From the NCBI GenBank assembly GCA_002701845.1, contig NZXG01000012.1, positions 1-60,334 on the forward strand: a DNA stretch of 60,334 nt, read 5' to 3'. Made by a program: the position numbers and the translations under genes. The notes beneath the pieces were generated by a model. It had not been told where the DNA came from. It saw only the letters and a program-made list of their open reading frames with translations, and did not search any database. Every line of letters begins with the position of its first letter. Position 1 is the stretch's first letter. Source of the stretch: Pseudomonadales bacterium. GTDB lineage: Bacteria > Pseudomonadota > Gammaproteobacteria > Pseudomonadales > Ketobacteraceae. Below are positions 1 through 60,334 of this stretch, piece after piece.

Positions 1-127
1 CGCATATGAATATGCTCCAAAGAAAGCCGAGCCGAGTAAGAAAGTATTTTGAACATGACAAAATCAAATATGCCGCTTAGCAGATATATTTAAAAGCCGG
101 GTTAATAGAATTAGGAAGTAGAGCCCG

Positions 128-751
128 ATGGACAAATCAATCCGCTACTGGAACCGTATTGCCGAGCGCTACGCCCGGCAGCCCATTGCCAATGAGGCGG
201 AGTATCAAAAGAAACTGGAAGTGACCCGGGGCTACCTGAAACCGGAGATGCGAGTGCTGGAGTTTGGCTGCGGCACCGGCAGTACCGCGCTGTTGCACGC
301 GCCCCTGGTGCGGGAGTATATCGCCATTGATCTGGCGCCCAATATGATCGCCATTGCCGAGCGTAAACGGGCGGAGTCCGGGCTGGACAATCTCCAGTTT
401 CAGGTGGCGGCACTGGAGGATTTTGCCGGGCAAACGGAATCTTTTGATGCCGTGCTGGGGCTGAATATTCTGCATTTAGTGGAGGACCGGGATCAGGCCA
501 TAGCCCTGGTATCCCAGTTGCTGAAACCGGGCGGGGTATTCGTCAGCAGTACCGCCTGTTTGAAACAGGGGTTGAACCCCTTTCGGTTTATTGCGCCGTT
601 TACGCAGTGGTTTAACCTGCCCCTGGTTAAGGCCTTTAGCCGGGCTGATCTGGAACATGGCCTCACTGGCGCCGGGTTGCGGATTGATTACCAATGGGTA
701 CCGGAAGGTAATAAGTTGGTGTACTTTCTGGTGGCTGTGAAAGGTGAATAG
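128..751 (+). CDS. class I SAM-dependent methyltransferase
   Basis: A 207-residue soluble protein of the Rossmann-fold methyltransferase superfamily. The SAM-binding motif I EFGCGTGST lies at about residues 45-53, an acidic residue follows at the end of the next strand (IAIDLAPNM), and the post-motif region LKPGGVFVSST is typical of class I enzymes. The substrate cannot be told from sequence; the size and the FVSSTACLKQ segment resemble small-molecule methyltransferases of the UbiE/Methyltransf_11 group. The start ATG has an AGGAAG-like ribosome site about ten bases upstream. It precedes the VOC gene on the same strand with a 60-base gap and may share its transcript. Methyltransferase fold is clear; role unknown. 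Confidence 0.88.
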   Translation: MDKSIRYWNRIAERYARQPIANEAEYQKKLEVTRGYLKPEMRVLEFGCGTGSTALLHAPLVREYIAIDLAPNMIAIAERKRAESGLDNLQFQVAALEDFAGQTESFDAVLGLNILHLVEDRDQAIALVSQLLKPGGVFVSSTACLKQGLNPFRFIAPFTQWFNLPLVKAFSRADLEHGLTGAGLRIDYQWVPEGNKLVYFLVAVKGE

Positions 752-811
752 TTTGCTGATAGCCTTTTTATGTTGAACTGAGTCAACACAACCTATAGGG
801 AAACACTTGCC

Positions 812-1225
812 ATGCACTGTCAAGCGATCACCCCGGTTCTAAACATATCGGATATGGAACAGAGTTTTCAGTGGTTTGCGCAATTGGGCTGGAACAAGTC
901 CTGGGACTGGGGTGATCCGCCCTCCTTTGGCTGTGTCGGCTCTGGCGAATGCGAGATATTTTTGTGTCTGAACGGCCAGGGCGGCCGTGGCAGGGGTGTC
1001 AATACCGGAACCTTTCATGGGCAGGATGGGGAGACTGCGGATAAAGGGGTTTGGCTGACGCTTTGGGTTGAGGATGTGGATCAGGTATATCAAAGCTGCA
1101 GGGATAAAAGCATTGAGGTCATGCTCGAGCCCGAGGACATGCCCTGGGGCGTGCGCGAATTGCATGTGCGGCATCCCGATGGCCATGTGTTTCGAATCAG
1201 CCAGGGCCTGGACTCAATGTGCTAG
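812..1225 (+). CDS. VOC (glyoxalase/bleomycin-resistance-like) protein
   Basis: A 137-residue single-domain protein of the vicinal oxygen chelate superfamily. It opens with ITPVLNISDMEQSFQWF, the usual first beta-alpha unit, and ends with the typical pattern WGVRELHVRHPDGHVFRIS, in which the glutamate and histidine strand supplies metal or ligand contacts. The length fits the small bleomycin-resistance-like members, which bind drugs or act as dioxygenases or isomerases; no specific activity can be assigned. The stop overlaps the end of the convergent NERD-helicase gene by four bases. An AGGGA ribosome site lies upstream of the ATG. Confidence 0.85.
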   Translation: MHCQAITPVLNISDMEQSFQWFAQLGWNKSWDWGDPPSFGCVGSGECEIFLCLNGQGGRGRGVNTGTFHGQDGETADKGVWLTLWVEDVDQVYQSCRDKSIEVMLEPEDMPWGVRELHVRHPDGHVFRISQGLDSMC

Positions 1226-3099
1226 CCGGCGCTGACAACGGGCAATCGATCCTGCACCGCGCTGAGCTGTGCGGAAAAATAGCCCGGGCAGGCCGTGGTG
1301 ATCAGCAGGTTTTGCATGGCGCGGGTCATGGCGATGTACAGCAGTCGGACCTCGGTGGCCATGTCATCCTGATTGCAGCCCTCGCCTACGCCGGCGATGA
1401 TGACACGATCAAACTCCAGGCCTTTGCTGCTGTGCATGGTCAGCAAGGATACCCGTTCCGCCAGGGGGTCGTATTGGGCCTTGCTGGCTCTGTCGTGGGT
1501 CAGCAGGTAGGGGATGCCGGCTTGGCCCAGGGCTTTGGCGATGCGGGTGCCGACTTTTGTGGTTCGATACACAATGGCGATGTCCTGCAGGTTGGCTCCT
1601 GCTTTGTGCCATTTTTGGATGCAGCGGGCGATGAATCCGGCTTCGTCTTCAGCGGTTTTGAATTCCCTGACAATGGGATTGGCGCCATTAATGCCCCCGC
1701 TCTCGGGCTTGATCAGGGGCAGGTGGTCGTCGTCAGTGTCCTGTTCCTGTAGATACTGTTGGGCAAAATCATAGGCAAAGCGCAGGATCTGTCGGGTATT
1801 GCGATAATTCAGCTTCAGTACCGTGGTGCGGCCCCGGGCCTGAATGCCCACGCTGCTGAGGCTGAAGCCCAGACCCTTGCGGCGGTAGATGGATTGCGCG
1901 TCGTCGTAAAGCAGTAACAGGGCGTTGGTCTCCGGATCCACCATGCCGGTGATCAGTTTGAGCCAGTCCGCTTCAAAATCATGGGCTTCATCAATCAGCA
2001 CCGCGTCGTATTGCGCCCTTGGGATCAACCCTTTCTCCACGCCGTTGATCACACCCGTCACCTGCTTTTCCCAGATCGGCGCATTACCTGCCGGCAGCGG
2101 TGCCTGATAGCTTTTCAGTTGGGTGGCGCACCAGTCGTGAAAATGGTACACCTGCACTTTATGTTCCACGTCATTAGCCCGCGCGTAGCTGCGCAGTTTG
2201 GCCGCCAGGGTGACGTTGAAACACAGCACTAATATGGGTTTGTGCAGCAGCCGGGCCAGATGCAGGCAGCGATAGCCCAGTATCATGGTTTTGCCGGAAC
2301 CCGCGACCCCGTGAATAATGCGGTGACCTTCGCCCAGGCTGCGGGCCAATTGTTCCTGTTGATAATCCATGACCCGAATAATATCGGGTATTTCCAGCTC
2401 GGCCTGGTCGCCGGATGCTGCGGCATTCGCGTCCAGGGGGTTGCCGCCAAACAGATCACTCTGATTAGGGTTCACCCTGACTTCGGGCCATAGGTGCCAG
2501 CGAATGCGGTCGATCTGGGGCTGGCTCAGCTTGTGGCCAAACTGATAGTTGAACATGTTCCAGAGTCCGGTCTGGAAATCCTCCGCATCCACCGAGGGCA
2601 GCAGGTCGTCTTTACACAGGATCAAGCGGGGATCAATCACCTGATGGATGCCCATGGATTCAAGCTGGGCCCGGGTAATGCGGGTGAACACCACGCCGTA
2701 ACCCCAGGGGAACGCCAGGTTGCCCTGGTGCCGCCCGGAGTGGCACACCAGTTGGGGGTCCTTGCTGAGCAACGTTACGATTTGATGGGCGTACTGGCGG
2801 GCCTGTTCCAACGGATTGGCCACGGTTTTCAGACCACCGGAAGCGGTCAACAGGGTAAAACGGGTTTTGTCCCCTTCCCGGACGGTATCGGGCTTCCAGT
2901 CTTTCACTTCCAGCACCAGAATCCCCCGCCCGGGATGCAGCAGGGTAAAATCCGGATGCAGATTTTTGCCCCCAACACCCACATCGAACCAGCACAGATA
3001 GTCGTCCTCAAGCTGTTCATGCAGGCGTTGGGCAAAACGCTTCTCACCACTTTGCATATGCTTAATGGCGGTGGGAAGCGTGGGAAAGAAGATGGCCAT
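1222..3099 (-). CDS. NERD-domain superfamily I (UvrD-like) helicase
   Basis: A 625-residue protein with an N-terminal NERD nuclease-related domain (about residues 15-110, with HPDFTLLHPGRGILVLEVKDW as the putative D...ExK active strand; only part is quoted elsewhere) followed by a superfamily I helicase. Walker A is GVAGSGKT, Walker B is LIDEAHD, and later helicase motifs LNYRNTRQI, TMHSSKGLEFD and LLYIAMTRA are all present. NERD-helicases are thought to act in DNA repair or defence against foreign DNA, but most are uncharacterised. It stands alone here with no recognisable defence partner gene next to it. All catalytic motifs look intact. Domain assignment is firm; biological role is not. 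Confidence 0.9.
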   Translation of the reverse strand: MAIFFPTLPTAIKHMQSGEKRFAQRLHEQLEDDYLCWFDVGVGGKNLHPDFTLLHPGRGILVLEVKDWKPDTVREGDKTRFTLLTASGGLKTVANPLEQARQYAHQIVTLLSKDPQLVCHSGRHQGNLAFPWGYGVVFTRITRAQLESMGIHQVIDPRLILCKDDLLPSVDAEDFQTGLWNMFNYQFGHKLSQPQIDRIRWHLWPEVRVNPNQSDLFGGNPLDANAAASGDQAELEIPDIIRVMDYQQEQLARSLGEGHRIIHGVAGSGKTMILGYRCLHLARLLHKPILVLCFNVTLAAKLRSYARANDVEHKVQVYHFHDWCATQLKSYQAPLPAGNAPIWEKQVTGVINGVEKGLIPRAQYDAVLIDEAHDFEADWLKLITGMVDPETNALLLLYDDAQSIYRRKGLGFSLSSVGIQARGRTTVLKLNYRNTRQILRFAYDFAQQYLQEQDTDDDHLPLIKPESGGINGANPIVREFKTAEDEAGFIARCIQKWHKAGANLQDIAIVYRTTKVGTRIAKALGQAGIPYLLTHDRASKAQYDPLAERVSLLTMHSSKGLEFDRVIIAGVGEGCNQDDMATEVRLLYIAMTRAMQNLLITTACPGYFSAQLSAVQDRLPVVSAG

Positions 3100-3204
3100 T
3101 TCAATTCACGCAAATTCTGGAAGCTGTTGCCTGAATTTGAGTATAGGCAGTGCTGGCGGCCAGTTCCAGGGGCGCCTGGAAGTGGTATTGACCGGTCACG
3201 GCTT

Positions 3205-4179
3205 TCAGCTCTGTGTGGCGGACCCTACCAGCCAGACGTTATAGGCGCCATAGGCCAGCAACAGTATCACCGCCTCCGCCCGGTTGATTCTGCCGGGGCC
3301 ACGAAAGCCATAGGCCATCACGAACAGAGCCACGGTGAGGGCCATCATCACTAACCAGTCCCGATTGAGGATCTCAGGCGACAGAGCGTTGATGGGGTGA
3401 ATGACGCCTGCGATACCCACCACCGCCAGCAGGTTAAACATATTGGAGCCCACCACGTTGCCGATGGCGATATCATGTTCCCCTTTACGCGCGGCCATGA
3501 TGGAGGCCGCCAGTTCCGGTAGGGAAGTGCCCAGGGCCACGATGGTGAGGCCAATAATCAGATCACTGACCCCCAGGCTCTGGGCGATGGTAACGGCACC
3601 CCATACCAGAATGCGGGAGCTGATCATCAGAATCACCAGCCCCAGAATCAGCCAGAAAACGGCTTTGCCCAAAGGCATACTATGGGCGGAAAGCTCCTGT
3701 TCCGCCTCTTGAGCCAGGGTGTCGCCGCGCTGTTGCAGACCAGTGAAGACGGACCAGCCAATGAGGCCGAAAAACCCCACCAAAAGCGCTATGGCTTCCG
3801 GTTGGGTGAGGCTGCCATCCCAGAACAGGGCGCCGGTTGCCAGGCCGATCACGAGCAGTAGGGGTAACTCTTTTCGCACGATGGAGGAATGTACGGTGAT
3901 GGGGGCAATCAACGCGGTGACGCCGAGAATCACCGCAACGTTGACGATATTGGAACCTACCGCATTGCCCAGGGCCAGCTCGGGATTAGCGTCCAGTGCC
4001 GCAATGGCGGACACCACCATCTCTGGTGCGGAGGTGCCAAAGCCCACGATAATCATGCCGATCAGCAACGGTGGCATGCCCGCATGATTGGCGGTGGCGG
4101 CAGCGCCTTCGATGAAGCGGTCGGCGCTCCACACCAGCAAACCAAGGCCGGCTACGATGGCCAGTGATGCCCAAAGCAT
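3205..4179 (-). CDS. calcium/sodium antiporter, CaCA family (YrbG-like)
   Basis: A 324-residue inner-membrane protein with about ten hydrophobic helices and the two inverted alpha-repeats of Ca2+/cation exchangers: GFGTSAPEMVVS near residue 47 and ALGTSLPELAASI near residue 215, each followed by a GN.VGSN motif (ALGNAVGSNIVN and AIGNVVGSNMFN). These acidic and asparagine residues coordinate the transported ions in the family. It matches the length of E. coli YrbG. The ATG start leads straight into the first helix. The gene is on the same strand as the helicase, 105 bases upstream of it, but probably has its own promoter. Confidence 0.92.
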   Translation of the reverse strand: MLWASLAIVAGLGLLVWSADRFIEGAAATANHAGMPPLLIGMIIVGFGTSAPEMVVSAIAALDANPELALGNAVGSNIVNVAVILGVTALIAPITVHSSIVRKELPLLLVIGLATGALFWDGSLTQPEAIALLVGFFGLIGWSVFTGLQQRGDTLAQEAEQELSAHSMPLGKAVFWLILGLVILMISSRILVWGAVTIAQSLGVSDLIIGLTIVALGTSLPELAASIMAARKGEHDIAIGNVVGSNMFNLLAVVGIAGVIHPINALSPEILNRDWLVMMALTVALFVMAYGFRGPGRINRAEAVILLLAYGAYNVWLVGSATQS

Positions 4180-4273
4180 AGTAATAACGGCTCCGTTTCA
4201 GTGTCCGATTGGTGGTCGGTTCTGGAGCCCGATTATTCTAGCCAATGGCCCTTGGATGCAAGTGCTAACCATG

Positions 4274-4293
4274 GGGGCGAGCCATATCGCCCC
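4274..4293 (-). terminator. weak hairpin after the alpha/beta hydrolase gene
   Basis: A perfect 7-bp inverted repeat, GGGGCGA with TCGCCCC, separated by six bases, lies 18 bases past the stop of the minus-strand hydrolase gene. There is no U-tract, so it may only mark the transcript end or stabilise it. Confidence 0.35.
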
Positions 4294-4311
4294 GGTATTG
4301 CCAATATAAAA

Positions 4312-5769
4312 TCAGGGGATTTGCGCGGCTTCGGCTTCCGCCACCGCTTCAGCATAATCCGCCGGCAGCAAAAACCCGGCTTCCAAAGCGGCGTCCGCCG
4401 CTTCGGTGAATTTATTCACGTAATCTTCATGGGTGGGGTAAAGTTCTTTCAACTTTGCTTCACTGAAAGGCACCGTGTTGCCCAGGAACGGACAGGCAAA
4501 GGAGTTCACCAGGAAATTACCGGGCCCAAACAGTGAGGCATAGTTGGCGTAATTATGGGTGGCGGTAGGTACCTCCAGATGGGGCAGCCGAATGCCGCCC
4601 CGGGCATTGCCGTGCTCATCGCGCTCCACCTGCCAGTTAACGTAGGGAATCTCCGGCGCCTGCGGCGGTGCGACGCCGCTGGTGATCCAGTGCGACATAT
4701 GGGAGAGCGCGGCATTCACGGCGTAGTGCTGGGGGATTTTATTCAGGGAGTTTTTACAGCCCAGCTGGACATTGCTAAAGATGGGAATGTCCCGCTGATA
4801 TTGCGGCAACAGAAAGCTGACACCATAGTCGTCGTAGTGGGAGGCGCCGGGCAGTTCCCAGGTGCGCAGATACTCGTTGTCTTCCTGCCGCACCAGCCGG
4901 AACAGGAACATAAAAATATCCTGTTCGGTGGCGAACTGCAGCACTTTCACCGTGTTATCCGGGCGGATGTAGGCGCGGCTGGGTGACGTCAGGCTGATAC
5001 CTGCTTTGAGGGGTGCCGCCAAGGCAAAACGTGAATACAGCAGGATGCTGTCATATGACTGCCGGGCCTGCTCCTGAAACGCATTGACATAGGTGCTCAA
5101 GCGGATAGCGGACTGGGATTCCCCCACCCCCATTACTCCCTTCACGTCCAGCCCATTCAGAATAACATCGGCTTTATGGTGAACCGCCTGAGCCGCCTGG
5201 GAAAAAATATCGTAGGCAAGCCCGTCATTGATCAAATCCATGTCTCCGTAACGGGCGGAATCCCAGACCTTGAGTGCAATCACGCCCACCGCCTGAGAGG
5301 TGACCCCCACGTAGGCGTAACCTTCCCGCAGTAATTCATCGTGGGATTGGGCCCAGATGACGTCCACATCCATAAACGCAGTATTGTTAAACCACTCCAC
5401 CACGACGATCCCGTTAAAGTCCTCCGGATTCTCCGGGCGTCGTACCAGTAGTCGGGTGGCATAGGGCTTGTCGGCCTCTTCAATCCTGGTATTCCAGATG
5501 CCATCACTGCGCCAGACCCCGTCTTTCTCATAATAGTTGGCAGTGCCGGACATGCGGAACTCCTGCTCCACATACCCATAGTCGGCAAGATCCAGAATAG
5601 ATGAGATAAACGGCCGCTGTTTATTGCCGGCGTCGGCGGGAATGGGTGTGATCTCCGGGATCGGAACTACCGTTTCAGCACTTAGGTGACTGGCCCACAG
5701 TAATACCACAGCGGCAATCAGCCAGACACTCCGGCTGACCGCTGCCTGCAAACGGATAAATGAGCGCAT
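4312..5769 (-). CDS. secreted alpha/beta-hydrolase domain protein
   Basis: A 485-residue exported protein. The N-terminus has a basic start, a hydrophobic stretch (VWLIAAVVLLWASHLSA) and a probable signal peptidase site after SAE. The body resembles the large alpha/beta-hydrolase domain family (PF20091-like) with VVVEWFNNT, the nucleophile elbow GVGESQSAI around residue 217 and a late HYDDYG/HMSHW region that could hold the catalytic histidine. The elbow is GESQS rather than the classical GxSxG ending in glycine, as is common in this family. Substrate unknown. The next gene on this strand is Tat-exported PhoD, but the 240-base gap and a strong hairpin suggest separate transcripts. Confidence 0.78.
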   Translation of the reverse strand: MRSFIRLQAAVSRSVWLIAAVVLLWASHLSAETVVPIPEITPIPADAGNKQRPFISSILDLADYGYVEQEFRMSGTANYYEKDGVWRSDGIWNTRIEEADKPYATRLLVRRPENPEDFNGIVVVEWFNNTAFMDVDVIWAQSHDELLREGYAYVGVTSQAVGVIALKVWDSARYGDMDLINDGLAYDIFSQAAQAVHHKADVILNGLDVKGVMGVGESQSAIRLSTYVNAFQEQARQSYDSILLYSRFALAAPLKAGISLTSPSRAYIRPDNTVKVLQFATEQDIFMFLFRLVRQEDNEYLRTWELPGASHYDDYGVSFLLPQYQRDIPIFSNVQLGCKNSLNKIPQHYAVNAALSHMSHWITSGVAPPQAPEIPYVNWQVERDEHGNARGGIRLPHLEVPTATHNYANYASLFGPGNFLVNSFACPFLGNTVPFSEAKLKELYPTHEDYVNKFTEAADAALEAGFLLPADYAEAVAEAEAAQIP

Positions 5770-5962
5770 AGATAATCCCTCGTTATTCTTGTTATGTATT
5801 TTTGTTTTGACTTAATGCAGTTGGCTCAAGGCGCTGGAAAACAACAGGTTGTCTGCAGTAGCGTTCAACATGCTGAATGATGCTGGCTTCCGGCCGGTAT
5901 CGTCGTTGATATTGTTAAACGAGTAATAAGGGAGTCGCAACCTTAAGTTGCTTGTGGCTACG

Positions 5963-5994
5963 CAACAGCAACCGGAATCTTCCGGTTGCTGTTG
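5963..5994. terminator. 15-bp perfect stem-loop downstream of phoD
   Basis: CAACAGCAACCGGAA pairs exactly with TTCCGGTTGCTGTTG across a two-base loop. It sits 17 bases after the stop of the minus-strand PhoD gene. No run of T follows on either strand, so it is a terminator-like or transcript-protecting hairpin rather than a classical intrinsic terminator. Confidence 0.55.
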
Positions 5995-6011
5995 GCGCTA
6001 GGCCGACGCTT

Positions 6012-7694
6012 TCAGGCATCCAGAATGATTCGGTTGCCGGCACCCGGCAACACTTTAATGTCTTTGGCGTAATCCTCCAGTAGCTGGTAAGTCTCGGATT
6101 TTACGGTGTTCACGAAACGGTATTCGCCCCGGCATTCGGTGGCACTGAAGCGTGCCACCAGATAACCCCGATGCTGCAGATTGGCGTAATGCAGGGGTTC
6201 AATAATCTGGGTAACACCAGCGGAGAGCGCGTCCGGATCTTCCGCCGGGAAAAAGGCTTCCAGCCCGGGAGAGGACACGCTGCTGGTGGCCAGTTCCACG
6301 CCCACATCCACCCCCTGCACGGTTTGCAGATTGTTGGCCCAGGCGTTGTGAGTGTCCCCCGCGAGTACCACCAGGTTTTTATCCAAACTGAGAGCGGTTT
6401 CCAGGACAATTTCCCGTTCCACAAAATAGCCGTCCCAGGCATCCAGGTTATAGGGAATAAAAGGGGCCTGCAAAATGGCAAGCTGTTCCGGGCTGAGGGC
6501 ACCAGGGTTGGTTTGCGCCAGGTAGGCCAGTTGCTGGTAGTCGCTGAAGCTGATTTGCTGAGTGGCCACAGGCGCCGGCAGGTTCATGCGTCCCATCAGC
6601 ACCTGTTGACCCAGCACCTGCCAGGTGGCCTGTGATTGCGCCATGCGTTGCTGTAACCACTGGCGCTGTTCCAATCCCAGCAGGGTACGCTCTGGATTGG
6701 TGAGATCCGCCTGAAAGGCGGCGGCATCGAAGCCTCCGCTGCTGGTGAAGTAGTTGGCATAATTCAATTGCTGGTCGCGACCGATGAGGCGGGTGTCCAG
6801 CATGTAGAGATCCAGCAGCTCACCGATGCTGAACTGGCGATAGATGGAAAGACGGTCGCCGTCCTCAGGTTCGCGCACCGGAATCCATTCGTAGTATGCC
6901 TGCAGTGCCTGAGCCCGGCGCGCAAAGAAATCCCCTTCGCCGGGGTTATGATTTTCCGCCCCTTCGCGCCAGGTATCATTGGTAACCTCATGATCGTCCC
7001 AGACACAGATAAAGCTGTGTCGGCCATGGGCAGCCTGCAGTTGCGGATCGCTGCGATATTGGGCGTAGCGGGTGCGGTAGTCGCTCAGAGTGAGCAATTC
7101 GGTGGCGGGCTGGGAAACCCGATCCAGGGCGGTGGCGTCTTCCGAGGCATAACCGTCGGCACCGTATTCGTAGATATAATCCCCCAGGTGCAGCACCGCG
7201 TGGAGGTCGTCCCGGGCGGCGATTTCTCCATAGACGTGAAAGTACCCGGCGGGGTAATTGGAACAGGACACCACCGCCATGTTGAATTCACTCACCGGCC
7301 CCACCGGCAACGTGCGCATGCGACCCACCGGGGAACGGTGATTCTGTGAATAGAAGCAGTAGTAGTACGTCTGACCCGGGTGCAGGCCGGTCACATCCAG
7401 CTTGATGGTATAGTCCCGACTGGCGTCGGTGGTGGCCATGCCGGAGCCCACCACCTGTTGACACTGGGCATCCGTGGCCACCAGCCACAGGATCTTGTGC
7501 TGGCCGTTGAAGGCCTGGTATGGCGTGATCCGGGTCCAGATTACCACCCGGTCAGACAGTGGGTCGCCACTGGCCACACCGTGATTGAAGCGGGCCCTTG
7601 AGCAGCCGGTAAGTAGCCCGGCCGAGGCCAGTGCCGTGGTGCCAATGGCAACGGTTTTGATAAACCGGCGCCGGGTGATCGGTGTCATTTGCAT
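6012..7694 (-). CDS. phoD: PhoD-family alkaline phosphatase, Tat-exported lipoprotein
   Basis: A 560-residue secreted phosphoesterase that releases phosphate from organic esters outside the cytoplasm. The N-terminus carries a twin-arginine motif TRRRFIK (residues 7-13), a hydrophobic core and a lipobox LTGC with Cys31, so it is probably a Tat-exported lipoprotein. PhoD-like metal-binding signatures follow: FNHGVASGDPLSDRVVIWTR at the start of the mature protein, LHLGDYIYEYG, CVWDDHEVTND and VVLAGDTHNAW. PhoD enzymes bind Ca2+ and Fe3+. It is followed by a strong hairpin and preceded by opgD, also Tat-dependent. I saw no convincing Pho box upstream. Two starts six bases apart (MQM, MTP) are possible. 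Confidence 0.92.
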   Translation of the reverse strand: MQMTPITRRRFIKTVAIGTTALASAGLLTGCSRARFNHGVASGDPLSDRVVIWTRITPYQAFNGQHKILWLVATDAQCQQVVGSGMATTDASRDYTIKLDVTGLHPGQTYYYCFYSQNHRSPVGRMRTLPVGPVSEFNMAVVSCSNYPAGYFHVYGEIAARDDLHAVLHLGDYIYEYGADGYASEDATALDRVSQPATELLTLSDYRTRYAQYRSDPQLQAAHGRHSFICVWDDHEVTNDTWREGAENHNPGEGDFFARRAQALQAYYEWIPVREPEDGDRLSIYRQFSIGELLDLYMLDTRLIGRDQQLNYANYFTSSGGFDAAAFQADLTNPERTLLGLEQRQWLQQRMAQSQATWQVLGQQVLMGRMNLPAPVATQQISFSDYQQLAYLAQTNPGALSPEQLAILQAPFIPYNLDAWDGYFVEREIVLETALSLDKNLVVLAGDTHNAWANNLQTVQGVDVGVELATSSVSSPGLEAFFPAEDPDALSAGVTQIIEPLHYANLQHRGYLVARFSATECRGEYRFVNTVKSETYQLLEDYAKDIKVLPGAGNRIILDA

Positions 7695-7791
7695 GTGGAT
7701 TACCCCCAGTTAACCGTAAAGCCAGCTCATAATGCCCCGGTTTGGGGACAGTTTGATTACGGCGTAAACAAGCTGGGAGCGCCTTAGCGTT

Positions 7792-9381
7792 CTAGGCGTT
7801 CACGTCCTCAATGCCATAGTCGCCGGGATGGAACTGGTACAGCCAGCTTTCTGTGAGAGTCCGGTCCTGCAGTTTCAAATAGCAGCGCAACTCCACCGGC
7901 TCAATGCCATCCACGTGCAAATCAAAGGCGGCCCGCCAGCGGTCCGTGCCCACCACCTTCAGTGCATAGGGATTACGGATTTTGCCCCGGCTGGTTTCCG
8001 CTTTTACTTCCAGATCGTAACGTTGTTCCATAGTCGTTAGCGGGCCTCCCTGGAAGTCGATCACCAGTTTGCGGCCGTTTTGATCCCGCTTCCCGTGTTG
8101 GCCCGGTACGCCAGGGCGTCCGATACGGGTGGCCACCACCCTGGCAAGGTCGGCGGGGAACGGCGCGTTATCCACCCAATGCAGGCGATATTCCAGGCCC
8201 AGTTCCTCCCCTGCCCGGGGTGCGTTGTCGGGCTGCCAGAACGCCACGATGTTGTCATGGATCTCATCGTTGGTGGGCAGCTCCACCAGCTTTACCGAGC
8301 CTTTGCCCCAGTCATTAAGTGGTTCCACCCAAAGCCCCGGGCGCCGTTCGTAATAGACGCTGTCGTCCTGGTAGTGATCAAACTGACGATCCCGTTGCAA
8401 TAGGCCAAAGCCTTTGGGACCTTGATCCATAAAACTGCTGACTTTCATTTGCGCGGGATTGTTCAGCGGGCGCCAGATACGCTCCCCATTGCCACTCCAA
8501 AGGGCCAGGCCGTCATTGTCGTGCACCTCGGGCCGCCAGTCGGTTCCGGTTCGGCCATTGGTTTCGCTATACCAGTACATGCTGGTTAGCGGGGCCACGC
8601 CCAGTTGCTGAATGTGTTTGCGAAAGCAGAGCTGGCTGGTGACGTCCATGGTGACTGGGTTACCGCGATGACAGACAAAACGATAGGCCCCGGTGACGCT
8701 GGGGCTATCCAGCAACCCATAAATAATGATGCCCTCGTCCTGCAGTTGATCCAGCCAGAATGCGGTGAAGCGGGGGAACTCCTCCTGCCGGCCATTGGTG
8801 GCGGTATCGACAGCCAGGCCCCGGGCAGACAGCCCGTACTGGTTGAGCGGCCCGGCGCTGCGAAAGTAACTGGCTCCCTGGAACGCGAGCCAGTCGCCCG
8901 GGGTGCCCTGTGGATTCATCACCCGAAACCCGGCAAATCCCAGCTCCTGAGGTGGTTTGCTGATACCGCTCCCCTCGTAGTTGAACAATCCCGGGCGATA
9001 CTCGATAGCGCGGGGCTGGCCCTCCTGGATCTGATGAATTGCCACCGGTTGCCGGGCATAGCGGCCCAGATGAAACAGCTCCACCGGGTAAGCATCGCCG
9101 TTGCCGGCCCAGAGTGCATGATCACTGCGAAACTGGATCTTCTGATAGGTATCGTAATCGATTTTATCCAGCAACTCCGTATGCACTTCGGGAGTAGCCT
9201 GGTAGGGGCGTCGTGCCAGCTTGCGGGCCTTATCCAGCACAGCATCAAAACTGAAGGGCTGGGTGGCCACACCCCAGGCGGGAATTGGCACCGCGGTGAC
9301 AGCGGCAACGGCGCTTAAGCATTGCAGGAACTGGCGACGGCTAAAATCAGTGCTGGGGCCGGGTTTCTGTCTGGGCGTCAT
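7792..9381 (-). CDS. opgD: glucan biosynthesis protein D, periplasmic (OpgD/MdoD)
   Basis: A 529-residue periplasmic protein of the MdoG/OpgG-OpgD family, acting on osmoregulated periplasmic glucans. The twin-arginine signal SRRQFLQ (residues 14-20) marks it as OpgD rather than the Sec-exported OpgG. Family segments are visible: FSFDAVLDKARKLARRPY, FHLGRYARQPVAIH, GFAGFRVMNP, ASYFRSAG, YGLSARGLAVDT, APLTSMYW and RPEVHDNDGLALW. E. coli OpgD has been reported as an endo-beta-1,2-glucanase (family GH186). No opgH glucosyltransferase lies beside it, so its partner genes must be elsewhere. It is read just before phoD with a 97-base gap. Both proteins use the Tat route. Confidence 0.93.
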   Translation of the reverse strand: MTPRQKPGPSTDFSRRQFLQCLSAVAAVTAVPIPAWGVATQPFSFDAVLDKARKLARRPYQATPEVHTELLDKIDYDTYQKIQFRSDHALWAGNGDAYPVELFHLGRYARQPVAIHQIQEGQPRAIEYRPGLFNYEGSGISKPPQELGFAGFRVMNPQGTPGDWLAFQGASYFRSAGPLNQYGLSARGLAVDTATNGRQEEFPRFTAFWLDQLQDEGIIIYGLLDSPSVTGAYRFVCHRGNPVTMDVTSQLCFRKHIQQLGVAPLTSMYWYSETNGRTGTDWRPEVHDNDGLALWSGNGERIWRPLNNPAQMKVSSFMDQGPKGFGLLQRDRQFDHYQDDSVYYERRPGLWVEPLNDWGKGSVKLVELPTNDEIHDNIVAFWQPDNAPRAGEELGLEYRLHWVDNAPFPADLARVVATRIGRPGVPGQHGKRDQNGRKLVIDFQGGPLTTMEQRYDLEVKAETSRGKIRNPYALKVVGTDRWRAAFDLHVDGIEPVELRCYLKLQDRTLTESWLYQFHPGDYGIEDVNA

Positions 9382-9565
9382 CGTACAACTTCCTGATGTC
9401 AGATGAGGGTCGGTTCATTTGGAGTCCGGGAATGAGACCGGGTTCCAATCTCGTCGCAAGTAGTGGTTATAGGGAGTAGAATTGTGAACTTCGTCAAACA
9501 GCACAACCTGAACGTGGCTTTGGTGTCAAATGCCGGTTGTGGCGGTGGAAATGGAGAAGATCAAT

Positions 9566-9982
9566 ATGTTTCAGGGTTCCTTGCAAGATCGCATTCTGAT
9601 CAGAGAGCGATATGGTGCATACAGTGACGCCGTGTTCCGGCAGGATGTGGATGCCTGGCTGGCAAATTACAGCGAGGAAGGTGTTTGGGAAATTCATGGC
9701 AAAGCGCACCGCGGTAAAACCGAGCTGCGAGCCAAGTGGGAGTCTCTGTGGGCGATGTTGGACAAAATGGCGTTCTTCACCGAGATTGGTGCAATCGCGA
9801 TCGAGGGTGATAGCGCCAGTGCCCGTTCCTATTGCAGGGAGATTGTCTCTTTAAAAAATGGGCAAATCATGAAAGTGGTGGGCTTTTATGAGGATGAGTT
9901 GATCAGGCGAAACGACAACTGGCGGTTTTCCAAAAGACACTATACTCCATTACTGAACGAATCAGCTCCAGCAACGGCTTAG
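9566..9982 (+). CDS. NTF2-like / SnoaL-type small protein
   Basis: A protein of about 138 residues of the nuclear transport factor 2-like fold. The pattern RERYGAYSDAVFRQDVDAWLANYSEEGVW (read here only in parts: ERYGAYSDA, then DAWLANYSEEGVWEIHG) and the late IMKVVGFYEDEL and NWRFSKRHYTPL strands are typical of SnoaL-like proteins, which are isomerases, ring-hydroxylating dioxygenase subunits or orphan ligand binders. I chose the ATG at 9566 because GGAG stands nine bases upstream; ATGs at 9551 and 9530 are also in frame. The stop codon lies in the loop of a 12-bp hairpin. No partner gene suggests a pathway. Confidence 0.75.
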   Translation: MFQGSLQDRILIRERYGAYSDAVFRQDVDAWLANYSEEGVWEIHGKAHRGKTELRAKWESLWAMLDKMAFFTEIGAIAIEGDSASARSYCREIVSLKNGQIMKVVGFYEDELIRRNDNWRFSKRHYTPLLNESAPATA

Positions 9983-9997
9983 TGTCCGTTGCTGGAG
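9966..9997. terminator. stem-loop enclosing the NTF2-like gene's stop codon
   Basis: CTCCAGCAACGG pairs exactly with CCGTTGCTGGAG across an eight-base loop that contains the TAG stop (9980-9982). The convergent repeat-protein gene ends at 10041, so the hairpin could serve as a bidirectional end. There is no T-run. Confidence 0.5.
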
Positions 9998-10040
9998 TGA
10001 TTCGAGCCAAACCACAGGGCCGGCTTATTTCAGTCAGCCA

Positions 10041-13000
10041 CTAATTGGCGACCGCGCTGGGCCCCGGAGCCTCACCGTAAAACGCCCGCAGGATTGCCAG
10101 ATCTCCGAAGTTGACAAAGCCGTCCTGATTGAAGTCTTCGTCCAGACCGGATCCACTGCTAAAGAAAGCGGATCGGAGCAGGTTGAAGTCGAGGAAGTCA
10201 ACAATGCCATCATTGTTCAGGTCGGGATCGCAGCGGTTGCCAAAGCCGTCACCATCGGTATCTTCCTGATTGGGGTTGGCAAAGCCCAGGCAGTTGTCTT
10301 CGTTGTCACCCACTCCGTCTTCGTCGATATCGTCAACGGTGGCCATGCCTTCGCCAATGCCCACCACATCAGTCGCGGAGGATCGCGCGGTGCTGTCTTC
10401 CACCCAGGCGATAAACGGAATCTGGGAGCCTTCCACCACGCTGCTGGCAATCACTGGTGGCAGAGACACAGTCACGCTGCCGCCGGCGGCCAGCGCACCC
10501 AGAGGCCAGGTTATGGTTTCGGTGGCTTCGCAGGAATTGCCGGCCCTACCGATATTGTCGCAATCGGCATTATCACCGATAGTGTCTTCGGCAAGGTCAT
10601 TCAGGCCAGTGGGATAATACATCCGCAACACCACATCCTGCCGCTCGAAACTGCTGTTGTTGGTGACGGTGGCGGAAACGGTCAGGGGCTCGCCGGGTAA
10701 TGCGCTGCCGGGGCTGGCCTGTACCAGTACCGTCAGCGGCGCTTCGGGTTCGATGCGGGAGGTTTCGTCGGCGAGGGTCATGGCGCCACTGCTGTTGCTG
10801 AGGCTGGCTTCGGCTTTGATCAGCGTACCGTAACCAATGGCGGCTGGAACCGCGAAGGTGGCGCTGAGTTCGCCCACATGTCCCGGTTGGACCGTGCCTA
10901 AGGGCCACTGTACTTCATCACCCACCTGGGTGCCACCGCCGGTGGCGGAGACAAAGCTGAGACCTTCCGGCACCGGCAGCTTCAGAACCACACCGCTGGC
11001 CGCGGAAGAGCTGCCGCTGTAGCCCCAGTTGGCCACATAAGTGATGTCGTCCCCCGGCGTGACGGGATCAGTACCGTCTTCTGTCAGTTCCAGTTCCAGA
11101 TCGCGGCTGCCGTTGACCGCCAGGGCCTCATGGGCCAGAGTGATCTCGCCGGAGCTATCGACCACCTGGGCATTCAGTTCAATAATGTCTCCCGCGGCTA
11201 CGGCGGCATTCACCACTGGTGGCAGGCGCACGGTGACGCCCCGGCCAGCTGTTATGGTGTCCAGGTTCCAGGTGAACAGTTCCGTGGCCTCACAGCTATT
11301 TCCAGCGTTCACCGTGTTTAGGCAGAACCCACCGTCGCTCATGGTAGCTTCGGACAGGTTATTGAGCCCCACTGGATGCCGCATTTGCAGTACCACATCA
11401 GAGCGATCAAAGAAGCTGTGGTTGGTGACCGTTAAGGCCAGGTCAATGCGTTCGCCGGGTGTTGCCGGTGTATTATCCGCTGCAATCGCCAGCTGCAGAC
11501 CGGTATCGGTTTCCATGCGGGTGACTTCATCGCCACGGGTAAGCTGTCCGTTGCTGCTCTCCAGCATGGCCTCGGATTTGATCAGGGAACCTGGCTGGAT
11601 GCTACCGTCGGCCACAAAACTGACCCGCTGCTCTCCGGTTTGCCCCGGCACCAGTGTTCCCAGATTCCACTGCACCTGATTGCCCACCAGTGATCCACCG
11701 CTGTCGGCGGTGCTGAATGACAGCCCTTCCGGCACCGGCAGTGACAGAACGGTGTTGGCGGCCACGGCGGAGGTGGCGCTATGGCCCCAGCTGAGTTGAT
11801 AGCTCACACTGCCGCCGGGTTGGGCCGGGTCCTGGGTCAACTCGCTCAACGCCAGTTCCAGAGTACGGTCATTAACAACGGCAACCGCTTCGCTGGCGCC
11901 GGTTTCCGCACCGGTGCTGTCCACCGCATAGGCATCCATCATCACCCATTCCCCAGGCAGTGCCGTTAGCGCTGGGGGCAGCGTCAGGGTAATGCCCCGG
12001 CCGGCGGGGATCTGATCAAAATTCCAGATCAGCCGCTCGGTTACTTCACAGACGTTGCCATTGGAAACACTATTGATGCAATTCCCAGCATTCGTGATTC
12101 TGTTTTCCGCCAGATTGGCAAACCCTACGGGAAAGCGCATGGCCACTACCACATCAGAGCGATCGAAGGGGCTGGCGTTGGAAATGGTTAACGCCAACTG
12201 AATCCGTTCTCCGGTTTCGGCGGGGTTGGCGTTCGCTTCGATGGCCAGTCGCAGTCCGGTGTCCGCCTCCAGCCGGGAAATGACTCCGGCGCGGGTGGCC
12301 GGACCACTGCCAGCCTGCAGGCTGGCTTCCGTGGTGATGGATCGCCCCAGCGGCAGGTTACCTGCAGTCTGCAGCACAACCCGGGCTTCTCCCACCTGGC
12401 CGGGCACCAGAGTACCCAGGGGCCATTGTACTTCGTTGCCCACCAGCGTGCCGCCGTTGTCCGCAGACACAAAGCTAAGCCCCTGGGGTATGGGTAGGCT
12501 CAGGTTGACATTGTTGGCGGCGCTGGAGGTGGCGCTGTAACCCCAGTTTAACTGGTAGATCGCTTCGGTGCCGGGTGAAACCGGATGCTGATTCACAGGC
12601 TGAATACTGAGCTCAAGCTGGCGATCACCCACAACGAGCACGCTATCACTGGCACTCGCCACATCGCTGGAATTATCCGTGGCCTCGGCATTGAAAATGA
12701 TTTCTGTACCGGGGGTTACGCTGGCGGCCACTTGAGGTGGTAGGTCCACGGTTCGACTGCGGCCGGCGGCGATGGGGCCCAGACTCCAGACCAGAGTCTC
12801 CGTGGCTTCGCAAAGGTTACCGCTGGAGACAGTGTTGATACAGTCACCCGGACCACTGATGGCCGCTTCTCTCAGATTATTCAATCCCAGCGGATACTCC
12901 ATTTGAATCTGAACACCGGAACGCTCGAAGCTGTCCGTGTTACTGACAGTCAGGGACAGGTTTATTGTTTCCCCCGGCTCGGCGGGGCTGGGATTGGCAC

Positions 13001-13094
13001 TGAGGGAGAGTTCCAACGCGGCGTTGGCCGCGCCGGCTGCCGAACACAGCATTGCTGCCGCGGTCAGCCGTTGAAAGAAGCGTTTCGTTTTCAT
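10041..13094 (-). CDS. secreted DUF11-like repeat protein with C-terminal dockerin
   Basis: A 1017-residue exported protein when read from ATG 13094, which has GGAGGT about ten bases upstream; the frame is open further but that start is poor. Residues 1-26 are a Sec signal peptide (ending GAANA). Residues about 27-925 hold three and a half tandem units of roughly 254 residues, each pairing a DUF11-like beta domain with two conserved cysteines (CINTVSSGNLCEATE and relatives) and a second beta domain (LNWGYSATSSAA and relatives). Then comes a thrombospondin type 3-like Ca2+ segment (DIDEDGVGDNEDNC) and a type I dockerin-like pair of loops (DLNNDGIVDFLDFNLL and DFNQDGFVNFGDLAIL). It has no C-terminal sorting helix. 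The gene immediately upstream encodes a cohesin-domain protein, suggesting a binding pair. Substrate unknown. Confidence 0.85.
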   Translation of the reverse strand: MKTKRFFQRLTAAAMLCSAAGAANAALELSLSANPSPAEPGETINLSLTVSNTDSFERSGVQIQMEYPLGLNNLREAAISGPGDCINTVSSGNLCEATETLVWSLGPIAAGRSRTVDLPPQVAASVTPGTEIIFNAEATDNSSDVASASDSVLVVGDRQLELSIQPVNQHPVSPGTEAIYQLNWGYSATSSAANNVNLSLPIPQGLSFVSADNGGTLVGNEVQWPLGTLVPGQVGEARVVLQTAGNLPLGRSITTEASLQAGSGPATRAGVISRLEADTGLRLAIEANANPAETGERIQLALTISNASPFDRSDVVVAMRFPVGFANLAENRITNAGNCINSVSNGNVCEVTERLIWNFDQIPAGRGITLTLPPALTALPGEWVMMDAYAVDSTGAETGASEAVAVVNDRTLELALSELTQDPAQPGGSVSYQLSWGHSATSAVAANTVLSLPVPEGLSFSTADSGGSLVGNQVQWNLGTLVPGQTGEQRVSFVADGSIQPGSLIKSEAMLESSNGQLTRGDEVTRMETDTGLQLAIAADNTPATPGERIDLALTVTNHSFFDRSDVVLQMRHPVGLNNLSEATMSDGGFCLNTVNAGNSCEATELFTWNLDTITAGRGVTVRLPPVVNAAVAAGDIIELNAQVVDSSGEITLAHEALAVNGSRDLELELTEDGTDPVTPGDDITYVANWGYSGSSSAASGVVLKLPVPEGLSFVSATGGGTQVGDEVQWPLGTVQPGHVGELSATFAVPAAIGYGTLIKAEASLSNSSGAMTLADETSRIEPEAPLTVLVQASPGSALPGEPLTVSATVTNNSSFERQDVVLRMYYPTGLNDLAEDTIGDNADCDNIGRAGNSCEATETITWPLGALAAGGSVTVSLPPVIASSVVEGSQIPFIAWVEDSTARSSATDVVGIGEGMATVDDIDEDGVGDNEDNCLGFANPNQEDTDGDGFGNRCDPDLNNDGIVDFLDFNLLRSAFFSSGSGLDEDFNQDGFVNFGDLAILRAFYGEAPGPSAVAN
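10320..13016 (-). repeat. 3.5 tandem ~760-bp coding repeats
   Basis: Within the dockerin protein gene, units of about 254 codons repeat with approximate boundaries 13016-12255, 12254-11493, 11492-10731 and a half unit to about 10320. Each complete unit repeats the order: beta domain with the paired cysteines, then the GYS/GHS beta domain ending in (L/M)E(A/T)DTG or a variant. Boundaries are estimated by eye from the protein. Confidence 0.7.
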
Positions 13095-13195
13095 TGCAGT
13101 GTACCTCCATGTTGACAATAAGACGCAGGCAGCCGCGACTGGCTGGCATTGCGAAGCCAGCGTCGTGTGATAAAGATCGGTTGTGGTTGGGGTCG

Positions 13196-13822
13196 TTAAG
13201 TACGTCGTCGTGCCAGCAGGCCCAGCCCGGTAAGGCCGCTCAGCATCATCCATACCGCCGCCGGCAGGGGAATGGGACTGATCTCCACCTCCCGGCCGCT
13301 GTAACTAACGACTTGCGGCTCGAGCGTAAAGCTGCTGTAGAACTCACCCACCAGAGGATCTTCGGTGGCCTCCAGGCCAAATTGCGCGAAGCCCACCTGA
13401 TCGGCAATGAATGTGAGCGAGCCCACCAGTGAAGGGCCGGTAAGACCAATCAGATCGCCAAAGGCCGCACCGATTATTTTGCCGTTGTTATCGTCCACCA
13501 ACACCTGCTGCAGTGGCGGAGATTGGGGACTGTCGTCCCGGCTCAGCAATGGGTCACTGCCCAGTTGCGGCGATAGAATAAAAGACTCGCTGACGTAGGA
13601 CACCAGAGCCGGATCGAACAAAATATCGAATCCGCCGCCGATGGTGGGTTCGTCGGTGAAGTCCATGTAGATATCCATTTGAAAACTGTTGCCCTGGATG
13701 ATACTGGCCCCAAGATCGGTAGGCTCAATCCAGATGCTCGCAGCCTGGGTGGCGCCGACCGTGCCGCACAAAAGAGCCGCGGAAAGAGAGTGCTTGATTG
13801 ATTTTCCCCACATAGAATTCAT
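13196..13822 (-). CDS. cohesin-domain protein with VPLPA-type C-terminal sorting signal
   Basis: A 208-residue exported protein. After a signal peptide (cleavage near TQAAS), residues about 28-180 resemble a cohesin: GNSFQMDIYMDF, GGGFDILFDPALVSYVS, IIGAAFGDL and SLVGSLTFIAD follow the beta-sandwich pattern seen in scaffoldins. The C-terminus is a PEP-CTERM-class signal: IPLPAAVWMMLSG, a hydrophobic helix and the basic tail ARRRT, as used by exosortases of the VPLPA type. It should be exported, processed and held at the surface. It lies directly upstream of the dockerin-bearing repeat protein with a 101-base gap on the same strand. An alternative ATG at 13813 has better spacing to the GGAG site. 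Confidence 0.82.
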   Translation of the reverse strand: MNSMWGKSIKHSLSAALLCGTVGATQAASIWIEPTDLGASIIQGNSFQMDIYMDFTDEPTIGGGFDILFDPALVSYVSESFILSPQLGSDPLLSRDDSPQSPPLQQVLVDDNNGKIIGAAFGDLIGLTGPSLVGSLTFIADQVGFAQFGLEATEDPLVGEFYSSFTLEPQVVSYSGREVEISPIPLPAAVWMMLSGLTGLGLLARRRT

Positions 13823-14187
13823 GCTCCATTTGAATTCAACTCAGAACTGAACAATAAGCGTTGAAAGAGTAATCAATGCCGGTCCCCAAAGACTGAATGT
13901 TAGGCCGGCACAATTTTCGCTTGCATGGAAAGCCTCTGGCTTTTCCCTATAAACGACTAAGAATCTACGTGGAACAAATTTAACTTAGGTTATTCTTTTA
14001 TGAATTTTTTATTCATGGAAAATGACATCGCGATCATGTTTTGATCGGCGGCGAAGGCGACAATGGTCACAGGCCTGCTGAGTATTAATACCCGTGGCGC
14101 TGTGTGGTACTGACTTCCGGTTTTCCGTTGATCTGTCAGGCTGTGATAGCCAACTGAGATTGGTGCTGCCTTAAATTTATCAACGGA
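13823..14187. other. AT-rich intergenic region
   Basis: A 365-base divergent gap between the cohesin gene and the neprosin pro-protein gene. It is clearly richer in A+T than its neighbours and contains a short inverted repeat ATGAAT/ATTCAT around 14000 and a 6-bp one (CGATCA/TGATCG) at 14031-14047. It presumably holds promoters for both directions, but I cannot place boxes with confidence. Confidence 0.5.
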
Positions 14188-14750
14188 GTGAGTGCTATAA
14201 ATAAGAACTATCTGTGGCTATTGTTGCTCGCGGCCACATCGGCTTGGGCGGAGGTGAAGGAGTTTATACCCTACGAGAATTTCCTCGCCCAAAACGAAAC
14301 CGCAAACTATCAGCAATATGCTGATCTGCCCGCCACCAAAGTGGCCAGCCGCGAAGCCTTTGCTGAGATGAAATCCCACGTGCTGCAGACTTACTACAAA
14401 GTGGAGGTGGACCACAGCTTTGTGTTTCCCGGAGCCGGCCATGTGGACTGCATCAATCTTTATACCCAGCCCGGGCTGCGCCGTGGCGATGGTTTTGACA
14501 AGCCGGCGGTGCACCCAGTGCCCGCCGGTTTGATGAGGATCAAAGCAAACCCATGAGCGAAGCCGTGCCCACCATGCTAAGGGGGAACGAGCTGGATGAC
14601 TTTGGCAATCCGCAGGCTTGCCGCCAGGGATTTATTCCCATGGCGCGGGTCGAGCTGGCGGATATGGTGAAGTTCGAGAGCCTGGCGGCATTCTTCAACA
14701 AATATGGCAAGCGCGGTGAAGCGGGTGCGCCTGTGGCGGCGAAACAATAA
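14188..14750 (+). pseudogene. disrupted neprosin pro-domain-like secreted protein
   Basis: Two reading frames together give one protein: frame one (from GTG 14188) runs through a signal peptide (NYLWLLLLAATSAWA) and a neprosin pro-domain-like stretch (FAEMKSHVLQTYYKVEVDHS, then VDCINLYTQPGLRRGDG) to a stop at 14556. The next frame, read upstream of ATG 14553, continues naturally as RFDEDQSKPMSEAVP and then DDFGNPQACRQGFIPMARVEL. The shift matches loss of one base near 14505-14535. In addition, the codon at the ideal distance from GGAG (14185-14188) is ATA at 14197 where ATG is expected; the only start in frame, GTG 14188, overlaps the GGAG itself. Known bacterial neprosin-family proteins carry this pro-segment ahead of the catalytic domain; here it is separate. 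Sequencing error remains possible for the frameshift. Confidence 0.7.
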
Positions 14751-14761
14751 GGAGGTGTGCC

Positions 14762-15568
14762 ATGAACTCTATCGAATGGAAATCCGGAAAAGCATTGGTG
14801 AGCGGTGTTGTATTCCTTGTTGCCGGTTTACTGCAGGGCTGTGGTGGCGGTGATCACCACTGGGCCTGGGCCGAGCAGTCGGTGAATAATCACGGCGGCG
14901 ATTCCCGCCTCAATGTGTGGAAGCCGGACTCCGATCCCGGGGTGTTTTCACTGTCCCAGCACTGGTATACCCGGGGCAGTGGTGACAATAAGCAAACGGT
15001 GGAAGGGGGGTGGCAGGTATACCCTGGAAAATACGGTACCAGCAATCCGGTGCTTTTCATTTATTACACGCCGGATAATTACGCCAGCGGTTGTTACAAC
15101 CTGGACTGCAGTGGTTTTGTTCAGGTCAATAACAGTTGGGTGCTGGGGGGCAGCCTGTTACCCACCAGTGTGAATGGTGGTACGCAGTATATCATTCGCA
15201 TGCAATGGCAATTGTACGAGGGTAACTGGTGGCTGTTCGTGCAGGGTAGTGGGGACTACGTGGCCGTGGGCTACTATCCGGCCTCCGCCTACAACAATGG
15301 CCCCATTACCGATTATGCCAGCTGGATCAAGTACGGAGGCGAGGTAGTGGAAAACGGTTCCGGTAACGCCGGTGAGATGGGCAGTGGCGGCTGGAGCCGT
15401 GCGGCCTATCAGCGAACGGTGTACTACATAGATACCAGCCATGTCAGCCGCTGGGCCAATATGACGTCCCATCAGCCCACGTCGTCCTGTTACACCATTG
15501 ATCTGAATAACAATGCCAGCGGTTCCTGGGCCAACTATTTCTATTTTGGCGGCCCCGGCTGCCCTTAA
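14762..15568 (+). CDS. neprosin-family glutamic peptidase, lipoprotein
   Basis: A 268-residue protein with a hydrophobic leader and lipobox LLQGC (Cys27), then a neprosin domain (formerly DUF239). The plant enzyme neprosin cleaves after proline using two glutamates; candidate equivalents here are Glu81 in TVEGGWQVYP and Glu194 in KYGGEVVENG. Other family features are WAWAEQSV, LFIYYTPDNY, CYNLDCSGFVQ and the end segment YFYFGGPGC. Cysteines at 111, 116 and near the C-terminus could form disulfides. Eleven bases separate it from the damaged pro-domain gene and an AGGAGG site precedes ATG 14762. A clear intrinsic terminator follows. Likely role: extracellular protein degradation. If its pro-protein is truly lost, folding or control may be affected. 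Confidence 0.82.
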   Translation: MNSIEWKSGKALVSGVVFLVAGLLQGCGGGDHHWAWAEQSVNNHGGDSRLNVWKPDSDPGVFSLSQHWYTRGSGDNKQTVEGGWQVYPGKYGTSNPVLFIYYTPDNYASGCYNLDCSGFVQVNNSWVLGGSLLPTSVNGGTQYIIRMQWQLYEGNWWLFVQGSGDYVAVGYYPASAYNNGPITDYASWIKYGGEVVENGSGNAGEMGSGGWSRAAYQRTVYYIDTSHVSRWANMTSHQPTSSCYTIDLNNNASGSWANYFYFGGPGCP

Positions 15569-15593
15569 TGTTGGGTGGATCCCGGCATGGAAG

Positions 15594-15617
15594 GGGCGCC
15601 GGTCGGCGCCCTTTTTT
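15594..15617 (+). terminator. intrinsic terminator after the neprosin gene
   Basis: GGGCGCC pairs with GGCGCCC across a four-base loop and is followed by six T, 25 bases after the stop codon. This is the clearest rho-independent terminator in the window. Confidence 0.9.
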
Positions 15618-15645
15618 CTGGAATGCCGTAACGAAATACGTTGGT

Positions 15646-15858
15646 TCAGACAGAAACGTTGATATTCTTACCCACGTTGTCGCCCCCGGTGGAAGAGGGG
15701 GCGGACGCCGCCGCGGCATCCATCAACGCCAGAGCGGCATCCGCCTGAATGTCCATGGCTTTTTTCTGAACCAGCAACTCCGCTTTTTCCTGGGTGCGTT
15801 GCTGGGTGGTCTGGCTGAGATCCTGAGCGAAACTGCCGGCGATACTGCTTACGTCCAT
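15646..15858 (-). CDS. YjfB-family putative motility protein
   Basis: A 70-residue protein that starts MDVSSIAGSFAQDLSQTTQQ, continues with an alpha-helical Gln/Ala-rich middle (VQKKAMDIQADAALALMDA) and ends VGKNINVSV. This order and the conserved (L/V)GKN(I/V) ending match the small YjfB-like family (PF14070), which is annotated as putative motility proteins but has no established mechanism. It is cytoplasmic, with no signal or membrane segment. It stands alone, convergent with the terminated neprosin gene and downstream of the SdiA-regulated-like protein gene. Confidence 0.72.
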   Translation of the reverse strand: MDVSSIAGSFAQDLSQTTQQRTQEKAELLVQKKAMDIQADAALALMDAAAASAPSSTGGDNVGKNINVSV

Positions 15859-16011
15859 TGCTACCTCGCGTTAATTCAATGACTGCCATCAGGTTGTCGG
15901 CGATCAATATACAGTCTTTACCAGGTATCATTGGTTTTCAAGAAAACAAAGCTAAGTTTGCTAGGCACCTGTCCCCAAACCAGGTTATGGGTCTTGACCC
16001 CAATGCCGGGG

Positions 16012-16965
16012 TTACGATCCGCGACGTCCCTGCAGCCCGAACAGGCCGCTCAGGACCAGTAGTCCCCACAAGGGTAGAAATGGAATGTCCTCAGCTACCT
16101 CTTGCGGCGGGCTTAGTACATAGAGTGTCGGGTTACTGCCGTTTTCAGCCACAATATAGATGGTACCCCAAGGATCGATGGTAACGCCTTCTGCAGAGCT
16201 GGAGAGGCCACTGAGATCGAACTGGCCGAGCAGGTTACCATTGCGATCAACCTTCATTAACAGACTGGACTCCTGACTGACCAATAGCAAATTATCAGCT
16301 TCAGCGCTGTCGGTATAATCGCTGACCGTGGCCAGCACCTGAACGTCGGCGATATCGGCAACCCCGAGAATTGGGGTAAATAGACTGTTGGTTTGCGCAG
16401 TACCGTTATTGAAGTCCAGTTGGTTCAGGTTCACTTCTTGCGGCAGTTTCTCTTTCACTGTGATAAAGCTGTCATCGCGGGGATCATAGCTGATACCTTC
16501 CAGGCCGATGTTATCCACGAATCCCCCCAGATCCACCGGCGTCAGGTTGTTCTTAAACAGAAAGCCACCGGCCTGATAATTGATGTAGTAGGCATCGCGA
16601 TTCCGCTCTTCCACCAGCACTAGCCCACCGTTGCCCACGTAGGTGAGGCCTTCAGGGTCATTAAAGCCGATAATGGCCATTTTGCTGATCTCCTCCCCCT
16701 CCAGAGTCACCTCCAGCAGATTGCCGCCTTCGTCGCCCACCACAAACAGGGTATTGTTGTCCCAGTTATAAGTGACAGCGGAAACCTCATGAGCGTTGAG
16801 GGTAGCGGGATTCTGGCTGAAATCGCCGGGTGGCAGCAGATGGGTGGCAGTGTGTTGATACTGGTCCAAGTCCAGCGCTGGAATTGCGGCCTGTGCCGGC
16901 ATTGAAAATATCAGCATTAGTATGACCGTAATTCCGCCGGTCGCCGTCAGAGATCTCATACGCAT
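16012..16965 (-). CDS. SdiA-regulated-like beta-propeller protein with IPTLxxWG-type signal
   Basis: A 317-residue exported protein. A Sec signal peptide (ending MPAQAA) leads into a domain resembling the SdiA-regulated family, a propeller-type fold: EVSAVTYNWDNNTLFVVGDE, FNDPEGLTYVGNGGLVLVEE, LEGISYDPRDDSF and SAEGVTIDPWGTIYIV. The last 25 residues are DIPFLPLWGLLVLSGLFGLQ followed by GRRGS, a close match to the IPTLxxWG-CTERM pattern recognised by exosortase H: motif, hydrophobic helix, basic end. It is therefore a probable client of the exosortase encoded at 25.2 kb. ATG codons at 16965 and 16959 are both possible starts. Function of the propeller is unknown. Confidence 0.82.
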   Translation of the reverse strand: MRMRSLTATGGITVILMLIFSMPAQAAIPALDLDQYQHTATHLLPPGDFSQNPATLNAHEVSAVTYNWDNNTLFVVGDEGGNLLEVTLEGEEISKMAIIGFNDPEGLTYVGNGGLVLVEERNRDAYYINYQAGGFLFKNNLTPVDLGGFVDNIGLEGISYDPRDDSFITVKEKLPQEVNLNQLDFNNGTAQTNSLFTPILGVADIADVQVLATVSDYTDSAEADNLLLVSQESSLLMKVDRNGNLLGQFDLSGLSSSAEGVTIDPWGTIYIVAENGSNPTLYVLSPPQEVAEDIPFLPLWGLLVLSGLFGLQGRRGS

Positions 16966-17005
16966 GGGAGTGATTTCGTCGGGTAAGTTCGTCTGGTGAA
17001 AGGTT

Positions 17006-17037
17006 CGCCGCGCCCGCGATGGAATTGGGGCGCGGCG
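17006..17037 (-). terminator. hairpin after the lamin-tail protein gene
   Basis: CGCCGCGCCC pairs exactly with GGGCGCGGCG across a 12-base loop, 13 bases after the minus-strand stop. Only a weak T-containing stretch follows. Confidence 0.55.
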
Positions 17038-17049
17038 GAGCAGGCTGGT

Positions 17050-17718
17050 TTACGCGCGTCGGCCCAGGCGGGCGCCAAACAGGCCTGCCAAGCCGGAGAT
17101 GAACAACCACGCGGCAGCGGGCAAAGGCACCGGATTGAACTGGCCGGGATTACCCAGGTCACCGCTTATGGAAAAATAGGAATTGAAGGAATCACCCACT
17201 GCGGAGCTGACCCAGGCGCTCACGTCATTGGCACCCAGTGCCGCCAGCGTACCGGGGTTGCCACTGACTTCGTCGGTGCGGATGCTGCCGGGGAAATCCT
17301 CATCGCTGTAAGTCAGCACGTCTGCCAAAGGGAAAGTGCTGCCATTAAAGCTTTCGTAAATGTTGATTTCGTCGCTACGGCCAATGTTGTTGGAAACGCC
17401 GCCCAGCACTCTTACCGCGCCATCCAGGCCCCAGTCGGTGCGGAAATCGGCGGCATTGGCTTCAGTCAGAATTACAGATTCGCCATCAGCGACTAAGCCA
17501 AACCCGCTCAGATCAAAGGTTCCAGGAGTGCGGGAGTCATCGTCATAACTCCAGCCGCTGAAGTCTACCGCTGATCCTGAAAGGTTGGTCAACTCAATAA
17601 ATTCGTCACCGTTGCCCTTGTACATCCATTCTGTGATGTAGATTCCGGCTGCATTGGCTTGGGCTGCACCCAGCACCAGTGTTAGGGTGGCTGCGCTCGT
17701 CAATGTTTTGAGTTTCAT
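17050..17718 (-). CDS. lamin-tail-domain protein with VPLPA-type sorting signal
   Basis: A 222-residue exported protein. The signal peptide ends near ANAAG. The mature part starts IYITEWMYKGNGDEFIELTN and continues FSGWSYDDDSRTPGTF and DGESVILTEANAADF, the recognisable pattern of the lamin tail domain, a small beta-sandwich common in secreted bacterial proteins and often next to nucleases. The C-terminus PVPLPAAAWLFISGLAGLFG plus ARLGRRA is a textbook VPLPA-type PEP-CTERM signal. It probably reaches the surface through an exosortase other than XrtH. A GGGGG-rich ribosome site precedes the ATG. A hairpin follows, so it is likely monocistronic. Confidence 0.85.
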   Translation of the reverse strand: MKLKTLTSAATLTLVLGAAQANAAGIYITEWMYKGNGDEFIELTNLSGSAVDFSGWSYDDDSRTPGTFDLSGFGLVADGESVILTEANAADFRTDWGLDGAVRVLGGVSNNIGRSDEINIYESFNGSTFPLADVLTYSDEDFPGSIRTDEVSGNPGTLAALGANDVSAWVSSAVGDSFNSYFSISGDLGNPGQFNPVPLPAAAWLFISGLAGLFGARLGRRA

Positions 17719-17917
17719 GGTATTCCCCCGAGGTTGTATGGTTTGACGCAGCTTAGAAACATAGCTGTACAGGGTGACAGTGCCATTACTTGAATATGAC
17801 GTTTGCCAGCAGCTTATGTTAAGCGTTTATTGCTAAAGGTCAGTTGTGGGCGGGAGCTGAACCGAATCCGGTAGGCGTTTTTATTATGGTCATTGCTGTT
17901 ACTCGATCGATGTGATC

Positions 17918-17948
17918 CCCGCACTCACGTGGTTGCTGCGAGTGCGGG
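17918..17948 (-). terminator. hairpin after the second VPLPA-type gene
   Basis: CCCGCACTC pairs exactly with GAGTGCGGG across a 13-base loop, 17 bases after the stop of the gene at 17965. No T-run follows. It probably ends the transcript that begins with the 1384-residue protein gene. Confidence 0.5.
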
Positions 17949-17964
17949 AATCTGTGCCAGCGGC

Positions 17965-18615
17965 TTAGGCCCGCTGGCGCAGTCGAACGCCGAACACACC
18001 GGCCAGGCCAGTGATAAACAACCAGGCAGCCGCCGGCAGGGGTACCGGCGAAGTGATCATGCCCGCGGAGCTGGTGACGGACAGGTCGTCGATAAGAATA
18101 GCACCGGTGGGAGCGTCGCCACCGTCATAGAAGCGGGACTCCACCACCAGGCCATCACGCTCGCCGCCGTTGGAGTCGAAGGTCCAGGTGTATTCCAGAT
18201 AGGACCAGCCGCTGCCATCGGAGAAGGTGGAATTGCCACCGGCGGACCCGGCGTAGGATTCAATATCGGTGTCGTCAGTGGTGTAGTGGCCCCAGATGCG
18301 CGCGGAAGGCGCGGCGCCGGCGGACACGTCGTAAGCCCAGAAGCCGGCAGTCACTGTATCACCGTCGGCCAGGCCGGTAACCCAGGCCACATAGCCCTGG
18401 GGGGTGCCGGTATTCTGGTCGGACAGATCTTCGATCAGCAGTGCCCGGTTGCCGGAATAGGCCAGCGCATCGGTATTGGAATACTGCATGCCGTCGTCGT
18501 TAAAGCTGCCCAGGACAGTACCGACACCGTCTTCCCAGCCGTAGTTGAGTGAAGCGGCATTGGCAATGCCAGCGACGCCGGTGAGCAGGGTTGCTACAGC
18601 AATTTTCTTAAACAT
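17965..18615 (-). CDS. secreted beta-rich protein with VPLPA-type sorting signal
   Basis: A 216-residue exported protein of unknown function. After the signal peptide (ending GIANAAS) it shows a jelly-roll-like composition: LNYGWEDGVGTVLGSF, DALAYSGNRALLIED, YVAWVTGLADGDTVTAGFWA and GAILIDDLSV resemble carbohydrate-binding or choice-of-anchor domains, but I cannot name a family. The C-terminus SPVPLPAAAWLFITGLAGVF plus RLRQRA closely matches that of the lamin-tail protein, so both should be processed by the same exosortase. An AGGAG site precedes the ATG. It starts only 16 bases after the stop of the 1384-residue protein gene, so the two are probably co-transcribed although they carry different sorting signals. 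Confidence 0.8.
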   Translation of the reverse strand: MFKKIAVATLLTGVAGIANAASLNYGWEDGVGTVLGSFNDDGMQYSNTDALAYSGNRALLIEDLSDQNTGTPQGYVAWVTGLADGDTVTAGFWAYDVSAGAAPSARIWGHYTTDDTDIESYAGSAGGNSTFSDGSGWSYLEYTWTFDSNGGERDGLVVESRFYDGGDAPTGAILIDDLSVTSSAGMITSPVPLPAAAWLFITGLAGVFGVRLRQRA

Positions 18616-18631
18616 GGTTTTCTCCTGTTGG

Positions 18632-21600
18632 TCATCGTGTGGTTTGCTTTTTCTTGCCCATACCTAATCCCCCCAGGCCGGCCATCAGTAGCCCCAAGGC
18701 CCACCAGGGCAGGAAAGGAATGTCTTCGTCCCGACCCGGCAACAGATCTTCATTGAGGTTGGGGTTGGTATTCAGTTGGTATTCCTGGAGATTGGTTTTG
18801 CCGTCGCTGTCGTTATCCAGATCGGCGTCGGCAGGATTCAGCGGATCCAGACCATAGGCTTGCTCCCACACATCCGGCATTTGATCGTTGTCGTCGTCCG
18901 GATCGCACAGGTCACCAATAAAGTCATGCTCCACGTCGGACTGATCTGAGTTAGGGAGGTCGGCGCAGTTGTCCAGGTCATCACTGATACCGTCGTTATC
19001 CGTATCCGGGATCAGGTTCAGATCCAGCCACACCAGACGATGGTCGGAGGAATCACAACTGGGGCCGGAGCCGCTGCAGGAGCCGGTGAGGGAGCGCAGG
19101 GGATCCCCCACCCGGGGCCAGAAAATACCGCAGGAAAGGCCGGGGTCTGCCGGGTCACAGGCGGACATGCTGATGTCGAGACCGGCAGCGGAAGGCAGTA
19201 CGTAGTCCGCCCGCAGACCAAAGTCGGCGGTGGCATTAACGCCGGAGGTGGCGCCACTGCCGCCGCTGGCGGCGGGGCTGAAGCTGGTGTCCACCAGCGG
19301 GTTGTTCAGCAGTTGCAGAATGGCGTTGCTGAAGCTGTCACCGTTGACGGGGTCAGCGTTCTGGTCCCCCATGATAACGAAACGCTGCCCGTATCCCAGG
19401 CAACCCGGGTTGCCGTTATCGTCGACAATATAACAGTTGTCGCCGCCGCTGATGTAATCACTCCAGAACCGGATCTCATCATGATTGCGGCGGCCGTTGC
19501 GGTCCTCGTTGCCATCAAACACCGGTGGCGTGGGATGGCTGGCCAGCACGTGCACGGTTTCGCCGTCCACGATCACCGGAATATCCCAGTGGCTTTTGGA
19601 GGACAGCCGGAAAATCTCCAGCTCGTCCGGCTGGTAAAACCCGTTATTGATATTACCCACATAGGGCAGCACGGCACCGGGCATATCGCTCCAGACAAAA
19701 CGGCGGAAAGTGCGAATGCCGTCGGTGTCGATGGGATATTTGGATAGGATGGCCATGCCGAAGGCGCCGGGATAATTGCCAAAGCCGAAAGCGTCTTCGG
19801 GGTCGTCGTTGGCGCTGCCAGCGTCACAACCAAAGGCGGGGTCGTTGAAATCGCAGTCGGGTTCGCCTTCGCTTTCCGGTTGCACGCCGGTGTTGGAAAT
19901 GTCCACGTAATAGTAGGGATAGGTCACCGGGTTTTGCCCGTTCTGCGCAACCTGCAGGTAGTTATTGCGAAACGCGTTGATGGCGATCTCGGCGCTGTCG
20001 TAATCAAACTCATTGAGCAATACCACATCCGGATTCACCCGCTGAATGATTTCTGCCACACCCTGGGCCTGGGGGTCCGGGGTGGGCTGGGTCAGCGCGT
20101 TTACCAGGGCGCCGGCGCCACGGTCTGCCAGCAGCACATTAAAGGTGGCGATACGCAACTGATCCGGGTCGGCTTTGGCGGGCACTGAGTCCGATACGGT
20201 CACCACCGGTTCCCCCACCACGATGTCATCCACCGCCCAGCGGCGCGCGCTGAAGCCCCCATCCCGGTAGCGGAATGCAACGCAGATGGTCTGACCACTA
20301 TAGGGGGTCAGGTCAAATTCTGGATAGTCGGTCCAAGTGCCCTCGGCAGCGCCGGCGGTGAGGTTCTGGTCCAGCAGGGTCCATTGGGCCGGATTTAAAT
20401 CCCCGGCGCTATAGGTACCACTCAGACTGCAATTGGGGTTCAGCAACAGTTGGAAATTATCGGAGGCGGGAGACTGGCTGGTGGTGCCCTGCCAGTAATA
20501 ACGGAACGCGAGCGCTTCATCCGTGGCCGGGGACGGAATGCTGATGGCGGGGGACACCAACCAGTCATCGGCACTGACGAAAGCGTTGTCGTTGTCGATG
20601 GTGGCGGCGTTACTGCCGGCCACGGCGGCCACCTGCCAGATGCCGGAGCTGGACACATTCACCGCCTGCCAGTCCCCCAGTCCGGATTCAAAGTTTTCTG
20701 ACAGGGAGGGGGAATCCAGTTGTTCCCCGTCCACCACCAGCACGTTGTCCACCTCCCACACCCGGCCATCGCTGGACAGGCGGCCGGTGGAGAGATACTG
20801 GAAGCCGATGTAGACATTGTCCCGTTCCGCCACCGGGATGGCACTGGCCTGAATCACCACCGGGCCTGATGGGGTCAGGGTATAACCCCCGGTGGCGGGC
20901 AGATCAAAAGCCAGTGGCTGCCAGGTGGCGGAGCCGGGATCGGCATTGACCGTAGGGTTGTAATCGCTGGAATAGAACAGGAATAACTCCGGGCCACCGA
21001 AGTTGTAATCGGAATCAAAGGTCAGGGTAATGGCGTCCCGGGTACTCAGATCCTGGGGCGGCAGTATCATCCAGTCATTGCAGATTTCGTTGGGATCGGC
21101 AGCGGCGGCGTTATAGCCGTTCATGCTGGCCTTCTGGCCGTTATACACATACCAGTTGGCGGTGCTGGTGTCGTTACAGCCCAGGTCGTAGGTGGTAATC
21201 ACCCCGAATTCACCGGTATCGAAACCCCCGCTGAAGCTGTCGTCCTCACTGAAATTGGCGAAGAACAGGGCCCCTTCCGGCGCCTCCTCGGCGTCCGGGT
21301 CGGAAACGACGCCGGCATCCGCTTTCACCGTGGGTGGGCTTTGCATGGGCAGCACCAGGGGGCCATTACCGTCAAAGGGTTGCCACAGATCCAGGCCCGC
21401 CGGCAGTGCATAGGGGTTGGCATCCTGCAGTGACTGACTCAGTTCCGCCACCTCCTGCTCCACGCCGTTGGGATAGGAATTGCTCTCAAAGCGGACGGTG
21501 CGGACGAACACATTGGCGGGGTTCACCTGCACCAGTTTGAATTGCCAGAACGAATTGCTGACCAGGGTCCAGGCTTTGTCATCGTCCTTGGGCCGTTTCG

Positions 21601-22786
21601 GCGCCCCCCAGCTGCCTTCGCCGATAAATACCGTGCCATGCTCGTTGTTTTGCAGGTTGGCGGCGGCAAAACCCTCATCGCTGCCCGGGCCGCTGGCGGC
21701 ATTCACCGGCAGCGTGTATTTCACCATGTGAGTGTCCGACTCGATAGCCAGGTCCACGTCGTGCTGATCCAGCAGCGGTGCCCACTGATCGTAACGCAGA
21801 CAGCCTTCATCCTTGCCGCTGGTGTGGGGGCGCAGGGGGCGGTGATAGTTCACCAGTTTCCAGGTGACGGCATTGTTGGCGGCCAGATCGCTGCTGAACC
21901 AGTTGGTCTGGGTATTCCAGATGCTGCTGTTGGTGGTGGCGCCCACGGTGCTGTAGCCCACACCGTCGGTATCGCAGGGGCTGGCCGGCTCCAACTCGGT
22001 GTTCAGGGTCCAGATCCGCAGCATGTCGCCGCCGAAGCTCAGGGCGTTGTAGCTGCCGTAAAAGCCGGCACCGGCGGGATCTTCGGTATTGAAAATACTC
22101 TGCACCATGTTCACGGCATCGTTTTCATGATTGCCATGGGTGGGGACGATGGGATACATGCGGCCGTCGCTGCTCTGGGTGAGCTGCCATTCATCCAGCC
22201 ACACCAGCCATTCCTCAAAGGTGCCGTCATTCATAAAGTCGCCGCTGAACAGTACGAACAGGGGGCGGATTCTGGACACCAGCTTGAAGCCGTTTTTACG
22301 GGCCAGATCATTCAGGAAAAAACCACCGCTGGATTCCCGGCGGGAGTCACCGCCGGCCACAAAACTCACCGGCTGGGGGTTGGCCGGGGCAGTACGAAAC
22401 CACATATAGCGGGTACTGCAGCCATCGCTGTCGCAAATGCGAAATTCGTAATCCGCGTGGCTCTGCAGGCCGGTGAGTTTGACGAAACGATTGCGCAGAA
22501 TATCCTGCACCCCGTGCACGGTATTCTGAAAGTCGCGGCTTACCACACTGGTGTTGGTGTTCCAGGTGGCCAGGCTGCCCCGCAGGCGAAATTCCACTCG
22601 CAAGTCGGTGGCGTTGGGGTTGAGCTGGCGCCAGCCCACGGTCATGGTGGTACTGGGATCATCGGTCCATGACAGCCGGTACAGATCGGTGTAGGCGAAC
22701 AGGCTGGAAGAGGCCAAGGCGGTGGTCATAATCGCCGCAGCGTAAATAACAAACCGGCTAAACTGCCGGGACGCACGCGTTAACAT
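18632..22786 (-). CDS. giant surface phosphoesterase-nuclease fusion with IPTLxxWG-type signal
   Basis: A 1384-residue exported protein. Order: signal peptide; purple-acid-phosphatase-like FN3 region (RLSWTDDPSTTMTVGWRQ); calcineurin-type metallophosphoesterase with VAGGDSR, LFSGDFMNDG, VPTHGNHEND and a late NYHRPL; two choice-of-anchor J-like beta domains (about 500-860: FANFSEDDSFSGGF and SENFESGLGDWQ); an endonuclease/exonuclease/phosphatase domain (about 890-1230: IATFNVLLAD, VVLLNEFDYD, HVLASHPTPP, FVIMGDQNAD, SSDHRLVWLDL); thrombospondin type 3 Ca2+ repeats (DTDNDGISDDLDNC); and the C-terminal signal DIPFLPWWALGLLMAGLGGL with a KKK tail. Both catalytic modules look complete. A plausible role is phosphate scavenging from extracellular nucleic acids, which is inference. 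It is divergent from the exosortase H operon. Confidence 0.88.
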   Translation of the reverse strand: MLTRASRQFSRFVIYAAAIMTTALASSSLFAYTDLYRLSWTDDPSTTMTVGWRQLNPNATDLRVEFRLRGSLATWNTNTSVVSRDFQNTVHGVQDILRNRFVKLTGLQSHADYEFRICDSDGCSTRYMWFRTAPANPQPVSFVAGGDSRRESSGGFFLNDLARKNGFKLVSRIRPLFVLFSGDFMNDGTFEEWLVWLDEWQLTQSSDGRMYPIVPTHGNHENDAVNMVQSIFNTEDPAGAGFYGSYNALSFGGDMLRIWTLNTELEPASPCDTDGVGYSTVGATTNSSIWNTQTNWFSSDLAANNAVTWKLVNYHRPLRPHTSGKDEGCLRYDQWAPLLDQHDVDLAIESDTHMVKYTLPVNAASGPGSDEGFAAANLQNNEHGTVFIGEGSWGAPKRPKDDDKAWTLVSNSFWQFKLVQVNPANVFVRTVRFESNSYPNGVEQEVAELSQSLQDANPYALPAGLDLWQPFDGNGPLVLPMQSPPTVKADAGVVSDPDAEEAPEGALFFANFSEDDSFSGGFDTGEFGVITTYDLGCNDTSTANWYVYNGQKASMNGYNAAAADPNEICNDWMILPPQDLSTRDAITLTFDSDYNFGGPELFLFYSSDYNPTVNADPGSATWQPLAFDLPATGGYTLTPSGPVVIQASAIPVAERDNVYIGFQYLSTGRLSSDGRVWEVDNVLVVDGEQLDSPSLSENFESGLGDWQAVNVSSSGIWQVAAVAGSNAATIDNDNAFVSADDWLVSPAISIPSPATDEALAFRYYWQGTTSQSPASDNFQLLLNPNCSLSGTYSAGDLNPAQWTLLDQNLTAGAAEGTWTDYPEFDLTPYSGQTICVAFRYRDGGFSARRWAVDDIVVGEPVVTVSDSVPAKADPDQLRIATFNVLLADRGAGALVNALTQPTPDPQAQGVAEIIQRVNPDVVLLNEFDYDSAEIAINAFRNNYLQVAQNGQNPVTYPYYYVDISNTGVQPESEGEPDCDFNDPAFGCDAGSANDDPEDAFGFGNYPGAFGMAILSKYPIDTDGIRTFRRFVWSDMPGAVLPYVGNINNGFYQPDELEIFRLSSKSHWDIPVIVDGETVHVLASHPTPPVFDGNEDRNGRRNHDEIRFWSDYISGGDNCYIVDDNGNPGCLGYGQRFVIMGDQNADPVNGDSFSNAILQLLNNPLVDTSFSPAASGGSGATSGVNATADFGLRADYVLPSAAGLDISMSACDPADPGLSCGIFWPRVGDPLRSLTGSCSGSGPSCDSSDHRLVWLDLNLIPDTDNDGISDDLDNCADLPNSDQSDVEHDFIGDLCDPDDDNDQMPDVWEQAYGLDPLNPADADLDNDSDGKTNLQEYQLNTNPNLNEDLLPGRDEDIPFLPWWALGLLMAGLGGLGMGKKKQTTR

Positions 22787-22932
22787 GTGTTTTCCCCTGA
22801 TCTAAGGCGGGCTGAATCATTATGGGTGGCCGGGATTTTTTGAGTTGTTCCCAAACCGTCACCAATTCATAGCGAAACCGCATTAATATCCGGTTACGGT
22901 CCGATGAATTGTTGAGGTTGATTGATTACAGA
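22787..22932. promoter_or_regulatory. divergent promoter region, phosphoesterase-nuclease / exosortase operon
   Basis: A 146-base region between two divergent start codons must hold promoters for the large IPFLPWW protein and for the cytochrome b-exosortase H operon. I could not identify convincing -35/-10 pairs or an operator. The arrangement would allow substrate and sortase genes to be controlled together. Confidence 0.5.
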
Positions 22933-24513
22933 ATGAAGATACGGGGGCTGCCTTCAGGGTCATTTTTCTGTCATTGGGGATTCATTGTTTTTTCATTGTT
23001 GGCGGTATTGAGTGGCTTTCGTATTGCCGCCGACAGCCAGCGCTGGCAACTGGCGCCGCTATGGGAGGCGTTGCTGATCAGTCATCAAGTGTTCCTTTGG
23101 CATTTATTGGCGGCACTGGGGATCTCGCTGACGCTGACTCTGTATCTGAGTTATCTGTGGCTGACCGGGCGTTGGCGGCGGTTGTGGCCCGAAGGGTTGC
23201 CCTGGCACGGAATGGGTTCCCTGTCCCGCTGGTTGAATCTGAGCGGCGTGCTGCTGCTGTGCCTGCTGGCGCTCACCGGGATTCTGACCGGATCGGAATC
23301 CGCCGTCAGTGGCGCTGGCGTCCGCGACCTGCACCACTGGCTGGCCTGGACCATGCTGGTGTATTGGCTGGTGCATCCATTACAAAAGCTGCTGCTGTGG
23401 GGGTGGCGTGCTTTGCTGTGGCTGGTGCGAGTGCGCCGGCTGCTGCCCGGGCCGGCCCTGGGGGCCCTGGTTCTGCTGCTGGCCGGCGGCCTGCTGCTAT
23501 TGCCCTACGAACGTCTGTGGCGGGCGGGTTCGCTGACTGTCGTCGCCACCACGCAGGCCCCGGTGCTGGACGGGCAGTCCGACGATCCCGCCTGGCAGCA
23601 GGCTCCCACAAGCACGCTGTACACCAAACTGGGCAACGATTTTCCCGGCGCGGCCACTCCGGTGCAGGTGCGTGGTGTGAGCCAGGGGGAGATGGTGTAT
23701 TTGCTGTTGCAGTGGCCGGACCCGGACCGCAGTCTGACCCATATCCCCCTGCAAAAGCAGGCCCAGGGTTGGCGCCCGCTGGAGAACGGCTTTTCCCGGG
23801 ACGATGAGGTAACTTACTATGAAGACAAGCTGGCGTTGATGCTGGCCCGCGATCCCCTGGCGGCCCTGCTCTCCATCCATCTGGGGCGGACCCCCATCCT
23901 GGGGGCGCCGCCTTCCCGCAGCGGCCGTGGATACCATTATTTCAGCCGGGGCATGGCGGACATTTGGCACTGGCAGGCCTGGCGCACGGATTCCCTGTTT
24001 CAGGCGGACGATGACTATTTCAGCACGCCGGGCCCCCGCGTGGTTTGCCAAAAACGCTACACCGCCGGCTATTTCAAGGACCCTGCCCTGGGGGGCGGCT
24101 ACACCAGCAACTGGGATTTCTACGACTCGGACGGGATAACCCCCCGACGGCTGCCGGTAGATGGTCGGTTTACCCTGAACCCGGCGGCGCAAGGCACCGC
24201 ATTCGCCCTCAATGGCATGCGCTGGACGGACAGTTTTCCCTACACCGTGGCGCTGGATCACTGGCCGGCGGGCACTCTGATGCCGTCGGCGCTCAGCAAG
24301 GCCCCGCTGCGGGGGGACCGGGGCGATGTCAGAGCCCGGGGTCGCTGGCGGGACGGGCTCTGGACCCTGGAGCTGGCGCGCCTGCAGGATACCGGGTCGC
24401 CCTTTGATGTACCCCTGGCGGCAGGCACCTATCTGTGGGTGGCGCTGTTCAATCACGCCCAAACCCGCCACAGTTATCACCTGTTACCGCTGCAGTTGAG
24501 GTGGGCACCATGA
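22933..24513 (+). CDS. di-haem cytochrome b-like membrane domain fused to ethylbenzene-dehydrogenase-like domain
   Basis: A protein of about 526 residues. The first ~200 residues contain four or five hydrophobic helices with histidines placed as in cytochrome b561/b6-type proteins (CHWGF, SHQVFLWHLLAAL, DLHHWLAW, LVHPLQK), suggesting haem ligation. After about residue 205 comes a soluble domain like the ethylbenzene dehydrogenase haem-binding subunit family (VLDGQSDDPAWQQA, VYLLLQWPDPD, DDEVTYYEDKLALML, MADIWHWQAW, ALDHWPAGT). I use ATG 22933; the frame is open to a TTG at 22909. Its stop overlaps the ATG of the lipoprotein gene, so the two are translationally coupled. An electron-transfer role is likely; its link to exosortase is unknown. 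Confidence 0.78.
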   Translation: MKIRGLPSGSFFCHWGFIVFSLLAVLSGFRIAADSQRWQLAPLWEALLISHQVFLWHLLAALGISLTLTLYLSYLWLTGRWRRLWPEGLPWHGMGSLSRWLNLSGVLLLCLLALTGILTGSESAVSGAGVRDLHHWLAWTMLVYWLVHPLQKLLLWGWRALLWLVRVRRLLPGPALGALVLLLAGGLLLLPYERLWRAGSLTVVATTQAPVLDGQSDDPAWQQAPTSTLYTKLGNDFPGAATPVQVRGVSQGEMVYLLLQWPDPDRSLTHIPLQKQAQGWRPLENGFSRDDEVTYYEDKLALMLARDPLAALLSIHLGRTPILGAPPSRSGRGYHYFSRGMADIWHWQAWRTDSLFQADDDYFSTPGPRVVCQKRYTAGYFKDPALGGGYTSNWDFYDSDGITPRRLPVDGRFTLNPAAQGTAFALNGMRWTDSFPYTVALDHWPAGTLMPSALSKAPLRGDRGDVRARGRWRDGLWTLELARLQDTGSPFDVPLAAGTYLWVALFNHAQTRHSYHLLPLQLRWAP

Positions 24514-25136
24514 AAGTGGCCGGCCCGCTTCTGCTGTGTTTATTACTAGTGGCCTGCGGCCGGCCGGAGCTCAAAGAGTTTCACCCGACGTCGGTGGGGG
24601 GGCAGTATGTGAAGCTGGACGGCCGGGGGCAGCCCATGGGTCCCCGGGAAGGCCCCTGGGCCTGCGTACGGGATACCTCAAGTGGCCTGACCTGGGCAGT
24701 GAAAAGCGATGACGAGCGGCGCCACCATTATTCCTCAACCTACCGTTGGAGCGGCGATGGGACACAGGACCAGGGGTTCAGTCATCTGCGGGGCGGCCCC
24801 CAGGGCAGTTGCGGCGATGCAGCGGAAGGGGGCTGTACCACCGCGGACTATATCCGGCTGACCAATCGGGAGGGGCTGTGTGGTTTTCAGGACTGGCGCC
24901 TGCCCAGTCTGACGGAACTGCGGACCCTGCTGGCCCATTATCGGCCGGAACCGGAGCCGCAGGTGTGCCAGTGTTTCTTCCCCCGCACCCGGCGCGGCGG
25001 CTATTGGAGCGCGGATTGGGATCCGGCCACGGGCCAGGCCCGGGCGCTGAATTTCGCCAGCGGCGAGGCCCGGGCGTATCCGCTGGCCAGCTATTTCTAT
25101 GTGCGCCTGGTGCGGGGCCCCGGGGGCTCACCATGA
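24510..25136 (+). CDS. DUF1566-domain lipoprotein
   Basis: A 208-residue lipoprotein: leader MKVAGPLLLCLLLVACGR with lipobox LVAC. The mature protein contains a DUF1566/Lcl-type domain recognised by SGLTWAVKSD, GDAAEGGCTTADYI, GLCGFQDWRLPSLTELRTLL and GGYWSADWDP with a final YFYVRLVRG. Such domains are C-type-lectin-like folds found in surface and fimbrial proteins; no enzymatic activity is known. The ATG overlaps the preceding stop by four bases and the gene sits 83 bases ahead of the exosortase gene, so it is probably part of the same operon. Several cysteines could form disulfides in the periplasm or at the surface. Confidence 0.83.
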   Translation: MKVAGPLLLCLLLVACGRPELKEFHPTSVGGQYVKLDGRGQPMGPREGPWACVRDTSSGLTWAVKSDDERRHHYSSTYRWSGDGTQDQGFSHLRGGPQGSCGDAAEGGCTTADYIRLTNREGLCGFQDWRLPSLTELRTLLAHYRPEPEPQVCQCFFPRTRRGGYWSADWDPATGQARALNFASGEARAYPLASYFYVRLVRGPGGSP

Positions 25137-25219
25137 ACCCGGTGTCTTACTTTAACCGGACTGTAAGATATTCGTCATAGAGTGACGCACCTTGATATGG
25201 CGAATGCTGTCGAGGGGAT

Positions 25220-25741
25220 ATGGGGCCGGGCTCACCATTACAAAAACGTTTTCCGCTGCTGTTTCTGGGAACTGCGATTCTGCTGATGGGCGGCTACTAC
25301 GTGCTCCCGCAAGCCATCATCGAGAACGTGATTGTGCGTTTTTTTGCGGTGGTGCCGGGGGCCTGGCTTCTGGACCTGATCACCCCTGAACTCCCGGTCA
25401 GCGCCAGCGGCACCCGTATCGTCTCGCCACTGGTCAACCTGAACGTGCTTAAGGGCTGCGAAGGGACGGAGACTCTGCTCCTGCTGTATGCCGCCATTGT
25501 TGCCAGTGTGCGGCGCTGGACCCTCACCCTGACAGGGTTGATGCTGGGCACTGTGCTGGTGTTTTTGCTGAATCAACTGCGCATACTGGTGCTGTTTTTT
25601 GTGGCCGGCTACCAGGGGGATTGGTTTGAACTGGTCCACGGCTTCCTGGCGCCACTGTTGATTCTGGGCGCCGTGGTGATTTTTTTCATCATCTGGAGCC
25701 GGTGGGAGGGTGCTGGGTCGGGGGAGCTCCGGGATGAGTGA
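25220..25741 (+). CDS. xrtH: exosortase H (IPTLxxWG-CTERM-type transpeptidase)
   Basis: A 173-residue membrane protein with about five helices, the compact size of XrtH rather than the ~300-residue XrtA. The exosortase/archaeosortase active-site triad is visible: Cys80 in LNVLKGCEGTE, Arg121 in LNQLRILVLFF and His140 in FELVHGFLAPLL. These enzymes cleave C-terminal sorting signals and are thought to attach the protein to a surface carrier. The family associated with IPTLxxWG signals fits the IPFLPLWG and IPFLPWWA tails of proteins at 16.0 and 18.6 kb. The ATG is the first possible start after an in-frame stop, though its AGGGG site is unusually close. The next gene overlaps its end by eight bases. 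Confidence 0.88.
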   Translation: MGPGSPLQKRFPLLFLGTAILLMGGYYVLPQAIIENVIVRFFAVVPGAWLLDLITPELPVSASGTRIVSPLVNLNVLKGCEGTETLLLLYAAIVASVRRWTLTLTGLMLGTVLVFLLNQLRILVLFFVAGYQGDWFELVHGFLAPLLILGAVVIFFIIWSRWEGAGSGELRDE

Positions 25742-26354
25742 GGTGCCAAACCGAAACCGGCGGCTTCTGCTTTTGCTGCTCATTCTGGTGATCAGCGGCA
25801 CCTGCTTCTACAACCTGAGGCTGGGCATCGCCCGGGTGTTACTACCTTACTACAGCGCCGTGGTGGGGGTAATGGAGCGACGGCTGCCCCAACAGTCTAT
25901 GCAGGTGGTGCGTCATGGCAACGAGTATCGTTACTCACTGCGCCTGGCCTCGGCCCGGCCGGTGGAGCTGGCGGGCCACCAATTGCCCGGAATGGATGTC
26001 AGCGCCACCACCCTGGTGACCTTCAGCCTGCAGCACTTGGTGATATTTACCGGGGTTATGGCCGCCGCCGCGCTGTTTCAGCGGCTGCTGTGGTGGCGCT
26101 TACTGCTCAGCGTGCCCTTGGCACTGCTGATGTCGCTGGGCCTGGATGTGCCCCTGGTGCTGCTGGGCAGCATCGAAGGGTTGCTGCTGGAAAACCTGGC
26201 CCCGGAGCGATTGGCGCAAAGTTTATCAGTGCGCTGGGAGCAGTTTATTACCAACGGTGGGCGGGTGGCGGTGGCACTGACCTTCAGTCTGCTGTGTGTG
26301 ACCCTGGCGCGGCAGCCCCGGCGCCGACCGGAGTCGGCGGGCAAATCAGACTGA
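25734..26354 (+). CDS. exosortase H-associated membrane protein
   Basis: A 206-residue inner-membrane protein: a first helix at residues 10-27 (LLLLLLILVISGTCFYN), a periplasmic stretch of about 70 residues (VGVMERRLPQQSMQVVRHGN, then PVELAGHQLPGMDVSATTLV), then three or four helices and a basic C-terminus. I know from general annotation that XrtH genes are usually followed by a conserved small membrane protein, and the position and shape fit. The ATG at 25734 overlaps the exosortase stop, indicating coupled translation and probably fixed stoichiometry; a longer reading from 25710 is less likely. Its 3' end overlaps the convergent histidine kinase gene by nine bases. Biochemical role unknown. 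Confidence 0.75.
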   Translation: MSEVPNRNRRLLLLLLILVISGTCFYNLRLGIARVLLPYYSAVVGVMERRLPQQSMQVVRHGNEYRYSLRLASARPVELAGHQLPGMDVSATTLVTFSLQHLVIFTGVMAAAALFQRLLWWRLLLSVPLALLMSLGLDVPLVLLGSIEGLLLENLAPERLAQSLSVRWEQFITNGGRVAVALTFSLLCVTLARQPRRRPESAGKSD

Positions 26355-27881
26355 TAAATGCCGACCTAATGTTGCCAGCAGCTGCTCCTCGGTGAAGGGT
26401 TTCTCCAGATAGTCGTCGATACCCGCTGCGCGACAGTGTTCCCACACATCCTGGCGGGAATCGGCAGAGGAGGCAATGATCACGGGTTGCGGAGACAGCT
26501 TCCGCTCGCGAACCGCTGTGCTGAATGCCAGACCACTGATGCCCTCCATGTGCAGATCCGTGATAATGACATCCGGCACCTCGGTGGCGAGTTGTTCCAG
26601 TGCCGCCTCACCACTGCCGGCGGTGGCGAGAGTCAGTGGCGTATCCTCCAGCATCATTTCCGCCAGGGCCAGGTTGATAGGGGTATCGTCCACCACCAGC
26701 AGCTTGCGGTTGGGCCAGAGGCGGACGTCAGGGATCGTGGTGCCACCGGCTGGAATTTCATCCCGGTGGCTATCCTGCTGAACCAACTGTGCGGGCAGGG
26801 TCAACGTAAATACCGAGCCGGAACGGAGCTGGGAATAGACATCCAGGGTTAGTCCCAGAGCGTTCACCAGCTCACGGGTGATACTCAGTCCCAGTCCGGT
26901 GGACAGACCGCGTTCATCGTTGGGGGCTTCATCCAGTGAGAAAAAAGGCTGGAAGATTCGCTGAATGTCGGCAATACCACGACCGGTATCCCGTACCGCC
27001 AGCCGCAGGTCATTATCCATGGCATGTAGTTCAATGGTCACCTGACCTTCGTCGGTAAATTTTAGGGCGTTGGAGACCAGATTAATCAGAATCTGGGTCA
27101 GCCTGGCGCGATCGGTGTTCACCAGTACGGGGGCAGGACCCACATTGATACGCTGTTGCAGCAGGATGCCTTTTTCCAGGGCCCGCGAGCGAAACAGTTC
27201 GGACACCTGTTGCAGCAGTTGGGTAAGATCGAACAGGCTGGGATTCAATTGCAGGGTGGATTGCTGAATTTTTGCGGCGTCCAGAATATACTGAATCAGC
27301 ATTAGAAGATGCTGGCCGGAATTCTCCACCACCGCCAGCTTCTGCTCCATGTCCGCGTCGGCCAGCTGTTTGCGCACCTGCTCCACAATGCCCATCATGG
27401 CATGCAGCGGGGCCCGCAATTCATGGGACATGGCGGAGAAAAACCGCTCCTTGGATTTTACCGCCAGAGACGCGGCAAACTCCGCGGTTTTCAATGGAGT
27501 CACATCCGCGTGGGTGCCCGTAAAGCGCACCGGCTGGCCCTGGTCGTTCCAGGCCACCACTTTACCCCGATCCAGAATATACACCCAGTGACCATCTCGG
27601 TGGCGCATGCGATGCAGGTTTTCGTAGAATTCGGCGTCGCCCCGCAGATGGGCCTGAATATCCTCCATGCATTTGGCCATATCATCGGGGTGGACCCGGG
27701 ACGACCAGTCGTCCAGGGTCATGCTGAGGTCCGCCACTGTCAGGCCCAGCATGGCGGCCCAGTTGTGATCGAATACCACCTCATTGGTTTGTGGGTTCCA
27801 ATCCCACATACCCAGACGGGTGCTGTCCAGCACCAGCTTTAAGCGCTCCTGGGTATAAGTCTGATCCAGTTTGTCGGACAT
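26346..27881 (-). CDS. hybrid sensor histidine kinase/response regulator (PAS-HisKA-HATPase-REC)
   Basis: A 511-residue soluble signalling protein. A PAS domain of the PAS_3 type occupies residues about 10-130 (LGMWDWNPQTNEVVFDHNW, WVYILDRGKVVAWNDQG, FTGTHADVT). The dimerisation/phospho-acceptor helix is FFSAMSHELRAPLHAMMGI with the histidine in the H box. The ATPase domain shows LINLVSNALKF (N box), DTGRGI (G1) and GLGLSITREL (G2). A receiver domain follows, LLVVDDTPINLALAEMML with the phospho-acceptor aspartate in VIITDLHMEG. There is no membrane segment, so it senses a cytoplasmic signal or receives one from another protein. It has no adjacent response regulator or HPt gene. Confidence 0.93.
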   Translation of the reverse strand: MSDKLDQTYTQERLKLVLDSTRLGMWDWNPQTNEVVFDHNWAAMLGLTVADLSMTLDDWSSRVHPDDMAKCMEDIQAHLRGDAEFYENLHRMRHRDGHWVYILDRGKVVAWNDQGQPVRFTGTHADVTPLKTAEFAASLAVKSKERFFSAMSHELRAPLHAMMGIVEQVRKQLADADMEQKLAVVENSGQHLLMLIQYILDAAKIQQSTLQLNPSLFDLTQLLQQVSELFRSRALEKGILLQQRINVGPAPVLVNTDRARLTQILINLVSNALKFTDEGQVTIELHAMDNDLRLAVRDTGRGIADIQRIFQPFFSLDEAPNDERGLSTGLGLSITRELVNALGLTLDVYSQLRSGSVFTLTLPAQLVQQDSHRDEIPAGGTTIPDVRLWPNRKLLVVDDTPINLALAEMMLEDTPLTLATAGSGEAALEQLATEVPDVIITDLHMEGISGLAFSTAVRERKLSPQPVIIASSADSRQDVWEHCRAAGIDDYLEKPFTEEQLLATLGRHLSV

Positions 27882-27969
27882 GGTGAGGGACTCACGGGGT
27901 TTGCGCTATCCGTTCAATATAGCAAAGGCCCGTTGACTTTGCCCTGGGTCAGGGCCGCGGCGGCCCGTA

Positions 27970-28509
27970 TTAACCGGCGAGCATGTCGATAATCGCCTGA
28001 CCGAAGGCGTCCAGATCCTGGGGTGTGCGGCTGGTGATCAGATTGCCATCCACCTTGACCTCCTCATCCACCCAGGTGCCACCGGCATTGATGATGTCGG
28101 TCTTCAGGCTGGGATAGGAGGTCAGCACCTTGCCGTCGGCGGCACCGGCCTCCACCAGCAGCCAGGGGCCATGGCAGATGGCCGCCACTGGTTTGCCGCT
28201 GGCCACGAACTCAGAGACCAGTTTCACCGCCTGGGGATTGGTGCGCAGGGTGTCGGGGTTGTTCAAGCCGCCGGGCAGCACCAGAGCATCGAAATCACCG
28301 GCTGAGACCTGATCCACCGTGGCATCCACTGGAAATGTATCGCCGGCGTCGCCTCCCTGCTTGCCTTTGATCTCACCATTTTCCAACGATACCAGCGTGG
28401 TGTCGGCACCGGCGGCCCGCAGGGTCTCCCAGGGGTGGGTGAGTTCGCTTTGCTCGAATCCGTTGGTGGCCAGAAATGCCACGTGTCTGTTGTTCAGGGG
28501 GTTAGTCAT
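27970..28509 (-). CDS. DJ-1/PfpI family protein (YhbO/PfpI-type)
   Basis: A 179-residue cytoplasmic protein of the class I glutamine-amidotransferase-like DJ-1/PfpI family. The nucleophile elbow AICHGPWLLVEA places the reactive cysteine at about residue 109 with the following His, and VAFLATNGFEQSEL at the N-terminus supplies the usual Glu. FDALVLPGGLNNPDTLR and GGTWVDEEVKVDGNLITSRTP (in two adjoining parts) complete the pattern. Family members act as stress proteins, with deglycase, glyoxalase or peptidase activity proposed. It is divergent from the KefB-like gene. An AGGAG-type site precedes the ATG. Confidence 0.92.
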   Translation of the reverse strand: MTNPLNNRHVAFLATNGFEQSELTHPWETLRAAGADTTLVSLENGEIKGKQGGDAGDTFPVDATVDQVSAGDFDALVLPGGLNNPDTLRTNPQAVKLVSEFVASGKPVAAICHGPWLLVEAGAADGKVLTSYPSLKTDIINAGGTWVDEEVKVDGNLITSRTPQDLDAFGQAIIDMLAG

Positions 28510-28731
28510 GGGTGTAGCTCCTTACTGAAGGGCTTGCGAAATTCCCGGGGAATCCGTTTCCGGACTGTTTGCAAGGACTGGTTGCAAAGACCGTGCACAG
28601 TGCCTGGGAGCGCTGTCATACGGTCTTTGGGGTAATGCTGATGGCAGATTTTGTAAAATAGCGCCCCGCGTCATGCAGAAGTTGCAACGCCTGAAGCATC
28701 CTGCTGCAGCCTGAAAACGGTCGGGGGCGGG

Positions 28732-28767
28732 AAAAACCCGGCGCAAAAACCCGCAAACAAAAACCCG
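28732..28767. repeat. three spaced copies of AAAAACCCG
   Basis: AAAAACCCG occurs at 28732-28740, 28745-28753 and 28759-28767, with start-to-start distances of 13 and 14 bases, in the 313-base divergent region between the PfpI gene and the antiporter gene. The rest of that region shows nothing I can name. The repeats could be a regulator site or chance in A- and C-rich DNA. Confidence 0.4.
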
Positions 28768-28822
28768 CAAATAAGGTAAGCTGCCACGGTCAACGTCATT
28801 GGAAATTGAGGGAGCCGGGCCT

Positions 28823-30604
28823 TTGTTTGACTATTCCCCTACTGAACTGGAACTGATGTTCTGGCGCGCGCTCGCACTCATCGCTGCCGCCTGCTTGTTT
28901 ACCCCGATATTTCGCAAACTGGGATTGGGGCCCATCCTTGGGTACCTGGCGGGAGGCATTGCGGTCAATCTTGCCTTTGGCGGTAAATTTTCAGAACACC
29001 CCGAAGAGCTGCTGCACTTTTCAGAGTTCGGGGTGGTGTTGTTCCTGTTTGTGATCGGCCTGGAACTGAAACCCCAAAGCCTGTGGCGTATGCGGTCCGA
29101 TATTTTTGGCCTGGGTTTGCTGCAGTTGCTGGTGTGTGGTCTGGTCCTGGGGCTGGGGGCGCTGGTATTTGAGCTTTCCTGGTCAGCGGCTTTAATCGTG
29201 GGCCTGGGGCTGGCGCTATCCTCCACTGCGATTGTCATGAAGCAATTGGACGAACGGCGGGAGCGTAACAGTCGTCATGGGCGGAAGGCTTTCAGTATTC
29301 TGCTGCTGCAGGATCTGGCGGTGGTGCCGTTGCTGCTGCTGACCACGTTATTGGCTCCCACTGGCGGAGGCCTCACTTTACAGGAAAGTGTGAAGGAAGT
29401 GAGTGTGGGGGTGGGTGCTATCATCGCTCTGATTCTCACCGGTCACTTTCTGTTGCCGCGGCTGTTTCACCTGTTATCGGCGGTTCGCACGCCGGAAATT
29501 ATGACCGCCAGCGCCCTGGGGGTGGTGATCGGCGCGGCGTTATTAATGGATATGGCGGGAATGTCCTATGCCATGGGGGCCTTCCTGGCAGGGGTAATGC
29601 TGGCGGATTCGTCGTATCGTCATGAGATTGAAGCGAATATCGAACCGTTCAGAGGCTTGTTTCTCGGACTGTTCTTTATGGCGGTGGGGGTCACACTTGA
29701 TCTAAACGTGATTCAGCAGAACGCATTGGTGATATTACTGGTGGCCCCCCTGACCATGGTGATCAAGGGTCTGGCCATTTACACTGTCACCCGCGTACTG
29801 GGCAACGATCGGGACACTTCCGTGCGGGTGGCTTTGGCGCTGGCGCAACTGGGGGAGTTTGGTTTTGTGCTGTTTGCCGCTGCGGCGGGTGCTGGTGTGC
29901 TGAGTGATGCTCTGGCACCGGTGCTGATTGCCATCGTCTCAGTCTCCATGGCGCTATCGCCGTTCCTGGAAAAACTGTTGCCAATACTGCTGCGGGGTGA
30001 ACAAAGGCCACCGCCGGTGGAGGATTACTCCGATGCCGAAGGTAACGTACTGATCATAGGTTTTGGTCGATTTGGCCAGGTGTTGTCACAGCCACTGTTC
30101 GCCGATGGCCTCAGTATCACCATCCTCGATAATGACCCGGTACGAATCGAGGATGCACGCCGGTTCGGGTTTCGGGTGCATTACGGTGATGGCACCCGCC
30201 GGGATATTCTGCGGGCCGCCGGTATTGAATCAATGACTTCGGTGATCGTCTGTACCCAGCAGCCGGATATTACCAGCCGCATCGTGGAGCAGGTGATGCA
30301 GGAGAACCAATCGGCGCGGATTTATGCCCGTTCCTTTGATCGTATTCACTCCATTCAATTGCGGCGTATGGACACCACCTACAGCGTGCGTGAGACCTTT
30401 GAATCAGCCCTGGCGCTGGGTCGCCAGGTGCTGTTGGGTCTGGGCAGCGACGACATTCATGTGGAACAGATTATCAAGGACGTGCGCAAGCGGGATCTGG
30501 ACCGGCTCAAACAGCAGGCCGAGGAGGGCATTATGGCGGGGCTGGACAAGCTGCACAGCCACCAGCAGCCGGTGCGGCCGGAGCCTCTGGACCTGGATGG
30601 CTAA
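28823..30604 (+). CDS. KefB/KefC-like CPA2 cation:proton antiporter with RCK_N domain
   Basis: An antiporter of about 593 residues. The first ~390 residues form roughly twelve membrane helices with CPA2 signatures GLGPILGYLAGGIAVN, FSEFGVVLFLFVIGLELK, GLALSSTAIVMKQL and LLLQDLAVVPLLLL, plus QLGEFGFVLFAAA. A cytosolic Rossmann RCK_N (TrkA-N) domain follows (NVLIIGFGRFGQVLSQ, ILDNDPVRIEDARRFG, VHYGDGTRRDIL). No ancillary KefF/KefG oxidoreductase gene is adjacent. Such proteins export K+ under glutathione or NAD control to protect against electrophiles or pH stress. I choose TTG 28823, which has GAGGGA nine bases upstream; TTG 28799 and ATG 28856 are alternatives. Confidence 0.9.
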   Translation: MFDYSPTELELMFWRALALIAAACLFTPIFRKLGLGPILGYLAGGIAVNLAFGGKFSEHPEELLHFSEFGVVLFLFVIGLELKPQSLWRMRSDIFGLGLLQLLVCGLVLGLGALVFELSWSAALIVGLGLALSSTAIVMKQLDERRERNSRHGRKAFSILLLQDLAVVPLLLLTTLLAPTGGGLTLQESVKEVSVGVGAIIALILTGHFLLPRLFHLLSAVRTPEIMTASALGVVIGAALLMDMAGMSYAMGAFLAGVMLADSSYRHEIEANIEPFRGLFLGLFFMAVGVTLDLNVIQQNALVILLVAPLTMVIKGLAIYTVTRVLGNDRDTSVRVALALAQLGEFGFVLFAAAAGAGVLSDALAPVLIAIVSVSMALSPFLEKLLPILLRGEQRPPPVEDYSDAEGNVLIIGFGRFGQVLSQPLFADGLSITILDNDPVRIEDARRFGFRVHYGDGTRRDILRAAGIESMTSVIVCTQQPDITSRIVEQVMQENQSARIYARSFDRIHSIQLRRMDTTYSVRETFESALALGRQVLLGLGSDDIHVEQIIKDVRKRDLDRLKQQAEEGIMAGLDKLHSHQQPVRPEPLDLDG

Positions 30605-30630
30605 CAGGGCCATCTGTTATGGGTTTGGTA

Positions 30631-32013
30631 TTACTCTATTTCTGGCACTGCGTCCAACAACTGAATGAAGCTATCTGGCAAAGGAAAGTTGTCATCAATA
30701 ACGAGTCCAGTTGTTGATACAGATAGGTCATCCCCCTGTGTTAAGGTGGTGTGCTCCGCTCGGACTGTAGCAGTTAGAGAGATTTCTGCCAGCACATCGG
30801 CCAAATCGTCATTAAGTCTTTGGTTAACAACGCTCCAGTCATCATGATCGCGATGTACCGTCACTACAGTTTGTTGTTGGCATCTTGTTGGGTCTACGCT
30901 GGCACCCAGTGGCCCGCCAATTGCGGTAAGATTTACACTTTCCATCAACCATTGAATAGGGTTAATTGGTGTATGCCCATCAATGTCAGCTTGAACCAAT
31001 CCTGCATCAATTTGATGATTTCCATTCCAGTCCACTGGGCCAAGGCCGATTCCCGCACTTTCATCTAGCGAGTTTTCATTTAAGGTGGGGCGCGTACCTC
31101 TAGAATAACTGAATGAAAGCGCCATGAACGGGTTATAATTCATGACACTGACGTAGTTTGGCTTGCAGAGAATACCGTCTGATCCCCCGTGGCGTAGCCC
31201 CAAATTATGTCCAAGCTCGTGCATCCAGACTATTGCTTCCACCAAGCCCTCAGCTGGCCCCAATATACTGAAATCCCCTGTCACGTAATTGCGGCGCCCA
31301 TTTAGCTCCGCCCATCCAAAAAGTTCACTCGAGTTGTAATCTGCCTGTGTGTAATAAAACAGGTTTTGCCTGTTTTGATGGAAAACCTTAGAAGTTCCGC
31401 TCCCTCCCCCATACTCGCCCTGGTCGATTATAAGGTTTATCCCGGGTTGACCATTAGGGTTTGAAATTGGCGCGTCGTTAAATGAGTTCTTAAGAATTTT
31501 AATTGCTAAAGGAGTAAATGCAGTGGATGGTTCATTAATATCCCAATCAACTTCGACCAGGATATCTTTCCTCAGGGGTGAAACCCCCATGCTGATGAGA
31601 GGGTAGGGGTAGACCACCCGGGCTTCCAGACCGTCTGGCAAACCGTCCCCGTCGCTATCGGGATTCAAAGGATCCGTGTCGATTTGGAGTTCTTCGGAGT
31701 CAGTGAGTAGATCACTATCGGTATCAGCACTGTCGTCAGGCTGTAATTGAAACTCGTATCGCAGGCCTGCTCGCTGGCTAATTTGCAAGTAGCCTGGGGC
31801 ATCAATCGTGAGTGACAATCGCCCTTCCCAGCCATCTGGGTAGTTGAAGATGCCGTTTTCATCACTATATTCGTGATAGATTTGACCGTGTTGGTCTGCG
31901 AACAATACCTGGATACCCGCGAGCGGAGATCCAGTTGTATCCACGACTTTTCCGGCATCGATCTGACATGCACACAAGAACAAAGCAACGATAAATAGTA
32001 TTATTATTCTCAT
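30631..32013 (-). CDS. low-GC zinc metalloprotease lipoprotein
   Basis: A 460-residue lipoprotein: leader MRIIILFIVALFLCACQ with lipobox LCAC. Residues about 22-90 resemble a carboxypeptidase-regulatory-like beta domain (GKVVDTTGSPLAGIQV). A Ca2+-type DxDxD segment follows (TDSDLLTDSEE, NPDSDGDGLPDGLE). The protease domain has the extended zinc motif HELGHNLGLRH (His265, Glu266, His269, His275) and a Met-turn-like VSVMNYNPF, as in metzincins. The gene is visibly poorer in GC than its neighbours (one sampled 60-base line is 40% GC, versus well above 60% in the adjacent patatin gene), suggesting lateral acquisition. Substrate unknown. It converges with the antiporter gene with a 26-base gap. 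Confidence 0.83.
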   Translation of the reverse strand: MRIIILFIVALFLCACQIDAGKVVDTTGSPLAGIQVLFADQHGQIYHEYSDENGIFNYPDGWEGRLSLTIDAPGYLQISQRAGLRYEFQLQPDDSADTDSDLLTDSEELQIDTDPLNPDSDGDGLPDGLEARVVYPYPLISMGVSPLRKDILVEVDWDINEPSTAFTPLAIKILKNSFNDAPISNPNGQPGINLIIDQGEYGGGSGTSKVFHQNRQNLFYYTQADYNSSELFGWAELNGRRNYVTGDFSILGPAEGLVEAIVWMHELGHNLGLRHGGSDGILCKPNYVSVMNYNPFMALSFSYSRGTRPTLNENSLDESAGIGLGPVDWNGNHQIDAGLVQADIDGHTPINPIQWLMESVNLTAIGGPLGASVDPTRCQQQTVVTVHRDHDDWSVVNQRLNDDLADVLAEISLTATVRAEHTTLTQGDDLSVSTTGLVIDDNFPLPDSFIQLLDAVPEIE

Positions 32014-32102
32014 TTCCTATTCGCAGCTAATTGAGCTTGGCTTGCATTGTATGGGATTTGTATGTCTCGCTCTACACACAATAATAGCGGCTCTCGCAGA
32101 AC

Positions 32103-33368
32103 CTAATTTGCTTCCATGGTGGTGGCCGTCTGCGGTTCAGGATCCCGTAGAAAAGCTTCAATTTCATCGATCCGATGGGCGGCATCCCGGTAGCCCAGTT
32201 GAATCAGCTCCCGGGTGAAGCTGGAATCGAACAACAAATAACTGGTCAGGTCGGCGCTTTGGGCATCCGGCGTGCCCAGGCCGTCTATCATATAGCGAAT
32301 GCTTTTGGGCAACCGGTGCTGCATGGTTTTGGCGATAATCGCAATGTCAGCGGAGGGCGAGATTACCATGGGCGTGACGATGCGCAGGGGTTCATGATCC
32401 GGCTCCGGCTCGTCCACCAGATCCACCAGTGAGGCCAGTTTTTCGTGCTCCTGCACAAAAGCGTTCATGCGTTTCAGGTGTTCCAGGTCGGAATCCAGAT
32501 GATCCAGAAAAATGGCATTCATCAATGTGCCGCAAATTTGCGACAGTGGCGGGCGCTGCAGATCGCTGGCAAAGTCTTCATCCTGTGACCATTCCGAGCG
32601 CAGCAGGCTGTTGGCGGATTCCTGACAGCGCACCCCGATGGCCAGCAGGCGGTCGGCGCCCAGGCGAATGGCCGGGCTCAAAGGGGTCACCAGGCGCATG
32701 GCGCCATCGCCAAAATACGCCGAAGCGGTGCCCATGGGTAGCTGTACCGGGGGGAATACGATGGGGATGGCGGCGGAGGCCAGCACATGACGGATATCAA
32801 TCTGTGCTGACAGCGCCACCCGGCGGCTTTTATTCCACAGCGGGTGACCTTGCTTGCCTTCCACAAAGGTAAATGCCCGGCCGGTGTGATAACCGGTGGC
32901 GGTGATCCCCAAAGCAAACAGATCCCCTTCTTTCACCGCACGGCGGATCCCGTCCAGCTTCAGATTCTCGTTCAGAAACTGATACAGCGGTGAGGAATCC
33001 ATTAACGATTGCACCCGGCCCGCGCCGATCAGGCCCCCCAGACCAAAATCCAGTACCAGATTGGTGGCGTTTTTCACCAGCGCCAGAGGATCGGTGCGGT
33101 ATACCTGATTGGCCTTTAGCTGGGACCAAAGCTTTACCAGCAGTTTGGCGCCGGCGGCCAGGCTCTGGTGATTGGCGGCGATGCAACTGCCGTTGATAGC
33201 GCCGGCCGATGCCCCGGTGATAATGGAAAAAGGCGCCGCACCGTCAGCAAAGGCGGGAATTTCGGCGATGCGCTTCATCACCCCGGCCTGATAGGCACCG
33301 CGGGCCCCTCCCGCGGTCAGTACCAGAGCGGACATGGGGTGGGGTACTGGGGAGTTCTTGGGTAGCAT
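32103..33368 (-). CDS. patatin-like phospholipase
   Basis: A protein of about 421 residues of the patatin/RssA lipid acyl hydrolase family. The oxyanion-hole loop is LTAGGARGAYQAGV near residue 20, the nucleophile serine lies in ITGASAGAIN (GxSxG as GASAG), and the dyad aspartate is in YFGDGAMRLVTPL. The long C-terminal half, with an alpha-helical segment (HLDSDLEHLKRMNAFVQEHE), is typical of larger bacterial patatins. I use ATG 33368; a TTG at 33383 is in frame and the ATG at 33332 is also close to the domain. No signal peptide, so probably cytoplasmic or membrane-associated. Family certain; substrate not. Confidence 0.9.
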   Translation of the reverse strand: MLPKNSPVPHPMSALVLTAGGARGAYQAGVMKRIAEIPAFADGAAPFSIITGASAGAINGSCIAANHQSLAAGAKLLVKLWSQLKANQVYRTDPLALVKNATNLVLDFGLGGLIGAGRVQSLMDSSPLYQFLNENLKLDGIRRAVKEGDLFALGITATGYHTGRAFTFVEGKQGHPLWNKSRRVALSAQIDIRHVLASAAIPIVFPPVQLPMGTASAYFGDGAMRLVTPLSPAIRLGADRLLAIGVRCQESANSLLRSEWSQDEDFASDLQRPPLSQICGTLMNAIFLDHLDSDLEHLKRMNAFVQEHEKLASLVDLVDEPEPDHEPLRIVTPMVISPSADIAIIAKTMQHRLPKSIRYMIDGLGTPDAQSADLTSYLLFDSSFTRELIQLGYRDAAHRIDEIEAFLRDPEPQTATTMEAN

Positions 33369-33431
33369 GCTAAGGGAATCCAAATCCGGCTTGTGAAAGT
33401 CTCTGCTTCAATGCAGATGCCATGCCACGGT

Positions 33432-33462
33432 CAGCAGCGGGCTCCTACTCCGCCCGCTGCTG
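33432..33462. terminator. stem-loop enclosing the IDH-like gene's stop codon
   Basis: CAGCAGCGGGC pairs exactly with GCCCGCTGCTG across a nine-base loop that contains the minus-strand stop (33445-33447). No T-run follows. It resembles the hairpin at 9966-9997 in trapping the stop in the loop. Confidence 0.45.
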
Positions 33463-35196
33463 TTGCAGGTTACGCTCAATGGCATCCAGAAACCCGTACA
33501 TGTCCACCACGGTTTCGCTATCGGGAGTGCGGGTTTTGCCTTTAAGGTCGGCGGTGATATAGCCCTGATCCACCGTCAGAATCAATGCTTCCTTCAGCTG
33601 ATCCGAATATATCCGCAGATCGGTATTGGCCTCCCGCAGGGCCAGGGTTTCCAGGGCATTGGCCACCGCGAACAATAGAGCGGAAGGGTTGAACAATGCC
33701 ACTTTGCCATCGGATTCCAGATATTTCAGATACAGGTCGTGGGCGGTGCCGTGGGGTGCCTCGTACAGCATGGTGCCGTCCATACTCTCAATAATGGAGC
33801 TGGCGGTGGCCAGGCTGCCCCCCAGGGCGGCGGAGATATCCGAGAAAATATCGCCGTCCAGATTCAACGACGGATACAGGCCGTTGCGGGGCGGGTCAGT
33901 GATCATCTTTTTTAGCTGCGACGATGGACGCATGATCATAAACGACGGCGGCTGCAGATTGTCGGTCACCATTTCCTGACGCACTTCCTTGATCACGTCG
34001 CTGAACACGTCATCATACTCCATATATTCCCGTTTCAGCCCGAAATAGATTTCCTTGTTGTTCTTGGCGGCATCCCGAAACACCTGCCCCACCCAGTCCT
34101 TGATCGCATCACGGTGGTTGGCCATGAAAATAATCGGATCGCCCTGTTTCACTTCCCGGGCGTGTTTTTCCTCGCCATCCAGCACGATTTTGATGATGCC
34201 GTCTTCCTCCACCGGCATATTGAAGCTGCCGTACTGGTCGCCACCGCCGGCGCTCATGCGGGAAATGGAAACACTGAAACGGCGATCGGGAATACCGTAT
34301 TTTTTCAGCTCTTTGACCAGTTTGTAGAGTTTGCGGCCGGTGGTGTTTTCCGGTACGCCCCAGATGGCGCGCTGGGGCGGGTTGGAAACAATGCGGGCGG
34401 CCTGGGCATCAATCAGCTCGTAATGGTACGCCAGGCCCAGCTCCTTGAAGTTCGCTTCGTAGTGTTCATGGTAAATGGTTTCCACCGTGTCCCGCATCAC
34501 ACCGTCGTAGCCGGAGATGACCGTGTCTTTCAGGCCCAGGTACGCATCTCTTTTTTCCTCAATGGCGCGGGTGAAAAAATTATGCGCCCAGTCTTTTACA
34601 TTGGCGATGTCGTTGGACGCCAGCAGCCAGGGATCGCCCTTGCGCAGCTGGCGCCGGTGCAGTTCTACCGGGCCACCGCTGGCGCCCACAAACAGTACCT
34701 TGATCACCCCGGTCACATGGGAGATTTCATTGTGACTTTCTTTATTGCCGCCGGTGTCCATGGTGTCCACCACGATGTCCCGGTCGATCCAGTCCGGATT
34801 CAATCGTTTCAGGTTGCGGAACGGGATGTCCTCGCGGGTGATGTTGCCGCTGATACCTTTGCGAATCGCTCCGTTGGGGGATTTGCTGGCCAGCGGTTTC
34901 AATTGATTTTTTTCCAGCCCGGGAATCTTTTCCAGAAACGCTTCCAGTTGCGGTCGGTTGACGGTCATGCCCGCGTTCTTAATGCCCACGCCGTGCTGCT
35001 TCAGCGCCTCAATGGCATCATCCACCACGTGGCCATTGGTGCGCAGCCGGTTTTCCGCCGACAGATCGATCTCCACCAGGGGGATATCCAGTTGACTGGT
35101 AACAAACTGCTCCAGTACCCGTTCGAAAGAGACCTGGGCCATTTCGTCGCCGTGGAGTATCACCAGGGGTCGGTTCACTTTGATCCGGTTAGCCAT
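33445..35196 (-). CDS. isocitrate dehydrogenase-like enzyme with internal duplication
   Basis: A 583-residue protein alignable by eye with the eukaryotic-type NADP isocitrate dehydrogenase: VILHGDEMAQVSFERVL, ASKSPNGAIRKGISGNITRE, GLKDTVISGYDGVMRD, YELIDAQAARIV, DGDIFSDISAALGGSLATAS, YEAPHGTAHDLYLKYLESDG and ALFNPSALLFAVANALE. It is about 150 residues longer than those enzymes. The extra length comes from a second copy of the middle segment: residues about 163-280 (GVIKVLFVG...KGDPWLLASNDIANVKDW) are echoed at about 333-442 (GIIKIVLDG...QGDPIIFMANHRDAIKDW). Likely substrate is isocitrate or a related hydroxyacid, with coenzyme uncertain. ATG 35196 has GAGG seven bases upstream. No tricarboxylic-acid-cycle genes are adjacent. 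Confidence 0.75.
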   Translation of the reverse strand: MANRIKVNRPLVILHGDEMAQVSFERVLEQFVTSQLDIPLVEIDLSAENRLRTNGHVVDDAIEALKQHGVGIKNAGMTVNRPQLEAFLEKIPGLEKNQLKPLASKSPNGAIRKGISGNITREDIPFRNLKRLNPDWIDRDIVVDTMDTGGNKESHNEISHVTGVIKVLFVGASGGPVELHRRQLRKGDPWLLASNDIANVKDWAHNFFTRAIEEKRDAYLGLKDTVISGYDGVMRDTVETIYHEHYEANFKELGLAYHYELIDAQAARIVSNPPQRAIWGVPENTTGRKLYKLVKELKKYGIPDRRFSVSISRMSAGGGDQYGSFNMPVEEDGIIKIVLDGEEKHAREVKQGDPIIFMANHRDAIKDWVGQVFRDAAKNNKEIYFGLKREYMEYDDVFSDVIKEVRQEMVTDNLQPPSFMIMRPSSQLKKMITDPPRNGLYPSLNLDGDIFSDISAALGGSLATASSIIESMDGTMLYEAPHGTAHDLYLKYLESDGKVALFNPSALLFAVANALETLALREANTDLRIYSDQLKEALILTVDQGYITADLKGKTRTPDSETVVDMYGFLDAIERNLQQQRAE

Positions 35197-35483
35197 GTGC
35201 ATTCCTCTTATCAGGCGGTTCCCTGTGCCAACTTTGGTCTATAGCGCTAAATTGATCAACTGTTTAAGCAATTCCATGGCCAGGGGCCATTGAGCGCCGT
35301 GAGGCGAAGATCAGGGTCAGGGCCCTGTCGGGTACGTTTACGGGTCGAAGACTTCTGATTCAACTTGGTGCAATTTCGTATCCGGGGCACCTTAATGGTA
35401 TTGGGTCGGGCTGGGTCAGTGATGGGCCAAATTGTCAGTATGGTGTACACTAATGGTATCATTGGTTAATAAATGAACAGAAC

Positions 35484-35975
35484 ATGAATCGTTCCGCATT
35501 GCTTTTGATGGTGAGCTTGTTCTGGCTGGGGGCCTGCTCCAGCACGCCGCCGGCCTCGCCCCAGCCTTCTTCCGGACAGGGCTATCAGGCCCTGCCCGAC
35601 ACCGAGGCCCGGGACCGGCTGAGCCGGCATTTCCGGCAGTGGCAGGGGGTGCCCCATCGCATGGGAGGTATGACCAAGGGCGGTATCGACTGCTCCGGAT
35701 TTGTGGTGGTCACTTACCGTGATGTGTTCGGCCTGCGTCTGCCCCGCTCCACGGATCAACTGGCTGATTTGGGCACTGAAGTTCCTCTACACCGGGTAAG
35801 GGTGGGGGATTTGTTGTTGTTCAAGACCGGCTTCAAACAACGCCATGTTGGTATCTATCTGGGGAACGGTGAGTTCATCCATGCCTCCAGTTCCCAGGGG
35901 GTGGCCACTTCGAATGTGCACTCCGACTATTGGGCCGATGCCTATCGGCAGACACGCCGCGTTCTGAGCCACTGA
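35484..35975 (+). CDS. NlpC/P60 peptidoglycan endopeptidase lipoprotein
   Basis: A 163-residue outer-membrane-type lipoprotein: leader with lipobox LGAC (Cys18), a short linker rich in Ser and Pro, then an NlpC/P60 domain. The catalytic cysteine is in GGIDCSGFVV, the histidine in FKQRHVGIYLG and the polar third residue in FIHASSSQGV. It resembles E. coli NlpC and MepS, which cut D,D- or D,L-peptide links in the cell wall. The domain is complete. The 287-base upstream gap contains short palindromes (ATGGCC/GGCCAT near 35276-35290, GTGTACAC near 35442) but no promoter I would defend. Confidence 0.93.
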   Translation: MNRSALLLMVSLFWLGACSSTPPASPQPSSGQGYQALPDTEARDRLSRHFRQWQGVPHRMGGMTKGGIDCSGFVVVTYRDVFGLRLPRSTDQLADLGTEVPLHRVRVGDLLLFKTGFKQRHVGIYLGNGEFIHASSSQGVATSNVHSDYWADAYRQTRRVLSH

Positions 35976-35992
35976 AGGCGGTAACGGACCGG

Positions 35993-36511
35993 TTATTCTC
36001 CCGCGGCCGGTTGCGCAGCGGCGGAATCCATTGCCAGATCCAGAAGTTCCAACGGACTGCGACGGTTGCTGCGGGCGATGTCCCCCAGGGTTTGCTGAGG
36101 GCTGTCCACCTGAATGCCCGCGGCTTGCAGCCGCCGTTGCAGGGTTGTGCCGGGTTCATTCTGCAATGCCGCCAGTGCCACCAGGGGCGCATTCTGCACT
36201 TTGCCCACCAGGCGTTTGGCCGGGTGTTCCCCTGGGTTGCCATTGATCAGGACCCAGCCCCCAGCCAGCGCCACGACCCCCACCAGGATGGTGATTGCCA
36301 GTTTATCCTGAAAATAGCGGGTGAATGGCCGCCAATGGTTGAGCATATGCAAGGCGATGGCGGCCACGAAAAGCATACCCAGCCACTCGTGCATGGATTT
36401 CACCAAACCTTCCTGCAAATGAAAAAACAACAACACGCCACTGCCCGCAACCACGGCGGCACAGCCGATGATCAGGGGCGTTGACCAGATCGGGGTGTTT
36501 ATGGGTTTCAT
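35993..36511 (-). CDS. DUF4405-like cytochrome b-type membrane protein
   Basis: A 172-residue inner-membrane protein with three hydrophobic helices: TPLIIGCAAVVAGSGVLLFF, HEWLGMLFVAAIALHMLNHW and LAITILVGVVALAGGWVLI. The histidines at both ends of the second helix and the H-x-x-N-H-W pattern are typical of DUF4405 proteins, which are thought to bind haem and resemble cytochrome b561. The C-terminal third is a soluble segment that reads like a helical ligand or nickel/haem-associated domain (TLQRRLQAAGIQVDSPQQTL, then GDIARSNRRSPLELLDLA). Two near-identical palindromes lie just upstream, so expression is probably controlled by a dimeric regulator encoded elsewhere. Convergent with the NlpC gene. 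Confidence 0.78.
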   Translation of the reverse strand: MKPINTPIWSTPLIIGCAAVVAGSGVLLFFHLQEGLVKSMHEWLGMLFVAAIALHMLNHWRPFTRYFQDKLAITILVGVVALAGGWVLINGNPGEHPAKRLVGKVQNAPLVALAALQNEPGTTLQRRLQAAGIQVDSPQQTLGDIARSNRRSPLELLDLAMDSAAAQPAAGE

Positions 36512-36533
36512 TGATGGGTCCCCCTACAGCCAA

Positions 36534-36584
36534 CTATCTTTCTGGAAAGATAGATTACGGAGTTAATATCTTTCTGGCAAGATA
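36534..36584. promoter_or_regulatory. paired palindromic operators upstream of DUF4405 gene
   Basis: Two related sites: CTATCTTTCTGGAAAGATAG (36534-36553, a perfect 9-bp inverted repeat around TG) and TATCTTTCTGGCAAGATA (36567-36584, 6-bp arms). Their centres are 32 bases apart, about three DNA turns, as expected for two dimers on one face. They sit 23-73 bases upstream of the DUF4405 start codon. The form suits a MarR/PadR- or TetR-type repressor, but the regulator cannot be named. Confidence 0.72.
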
Positions 36585-36646
36585 ATTGGGCGGGGAGTGT
36601 GTGGAACCACCGGAATCATTGATCCCGGTCATTAGTTGGTTCGGGC

Positions 36647-37948
36647 TTAGTTGCTGCCCAGGTTGGCCACCCGTTGCGACACGTCTTCCGCGCCGCGCTG
36701 GATTTCGTCCATGATATTGGAGACTTCCGTGATCATGGTCAGACCTTTTTGGGAGACGTCGGATACATCCTCTATTTTATTGGATATCTCCAGAATCGCA
36801 TTGCGATTGGCGTCGATCACCCGGGCGATCTCCGAGGTGGATTCGCCGGTGCGCCCCGCCAGTTGCCGGACTTCGTCGGCCACCACGGAAAAGCCCCGGC
36901 CCTGCTCGCCGGCCCTGGCCGCTTCAATGGCCGCGTTGAGCGCCAGCAGATTGGTCTGTTCAGAGATGGCCTTAATGGTGTCAATGATGCTTTCCATGCT
37001 GCGAAACTGGTCGTTCAGCCCGCCCAGCGAGCTCACGGCATGGGATACCACGGAGTTAATGGTTTCCGGGGTGGCGACCGCGTCACGCAGGCTTTTCAAG
37101 CCGCTGCGGGCGATTTGTTCGGTTTCCTCAGCGGTGGAGCTGGCCATTTCCGCCGCTTCCTGAATCGCCAGATTGCGCTCAATCCGTTCCGTAATGTCCG
37201 CCCCTAATTTCACCACCCGCTCCACTTTGCCGTTGTCGTCGAGAATGGGGTTATAAGTTGCCTCGATCCACACGGTGGACCCGTCGGCTCGGCGCCGTTC
37301 AAACAGGCCTGATCGGTACTGGCCGGCGGCCAGTTGTTCCCAGAAGTGAGGGTTTTCCTGGTAAAACTCTTCAGTACAGAAAATGCGGTGATGGCGACCG
37401 GAAAGACTCTGGTCGGTGTAGCCCATCAGGTTCTGAAAATTCTGGTTGGCTGAAATTATCGTGCCATCGGGCTTGAAACTGATAGTGGCCATGGAACGTT
37501 CCAGTGCATCCACCACCGCCTGTTTATTGGCCGCCCGTTCGTGGTCCTCAGTGACGTCGGCGGCGATCTAAAGAATCTTGGTGACCGTGCCGTCCGGGTT
37601 TTTCACCGGCATATAGGTGGCTTCCAGCCAAATGGTGGTGCCGTCTTTCCGCCGGCGGGAGACGGTGCCGGAAAAGGACTCGCCACTTTGCAGCCGTTTC
37701 CATAACTGTTGGTAAGCGGCGGACCGGGCATAGTCCGGATCGCACAATTCAGAGTGCTTTTTGCCAATCAGTTCACTGCTGCTATAACCTACCGATTTTA
37801 GGAACAATTCATTGGCTGCCAGAATGGTGCGGTCGGCAGTAAACTCAATCACAGCCACACTGGATTTGATCGCGTCGATTTCGCTTTGCAATGCCTGGCA
37901 ACGCTCCTGAGCGGCGGTCAGGGATCGCTTTAATTTCCGGTAAAACAT
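36647..37948 (-). pseudogene. PAS-PAS methyl-accepting chemotaxis receptor interrupted by an amber codon
   Basis: One continuous reading frame of 434 codons broken by a single TAG at 37568-37570. Upstream part (126 residues): basic N-terminus, a helix (EIDAIKSSVAVIEF) and a PAS domain with FLKSVGYSSSELIGKKH and WLEATYMPVKNPDGTV. After VTKIL the stop replaces what in relatives is usually Lys, and the frame goes on [16 protein letters not shown] into a second PAS domain ([36 protein letters not shown]) and a signalling domain with the MCP hairpin tip [20 protein letters not shown]. No membrane helices: a soluble, Aer/PAS-type receptor. A GTG at 37516 could restart translation of the second half alone. 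AGGT precedes ATG 37948. Readthrough, restart or sequencing error are all possible. Confidence 0.8.
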
Positions 37949-38143
37949 GGAATACCTCTATAAGTCTTTGTTTCCACGGGAAAATCGACGTAACTTGTCA
38001 AAAGGCGTCATCAGATCGGCCAGATTGCACCAAGTCTGGAAAATGGGCCAACATAATCAGTAAAGACCAAATACCTTACTAACGCTAATAAGCATGTTGG
38101 CGCTAATCAACAAGTGGGTACCGGCTAACGGGAGGTTCAGGCC

Positions 38144-38674
38144 ATGCCGTTCGACATCAGCAGCTATGCCAATACCATGGCCCAATACAATCAGTGGATG
38201 AACCAGCAGTTATACCGGGCGGTGGCAACGCTGGAAGACCGCCGCCGCAAGCAGGATTGTGGTCTGTTTTTCCACTCCATTCATGGCACGCTCAACCACC
38301 TGTTGCTATGTGACCGAATGTGGCTGGCGCGGTTTCAGGGGCAGCCGTTTAGGGCCAGTGGGCTGGATAAGGAACTTTACGCTCAGTTCGAGGCTTTGGC
38401 AGAGGCCCGGGAAGAGACCGACGGGGTCATTATCCAATGGGCCCTTGGCCTTGACTCTGAGACATTGCCGAAGCGTCTGCATTACCGCAGCTTGTCGGCA
38501 CAGACTGACCGGGATATGGATTATTGTCTGGCGGTGACGCATTTCTTCAATCACCAGACCCATCATCGGGGTCAGATCACCGCCGCCCTGTCGCGCCAGG
38601 GCATTGATTTTGGTATTACTGATTTGATTTTTATGCCGTCGGCGGCCGTCAGGGATCAGGTGGGTAGATACTGA
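38144..38674 (+). CDS. DinB-family protein
   Basis: A 176-residue protein of the DinB/YfiT four-helix-bundle family. The metal-binding histidines are in IHGTLNHLLLCDRMW and THFFNHQTHHRGQI (HxxxH pattern), and the N-terminal YNQWMNQQLYRAV helix is typical. Family members are metal-dependent; some are thiol transferases (for example acting with bacillithiol or mycothiol), most are uncharacterised. The 3' end overlaps the convergent AIG2-like cyclotransferase gene by 26 bases. The ATG follows GGGAGG about ten bases upstream. Confidence 0.88.
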   Translation: MPFDISSYANTMAQYNQWMNQQLYRAVATLEDRRRKQDCGLFFHSIHGTLNHLLLCDRMWLARFQGQPFRASGLDKELYAQFEALAEAREETDGVIIQWALGLDSETLPKRLHYRSLSAQTDRDMDYCLAVTHFFNHQTHHRGQITAALSRQGIDFGITDLIFMPSAAVRDQVGRY

Positions 38675-39185
38675 GTTCCCGCCGTTCTCGTTTGGGGTCC
38701 GGATCCTCGCGAGTGGACACGGATAGAATACTTTCCTGGATATAATCCTCCGGCAGTTTCGCGGCGCGGGCACCCTGCAGGACATGCTGCTTGTACCAGT
38801 CGAACGGCTGTAAACGGGGGTCAGTGTAAGCCTGCTTGTCGCCCACCTCGTATAGAAATACTTCCAGGCTCTCCCCCGTTGCGGTTTTCACCGGTACCCG
38901 CTTGTCGCGGTAACGGGGGCCCTCGTAACGGTCCAGAATGGGTTTGTGGCGGAGATCAAATTCGAATACCACGCCGTGGACCTCATGCCCCGGCATACCT
39001 GTCTCCACCACATCGCATTTGGCGGAACCATCGGCCCCCTTTTTGTGAAATCGAAGCTGGTAACCCGGTAATACTGCGCTGCAGTAAAAGCGCGCGCTGG
39101 GTATCCGTGCCTGTAGTCGAGGCACGGACATATTGGAGCCGTAAGCGAAGTAAAAGATATGGGTAGTGGACTCTCCCAGGTTCAT
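38649..39185 (-). CDS. gamma-glutamylcyclotransferase-like (AIG2/GGCT fold) protein
   Basis: A 178-residue protein of the AIG2-like family. It begins with the signature FYFAYGSNMSVPRLQ and carries the expected catalytic glutamate in LDRYEGPRYRDKRVPV. GGCT enzymes release 5-oxoproline from gamma-glutamyl peptides; related bacterial proteins act on other gamma-glutamyl amines, so the exact substrate is open. ATG 39185 is chosen because AGGAG lies five bases upstream; the frame is open further to 39236 without a better site. The tail region (SVSTREDPDPKRERRELSIY) is charged and probably disordered. A second, ChaC-type cyclotransferase lies 1.5 kb away. Confidence 0.87.
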   Translation of the reverse strand: MNLGESTTHIFYFAYGSNMSVPRLQARIPSARFYCSAVLPGYQLRFHKKGADGSAKCDVVETGMPGHEVHGVVFEFDLRHKPILDRYEGPRYRDKRVPVKTATGESLEVFLYEVGDKQAYTDPRLQPFDWYKQHVLQGARAAKLPEDYIQESILSVSTREDPDPKRERRELSIYPPDP

Positions 39186-39243
39186 CAGGCTCCTGTAAAT
39201 TACAGCGGTAACGGTGGCAATCCAAGACGGTGCCACTGTAGCA

Positions 39244-40509
39244 CTAACGCATGCGCGCGGCGAAGGGGGTATTGCCGGGTACCGAGTAAAGACCAGGGCC
39301 GGTGCGGCCGTAAATCATCACCTGGCCTGCCGTGTTGGTGGCGAAGGCCTCGCCCAGATAGCCCTCCTGCAGTAATCTTTCGATAGGCCATGCCGACGGG
39401 GCGGTGGCTTTACCCAGGATATGGGCGGTCATATGGAACTGGTCCTGCACAGAACCCGCACCGTTGAGTTGCACGAACCGGGTGCGATTGTGGGACTCAA
39501 CATACTCCCAGCTGTAGGGGTTGGTTTGATCCACGTACATCAACTGAATCCCGGAACTAAGAGATTTGTAGTAAACGCGCTCGGCCAGCGGCGGGCCACC
39601 GCGGACTTGCTGCTCCCAGGCCAGGGGCTCCGTGGTGCTTATGGCCCGTATATGCATGCCTTTGCCGAATTCCTGATAAGCAAATTCAGCATAGTAATAG
39701 TAGTAAATGGTGCCGGCCTGATCCTGGCCCAGAAGGCCTTGAAAATGTTTGCCAAATCCCCCATCAGAAGCCACCTTAAGTACGGAGCCATCGGTACGGT
39801 TCTGAAGCGTCAGATCGGTACCCTCATGCAGCTCCGTCGCAACGGTTGCGACAGCGTATCTTTCATTGACTGCCAGTTTGCCTGTGCCCAGAAAATCGCT
39901 ATCAACCGGTGAGCGGCCGGTTTCCGCCAGCGTACTCATGTCCACCGTGACCATTTGTTGGCTGCTGTTATCCACGTAATAAAACCGGTAGCCCGGACCA
40001 AAGCTGTAGCGGTGTTCGGCATTCGCCAGCGGATAGTGGAAACTGCTGGCCAGTGGAATCGAATACCATGCGGGGCTGCCGGCATCCACCCAATGGACCA
40101 CTGTCTCATTATCAAACTGGGTCAGCATCAATGAGCTTTGCATATCGCTGGCGGTATAGATCTGTTGCAAGTAGGACAAGCTGCCTGTATTAGTGAGCCT
40201 GGCAAGCCAGACGGTCTGGTCGTCAACACCAAAGGCCAGAAACTCATTGTCATTGCCCACCACCAGTTGCGGCGTGAGCGAATCCAGATCCGGATCCGCC
40301 AGCCGCAGGCCATCGCTGTTACGCAGCTCCGGCCCTGATTCGGTAATGGCCAATTGAGTGCCGTCTGCGGTTATCGCCAGATCTTTGATATAGTCTGTGT
40401 CGTCTGCCAGCCAGATCGCTTCGGTGGGCGGCGTATTATCAGCGCAAGCGTTTAACAGCAAACAGAAAACAACGGCGGCTAAGCGTGGCAAGGTAGGATT
40501 CCCCAACAT
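39244..40509 (-). CDS. lipoprotein of unknown function, beta-propeller-like
   Basis: A 421-residue lipoprotein from ATG 40509: leader MLGNPTLPRLAAVVFCLLLNACA with lipobox LNAC. The mature part has repeated short beta-strand blocks such as DYIKDLAITADGTQLAITE, DNEFLAFGVDDQTVWLARL and YRFYYVDNSSQQMVTVDM, resembling a beta-propeller or WD40-like sensor domain, but I recognise no family. Composition is somewhat less GC-rich than the neighbours. It is read next to the AIG2-like gene (58 bases downstream on the same strand), so the two could share a transcript. Divergent from the chaC-like gene; a 14-bp tandem repeat lies just upstream. Confidence 0.7.
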   Translation of the reverse strand: MLGNPTLPRLAAVVFCLLLNACADNTPPTEAIWLADDTDYIKDLAITADGTQLAITESGPELRNSDGLRLADPDLDSLTPQLVVGNDNEFLAFGVDDQTVWLARLTNTGSLSYLQQIYTASDMQSSLMLTQFDNETVVHWVDAGSPAWYSIPLASSFHYPLANAEHRYSFGPGYRFYYVDNSSQQMVTVDMSTLAETGRSPVDSDFLGTGKLAVNERYAVATVATELHEGTDLTLQNRTDGSVLKVASDGGFGKHFQGLLGQDQAGTIYYYYYAEFAYQEFGKGMHIRAISTTEPLAWEQQVRGGPPLAERVYYKSLSSGIQLMYVDQTNPYSWEYVESHNRTRFVQLNGAGSVQDQFHMTAHILGKATAPSAWPIERLLQEGYLGEAFATNTAGQVMIYGRTGPGLYSVPGNTPFAARMR

Positions 40510-40532
40510 GCTATTCAATCCCTGTGTTCGTA

Positions 40533-40560
40533 TAATAGTGAGATGTTAATAGTGAGATGT
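40533..40560. repeat. 14-bp tandem direct repeat
   Basis: TAATAGTGAGATGT occurs twice without a gap (40533-40546 and 40547-40560) in the divergent region between the lipoprotein gene and the ChaC-type gene. It begins 24 bases upstream of the lipoprotein start codon. It may be a regulator site or a slippage duplication. Confidence 0.6.
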
Positions 40561-40670
40561 GCGCATTCGCCGCACCAGGAGAGTGTATACTGATGGCTGC
40601 CTTCAGGTACAGTCGTGCCATTTCTGTGGCATCCGCTTGAGTTTATGCGCTCTATTAGTGTGACTGATTT

Positions 40671-41252
40671 ATGACGTTTCCCGCCGACACTCTGGACCTT
40701 AACCGTGCCATGAATCACTTTGCTGGCCACGACCGGCTCTGGCTATTCGGTTATGGTTCATTGATTTATAAAGTGGATTTTCCCTTTCTGGAGCGGCGGC
40801 CGGCACGGGTGCGTAACTGGGGGCGACGGTTCTGGCAGGGGTCTCACGATCACCGGGGCACACCGGAACATCCCGGCCGGGTGGCGACGCTGGTGCACAG
40901 CCCCGGCGCAGTCTGTGAAGGCATGGCGTATCTGATTACACCCGGAGAGTTCAAGCACCTGGATTACCGTGAGAAAAACGGCTATTTGCGATGGGTAACC
41001 GATATTCACTTTACCGGGGATGAGTCCTGCCCCGGGGTGGTATACGTGGCCGATGAGCATAACGCTGCGTTTTTGGGCCCGGCCCCGGAGCGGGAGATCG
41101 CGGAACATATCGCCCGCAGTGCCGGGCCCAGTGGTTCCAATGCAGAGTATCTGCTGCAATTGGCAGAGGCCCTGCGTGCCCTGGGAGAACATGACGAGCA
41201 TGTGTTTGCCATAGAACGGTATCTGCGTTCGCTGCCGGATTCCGCTCCATAG
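40671..41252 (+). CDS. ChaC-family gamma-glutamylcyclotransferase
   Basis: A 193-residue cytoplasmic protein of the ChaC family, which degrades glutathione to 5-oxoproline and Cys-Gly. The signature LWLFGYGSLIYKVDFPFLER near residue 25, the catalytic glutamate in LDYREKNGYLR and the substrate-loop GSNAEYLLQLAEALRALG are all present. Length fits ChaC. Family knowledge links it to glutathione turnover, which could relate functionally to the KefB-like antiporter at 29 kb, although the two are far apart and no co-regulation is visible. Confidence 0.92.
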   Translation: MTFPADTLDLNRAMNHFAGHDRLWLFGYGSLIYKVDFPFLERRPARVRNWGRRFWQGSHDHRGTPEHPGRVATLVHSPGAVCEGMAYLITPGEFKHLDYREKNGYLRWVTDIHFTGDESCPGVVYVADEHNAAFLGPAPEREIAEHIARSAGPSGSNAEYLLQLAEALRALGEHDEHVFAIERYLRSLPDSAP

Positions 41253-41330
41253 TGTGGGCGGCACTGCCGGATTTCCCATACTGTGGCGGACTCGGTAGGA
41301 TGAAGGCGTCGTTCGGGTAAGGGGGAAAGC

Positions 41331-42713
41331 ATGCAGGCCATGGAGCAGTTGTTCAGTGCCTTCGCGGGTTTTATGTGGGGCATGCCCCTGGTCATATTAC
41401 TGGTGGGGGGCGGTTTTTTCTTTGTTCTGTATTCCCGGGGCCTGCCGTACCTGCATTTTCGTCATGCCCTGGATATTGTGCGGGGCAAATACGACCGCCA
41501 CGACGACGACGGCCACATTCCTCATTTTCAGGCCCTTTCCACCGCGCTTTCCGGCACCCTGGGCCTGGGCAATATTGCCGGAGTTGCCATTGCCATCACC
41601 ATGGGTGGCCCCGGCGCCATTTTCTGGATGTGGATCACCGCCGTGGTGGGTGTGGCCACCAAGTACTACACCTGCACACTGGCCATCATGTATCGCGGCC
41701 GCGACAGTCAGGGGCAGCTGCAGGGTGGGCCCATGTACGTGATTCGCGAAGGGCTGGGCAAACGCTGGCTGCCCCTGGCCTATCTGTTTGCCATTGCCGG
41801 CATGTTCGGTACCCTGCCGGTGTTCCAGGTGAACCAATTGGTGCAGATCCTGCGGGACGTGTTTGCGGTGCCGGCCGGACTGGCCGGCAGTGAGTCCCAC
41901 TTCGGTTTCGATCTGGGCCTGGGGCTGGTGCTTTGTGCCGTGGTGCTGGCGGTGACCCTGGGCAATATTCAACGGGTGGGTAAGGTCACCGCCAAACTGG
42001 TGCCGTTTATGGTGCTGTTCTATCTAGTGATGACACTGCTGGTGCTGGCGCTTGATATTGACGCCATCCCCGCAGCCTTCGGCTTGATCTTCCGTGATGC
42101 CTTCAGCGGCGAGGCGGTGGCCGGCGGCGCTATCACCACTGTGATTCTGATGGGCGTACGCCGCGGGGCGTTCTCCAACGAAGCCGGTATCGGTACCGAA
42201 TCCATGGCTCACGGGGCCGCTAAGACCAGTGAACCGGTGCGCGAAGGACTGGTGGCCATGCTGGGCCCGGTGATCGATACTTTGCTGGTATGCACCTGCA
42301 CCGCCCTGGTGATCCTGATGACCGGCGTCTGGCAGGGGGACGCCGACGGCGTTACCTTAACGGCGCAGGCATTCGAGTCCGTATTGCCGGGTTTTGGGGC
42401 CTATGCCCTGACCATTATGGTTTTATTCCTCAGCCTCTCCACGATTTTCACCTTCTGGTACTACGGCAGTAAATGCCTGGGTTTTCTAATCGGGGCCCAG
42501 CACCAGCATTACTACGTCTGGATCTACGGGGCCCTGGTCGTGCTGGGGGCCGTGGCTTCACTGGATGCCGTGGTGGGATTGATCGATGGTATGTACGCAG
42601 TAATGGCAATCCCCACTATGGTGTCCACCCTGCTGCTGGCAAAACGGGTCAACGCCGCCACCCGGGCCTATTTCAAAACGCATCCCGAGGAGCCCCATGG
42701 AGGGTGGGGATGA
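41331..42713 (+). CDS. AGCS-family sodium:alanine symporter
   Basis: A 460-residue inner-membrane protein with about eleven helices. It shows the AGCS signatures GLGNIAGVAIAITMGGPGAI (the amino-acid binding region), FWMWITAVVGVATKYYTC, GAFSNEAGIGTESMAHGAAK and TCTALVILMTGVW. Members import alanine or glycine with Na+; the exact amino acid is not predictable. The ATG is preceded by GGGGGAAAGC. It is complete and follows the ChaC-type gene by 78 bases. Confidence 0.94.
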   Translation: MQAMEQLFSAFAGFMWGMPLVILLVGGGFFFVLYSRGLPYLHFRHALDIVRGKYDRHDDDGHIPHFQALSTALSGTLGLGNIAGVAIAITMGGPGAIFWMWITAVVGVATKYYTCTLAIMYRGRDSQGQLQGGPMYVIREGLGKRWLPLAYLFAIAGMFGTLPVFQVNQLVQILRDVFAVPAGLAGSESHFGFDLGLGLVLCAVVLAVTLGNIQRVGKVTAKLVPFMVLFYLVMTLLVLALDIDAIPAAFGLIFRDAFSGEAVAGGAITTVILMGVRRGAFSNEAGIGTESMAHGAAKTSEPVREGLVAMLGPVIDTLLVCTCTALVILMTGVWQGDADGVTLTAQAFESVLPGFGAYALTIMVLFLSLSTIFTFWYYGSKCLGFLIGAQHQHYYVWIYGALVVLGAVASLDAVVGLIDGMYAVMAIPTMVSTLLLAKRVNAATRAYFKTHPEEPHGGWG

Positions 42714-42797
42714 GGCCCCCGGCTCCCTTATCTACGCTGCGGGCCAGTTGCGGTGCGGAATTGCAAACCCCCAGTGAAACTCAACCCGTCCTATAAA

Positions 42798-42923
42798 TTA
42801 ACCCTCCATCGCCTTCGTCGTGGATGCCATATTGTGCTTGGCGATCATGGCATCCAGCACCTTGATGATGGTCTCCCGCTCATCGGCCTCAAATTCCTCA
42901 ATGGCCTGAAACCGCTGACCTGA
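42798..42923 (-). pseudogene. C-terminal remnant of an XRE/HTH-type regulator
   Basis: Read on the minus strand, this piece gives FQAIEEFEADERETIIKVLD and then AMIAKHNMASTTKAMEG with a stop, the typical C-terminal tail of HipB/XRE-like transcriptional regulators. No helix-turn-helix part or usable start precedes it, so it is a fragment. Downstream on the plus strand (about 42922-42985) an unassignable coding-like scrap LKEQLPLLRLMESLGPPQAY also occurs. The remaining gap up to the cardiolipin synthase start holds nothing I recognise. This looks like an erosion site between conserved genes. Confidence 0.5.
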
Positions 42924-43171
42924 AGGAACAGCTGCCGCTGCTACGCCTGATGGAGAGCCTGGGCCCGCCTCAAGCTTATTTATAGGTCAGTACTGACGTT
43001 TAGTGGCGCTGTACACCGTGACAGAAGGCTTGAGATAAAGAAATTACGCTTTTCAAAAAACAAGATTGTGCGATCTTGAAGGATGCTGATAGTGTGGCGT
43101 GGCGACCACTTGGCTTAAGCCCCTCAACCCGCTACTCTGACCGCATTCCCCCACCTGGCGAAGCAAGGTTA

Positions 43172-44644
43172 ATGGACTGGAAGCAGTTGGCACTGCAGGC
43201 GCAGGATCTGGTGATGGATTTTCCCTGGGTCTGGGTCTTTTCTGCATTACACATTCTGCTGTGGATCTCAGCAGTGCTCCATGCCCTGTTGTATAAGCGC
43301 GATCCCCGGGCAGCCCTGGGCTGGATCGGGGTGAGTCTGCTGTTTCCCCTGTTCGGGCCGTTCTTGTATTACCTGTTCGGCATTAACCGCATCGTCCTGT
43401 CCGCCCGCCAATACGAAGAGACTCAACAGCCCATTGCCATTGGGTACGAAGTTGGGCGGCGGGGCAGTCGTACCGCCAATCCGGTGGTGCCCGCCGATCC
43501 GGCGCTGCTGCCGTTTGTGAACATTACCGACCGGGTGGGTTCGCTACCCATTACCGCGGGCAACCGGATTGGCATGCTGGTGGAGGGCGCCGCTGCCTAC
43601 GCCGCCATGCTACGGGCGGTAGCGGCGGCCCGGGATTATATTGTCATTACCACCTATATATTCGAGACCGATGAGGTAGGGCGCGAATTTATCGAGTCCC
43701 TGGCCCTGGCGGTTGAGCGAGGGGTGGTGGTGCGGGTGATACTGGATGGTATTGGCGCCAGCTACAACTGGCCCCGGGCCCGCCGCTTGCTGCGCCGGCG
43801 TGGCATTCAGGTAACCCGGTTTTTGCCCCCGCGTCTGTTGCCGCCCCAGTTCCATATTAACCTGCGCAATCACCGCAAGATCTTTGCGGTGGATGGCGAA
43901 GTGGGTTTTACCGGTGGCATGAATATTGGCGGCCGCTATCTGGTGGATCACCAGGCGGGAACCGGCACCAGCGACCTGCATTTCCAGGTGCGGGGGCCGG
44001 TGGTGGAACAACTGCTGCAGGTGTTTGCGGAGGATTGGCATTTCTGTACCGGGGAGAAACTGGAGCTGGCCTGTGCAACGGCGCCACCGGGGGGTGACGC
44101 GCTTGCCCGCTGCATCCGGGACGGGCCCACAGACGATATGGATAAAATCTCACTGACAATGATGGGGGCCATCGCCGCGGCCCGGGAGCGGGTGATTCTG
44201 GTCACGCCTTACTTCCTGCCTCCCAAGGCCATTGTCAGTACCCTGCAGGCGGCGGCGCTGCAGGGGGTGGATGTGAACGTGCTGGTGCCGGAAAAAAGCA
44301 ATCTGCGTTATGTGGATTGGGCCTCGCGCAATACCATTCTGGAACTGCTGCAACAGGGGGTGAAAATCCGTTATCAACCGCCACCCTTTGCTCACACCAA
44401 ATTGCTGATCGTGGACGGTTGCTACGCCCAGGTGGGGTCGGCCAATATCGACCCCCGCAGCCTGCGGCTGAATTTTGAGTTGAACCTGGAAGTAATGAGC
44501 GCCGCCACCATCGCGGAGCTGACCGGTTACGTGGAACAGCGTCTGCGGTTGTGTCGGGACGTGACGCTAGAGGAAATTCAGAACCGGTCTTTGCCGGCGC
44601 GGGTGCGGGATGCGTTCTGTTGGTTGTTTTCGCCCTACTTGTAG
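43172..44644 (+). CDS. cls: cardiolipin synthase (ClsA-type)
   Basis: A 490-residue phospholipase-D-superfamily enzyme that joins two phosphatidylglycerols into cardiolipin at the inner membrane. The N-terminus has two membrane helices (FPWVWVFSALHILLWISAVL, then LGWIGVSLLFPLFGPFLYYL). Both HKD motifs are complete: NHRKIFAVDGEVGFTGGMN and AHTKLLIVDGCYAQVGSAN. I use ATG 43172, 33 codons into the open frame, because the membrane helix begins soon after and AAGG stands upstream. The stop codon forms one arm of a small hairpin (CCCTA/TAGGG at 44633-44646). Confidence 0.93.
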   Translation: MDWKQLALQAQDLVMDFPWVWVFSALHILLWISAVLHALLYKRDPRAALGWIGVSLLFPLFGPFLYYLFGINRIVLSARQYEETQQPIAIGYEVGRRGSRTANPVVPADPALLPFVNITDRVGSLPITAGNRIGMLVEGAAAYAAMLRAVAAARDYIVITTYIFETDEVGREFIESLALAVERGVVVRVILDGIGASYNWPRARRLLRRRGIQVTRFLPPRLLPPQFHINLRNHRKIFAVDGEVGFTGGMNIGGRYLVDHQAGTGTSDLHFQVRGPVVEQLLQVFAEDWHFCTGEKLELACATAPPGGDALARCIRDGPTDDMDKISLTMMGAIAAARERVILVTPYFLPPKAIVSTLQAAALQGVDVNVLVPEKSNLRYVDWASRNTILELLQQGVKIRYQPPPFAHTKLLIVDGCYAQVGSANIDPRSLRLNFELNLEVMSAATIAELTGYVEQRLRLCRDVTLEEIQNRSLPARVRDAFCWLFSPYL

Positions 44645-44740
44645 GGGCTGGTATTCTGCAGGGGCTAATTAATACTGTAAGCGCATAGGCGCGGGACCGA
44701 CTCGCAGGCCCAATCAGGCGCCCGCGGCCGGCCCCGTCGG

Positions 44741-45505
44741 TCAGTCGCCGCCGCGCAGTTTCGACAGCAGGCGCAGCATCTCCAGGTACAGCCACACCAG
44801 GGTCACCATCAGGCCAAAAGCCGCGTACCATTCCATGTACTTGGGGGCGCCGGCCGCCACAGCGTTCTCGATAAAATCAAAGTCCAGCACCAGATTCAGA
44901 GCGGCGATGGCTACCACCACCAGGCTGAAACCGATGCCGATGGGGCCACTGTCGTGAATAAAGCCCATCCCCTCGAAGCCGAACAGGCGCATGCCGATAT
45001 TCACCAGATAGATCAGGGCCACGGCGCCGGTGGCGGCCACCACCCCCAGGCGGAAGTTTTGGGTCACCTTGATCATACCGCTGCGATAGGCCATCAGTAG
45101 CGCCAACAGGGTGCCGAACGTCAGTCCCACCGCCTGCATCACGATACCGGGGAACCTTATCTCGAAAAACGCCGAAACCGCGCCCAGAAACAGGCCTTCC
45201 GCCAGGGCATACAGCGGTGCTACGAACGGTGCGGCGGTTTTCTTGAAAATACAGATCAGGGCCAGCACGAACCCGCCGATGGCGCCACCCCACATCAGCG
45301 GTTGCAGCATGGGGTTCATCTCACCGCCGGCCTGGGCCGCCTGGATGGAGTCCCAGGCCATGCCCCAGGTGACCATGGCGGTAATCAGACTCAGAGCCAG
45401 CAACATGGCGGTTTTGTTAACAGTGCCCCCCAGGGTCATGGGTGGGCCGCTGCGCTCCACGCCGGTAAAGGCCTTGTCACTGAGGGCGGGATTCGAGGTT
45501 CGCAT
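44741..45505 (-). CDS. Bax inhibitor-1/YccA-family membrane protein
   Basis: A 254-residue inner-membrane protein with seven helices, beginning with a short hydrophilic tail (MRTSNPALSDKAF) and ending in LEMLRLLSKLRGGD. The BI-1 pattern is visible in AEGLFLGAVSAFFEIRFPGI, the helical repeats and the late Asp-rich helix LNLVLDFDFIE, where the family's conserved acidic residues lie. Bacterial members (for example YccA, YetJ) are tied to membrane-protease control or pH-dependent Ca2+ leak. The gene is isolated: convergent with cls and divergent from the lipoprotein hydrolase gene. The 240-base gap to that gene shows no recognisable element. Confidence 0.92.
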   Translation of the reverse strand: MRTSNPALSDKAFTGVERSGPPMTLGGTVNKTAMLLALSLITAMVTWGMAWDSIQAAQAGGEMNPMLQPLMWGGAIGGFVLALICIFKKTAAPFVAPLYALAEGLFLGAVSAFFEIRFPGIVMQAVGLTFGTLLALLMAYRSGMIKVTQNFRLGVVAATGAVALIYLVNIGMRLFGFEGMGFIHDSGPIGIGFSLVVVAIAALNLVLDFDFIENAVAAGAPKYMEWYAAFGLMVTLVWLYLEMLRLLSKLRGGD

Positions 45506-45745
45506 AAGGGCTCCAGTGTCGATTGATAAGTCCTAAGGATATGCGGTCGGGCGGCAATCGGCAAACGGTGGAACGGCTCGCGGGGACCATGGCTGACCAT
45601 CCGGGCTAATAACCCGCTCAATGACAAGCAGTTACAATAATCAAACGCACAAGTCAGGCGCCATGGGGTAACCTGCCAGGGCCATGATTTTTGAGTACGG
45701 AAGCTGATAACAAAATCAAAGCAGAAACACATTTTGGGGATGAGA

Positions 45746-47764
45746 ATGTTATTGCGCGAAATCTTGCGGCTCGCCACGGTGGGGGTGGTGGGGTTGCTGT
45801 GTCTGGGTTATTTATCCGGCTGTAAAACCACAACCTCTTCCAATGTGGCCATGAAGATGAACGTGGCGGGCACCGATGCCGCCAGCAACAGCGCCACTTT
45901 CAATTCCCTCACCGCCGGTAACTTTTACACCAATGGTTTTCCCACGGATTTACGCCGCAACGCCGACGGCAGCATTGATATCGATGATTTTCCCCGCCGC
46001 TTTCACCTGCTGACCAATACCTATGTGCGGGGCATTAACAAGCACATTAATATCGGCGGTTATCACACCGTATCGCCCATTTATCTGCCGTTCACCGGCG
46101 CCATTGACGTGGCCAGCCTGCCGGACTGGGATCCGGACTATGCCCGGGCCGGATCCCCGATCCAGGTGGTGGACGTGGACCCGGATTCGCCGGAGTACGG
46201 GCGCCGGTTTCCCCTGCGGGTAAGCATGACCACCGAAGCGGATTCCTACCGGCCCCGGGATCTGCTGCAAATTCTGCCCACCCTGGGTATCAGCCTGCGG
46301 CCCAATACCACCTATGCCGCCTTTGTTACCAATCAGGTGCCATTGCCGGAGGGCAACAGTCTGACCCAGAGTCCGCAACTGGCGAGTTTGCTGGACCCGG
46401 CCAGCGCCACCATGCCTCTGTCCCAGCGGGCGCTGGAGGTCTACGGTCCGCTGCGGGATTACCTGGTGCAGCAGGGCCAGCCGCTGGATTCCATCGTCGG
46501 TGCCACGGTATGGACCACCGGTGATCCCACGCAGAAGATTCGTCGGGGAGCGGAATACGCCGCCGGTCTGCCGCTGGCACCGGTCACCGATCTGACGCTG
46601 CTGGAACAATATCCGGAGTATTGCGTGGTCCAGGGCTTTGTGGAAAGCCCCGGGTTTCAGCGGGGTCTGATCCCTTATCTGCTCACCGGCGGCCACGTCA
46701 ACTGGGATGAGGCGGGCAACCCGGAACAGCGCTATTCCCGCAATGCCGAATTCATCGTCACCATTCCCAAGCACCGGCCCATGCCGGCAACGGGCTTCCC
46801 GGTACTGTTCTATCACCATGGCGCCGGCGGCAACGCCGAGCAGGTGTTCACCCGGGGCGAATATCTGCGCACCGCCATCGATATTGTGGTGCCCTATAAG
46901 GTTCTGGAGCGCGGCGGCGGTCCGTCGGAAATCGCGGCCCAGCGGGGCTGGGCCAGCGCCAGCTTTGCCGGTCACATGGGCATGGATCATCTGGGCCGGG
47001 TGCTGAATCAACTGGCCCTGGACCCGGGCCTGTGTCCCGACGCCGACACCGGGGGCGCCACGGCGCTGCGGGTGGATCCCGATATGCAGCTGAGCATGGG
47101 GCAATCCCTGGGCAACTGGACCTCCAGCCTGCAGGTGGCGGCGGACCCCGATGCCTTCGAGGGGGTGTTGTTTACCGGTGTATCCGGCACCTGGATCAAG
47201 CTGTTCACCAACAACACCCTGTTTAAAGTGGGCATGCGTACGGCGGTGATCAATCTGCTGCCTGGGCAGGAGTTGGATGACGCCCACCCGTTCCTGATGC
47301 TGATGGAATGGCTCATGGGCGGCGCCGATGTGGTCCCTCACATGGAAAATCTGCTGCGCTATCCCACCAAGGAAGCCCCCCATGTGTTGACCATTTCCGG
47401 CATTGATGACAGCGGCAGTGGCGAGCACGTGCAGCGGACGCATATGCTGGCGGTGGGGGTGGATCTGGCGGGCCCGGATCTGGGGGACAGTTACGACACC
47501 ACGCTGTTTCCGCATCTTGAAATCGGCGGTGCCGAGCAGCTGCCCTATCCGGTGGTGAACAATTTCGAAGTGCCGGGCCAGGGGCCGCGAACCGCGGTGG
47601 TGGTGCGGCATGAAAATACCGTGCGCCCGGATCACAACGGGCATCATGTGACTTTTGATATTGAAGCCACCAAGCATCAGTACGGTTGTTTTATGGAGCA
47701 TCTGGCCGAGGGGATTGCGCCCATTGTCGGGGAAGGCTGGATTCAGGGTGGGCCCTGTTTGTAA
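45746..47764 (+). CDS. lipoprotein alpha/beta-hydrolase (VolA-like architecture)
   Basis: A 672-residue lipoprotein from ATG 45746 (GGGG six bases upstream); lipobox LSGC ends the leader. Residues about 45-270 resemble the beta-rich N-terminal region of extracellular lipases of the VolA/Pla-1 kind (NGFPTDLRRNADGSIDIDDF, YHTVSPIYLPFTGAIDVASL, VVDVDPDSPEYGRRFPLRVS, LRPNTTYAAFVT). The C-terminal half is an alpha/beta hydrolase with VLFYHHGAGGNAEQVF (oxyanion region) and the nucleophile elbow SMGQSLGNW (GxSxG). A late Asp and HHVTFDIEATKHQYG may hold the catalytic acid and base. Substrate unknown, possibly lipid or polyester. A frameshifted paralogue follows 75 bases downstream. Confidence 0.8.
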   Translation: MLLREILRLATVGVVGLLCLGYLSGCKTTTSSNVAMKMNVAGTDAASNSATFNSLTAGNFYTNGFPTDLRRNADGSIDIDDFPRRFHLLTNTYVRGINKHINIGGYHTVSPIYLPFTGAIDVASLPDWDPDYARAGSPIQVVDVDPDSPEYGRRFPLRVSMTTEADSYRPRDLLQILPTLGISLRPNTTYAAFVTNQVPLPEGNSLTQSPQLASLLDPASATMPLSQRALEVYGPLRDYLVQQGQPLDSIVGATVWTTGDPTQKIRRGAEYAAGLPLAPVTDLTLLEQYPEYCVVQGFVESPGFQRGLIPYLLTGGHVNWDEAGNPEQRYSRNAEFIVTIPKHRPMPATGFPVLFYHHGAGGNAEQVFTRGEYLRTAIDIVVPYKVLERGGGPSEIAAQRGWASASFAGHMGMDHLGRVLNQLALDPGLCPDADTGGATALRVDPDMQLSMGQSLGNWTSSLQVAADPDAFEGVLFTGVSGTWIKLFTNNTLFKVGMRTAVINLLPGQELDDAHPFLMLMEWLMGGADVVPHMENLLRYPTKEAPHVLTISGIDDSGSGEHVQRTHMLAVGVDLAGPDLGDSYDTTLFPHLEIGGAEQLPYPVVNNFEVPGQGPRTAVVVRHENTVRPDHNGHHVTFDIEATKHQYGCFMEHLAEGIAPIVGEGWIQGGPCL

Positions 47765-47838
47765 ACGTCATTATTTTCAGCATTTGGACCAGCATGCCTG
47801 AATAACCAGGCAGGCAATGAGTGACCATGGAGGGAGCA

Positions 47839-49933
47839 ATGAAACTGAAGGGATTCAGGGGGATCGGCGTGGGCGTTTGCCTGGCGATCATTGGAGGCTG
47901 CGGAGGCAATGGCGAGCCTTTGGAAATGAAAATGGATTTGTGGGGAGACGGGGGGTACTCGAGCCCCACCATGGTTTCTCTCAATGATGGCCAGTTCTTT
48001 CATAATGGCTTTCCCACTGATCTGCGGCGTAGTCAGAATAGCGGGCATATTGATATTGGGGATTTTCCCCGCCGTTCACATCTATTTACCGCCCGCTACA
48101 TAAACCTGGTGGAAGAGGGCATTCAACAAACCGGTTATCACACGGTGATGCCCATCTATTTGCCGTTTACCGGGCCACTGGATGTGGATCAGTTGCCCGC
48201 CCATGACGCTGACTATGCGCGAGCCGATGCACCTGTCCAGGTGGTGGATGTGGATCCGGACTCCCCGGAATATGGCCGCCGTTTTCCTCTGCAGATTTCC
48301 ATAACCCGGTCTGTGGATCATTATCGCCCCGGCAATTTATTACAGGTTGTCCCCACTCTGGGCGTGACCCTGCGTAATAACACCACCTATGCAGCAGTGG
48401 TCACCGCTGGGGCGCCGCTGCCGGCAGGTTATCGCTGGCGCCAGCACCCACAATTGGCGGGATTGCTTGAACCGGATTCCGGAACCGGGGTGCCGGACCG
48501 GGCTTATGAGGTGTTTGAGCCGCTCCGGCACTTTATCCAGGCCCACGGCCATCATGGCCGCCACAGTGTGGACCACCGGCGACCCCACCGGCCCCCTGCG
48601 TCAAGGGGCGGAACACGTGGCTTCCCTGCCGCCGGCTCCGGTGCGCAATCTGCATTTGCAGGAGGAGTTTCAGGATTACTGCATTATCCGGGGGGAAGTG
48701 GATGTTCCGGGATTCCAAAAAGGCATCGCGCCTTATGCGTTGCTTTCCGGTGGTGTGGACTGGAGTCCGCAGGGGTATCCGCTGCAGCAGTACACCCGTA
48801 CCGCACCGTTCGTGGTGACCATTCCCAAGTACAAGGAAATGCCTGAAGCCGGCTACCCCATGTTGTTCTACCACCACGGTGCCGGTGGGGTTGCCAATCA
48901 GGTTTTTACCCGGGGCAAATATCTGGGCACCGGCGTGGAAATCGTAGACGAAACCCTTGCTCCCGCTATCAAGCAGGCTGGCAAGGGGCCGGCAGAAATT
49001 GCCGCTGAGCGGGGCTGGGCCAGCTCCGGATTCGGCGGCCACATGGGGGTGGATCATATGGGGATGATTCTGGGTTTTGGGTTGTTCCCCTACAATTTGT
49101 TGAACCCTGCCGCCATGCTCAACAGCTATTACCAGATGGTGTGGGAACGGGTGTACTTCCGCCGCGCTTTGAATGCCATGGAAATTGATCCCGCGTTGTG
49201 TCCCGATGCCATTCCCCATCCCCAGCAAGACCGGTTGCGAATCGATTCGGATATGTATGTGGTCATGAGTCAGTCCCTGGGGAACTGGACTGGCAGTCTA
49301 CAGCTGGCGGTGGATCCCGATCCCATGGAGGGCGCCGTGTTCACCGGGGTGTCGGGCACCTGGATTCGTCTGTTTGATAATCGCGAGGAACTGAAGCTGG
49401 CCATCAATTTTGCGGTGCTGAACCAGAACCTCTCCAACCCCATCGACGATGCCCATCCCTTTATGATGCTGTTGGAATGGGCGCTGGGGGGTGCTGATCC
49501 GGTGGCGCATATGCCGTATTTGCTGCGCTATCCCCGGCAGGCGGCGCCCCATGTGTTGGCCATTTCCGGCATTAACGACAAAGGCGGATACGAGCCCGCC
49601 CAGCGACCGTTTCTGATGGCGGTGGGTATGGATCTGGCGGGGCCGGATCTGGGGGATACCTATGATTCCAGCTTATTGCCGCACATGAGTATCGCCGGCA
49701 CCCGGCAATTGCCCTATCCGGTGAGCGGTAACAGGATGGTGCCGGGGCAGGGTGAGCGCACTGCCGTGGTGGTGCGCTATGAAAACACCCACCGCCCCGA
49801 CGGCAATGGCCATCATGTCACTTTCGACCTGGACGCGCCCAAGCATCAGTATGGCTGCTTTATGGAGCATCTGGCACAGGGGCGCACCCCGATTGTGGGC
49901 GAGGGCTGGTTGCAGGGTGGGCCCTGTCTCTAA
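47839..49933 (+). pseudogene. frameshifted paralogue of the lipoprotein hydrolase
   Basis: A tandem copy of the preceding gene with its own lipoprotein leader (MKLKGFRGIGVGVCLAIIGG then C) and GGAGGGAG upstream of ATG 47839. The N-terminal frame matches to LRHFIQAHG (about 48546) and then runs into unrelated sequence. Homology resumes one frame over at IMAATVWTTGDPTGPLRQGA (48551 on) and continues to the same end, GEGWLQGGPCL. Aligned to the intact paralogue, about 14 bases (five residues with frame change) are missing at 48541-48556. The elbow reads VMSQSLGNW, so the first Gly of GxSxG is Ser here. A 36-residue insert (MILGFGLFPYNLLNPAAMLN onward) is absent in the first copy. Either a decaying duplicate or an assembly error. 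Confidence 0.78.
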
Positions 49934-49973
49934 ACCGCGCATTCAGTGGCGCGTTTGTTTGAACCAAATTGGT

Positions 49974-50020
49974 GCAGCTGGAAAGCGGGCTGGGCACGAC
50001 CCACCCCGCTTTCCAGCTGC
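49974..50020. terminator. long stem-loop before the transglutaminase operon
   Basis: GCAGCTGGAAAGCGGG pairs exactly with CCCGCTTTCCAGCTGC (16 bp); the loop itself adds TGGG/CCCA after one mismatch. It begins 41 bases past the hydrolase stop. No T-run follows. A small GACAA-T-TTGTC palindrome abuts it at 50021-50031. The rest of the 298-base gap has nothing else I can name. Confidence 0.6.
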
Positions 50021-50231
50021 GACAATTTGTCACATTCCTTTTGTGGCGGCAATTTTTATACTGAATCCCGAGTGTCGGGCACAGGGAGGTGCCACTACGG
50101 CAAAGGGTCCACTGTCACCCGCCTCAATGGCACGAAACTTGCGCTTTCGCCAGAGTGTTTTTTGCTGTCAAGACGTCATGGCTTCATGGTATTAAAGCAC
50201 GCTGAGCGTCAACACCGTTGCAAGGATCGTT

Positions 50232-53200
50232 ATGTCCATTCGAGTCGCCATTCGACACCACACCAAATATTCCTATGACCGTAACACGAAACTGTTTCCC
50301 CATGTGTTTCGTCTACGGCCGGCGGTCCACAGCCGCACCCCCATCGAGGCTTATTCGTTCAAGGTCAAGCCGGAGAATCACTTCATCAACTGGCAGCAGG
50401 ACCCTTTCGGCAATTTCATGGCCCGGGTGGTATTCCCGGAACCGGCCCGGGAGCTGCAGATTGATGTGGAGGTGATCGCCAACCTCAAGGTGATCAACCC
50501 GTTCGATTTCTTCGTTGAGGATTACGCCCAGAAGTACCCCTTTGAGTACGAACCGCAACTGGCCAGGGAACTGGTGCCCTATCTGGAAATCAAGGAGCAT
50601 GGCCCGCTGTTGCAGGAGTGGCTGAAAAAAGTGGACCGCACCAGGCGCAATATTGTGGACTTTCTGGTGGACGTGAATCGCCAGCTGTTTAACGATATTG
50701 AATATTCCATTCGCATGGAGCCGGGGGTACAGACCTGCGAGGAGACCCTGGAGCGGGCGGTGGGCTCCTGTCGCGATTCCTCCTTCCTGCTGGTGCAGAT
50801 CCTGCGGCATATGGGGCTGGCGGCCCGCTTTGTCTCCGGCTACCTGGTGCAGCTGAAACCGGACGTGAAGTCCCTGGATGGCCCCTCCGGGCCGGAAGAG
50901 GATTTCACCGACCTGCATGCCTGGGCCGAAGTCTATGTGCCGGGGGCCGGCTGGATCGGCCTGGATCCCACCTCCGGTCTGTTCGCCGGCGAGGGTCACA
51001 TTCCTCTGGCCTGTACCCCGGATCCGGTGAGCGCGGCACCGGTGACCGGCGCCACCGGCAAGTGCGAGGTGGAGTTCGAATTCGCCAATGTGGTGGAGCG
51101 GATTCACGAGGATCCCCGGGTCACCAAACCCTATACCGAGGCCCAGTGGAGCGATATCCAGGCCCTGGGTGCGCGGGTGGATGAAGAGTTGCTGGCCAAT
51201 GATGTGCGCCTGACCATGGGGGGCGAACCCACCTTTGTGTCGGTGGACGATATGGAATCCCCGGAATGGAATATCACCGCCGACAGCCCAGAGAAACGGG
51301 CCCTGGCCCACAATCTGTTTCTGGCCATGCAGGACCACTTTGCCCCCGGTGGCATCAAACACTATGGCCAGGGCAAGTGGTATCCCGGCGAGCCCCTGCC
51401 CCGCTGGCAGTATGCCTGTTACTGGCGCAAGGACGGCCACGCCCTCTGGCATTACCCCAATCTGCTGGCGGACCCCAATCGCAATTACGGTTTCACCGTG
51501 GACGAAGCCCAGAGCTTTATGCAGGGCTTGTGCAAACGCCTGCGACTGCCGGAACGCTTTGCCCTGCCGGCCTACGAGGACGCCCTCTACTATCTCTGGC
51601 AGGAGGGCAATCTGCCGGACCAGTTCGATCCCCTGGAACACGACCTGAAACTGGACGCGGAACGCAAACGGGTGCTGGCTCAGCTGGACCGGGGCCTGAA
51701 TGAACCCGTGGGTTTCGTGTTGCCCCTGAGTTGGGACTGGCACCAACAGGGTTGGCACAGTTGCACCTGGAGCTTCCGCCGGGGTCACCTGCATCTGGTG
51801 CCGGGGGATTCCGCCATCGGCATGCGCCTGCCGCTGGAAGTGATTCACTGGCTGCCCCTGGCCAAACGGGAGCAGCACCAGCCCATCAGCCTGTTTGAGT
51901 CCGCTCCGGCGCTGCCCTACTACCCGCCCAATCTGGCACCGGTGGAATATGCCCAGAGCGACGAAGTGAACGAAACCGAATCCTTTGTGCAGACGGCCCT
52001 GTGCGCGGAGGTGAGGGAGGGTTGTCTGTATGTGTTCCTGCCACCCCTCACCCATGGGGATCATTTCATCAAACTGATGGCCGCCATTGAATCCACCGCC
52101 CGGGAGCTGGATCTGCCCCTGGTGCTGGAAGGCTACGAGCCCCCCAAGGACGTGCGCCTGGAAAAATTCATGGTGACTCCGGACCCGGGGGTGATCGAGG
52201 TGAACGTGCACCCGGTACATACCTGGGGTGAGATGGTGCAAAACACCATGGATCTGTACGACATCGCTCACCGCTGCCGCCTGGGCACGGAGAAATTCAT
52301 GCTGGACGGCCGCCATACCGGCACCGGCGGTGGTAACCACGTGACCATGGGGGGCGCCACCCCGGCGGATTCCCCGCTGCTGCGGCGGCCGGACGTGCTG
52401 CGCAGTCTGATCACCTTCTGGCAGCATCATCCCGGCCTGTCCTATCTGTTCTCGGGGCTGTTTATCGGCCCCACCAGTCAGGCGCCACGGGTGGATGAAG
52501 GTCGCAACGAAAGCCTCTACGAACTGGAAATCGCCTTTGGCCAGATGCCCAGGGGGGAGGTGCCCCAACCCTGGCTGGTGGACCGCCTGCTGCGCAATCT
52601 GCTGGTGGATATTTCCGGCAATACCCACCGCTCGGAATTCTGTATCGACAAGCTGTATTCGCCGGATTCCGCGTCCGGGCGCCTGGGGATTCTGGAGTTT
52701 CGCGCCTTCGAAATGCCGCCCCACGCCCGCATGAGCCTGGTGCAGATGCTGTTGTTGCGCACCCTGCTGATGATGTTCTGGCACCAGCCCTATGAACACC
52801 GGCTGGTGCGCTGGGGCACGGAACTGCACGACCGCTTTATGCTCCCCCATTATGTCTGGGAGGATTTGCGTAATGTCTGCGAATTCATGCAGTTGCGGGG
52901 CTATCCGTTCCAACTGGAATGGCTGGAGCCGTTTCTGGAGTTCCGCTTCCCCCATTATGGCCGGGTCAATATCCGCGATATCAAGATCGAGCTGCAAACC
53001 GCCATCGAGCCCTGGCATGTAATGGGCGAGGAGGTCACCCGCGGCGGCACCTCCCGCTTTGTGGATTCCTCGGTGGAGCGGATGCAGGTGCGGGTACACG
53101 GATTGGCGGAGGGCCGCTATGTGCTCACCTGCAATGGCCGCCGGGTGCCCCTGCACAACACCGGCACCCACGGCGAATACGTGGCCGGCATCCGCTATCG

Positions 53201-53579
53201 GGCCTGGCAGCCGCCCTCGGCCCTGCATCCCACCATTGGCGTGCATTCCCCTCTGGTGTTCGATCTGATCGATACCTTCAACGGCCGTTCCATCGGCGGC
53301 TGCACCTACCATGTACACCACGCCGGGGGTCGCAGCTATGATACCTTCCCGGTGAATGCCTACGAGGCGGAGGGACGGCGTATCAGCCGGTTCTGGAGTC
53401 ATGGCCATACCCAGGGGCCGGTCACTTCGCCGCCGGAGGTGCGGCCTTTCCTTCATAGCGAGGACCGTTTCTATCCCCATGGCAGCGGGGTGGGCCCCAT
53501 GTCGCCGCCAACGGAGGAACCCAGCGGCGAATACCCCTATACTCTGGATTTACGGAGGCCACTGCGCACACTGGCGTAA
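50232..53579 (+). CDS. transglutaminase-like/DUF2126 protein
   Basis: A 1115-residue protein. The N-terminal ~290 residues hold a transglutaminase-like cysteine-peptidase fold preceded by its beta domain: Cys180 in AVGSCRDSSFLLVQILRHMG, His in FTDLHAWAEVYVPGAGW and Asp in IGLDPTSG form the expected triad. The long remainder is DUF2126 (LTMGGEPTFVSVDDMESPEW, YGQGKWYPGEPLPRWQYACY, HTGTGGGNHVTMGGATPADS, SYLFSGLFIGPTSQAPRVDE), whose motifs resemble a glutamine-synthetase/amidoligase-like enzyme region. Such proteins sit with circularly permuted ATP-grasp and alpha-E genes in many bacteria and are predicted, not shown, to make or trim isopeptide-type bonds. First gene of the five-gene operon. Confidence 0.9.
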   Translation: MSIRVAIRHHTKYSYDRNTKLFPHVFRLRPAVHSRTPIEAYSFKVKPENHFINWQQDPFGNFMARVVFPEPARELQIDVEVIANLKVINPFDFFVEDYAQKYPFEYEPQLARELVPYLEIKEHGPLLQEWLKKVDRTRRNIVDFLVDVNRQLFNDIEYSIRMEPGVQTCEETLERAVGSCRDSSFLLVQILRHMGLAARFVSGYLVQLKPDVKSLDGPSGPEEDFTDLHAWAEVYVPGAGWIGLDPTSGLFAGEGHIPLACTPDPVSAAPVTGATGKCEVEFEFANVVERIHEDPRVTKPYTEAQWSDIQALGARVDEELLANDVRLTMGGEPTFVSVDDMESPEWNITADSPEKRALAHNLFLAMQDHFAPGGIKHYGQGKWYPGEPLPRWQYACYWRKDGHALWHYPNLLADPNRNYGFTVDEAQSFMQGLCKRLRLPERFALPAYEDALYYLWQEGNLPDQFDPLEHDLKLDAERKRVLAQLDRGLNEPVGFVLPLSWDWHQQGWHSCTWSFRRGHLHLVPGDSAIGMRLPLEVIHWLPLAKREQHQPISLFESAPALPYYPPNLAPVEYAQSDEVNETESFVQTALCAEVREGCLYVFLPPLTHGDHFIKLMAAIESTARELDLPLVLEGYEPPKDVRLEKFMVTPDPGVIEVNVHPVHTWGEMVQNTMDLYDIAHRCRLGTEKFMLDGRHTGTGGGNHVTMGGATPADSPLLRRPDVLRSLITFWQHHPGLSYLFSGLFIGPTSQAPRVDEGRNESLYELEIAFGQMPRGEVPQPWLVDRLLRNLLVDISGNTHRSEFCIDKLYSPDSASGRLGILEFRAFEMPPHARMSLVQMLLLRTLLMMFWHQPYEHRLVRWGTELHDRFMLPHYVWEDLRNVCEFMQLRGYPFQLEWLEPFLEFRFPHYGRVNIRDIKIELQTAIEPWHVMGEEVTRGGTSRFVDSSVERMQVRVHGLAEGRYVLTCNGRRVPLHNTGTHGEYVAGIRYRAWQPPSALHPTIGVHSPLVFDLIDTFNGRSIGGCTYHVHHAGGRSYDTFPVNAYEAEGRRISRFWSHGHTQGPVTSPPEVRPFLHSEDRFYPHGSGVGPMSPPTEEPSGEYPYTLDLRRPLRTLA

Positions 53580-53627
53580 ACCGATATAATCGGCGGCCGA
53601 AGGCGGGTTAGGGGTTAAGCGAGCGCT

Positions 53628-56216
53628 ATGACAATCAAAGCGGAAGAGCAGGCGGCAGCGCCGGAGCTGGAACAGATCCTGGCGCATTATCCCCAGGGTT
53701 TGTCGGGCTATGACGAAATGTGGGGGGCCGATTCCGGTACGGTCAATCCCCACTGGCGACGCCTGATGAAGGACCTCACCGGCCTGCGGGACACCGAACT
53801 GGAGCGGCGCCGCACCGATGCCCGCCGCCTGTTGCGGGAAAACGGGGTCACCTATCACATCTACAGTGACCCCAAGGGGCAGAAGCGCACCTGGCAACTG
53901 GACCCCATTCCCCTGTTGATTAACAGTAAGGACTGGGCGGCCATCAGCGTGGGTTTGAAACAGCGGGCCCGGCTGCTGGATATGATCCTGCGGGATATCT
54001 ATGGCCCCCGCCGACTGATCAAGGAGGGCCTGATCCCCCCGGAGCTGATCTATGCCCAGCAGGGGTTCCTGCGGGCCTGCGACCAGGTGCAAATGGTGGA
54101 TATGCCCCACCTGTTGTTATACGCCGCGGATCTGGCGCGGGGCCCCGACGGCCGCATGTGGGTGTTGGGGGATCGCAGTCAGGCCCCCTCCGGTTCCGGT
54201 TATGCCCTGGAAACCCGCATGGCCATGACCCGGGTGATGGCGGAGGAGTTCCGCCGCACTCAGGTGCACCGGCTGTCGATTTTCTTCCGCCACCTGCGCA
54301 GCATGCTGGCAGAGCTGCTGCCCCATCGCCAGGACGACCCCCGGGTGGTGATTCTTACCCCCGGACCTCATAACGAAACCTATTTTGAACACGCCTATCT
54401 GGCCTCTTACCTGGGTTATTCATTGGTGCAGGGGGATGACCTTACGGTGCGCGGCGGCAAGGTGTGGATGAAATCCCTGGACGGCCTGAAACAAGTGGAT
54501 ATCATCGTGCGGCGGGTGGATGACACCTTCTGCGATCCCCTGGAGCTGCGGGAGGACTCCCACCTGGGGGTGCCGGGCCTGTTGCAGGCCGCCCGCCTGG
54601 GTAACGTGATCATCGCCAATCCCCTGGGGTCGTCCATTCTGGAAAGCCCGGCCCTGATGCCATTCCTGCCCAATATCGCCAAGCACTGGCTGGGGGAGGA
54701 CATTATGTTGCCGTCCGCCGCCACCTGGTGGTGCGGCCAGAAGAAAGAGCGGGACTATGTGCTGGCCAATCTCAAACAACTGGTGATCAAGCCGGTGGAT
54801 CGGCGCGGGCCCTCGGTGTTCGGTTCCCTGCTCAGCGCCAAGCAGCTGCAGGATTTGAAGAGTCGCATCGAGGCCGCCCCCTACCTGTACGTGGGCCAGC
54901 AGATGCTGAGTTGTTCCACCGCGCCGTCCCTGCGGGATGGCCGCATTGTGCCCCGCCGGGTGCTGTTGCGCAGCTACCTCACCGCCCACCAGGGGGATTA
55001 CGATGTCATGCCCGGCGGCCTGACCCGGGTGGCCCAGGATGAGGATGCCCTGTTCGTCACCAACCAGACCGGCGGCCTGTCCAAGGATACCTGGATACTG
55101 GCGGACAAGCCGGTGCACCAGGCCAGCCTCTGGCCCACCATCCGCCATATGGAAAGCCTGATGACCGGCGAGGGGGTGTTGCCCTCCCGTTCCGGCGAGA
55201 ACCTGTTCTGGGTGGGGCGTTATTCCGAGCGGGCCGAGGGCCTGTTGCGGCTGATCCGCACCGTGCTGGGCAAGCTGGCGGATTACGACGACTACCGCGA
55301 CGAATCCGACCAGGTGGTGCTGCAGCATCTGCTGGCGGCATTGACCCATTTCACCTGGATCTATCCCGGTTTCACTGGCGAGGAGGCCGAGGAAAAACTG
55401 CAGCGGCCGCGCCTGCATATCATGGATATGGTACTGAATCACGAACACCGCAGCAGCCTGATCGGCACCCTCAACTCGCTGCTGCAGAGCGCCTATAACG
55501 TGCGCGATCTGTGGTCGGTGGACACCTGGCGGGTGGTGGATGATATTGATGAAAACCTGCAGTATCTGAGCTCCAACAAGACCCGGTTCTCGGTATTGCA
55601 GACCGAACTGGACAGCCTGCTGGCCTCGCTGATGGCCTTCACCGCCCAGACCCAGGAGAGCATGCCCCACGAACACGGCTGGTATCTGTTGAACGTGGGC
55701 CGGCGCATGGAGCGGGCGCTGCAATTGATCACTTTCATCCGCACCTGTTTTGTGGAATACGCCGGCGAGGTGCCGGAACACCTGATGCTGGAAGCCACCC
55801 TGATGAATCACGAAAGCCTGATCACCCACCGGCGCCGGTACCGCTCCGTGCAGCATGTGTTCACGGTGCTGGATCTGATGCTGCTGGACCCCCGCCATCC
55901 CCGCTCCCTGGCCTACCAGGTGGACAAGATCCTGGTGCTGATCCGGGAGCTGCCGGACCCGTTGGGGGGACAGTCCCATCACCTGAGTCGGGAGCAGCGG
56001 CTGATTCTGCAGGCCAGCACTGAAATCAAGCTGGCGGAGGTGGAAAAGCTGGCCAACGTCAATGGTGAGCAGGGCCAGCGTCGCACCCTGGCCAAACTGC
56101 TGGACAGCGTGGAACGGCGGCTGGAGAAGGTCTCCGAGCTGCTGCATCAGAAATATTTCACCCATACCCAGAGCGCGCGGCAACTGGCGCCCACCCGGGG
56201 AGAGCTGCCGGCATGA
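53628..56216 (+). CDS. circularly permuted ATP-grasp fused to alpha-E domain
   Basis: An 862-residue fusion. Residues about 1-480 are a circularly permuted ATP-grasp (DUF404/407) ligase-like domain: PPELIYAQQGFLRACDQVQM, MWVLGDRSQAPSGSGYALET, VVILTPGPHNETYFEHAYLA, IIVRRVDDTFCDPLELRED and VMPGGLTRVAQDEDALFVTN. From about residue 510 the alpha-E domain begins (LPSRSGENLFWVGRYSERAE) and runs as a helical bundle to the end. The separate genes downstream carry the same two domains unfused. Predicted to activate a carboxylate with ATP for peptide-type ligation; substrate unknown. The start follows the DUF2126 stop by 48 bases and its end overlaps the next start by four (ATGA). Confidence 0.9.
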   Translation: MTIKAEEQAAAPELEQILAHYPQGLSGYDEMWGADSGTVNPHWRRLMKDLTGLRDTELERRRTDARRLLRENGVTYHIYSDPKGQKRTWQLDPIPLLINSKDWAAISVGLKQRARLLDMILRDIYGPRRLIKEGLIPPELIYAQQGFLRACDQVQMVDMPHLLLYAADLARGPDGRMWVLGDRSQAPSGSGYALETRMAMTRVMAEEFRRTQVHRLSIFFRHLRSMLAELLPHRQDDPRVVILTPGPHNETYFEHAYLASYLGYSLVQGDDLTVRGGKVWMKSLDGLKQVDIIVRRVDDTFCDPLELREDSHLGVPGLLQAARLGNVIIANPLGSSILESPALMPFLPNIAKHWLGEDIMLPSAATWWCGQKKERDYVLANLKQLVIKPVDRRGPSVFGSLLSAKQLQDLKSRIEAAPYLYVGQQMLSCSTAPSLRDGRIVPRRVLLRSYLTAHQGDYDVMPGGLTRVAQDEDALFVTNQTGGLSKDTWILADKPVHQASLWPTIRHMESLMTGEGVLPSRSGENLFWVGRYSERAEGLLRLIRTVLGKLADYDDYRDESDQVVLQHLLAALTHFTWIYPGFTGEEAEEKLQRPRLHIMDMVLNHEHRSSLIGTLNSLLQSAYNVRDLWSVDTWRVVDDIDENLQYLSSNKTRFSVLQTELDSLLASLMAFTAQTQESMPHEHGWYLLNVGRRMERALQLITFIRTCFVEYAGEVPEHLMLEATLMNHESLITHRRRYRSVQHVFTVLDLMLLDPRHPRSLAYQVDKILVLIRELPDPLGGQSHHLSREQRLILQASTEIKLAEVEKLANVNGEQGQRRTLAKLLDSVERRLEKVSELLHQKYFTHTQSARQLAPTRGELPA

Positions 56217-57094
56217 GGTACCGGATCAAGCACACCACCCATTACAAATACAGCGCCCAGGTGAGCATGTGTTTTAATGAGGCCCGGATGTCGCCCCTGA
56301 ATGGAACGCACCAGACCTGTGCGCGCAACCGTTTCGTAATACACCCTGCACCAGAATCGCTCCACAAGCGCTTTGACTACTTCGGCAACCAGGTCACCAG
56401 CTTCGATATTTTACAGCCCCATCGGGAACTGTCGGTCACGGTCCACAGTGAGGTGCAGGTGCTGGATTACTCCCAGCAGGCCCTGTTCTCAGCGGATTAT
56501 CCCTGGGAGTTCATCCGTGACAGCCTGCAAACCAGCACCGACCCGGAACAGATCACGGTGCGGGAATACACTCTGCCTTCCCCCCTGATTCCCCACTCTG
56601 GCGAGGTACGTAAATACGCCCAGGAGTCCTTTCCCGCCGGCCGCCCCATTATGGAGGCCATGCGGGATCTGGTGGCGCGCATTCACAAGGACTTCAAATA
56701 CGATCCTGGCTTCTCCACCATCAGCACGCCGCTGCACACGGTGCTGGCGCATCGGCGTGGGGTATGTCAGGATTTTGCTCATCTGGGGATTGCCTGTGTG
56801 CGTTCCATGGGGCTGGCGGCCGGCTACGTCAGCGGTTATCTGGAAACCCTGCCGCCTCCGGGGCAGGAAAAACTGGAGGGGGCCGATGCCTCCCATGCCT
56901 GGCTGGCGGTTTATCTGCTGGATCATGGCTGGATGCACTTCGATCCCACCAATAACATGATGGCCCGCGATCAGCATATCACCCTGGCCTTTGGCAGAGA
57001 TTTTGCAGATGTGACTCCCTTGAAAGGGGTGATTTACGGCGGGGACGACCACAAACTTTCGGTGTCTGTGGATGTGCGCCGTATCGATGAATAA
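56213..57094 (+). CDS. transglutaminase-family protein
   Basis: A 293-residue protein with the beta-rich N-terminal domain (MRYRIKHTTHYKYSAQVSMC) and a transglutaminase core: Cys185 in HRRGVCQDFAHLGIACVRSM, His in ADASHAWLAVYLLDHGW and Asp in MHFDPTNN. It is much shorter than the DUF2126 partner but similar in arrangement. Its ATG overlaps the stop of the ATP-grasp/alpha-E fusion, so translation is coupled. In comparable clusters this protein is predicted to hydrolyse or transfer amide bonds on the product of the ligase. No signal peptide, hence cytoplasmic. Confidence 0.92.
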   Translation: MRYRIKHTTHYKYSAQVSMCFNEARMSPLNGTHQTCARNRFVIHPAPESLHKRFDYFGNQVTSFDILQPHRELSVTVHSEVQVLDYSQQALFSADYPWEFIRDSLQTSTDPEQITVREYTLPSPLIPHSGEVRKYAQESFPAGRPIMEAMRDLVARIHKDFKYDPGFSTISTPLHTVLAHRRGVCQDFAHLGIACVRSMGLAAGYVSGYLETLPPPGQEKLEGADASHAWLAVYLLDHGWMHFDPTNNMMARDQHITLAFGRDFADVTPLKGVIYGGDDHKLSVSVDVRRIDE

Positions 57095-57106
57095 AGAAGA
57101 GAGTCT

Positions 57107-58558
57107 ATGTCAGTAAGCTGGAACGAGTACGACCCGGGCAACTTCTACGATGAGCTGATCAAGTCCAAGGGCAAGCCGCGTAAATACGCGAAGAATCTGG
57201 CCAAGTATCTGGCGGACCACAGCGACGAAGAACTGGAAACCCGCAAAGCGGTGGCTGAGCTTTCCATCAAGGAAATGGGGATCACCTTTACGGTTTACAC
57301 CGAAGAGGAAGGTTCCATCGACCGCTCCTGGCCCTTCGACATTCTGCCCCGCATGATTCCCAAATCTGAATGGGACAACATTGAGGAAGGCTTAAAGCAA
57401 CGGGTCCACGCCCTCAATTTATTTATCGATGACATCTATCACGAGCAGAAGATTATCAGCGATGGGGTATTCCCCCGGGAGCTGCTGGCCAACTCGGTGA
57501 ACTTCCGCAAGGAATGCGTGGGCGTGTCGCCGCCCCTGAATATCTGGGCGCATATTTGCGGCTCTGATCTGGTGCGGGATGCGGATGGTACCGTGTATGT
57601 ACTGGAGGACAATCTGCGGGTACCCTCCGGCGTCTCTTACATGCTGGAAAACCGCTCGGTGATGAAGCGGGTGTTCCCCGAGTTGTTCGAGAGCTATAAC
57701 ATCCAACCGGTGGATGACTACTGCTCCCAGCTGTTTGATATGCTGGCTTCATTGTCGCCGCGGCCGGCGGATTACCCGGAGGTGGTGGTGCTGACCCCGG
57801 GGATTTTCAACTCCGCCTATTTCGAGCACGCCTACCTGGCCCAGCAGATGGGTTGCGAACTGGTGGAAGGCCGCGATCTGGTGGTGGAAAAGGACGACTG
57901 TGTGTACATGCGCACGGTGGAAGGTCTGCAGCGGGTGGATGTTATTTATCGCCGGATTGATGACCTGTTTCTGGACCCGGAAGCGTTCAACCCGGATTCG
58001 CAGCTGGGCGTGCCCGGTTTGATGCGAGCCTGGAAAAAAGGCAACGTGGCCCTGGCCAACGCGCCGGGGGCCGGGGTGGCGGATGACAAGGTGGTGTACG
58101 CTTTCGTCCCGGAAATCATCAAGTATTATCTGGGGGAAGAGGTCAAGCTTCCCAACGTACCCACTTACCGTTGCATGTTTCCTGAAGAGCAGAATTATGT
58201 GCTGGAACACCTGTCGGAGCTGGTGGTGAAACCCGCCAACGAATCCGGTGGCTACGGCATGATGATCGGCCCCATGGCCAGCAAGAAAGAGCACGAGAAA
58301 TTCGCCAAGCTGATCAAGAAGGACCCGCGCAACTACATCGCCCAGCCCACTCTGGGTCTGTCCACGGTGCCCACCTTTATCGATCATGCGGTGGAACCCC
58401 GGCATGTGGACCTGCGGCCCTTTATCCTGAGCGGCGACAATATTTCCGTGACCATGGGTGGCCTGACCCGGGTGGCCCTGCGTAAAGGCTCCCTGGTGGT
58501 GAATTCGTCCCAGGGGGGCGGCAGTAAGGACACCTGGATCGTGGAGGAGGAAAGCTGA
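57107..58558 (+). CDS. circularly permuted type 2 ATP-grasp protein
   Basis: A 483-residue stand-alone ATP-grasp of the same group as the fusion upstream: YVLEDNLRVPSGVSYMLENR, VVVLTPGIFNSAYFEHAYLA, VIYRRIDDLFLDPEAFNPDS, LVVKPANESGGYGMMIGP and ISVTMGGLTRVALRKGSLVV. The ESGGYG loop and the DD motif look intact as nucleotide-binding parts. It is more conserved-looking than the fused copy and pairs with the stand-alone alpha-E protein that follows with a one-base TGATG overlap. An AAGAGAG ribosome site precedes ATG 57107. Confidence 0.92.
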   Translation: MSVSWNEYDPGNFYDELIKSKGKPRKYAKNLAKYLADHSDEELETRKAVAELSIKEMGITFTVYTEEEGSIDRSWPFDILPRMIPKSEWDNIEEGLKQRVHALNLFIDDIYHEQKIISDGVFPRELLANSVNFRKECVGVSPPLNIWAHICGSDLVRDADGTVYVLEDNLRVPSGVSYMLENRSVMKRVFPELFESYNIQPVDDYCSQLFDMLASLSPRPADYPEVVVLTPGIFNSAYFEHAYLAQQMGCELVEGRDLVVEKDDCVYMRTVEGLQRVDVIYRRIDDLFLDPEAFNPDSQLGVPGLMRAWKKGNVALANAPGAGVADDKVVYAFVPEIIKYYLGEEVKLPNVPTYRCMFPEEQNYVLEHLSELVVKPANESGGYGMMIGPMASKKEHEKFAKLIKKDPRNYIAQPTLGLSTVPTFIDHAVEPRHVDLRPFILSGDNISVTMGGLTRVALRKGSLVVNSSQGGGSKDTWIVEEES

Positions 58559-59526
58559 TGCTGGCCCGCGTTGCAGAAACTCTCTATTGGATGGCCCGCT
58601 ACCTGGAACGGACCGAAAACCTGGCGCGGCTGATTAATGTCAACGCCAACCTGATCCTGGATATCCCCAAAAAAACCATTCTGGGTTGGGAGCCTTTGAT
58701 CGATATCACCGGGACCCGGGCCAACTACGAAGAGCGCTACAATAATTTCGAAGAGCGTTCGGTAATGAAATATCTGATTAGTGATGTGGAGAGCCCCGTT
58801 TCCATTGCCAATTCTTTAAAATGGGCCCGGGAAAACGCCCGTACCGTGCGTGACGTGATTCCGCGTGAAGCCTGGGAGCAGATCAACGGACTCAATCACT
58901 ACGCCAGGGATCAACTGAATGTGGCCATGTCCAAGCGGGGCCGGTTCAGTTATCTCAACGAAATTATCCTCCGCAGCCAGACCATTGTCGGGCAACTGTC
59001 CGGTACCGTAAACCGGGATCAGGGCTACGTCTTTATCCGCCTGGGCCGCAATATTGAACGGGCGGACATGACCTCGCGCATTATCGATGTGCGCTCGGCA
59101 AGCCTGCTTACTGAAGAAAATATCGGTGGTCTGCGGCCATTTGAAAACATCCAGTGGATGAGTGTGTTGAAGTCACTTACCGCCTATCAAATGTATCGCC
59201 AGGCCATGCAGGCCCGGGTACGACGCAGTGACGTGGTAAAGTTTTTGTTTCAGTCCCAGCGTTTCCCCCGGTCGATACTGTTTTGTGTTCAGCAAATGGA
59301 ACGCAGCGTCCAGTCCCTGCCGGATTACGAGGCCATCCTGCGGCGTATTCATCAGGCCAAACGTCTGATCCAGGGGGCCGAACTGCAGGCTTACGACCAG
59401 ACCATGCTGCATGAGTTTATTGACCAGATTCAGATTGAACTGGGCAATATTCATGAAGCGCTGAACAACCAGTATTTCCTGACCGGGCGTATCAACAGTC
59501 AGGAAGAAAAGAAACAGGCCTCCTGA
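58558..59526 (+). CDS. alpha-E domain protein
   Basis: A 322-residue alpha-helical protein of the alpha-E (DUF403) family: MLARVAETLYWMARYLERTE at the start, then GYVFIRLGRNIERADMTSRI and a long helical remainder. The family is always linked with circularly permuted ATP-grasps and is predicted to act as their partner or scaffold; its activity is unknown. It is the last gene of the operon, with GGAGGAGG upstream of the coupled ATG. Confidence 0.9.
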   Translation: MLARVAETLYWMARYLERTENLARLINVNANLILDIPKKTILGWEPLIDITGTRANYEERYNNFEERSVMKYLISDVESPVSIANSLKWARENARTVRDVIPREAWEQINGLNHYARDQLNVAMSKRGRFSYLNEIILRSQTIVGQLSGTVNRDQGYVFIRLGRNIERADMTSRIIDVRSASLLTEENIGGLRPFENIQWMSVLKSLTAYQMYRQAMQARVRRSDVVKFLFQSQRFPRSILFCVQQMERSVQSLPDYEAILRRIHQAKRLIQGAELQAYDQTMLHEFIDQIQIELGNIHEALNNQYFLTGRINSQEEKKQAS

Positions 59527-59561
59527 CCCGGTTTTCGGCTTGACACTGAACACCCATTGGA

Positions 59562-59960
59562 ATGATTTTTCGTTATTCCCTGTTGTATTTCGCGCTGGTG
59601 TTTCTGGCGGGGTTCTTGCTGGGTACCCTAAGAGTGCTGTTGCTGGCCCCGGCGGTGGGAGAGCATTCCGCGGAATTAATGGAAATGCCGGTGATGGTAT
59701 TGGTTTGTTTTCTGGCTGCGCGTTTTGTCATAAAAAAAGGGCGCGTGAGAATAGCAGCAAAGCAGGCATTACTCATTGGTGTTCTGGCCCTGGTTTATCT
59801 GTTAGTTGTTGAATTGTCTCTGGTCTTGTGGCTGCGGGGGATTTCCATTGCTGATTATCTGGGGTCGAAAAAGTCAATGGCCGGCATGGCTTATCTGGTT
59901 TCGCTTCTGCTCTATACCTTGCTGCCCTATGCGGTAATTCGATCGAAAACAGGCGGTTAA
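59562..59960 (+). CDS. small integral membrane protein of unknown function
   Basis: A 132-residue protein with four hydrophobic segments (LLYFALVFLAGFLLGTLRVL, MVLVCFLAARFVI, ALLIGVLALVYLLVVELSLV, MAYLVSLLLYTLLPYAV). The N-terminal GFLLGTLRVLLLAP and the MEMPVMVLVCFLAARFV stretch are reminiscent of small uncharacterised membrane proteins; I assign no function. It lies 35 bases after the alpha-E gene on the same strand and could be an added member of that transcript. Confidence 0.72.
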   Translation: MIFRYSLLYFALVFLAGFLLGTLRVLLLAPAVGEHSAELMEMPVMVLVCFLAARFVIKKGRVRIAAKQALLIGVLALVYLLVVELSLVLWLRGISIADYLGSKKSMAGMAYLVSLLLYTLLPYAVIRSKTGG

Positions 59961-60072
59961 AGTATGAAGTGGGCAGAGCGTAGGTTGCTCCACTGCATGC
60001 GATTATTATATGATTAATGCCCATAACTTATGCGCACAAGATTCCAACAAGTATGTATATAAGGGCAAGATC

Positions 60073-60222
60073 ATGCAACAACCTTATAATACCCAGGCTC
60101 CTAAAAAGCCAACTAACGTCAGTATAAACAGTGACTTACTCTCAAAAGCAAAGGCACTCAAGATCAATTTATCTTCTACCCTCGAGTCCGCCCTAATCGA
60201 GCTAGTTAGAGCCTGCTCATAA
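60073..60222 (+). pseudogene. truncated CcdA-like antitoxin
   Basis: A 49-residue product that starts MQQPYNTQAPKKPTNVSINS and continues DLLSKAKALKINLSSTLESA, the DNA-binding ribbon-helix-helix start of CcdA-type antitoxins, which are usually 75-85 residues. It stops after LIELVRACS, where relatives continue into the toxin-binding tail, so it is broken and could bind DNA but not neutralise a toxin. No ccdB follows in the remaining 110 bases. Composition is AT-richer than the neighbours. An in-frame ATG at 60010 exists but the conserved part begins at 60073. Confidence 0.6.
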
Positions 60223-60334
60223 AGTTACCGGCTCCCGATGTGTGGTGCCGGTACTTGCTGCTGGAATTCATGTGACCACCACTTTTAAACACGCCTCGTG
60301 ATTAGCGGCATCAGCCAGCATCTCATCTCGGCAC

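Follow-up and report, generated by a model that had tools for sequence, protein, structure and literature searches.

The window, by which we mean the whole stretch of 60,334 nucleotides that was analysed, contains two neighbouring genes on its minus strand, and the ORF list places both where the first-pass annotation had located them. The genes and their features are as follows:

13196–13822, minus strand: cohesin-like, exosortase-tailed protein of 208 aa, the putative anchored socket (ORF; HMM built without the window, E=5.5e-15; VPLPA-CTERM, 34.3 bits)
13739–13822, minus strand: its N-terminal signal peptide, about residues 1–28 (by eye: basic N-terminus, hydrophobic core and AxA-like site, Sec-type)
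13298–13744, minus strand: its cohesin module, matching positions 1–139 of profile A4 (genome search, E=2.0e-38; A4 includes the window sequence)
13202–13273, minus strand: its VPLPA-CTERM sorting tail, with an IPLPAAVWMM motif, a hydrophobic stretch and RRR (TIGR03370 over cut-off)
13095–13195, minus strand: 101-bp intergenic gap separating the cohesin and rod genes; a GGAGG-like site precedes the ATG (sequence)
10041–13094, minus strand: secreted DUF11-rod/TSP3/dockerin protein of 1017 aa, the putative plug-bearing partner (ORF, Pfam, repeat alignment)
13017–13094, minus strand: its N-terminal signal peptide, about residues 1–26 (by eye)
10344–13016, minus strand: rod of seven DUF11-type domains arranged as (A-B)x3-A (PF01345, 1e-39, seven stretches; repeat alignment)
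10233–10343, minus strand: thrombospondin type 3-like Ca2+ linker (PF02412 (TSP_3), 18.1 bits, below the cut-off of 25)
10044–10232, minus strand: C-terminal type I dockerin with two DxNxDGxxNxxD-type loops and a PGPSA end (PF00404; profiles A2 and A7)

The 1017-aa reading starts at the ATG at 13094, with the GGAGG-like site in front; a longer in-frame version of 1070 aa is also listed and overlaps the cohesin gene. One weak 5-pair terminator-like match (13124–13137) lies in the 101-bp gap, and two terminator-like sites were seen across 9900–14200 versus 4.2 expected from shuffles. It is plausible that the cohesin and rod genes are co-transcribed.

The 1017-aa protein had been described as a repeat protein that ends in a type I dockerin-like duplicated Ca2+ loop and lacks a sorting signal, and this description held. 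It is a secreted protein with tandem PF01345 domains, as in DUF11 surface-repeat proteins (TIGR01451, 49.1 bits against a cut-off of 24); the repeat alignment showed A units that are 33–52% identical to each other and B units that are 47–53% identical, with one Cys pair spaced 10 residues in every A unit. The two duplicated DxNxDGxxNxxD-like Ca2+ loops of a type I dockerin are present and complete by eye (DLNNDGIVDFLD and DFNQDGFVNFGD). PF00404 (Dockerin_1) scored 25.4 bits in the genome scan, above its 22.9 cut-off, and 20.6 bits in hmmscan, below it; profile A2, which includes the window row, matched with E=6.5e-40, and the dockerin family A7, window included, matched solved dockerins with a best E of 7.3e-11. 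The TSP3-like linker was found in all seven rows of A2. Type I dockerins have paired helices following the loops; a single-sequence model of the dockerin end showed one short helix, at a mean pLDDT of 44.0, too low to be usable. No sorting-tail family was reported for the protein at E≤10, the C-terminus reading EAPGPSAVAN, and Pfam found no enzyme domain in it. A weak PF00404 match elsewhere in the genome, at C24 (E=0.355), was rejected as a second dockerin; by eye it is a ClpP-like ORF beside trigger-factor-like and ClpX-like ORFs.

The cohesin fold is a nine-strand jelly roll, and the 208-aa protein had been called cohesin-like from its fold pattern. PF00963, the Pfam cohesin model, did not match the protein at E≤10 or anything in the window's genome at E≤0.001, phmmer with the protein alone gave 0 hits among solved structures, and an AlphaFold2 model from a 2-row alignment had a mean pLDDT of 35.6, too low to be usable. 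Of the 452 ORFs in the window, a family HMM built without the window nevertheless picked out this one alone (E=5.5e-15), and it still found it after removal of the two nearest kin (E=4.1e-9) and of those kin together with L001 (E=3.5e-6). The family profile without the window matched solved structures 5g5d (E=3.2e-8) and 3l8q (E=1.5e-7), all seven structures matched at E≤0.01 being cellulosomal scaffoldin or cohesin entries, and a profile–profile comparison with a second cohesin subtype gave 95.6% probability (E=1.2e-8). PF00963 scored one family member, G371:C112, at 24.6 bits, above its 24.1 cut-off, and another, G192:C14, at 17.8 bits, below it. The assignment of the 208-aa protein as a predicted cohesin is thus supported by family profiles, not by Pfam on the protein itself.

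The C-terminal signal reported for this protein was also borne out: TIGR03370 scored 34.3 bits against a cut-off of 25.35, indicating a VPLPA-CTERM (exosortase-type) tail, and the Pfam PEP-CTERM model scored 16.6 bits, below its 20.7 cut-off. In the window's genome, the exosortase model TIGR02602 passed its cut-off three times, one of these matches being partial; a tail over its curated cut-off and an exosortase in the same genome are together what is expected of an exosortase substrate. The 208-aa anchor protein carries one cohesin. Other matches to the 208-aa query, on C58 and C69 and at 17080 and 17974 on the window's contig, were rejected as further cohesins: they were confined to query positions 117–207, mostly the sorting tail, and profile A4 matched none of them at E≤0.001.

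The window's genome has one match to the cohesin-subtype profile A4 (E≤0.001) and one to the dockerin-subtype profile A2 among the matches listed, and the two adjoin. No cohesin was found in five congeners, which indicates that the pair is accessory. Synteny in the genus did not reveal an insertion site; the pair DNA was unmatched in the five congeners and the flanks barely matched either. Four further secreted proteins, whose C-terminal anchors are exosortase-like or of another type, follow nearby. A cellulosome was considered and rejected, as the genome has a single match to the cohesin subtype, a single dockerin over cut-off and no PF00963 match at E≤0.001, and the partner lacks an enzyme domain; the multi-cohesin scaffoldin and several dockerin-bearing glycoside hydrolases that define a cellulosome were not seen.

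The first-pass annotation had considered an adjacent pair combined with exosortase sorting unusual and had proposed a survey of genomes for the same gene order. When this survey was run on a sample, the arrangement proved recurrent instead. Dockerin-subtype genomes were taken from the listed A2 matches that had E≤1e-18 and reached column 80 or beyond; the weaker listed rows of this search were mostly TSP3-only. Because A2 and A4 had been built partly from pairs found by adjacency, we used a leave-one-genome-out cohesin test, in which the cohesin profile was rebuilt each time and A2 was kept as built, and a Fisher test without the training genomes. In the leave-one-genome-out test, a cohesin ORF adjoined the dockerin gene in 12 of the 22 dockerin-subtype genomes among the matches listed, representing 10 families, and the gene order of the adjacent pairs varied between genomes. 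The other 10 of these 22 had no supported neighbouring cohesin. Two genomes (G146 and G224) have the cohesin about 8 kb from the dockerin on the same contig, G077 has it on a different contig, and in G240 the dockerin locus is interrupted by a contig end. A gene in G143 (L199:2743–3414) is cohesin-like by eye, but was missed by the leave-one-out HMM and was left uncounted.

Association was assessed across 369 genomes of the class at E≤1e-9, a cut set after the list had been viewed, so values at E≤0.001 are also given. At the stricter cut, 11 of 13 cohesin genomes fell among the 17 dockerin genomes (Fisher, 2.5e-15), as did 4 of 6 after removal of the seven training genomes (Fisher p=4.4e-6); at the looser cut the counts were 11 of 19 and, without the training genomes, 4 of 12 (p=1.3e-4). 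The genomes are partly non-independent, with shared genera (G371/G156, G463/G515 and G077/G224) and a shared family (G146/G267). Identity matrices of cohesins and dockerins were correlated (r=0.40, p=0.004, for 12 pairs that represent 11 genomes), a value confounded by common ancestry. In the regions examined, Pfam dockerins over cut-off had no adjoining cohesin at at least six loci, L113 (from the window's own family), L115, L116, L117, L118 and L119. Cohesins had no dockerin partner in G154, G177, L114, L111 and L001, the last being the first relative to be identified. On the sequence evidence, the pairing of a predicted exosortase-tailed cohesin with a dockerin gene recurs in distantly related bacteria.

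Dockerin-bearing partners in other genomes include subtilases, multicopper oxidases and one GH5 cellulase, and their other domains are mutually unrelated. Three of nine cohesins scanned (L195, L104:6576 and L121) passed a curated tail cut-off. Other tails look exosortase-like on inspection, but G515, G463 and G396 have atypical or cut ones, and additional cohesins in G192 and G445 have no tail. The second cohesin subtype likewise adjoins dockerin-like genes, which were identified with a motif script, with Pfam or by visual inspection.

The window pair shares both module families, by profile, with cellulosomal pairs (cohesins 5g5d and 3l8q; dockerins 2y3n, 2mte and 1daq), and, as in those pairs, a secreted protein bears a two-loop Ca2+ dockerin at its C-terminus. 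Unlike cellulosomes, the anchor consists of one cohesin and an exosortase-type tail, no multi-cohesin scaffoldin or carbohydrate-binding module was seen, and the partner has no enzyme domain. Peer et al. in 2009 reportedly established that cohesins and dockerins also occur singly in non-cellulosomal settings, across three domains of life; the study is not known to describe an exosortase-anchored adjacent pair. NCBIfam NF041540, a curated model for a GC-type dockerin domain-anchored protein, is named for anchoring; it scored 19.9 of 29, below cut-off, on the dockerin of relative L195 and was not reported for the window protein. The 'Planctosome', a hypothetical cohesin/dockerin peptidase complex of Planctomycetes, is likewise a non-cellulosomal complex proposed to lie at the surface and has TSP3 repeats in its anchoring protein, but its anchor is a lamin-tail-domain protein with an adaptor, and the words CTERM and exosortase are absent from the main text of the paper that describes it (PMC6461901). 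Saccharophagus degradans is likewise marine and Gram-negative and has no classical cellulosome system; dockerin-like modules are noted in two of its ORFs and cohesin-like modules in six, and the passages on these modules describe no pairing, adjacency or exosortase anchoring (PMC2386152). The window pair is a newly described variant of a known non-cellulosomal cohesin/dockerin theme.

We consider it likely that the two proteins form a matched pair, in which a DUF11 rod is held at the cell surface through its dockerin by a socket with a single cohesin and an exosortase-dependent anchor. The 208-aa protein would be exported, its VPLPA-CTERM tail would be processed by an exosortase that the genome encodes, and the protein would stay at the outer surface, displaying its single cohesin. 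The 1017-aa protein, which has no anchor itself, would also be exported, and the dockerin at its C-terminus, stabilised by two Ca2+ ions, would plug into the cohesin. The long rod, with its seven Ig-like (DUF11) domains, would in this way be tied to the cell; the docked rod would most likely be an adhesive or matrix fibre. We infer the binding, its Ca2+ dependence, the exosortase processing, the surface location and the adhesive role of the pair. The first-pass annotation had suggested a non-cellulosomal anchored scaffold with a docked repeat protein, which is still the best reading, with domain identities at profile level, although 'scaffold' overstates an anchor with one cohesin.

Three other explanations were weighed. 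The domains could be genuine and yet not bind each other, the dockerin being a Ca2+-stiffened end of the TSP3 stalk, the cohesin an ordinary PEP-CTERM Ig-like surface domain and their adjacency that of a surface-protein cluster. TSP3 repeats are Ca2+ stalks, the other anchored proteins nearby would fit such a cluster, and the 10 of 22 listed dockerin-subtype genomes without a supported adjoining cohesin point the same way, as do the cohesins without a dockerin neighbour. We nevertheless regard this explanation as unlikely, given the adjacency in the other 12 with varying gene order, the association of the two families across the class, the unrelated other domains of the partners, and dockerin loops that look intact in a family that matches solved cellulosomal dockerins.

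It is quite improbable, in our estimation, that the dockerin serves as cell–cell glue by binding cohesins of adjacent cells or of the exopolysaccharide matrix, rather than displaying the rod on its own cell: the anatomy favours between-cell over same-cell binding in no respect, although the extra untailed cohesins of G192 and G445 would suit this role and one report on a single strain (PMC9850573) links a PEP-CTERM gene to the formation of flocs. That the 208-aa protein is an unrelated beta-sandwich PEP-CTERM protein and no cohesin would agree with the PF00963 miss, the 0 phmmer hits and the low pLDDT of its model, but is made very improbable by the match of the window-free family profile to solved cohesins, by the profile–profile match to the second subtype and by the PF00963 score of G371:C112.

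Returning to the socket-and-plug pair, sockets of this kind are found in other genomes next to proteases, oxidases and further proteins that bear a dockerin, and the module may thus serve for display in general. We see an even chance that exosortase-bearing Gram-negative bacteria of this class, probably Gammaproteobacteria, share a general plug-and-socket system for display, with small one-cohesin anchors serving neighbouring dockerin-tagged proteins and at least two cohesin/dockerin subtypes; equally balanced is the proposal that the tagged proteins, comprising adhesive rods, proteases, oxidases, nucleases and hydrolases, borrow an anchor instead of carrying one. The function of cohesins and dockerins outside cellulosomes is described as not known in a passage of one paper (PMC5244752). 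Gene pairs such as these assign each dockerin a candidate partner and anchoring route, so that the question of function becomes a pairwise binding test. If the proposal is true, the exosortase system would gain a non-covalent display route, and new cohesin–dockerin pairs would become available for protein engineering.

Two neighbouring genes on the minus strand encode a candidate cohesin and a repeat protein with a C-terminal dockerin:

13196-13822, minus: 208-residue ORF, cohesin-like, with a VPLPA-CTERM tail
10041-13094, minus: 1017-residue ORF with DUF11, thrombospondin-3 (TSP3)-like and dockerin regions; ATG start with a GGAGG-like site ahead

The first gene is separated from the downstream second by 101 bp, and both proteins begin, by eye, with a Sec-type signal peptide. 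The VPLPA-type signal assigned to the 208-residue protein by the first-pass annotation was confirmed with TIGR03370 (34.3 bits; curated cut-off, 25.35), and a scan of the NCBIfam tail models found no VPLPA-CTERM-type tail on the 1017-residue protein. The latter carries seven DUF11-type domains (PF01345, 1e-39), which repeat alignment placed in the order A-B-A-B-A-B-A, with a cysteine pair spaced by 10 residues in every A unit. A TSP3-like linker follows (PF02412, 18.1 bits, below the cut-off of 25), and then, as originally described, a type I dockerin with duplicated Ca2+ loops, both complete in appearance by eye; Dockerin_1 scored 25.4 bits in the genome scan and 20.6 bits by hmmscan (cut-off 22.9). 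A search for exosortases, confined to the genome of the window, gave three TIGR02602 matches above the cut-off, one of them partial.

The Pfam cohesin model PF00963 matched neither the 208-residue protein (E≤10) nor anything else in its genome (E≤0.001), a single-sequence search of solved structures with this protein gave no match, and AlphaFold2 with two input sequences gave a low-confidence model (mean pLDDT 35.6). Its assignment as a putative cohesin rests on family profiles. We aligned 15 cohesin-like domains, namely those of the window and of L001 (the first relative detected) together with domains from genes adjoining related dockerins elsewhere. An HMM of the 14 other domains matched one of the 452 window ORFs, the 208-residue ORF, at 5.5e-15; the value was 4.1e-9 without the two nearest kin and 3.5e-6 when L001 was also removed. 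Ten family members without the window matched the solved structures 5g5d (3.2e-8) and 3l8q (1.5e-7), and all seven matches of this window-free alignment at E≤0.01 were cellulosomal scaffoldin or cohesin entries; with the window included, 11 of 12 matches at E≤10 were scaffoldins or cohesins, the twelfth (E 2.3) being something else. Compared profile to profile with a second cohesin set (seven members), the family gave 95.6% probability (E 1.2e-8); the second set alone matched solved cohesins weakly (best E 0.018), and several of its members pass PF00963. An NCBIfam scan of nine relatives named no cohesin family. The dockerin family, window included, matched solved cellulosomal dockerins (7.3e-11 for the best entry, which matched in two halves, and 8e-9 for the next), with EF-hand proteins among the weaker of 37 matches at E≤1.

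The window's genome contains one match to this cohesin subtype and one to the dockerin subtype, adjoining each other; the sole further dockerin-model match, a weak one considered as a second dockerin, sits in a ClpP-like ORF and was rejected. Dockerin-subtype genomes were defined by listed matches to A2, the profile of the TSP3-dockerin subtype, at E≤1e-18 and reaching column 80 or beyond. Among the matches listed, such full-length matches occurred in 17 of 369 genomes of the class and 6 of 293 of the order (22 distinct genomes). The profile of the window's cohesin subtype, A4, matched 13 of the 369 class genomes at E≤1e-9, and 11 of these 13 were among the 17 listed dockerin genomes (Fisher, 2.5e-15). 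When the seven profile-building genomes were removed, four of six cohesin genomes had the dockerin (P=4.4e-6), these four being two related couples (G077 and G224, one genus; G146 and G267, one family). At E≤0.001 the counts were 11 of 19 (2.2e-12) and, without the training genomes, 4 of 12 (1.3e-4). Four genomes of the order (G000, G445, G463 and G515) had cohesin matches at E<1e-20; all were dockerin genomes, and all had contributed rows to A4. Among the three with weaker matches (1e-5 to 1e-8), G036 was a dockerin genome and G552 and G655 were not. Cohesin and dockerin identity matrices were correlated (Mantel r=0.40, P=0.004; 12 pairs, 11 genomes), a correlation that could alternatively stem from shared ancestry.

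In leave-one-genome-out searches of fetched regions, a cohesin ORF adjoined the dockerin gene in 12 of the 22 dockerin-subtype genomes (the window's, G371, G192, G107, G445, G463, G515, G156, G149, G330, G396 and G267), which span 10 genera and 10 families. The first-pass annotation had called an adjacent pair with exosortase sorting unusual; the survey of gene order shows instead that the pairing recurs. The leave-out is weaker for G371 and G156, which are of one genus, and for G463 and G515, which are of another. Read along the strand, the cohesin gene precedes its dockerin gene in the window, G149, G515, G330 and G267 and follows it in G192, G107, G445 and G396; in G371 and G156 the cohesin is flanked by two dockerin genes, and in G463 the pair is divergent. 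Because gene order changes while closeness is steady, the adjacency argues for selection on the pair over one inherited operon. The other 10 genomes had no supported cohesin neighbour in these searches: a cohesin lies about 8 kb from the dockerin in G146 and G224 and on a separate contig in G077, the neighbour in G143 is a candidate by eye only, a contig end cuts the locus in G240, and none was found beside the dockerin in G063, G121, G065, G493 and G036. In G371, a further cohesin (L114) and two further dockerins (L116, L117) stand unpaired, and L001 has no dockerin beside its cohesin. The window-like cohesins (PTLGGGxDIxFD) of G224 and G077 (L230 4079-4924; L231 1-615) lie in open frames that continue past the contig end; the part present shows no exosortase tail.

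Three of nine cohesins of other genomes passed a curated tail cut-off in the NCBIfam scan (L195, L104:6576 and L121). Most of the remaining scanned cohesins end exosortase-like by eye; L104:7140 has no such end, and the ends of the G515, G463 and G396 cohesins are atypical or cut. Two cohesins (L195 5164-5781 and L103 6249-6875) match the NCBIfam flocculation-associated PepA (PEP-CTERM) model beyond the tail, at 30.1 and 25.0 bits (far below the cut-off of 80), and PepA itself might have a cohesin-like domain.

At E≤0.1, PF00963 had matches in 35 of the 369 genomes of the class, and 40 fetched regions covering part of these matches were read for a second subtype. Nine small cohesin proteins with exosortase-like tails were read in them: a script flagged seven, and L100 and L106 were picked out by eye; L108, with an ambiguous tail, was left out. 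Seven of the nine have a dockerin-bearing neighbour (L097, L100, L101, L102, L103, L106 and L121), and L111 and L114 have none in the fetched regions. L103 is of the window's subtype. At L101 (the place of L005), in the window's own family, the socket stands beside an endonuclease/exonuclease/phosphatase-domain protein whose dockerin is below the Pfam cut-off (12.2 of 22.9); G009, of the same family, has a dockerin above the cut-off at L113 with no cohesin beside it. G192 (L105 7095-10572 and 11285-13446) has a tandem arrangement in which a dockerin protein is twice paired with a 177-180-residue PEP-CTERM protein; the dockerin proteins score 49 and 57 bits, above the PF00404 cut-off, and the PEP-CTERM bodies may represent a divergent third type of socket.

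A Pfam scan of ten dockerin-subtype proteins beside cohesins found two subtilases, two multicopper oxidases, one GH5 cellulase, one LVIVD repeat, one Ig/cadherin-like protein and three with TSP3 and dockerin alone; four of the ten passed the PF00404 cut-off unaided. Given these varied domains, the cohesin socket appears to be general and its predicted cargo variable. The GH5 cellulase-domain protein (G515, L184 153-1892) has as neighbour a cohesin of the kind closest to the window's, perhaps a case of one enzyme held by one socket; the TSP3 repeat of this protein is near the N-terminus, and the dockerin is therefore likewise placed there. G445 (L182 2700-5510 and 5532-6053) encodes a single polypeptide with cohesin, multicopper oxidase domains and dockerin, beside a separate cohesin, and at a second locus (L181 4138-5185) cohesin ORFs adjoin a dockerin protein; this arrangement looks like a small scaffoldin of the socket system.

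Five congeners had no match to the window's cohesin subtype (A4 search), none to the pair's DNA (DNA comparison) and no full-length dockerin among the matches listed, three having weak PF00404 matches below the cut-off. As neither the pair's DNA nor the cohesin was matched there, the pair is accessory in the genus. Further features lie nearby, including four secreted proteins in a row (16012-22786, minus):

14762-15568, plus: Neprosin-domain protein (PF03080, 1.9e-48), of a family known mainly from plants
16012-16965, minus: SdiA-regulated-like protein with an IPFLPLW-type C-terminal end
17050-17718, minus: lamin-tail-domain protein with a VPLPA-like tail
17965-18615, minus: VPLPA-tailed protein with no Pfam match
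18632-22786, minus: 1384-residue protein with metallophosphatase and endonuclease/exonuclease/phosphatase regions, TSP3-like repeats and an IPFLPWW-type end

The observation holds up, and its earlier reading as an anchored cohesin with a docked partner is correct in outline. Most likely, both proteins would be exported, an exosortase would process the tail of the 208-residue protein to leave a single cohesin at the surface, and the dockerin would bind this cohesin with Ca2+, so that seven Ig-like domains would be attached to the cell as a rod. Because the partner has no catalytic domain, our best guess is an adhesive or matrix role. Work by Peer et al. in 2009 is said to have established cohesins and dockerins outside cellulosomes. 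PMC5244752, a paper that cites Peer et al. 2009, gives their function there as not known; PMC6461901 proposes a "planctosome" at the surface with a lamin-tail protein as its anchor, and PMC2386152 describes dockerin-like and cohesin-like ORFs in Saccharophagus. A search scarcely reaching subscription papers found no literature joining PEP-CTERM with dockerin or "cohesin domain"; dockerin and exosortase occurred together in one paper, a methane-archaea review. Non-cellulosomal cohesins and dockerins are already known, and the recurrent pair with a putative exosortase anchor is a new form. Judged from sequence, the window's pair is one case of this recurrent combination of a putative exosortase-anchored cohesin socket and a dockerin-tagged partner, and such a pair opens the role of non-cellulosomal cohesins to a direct test.
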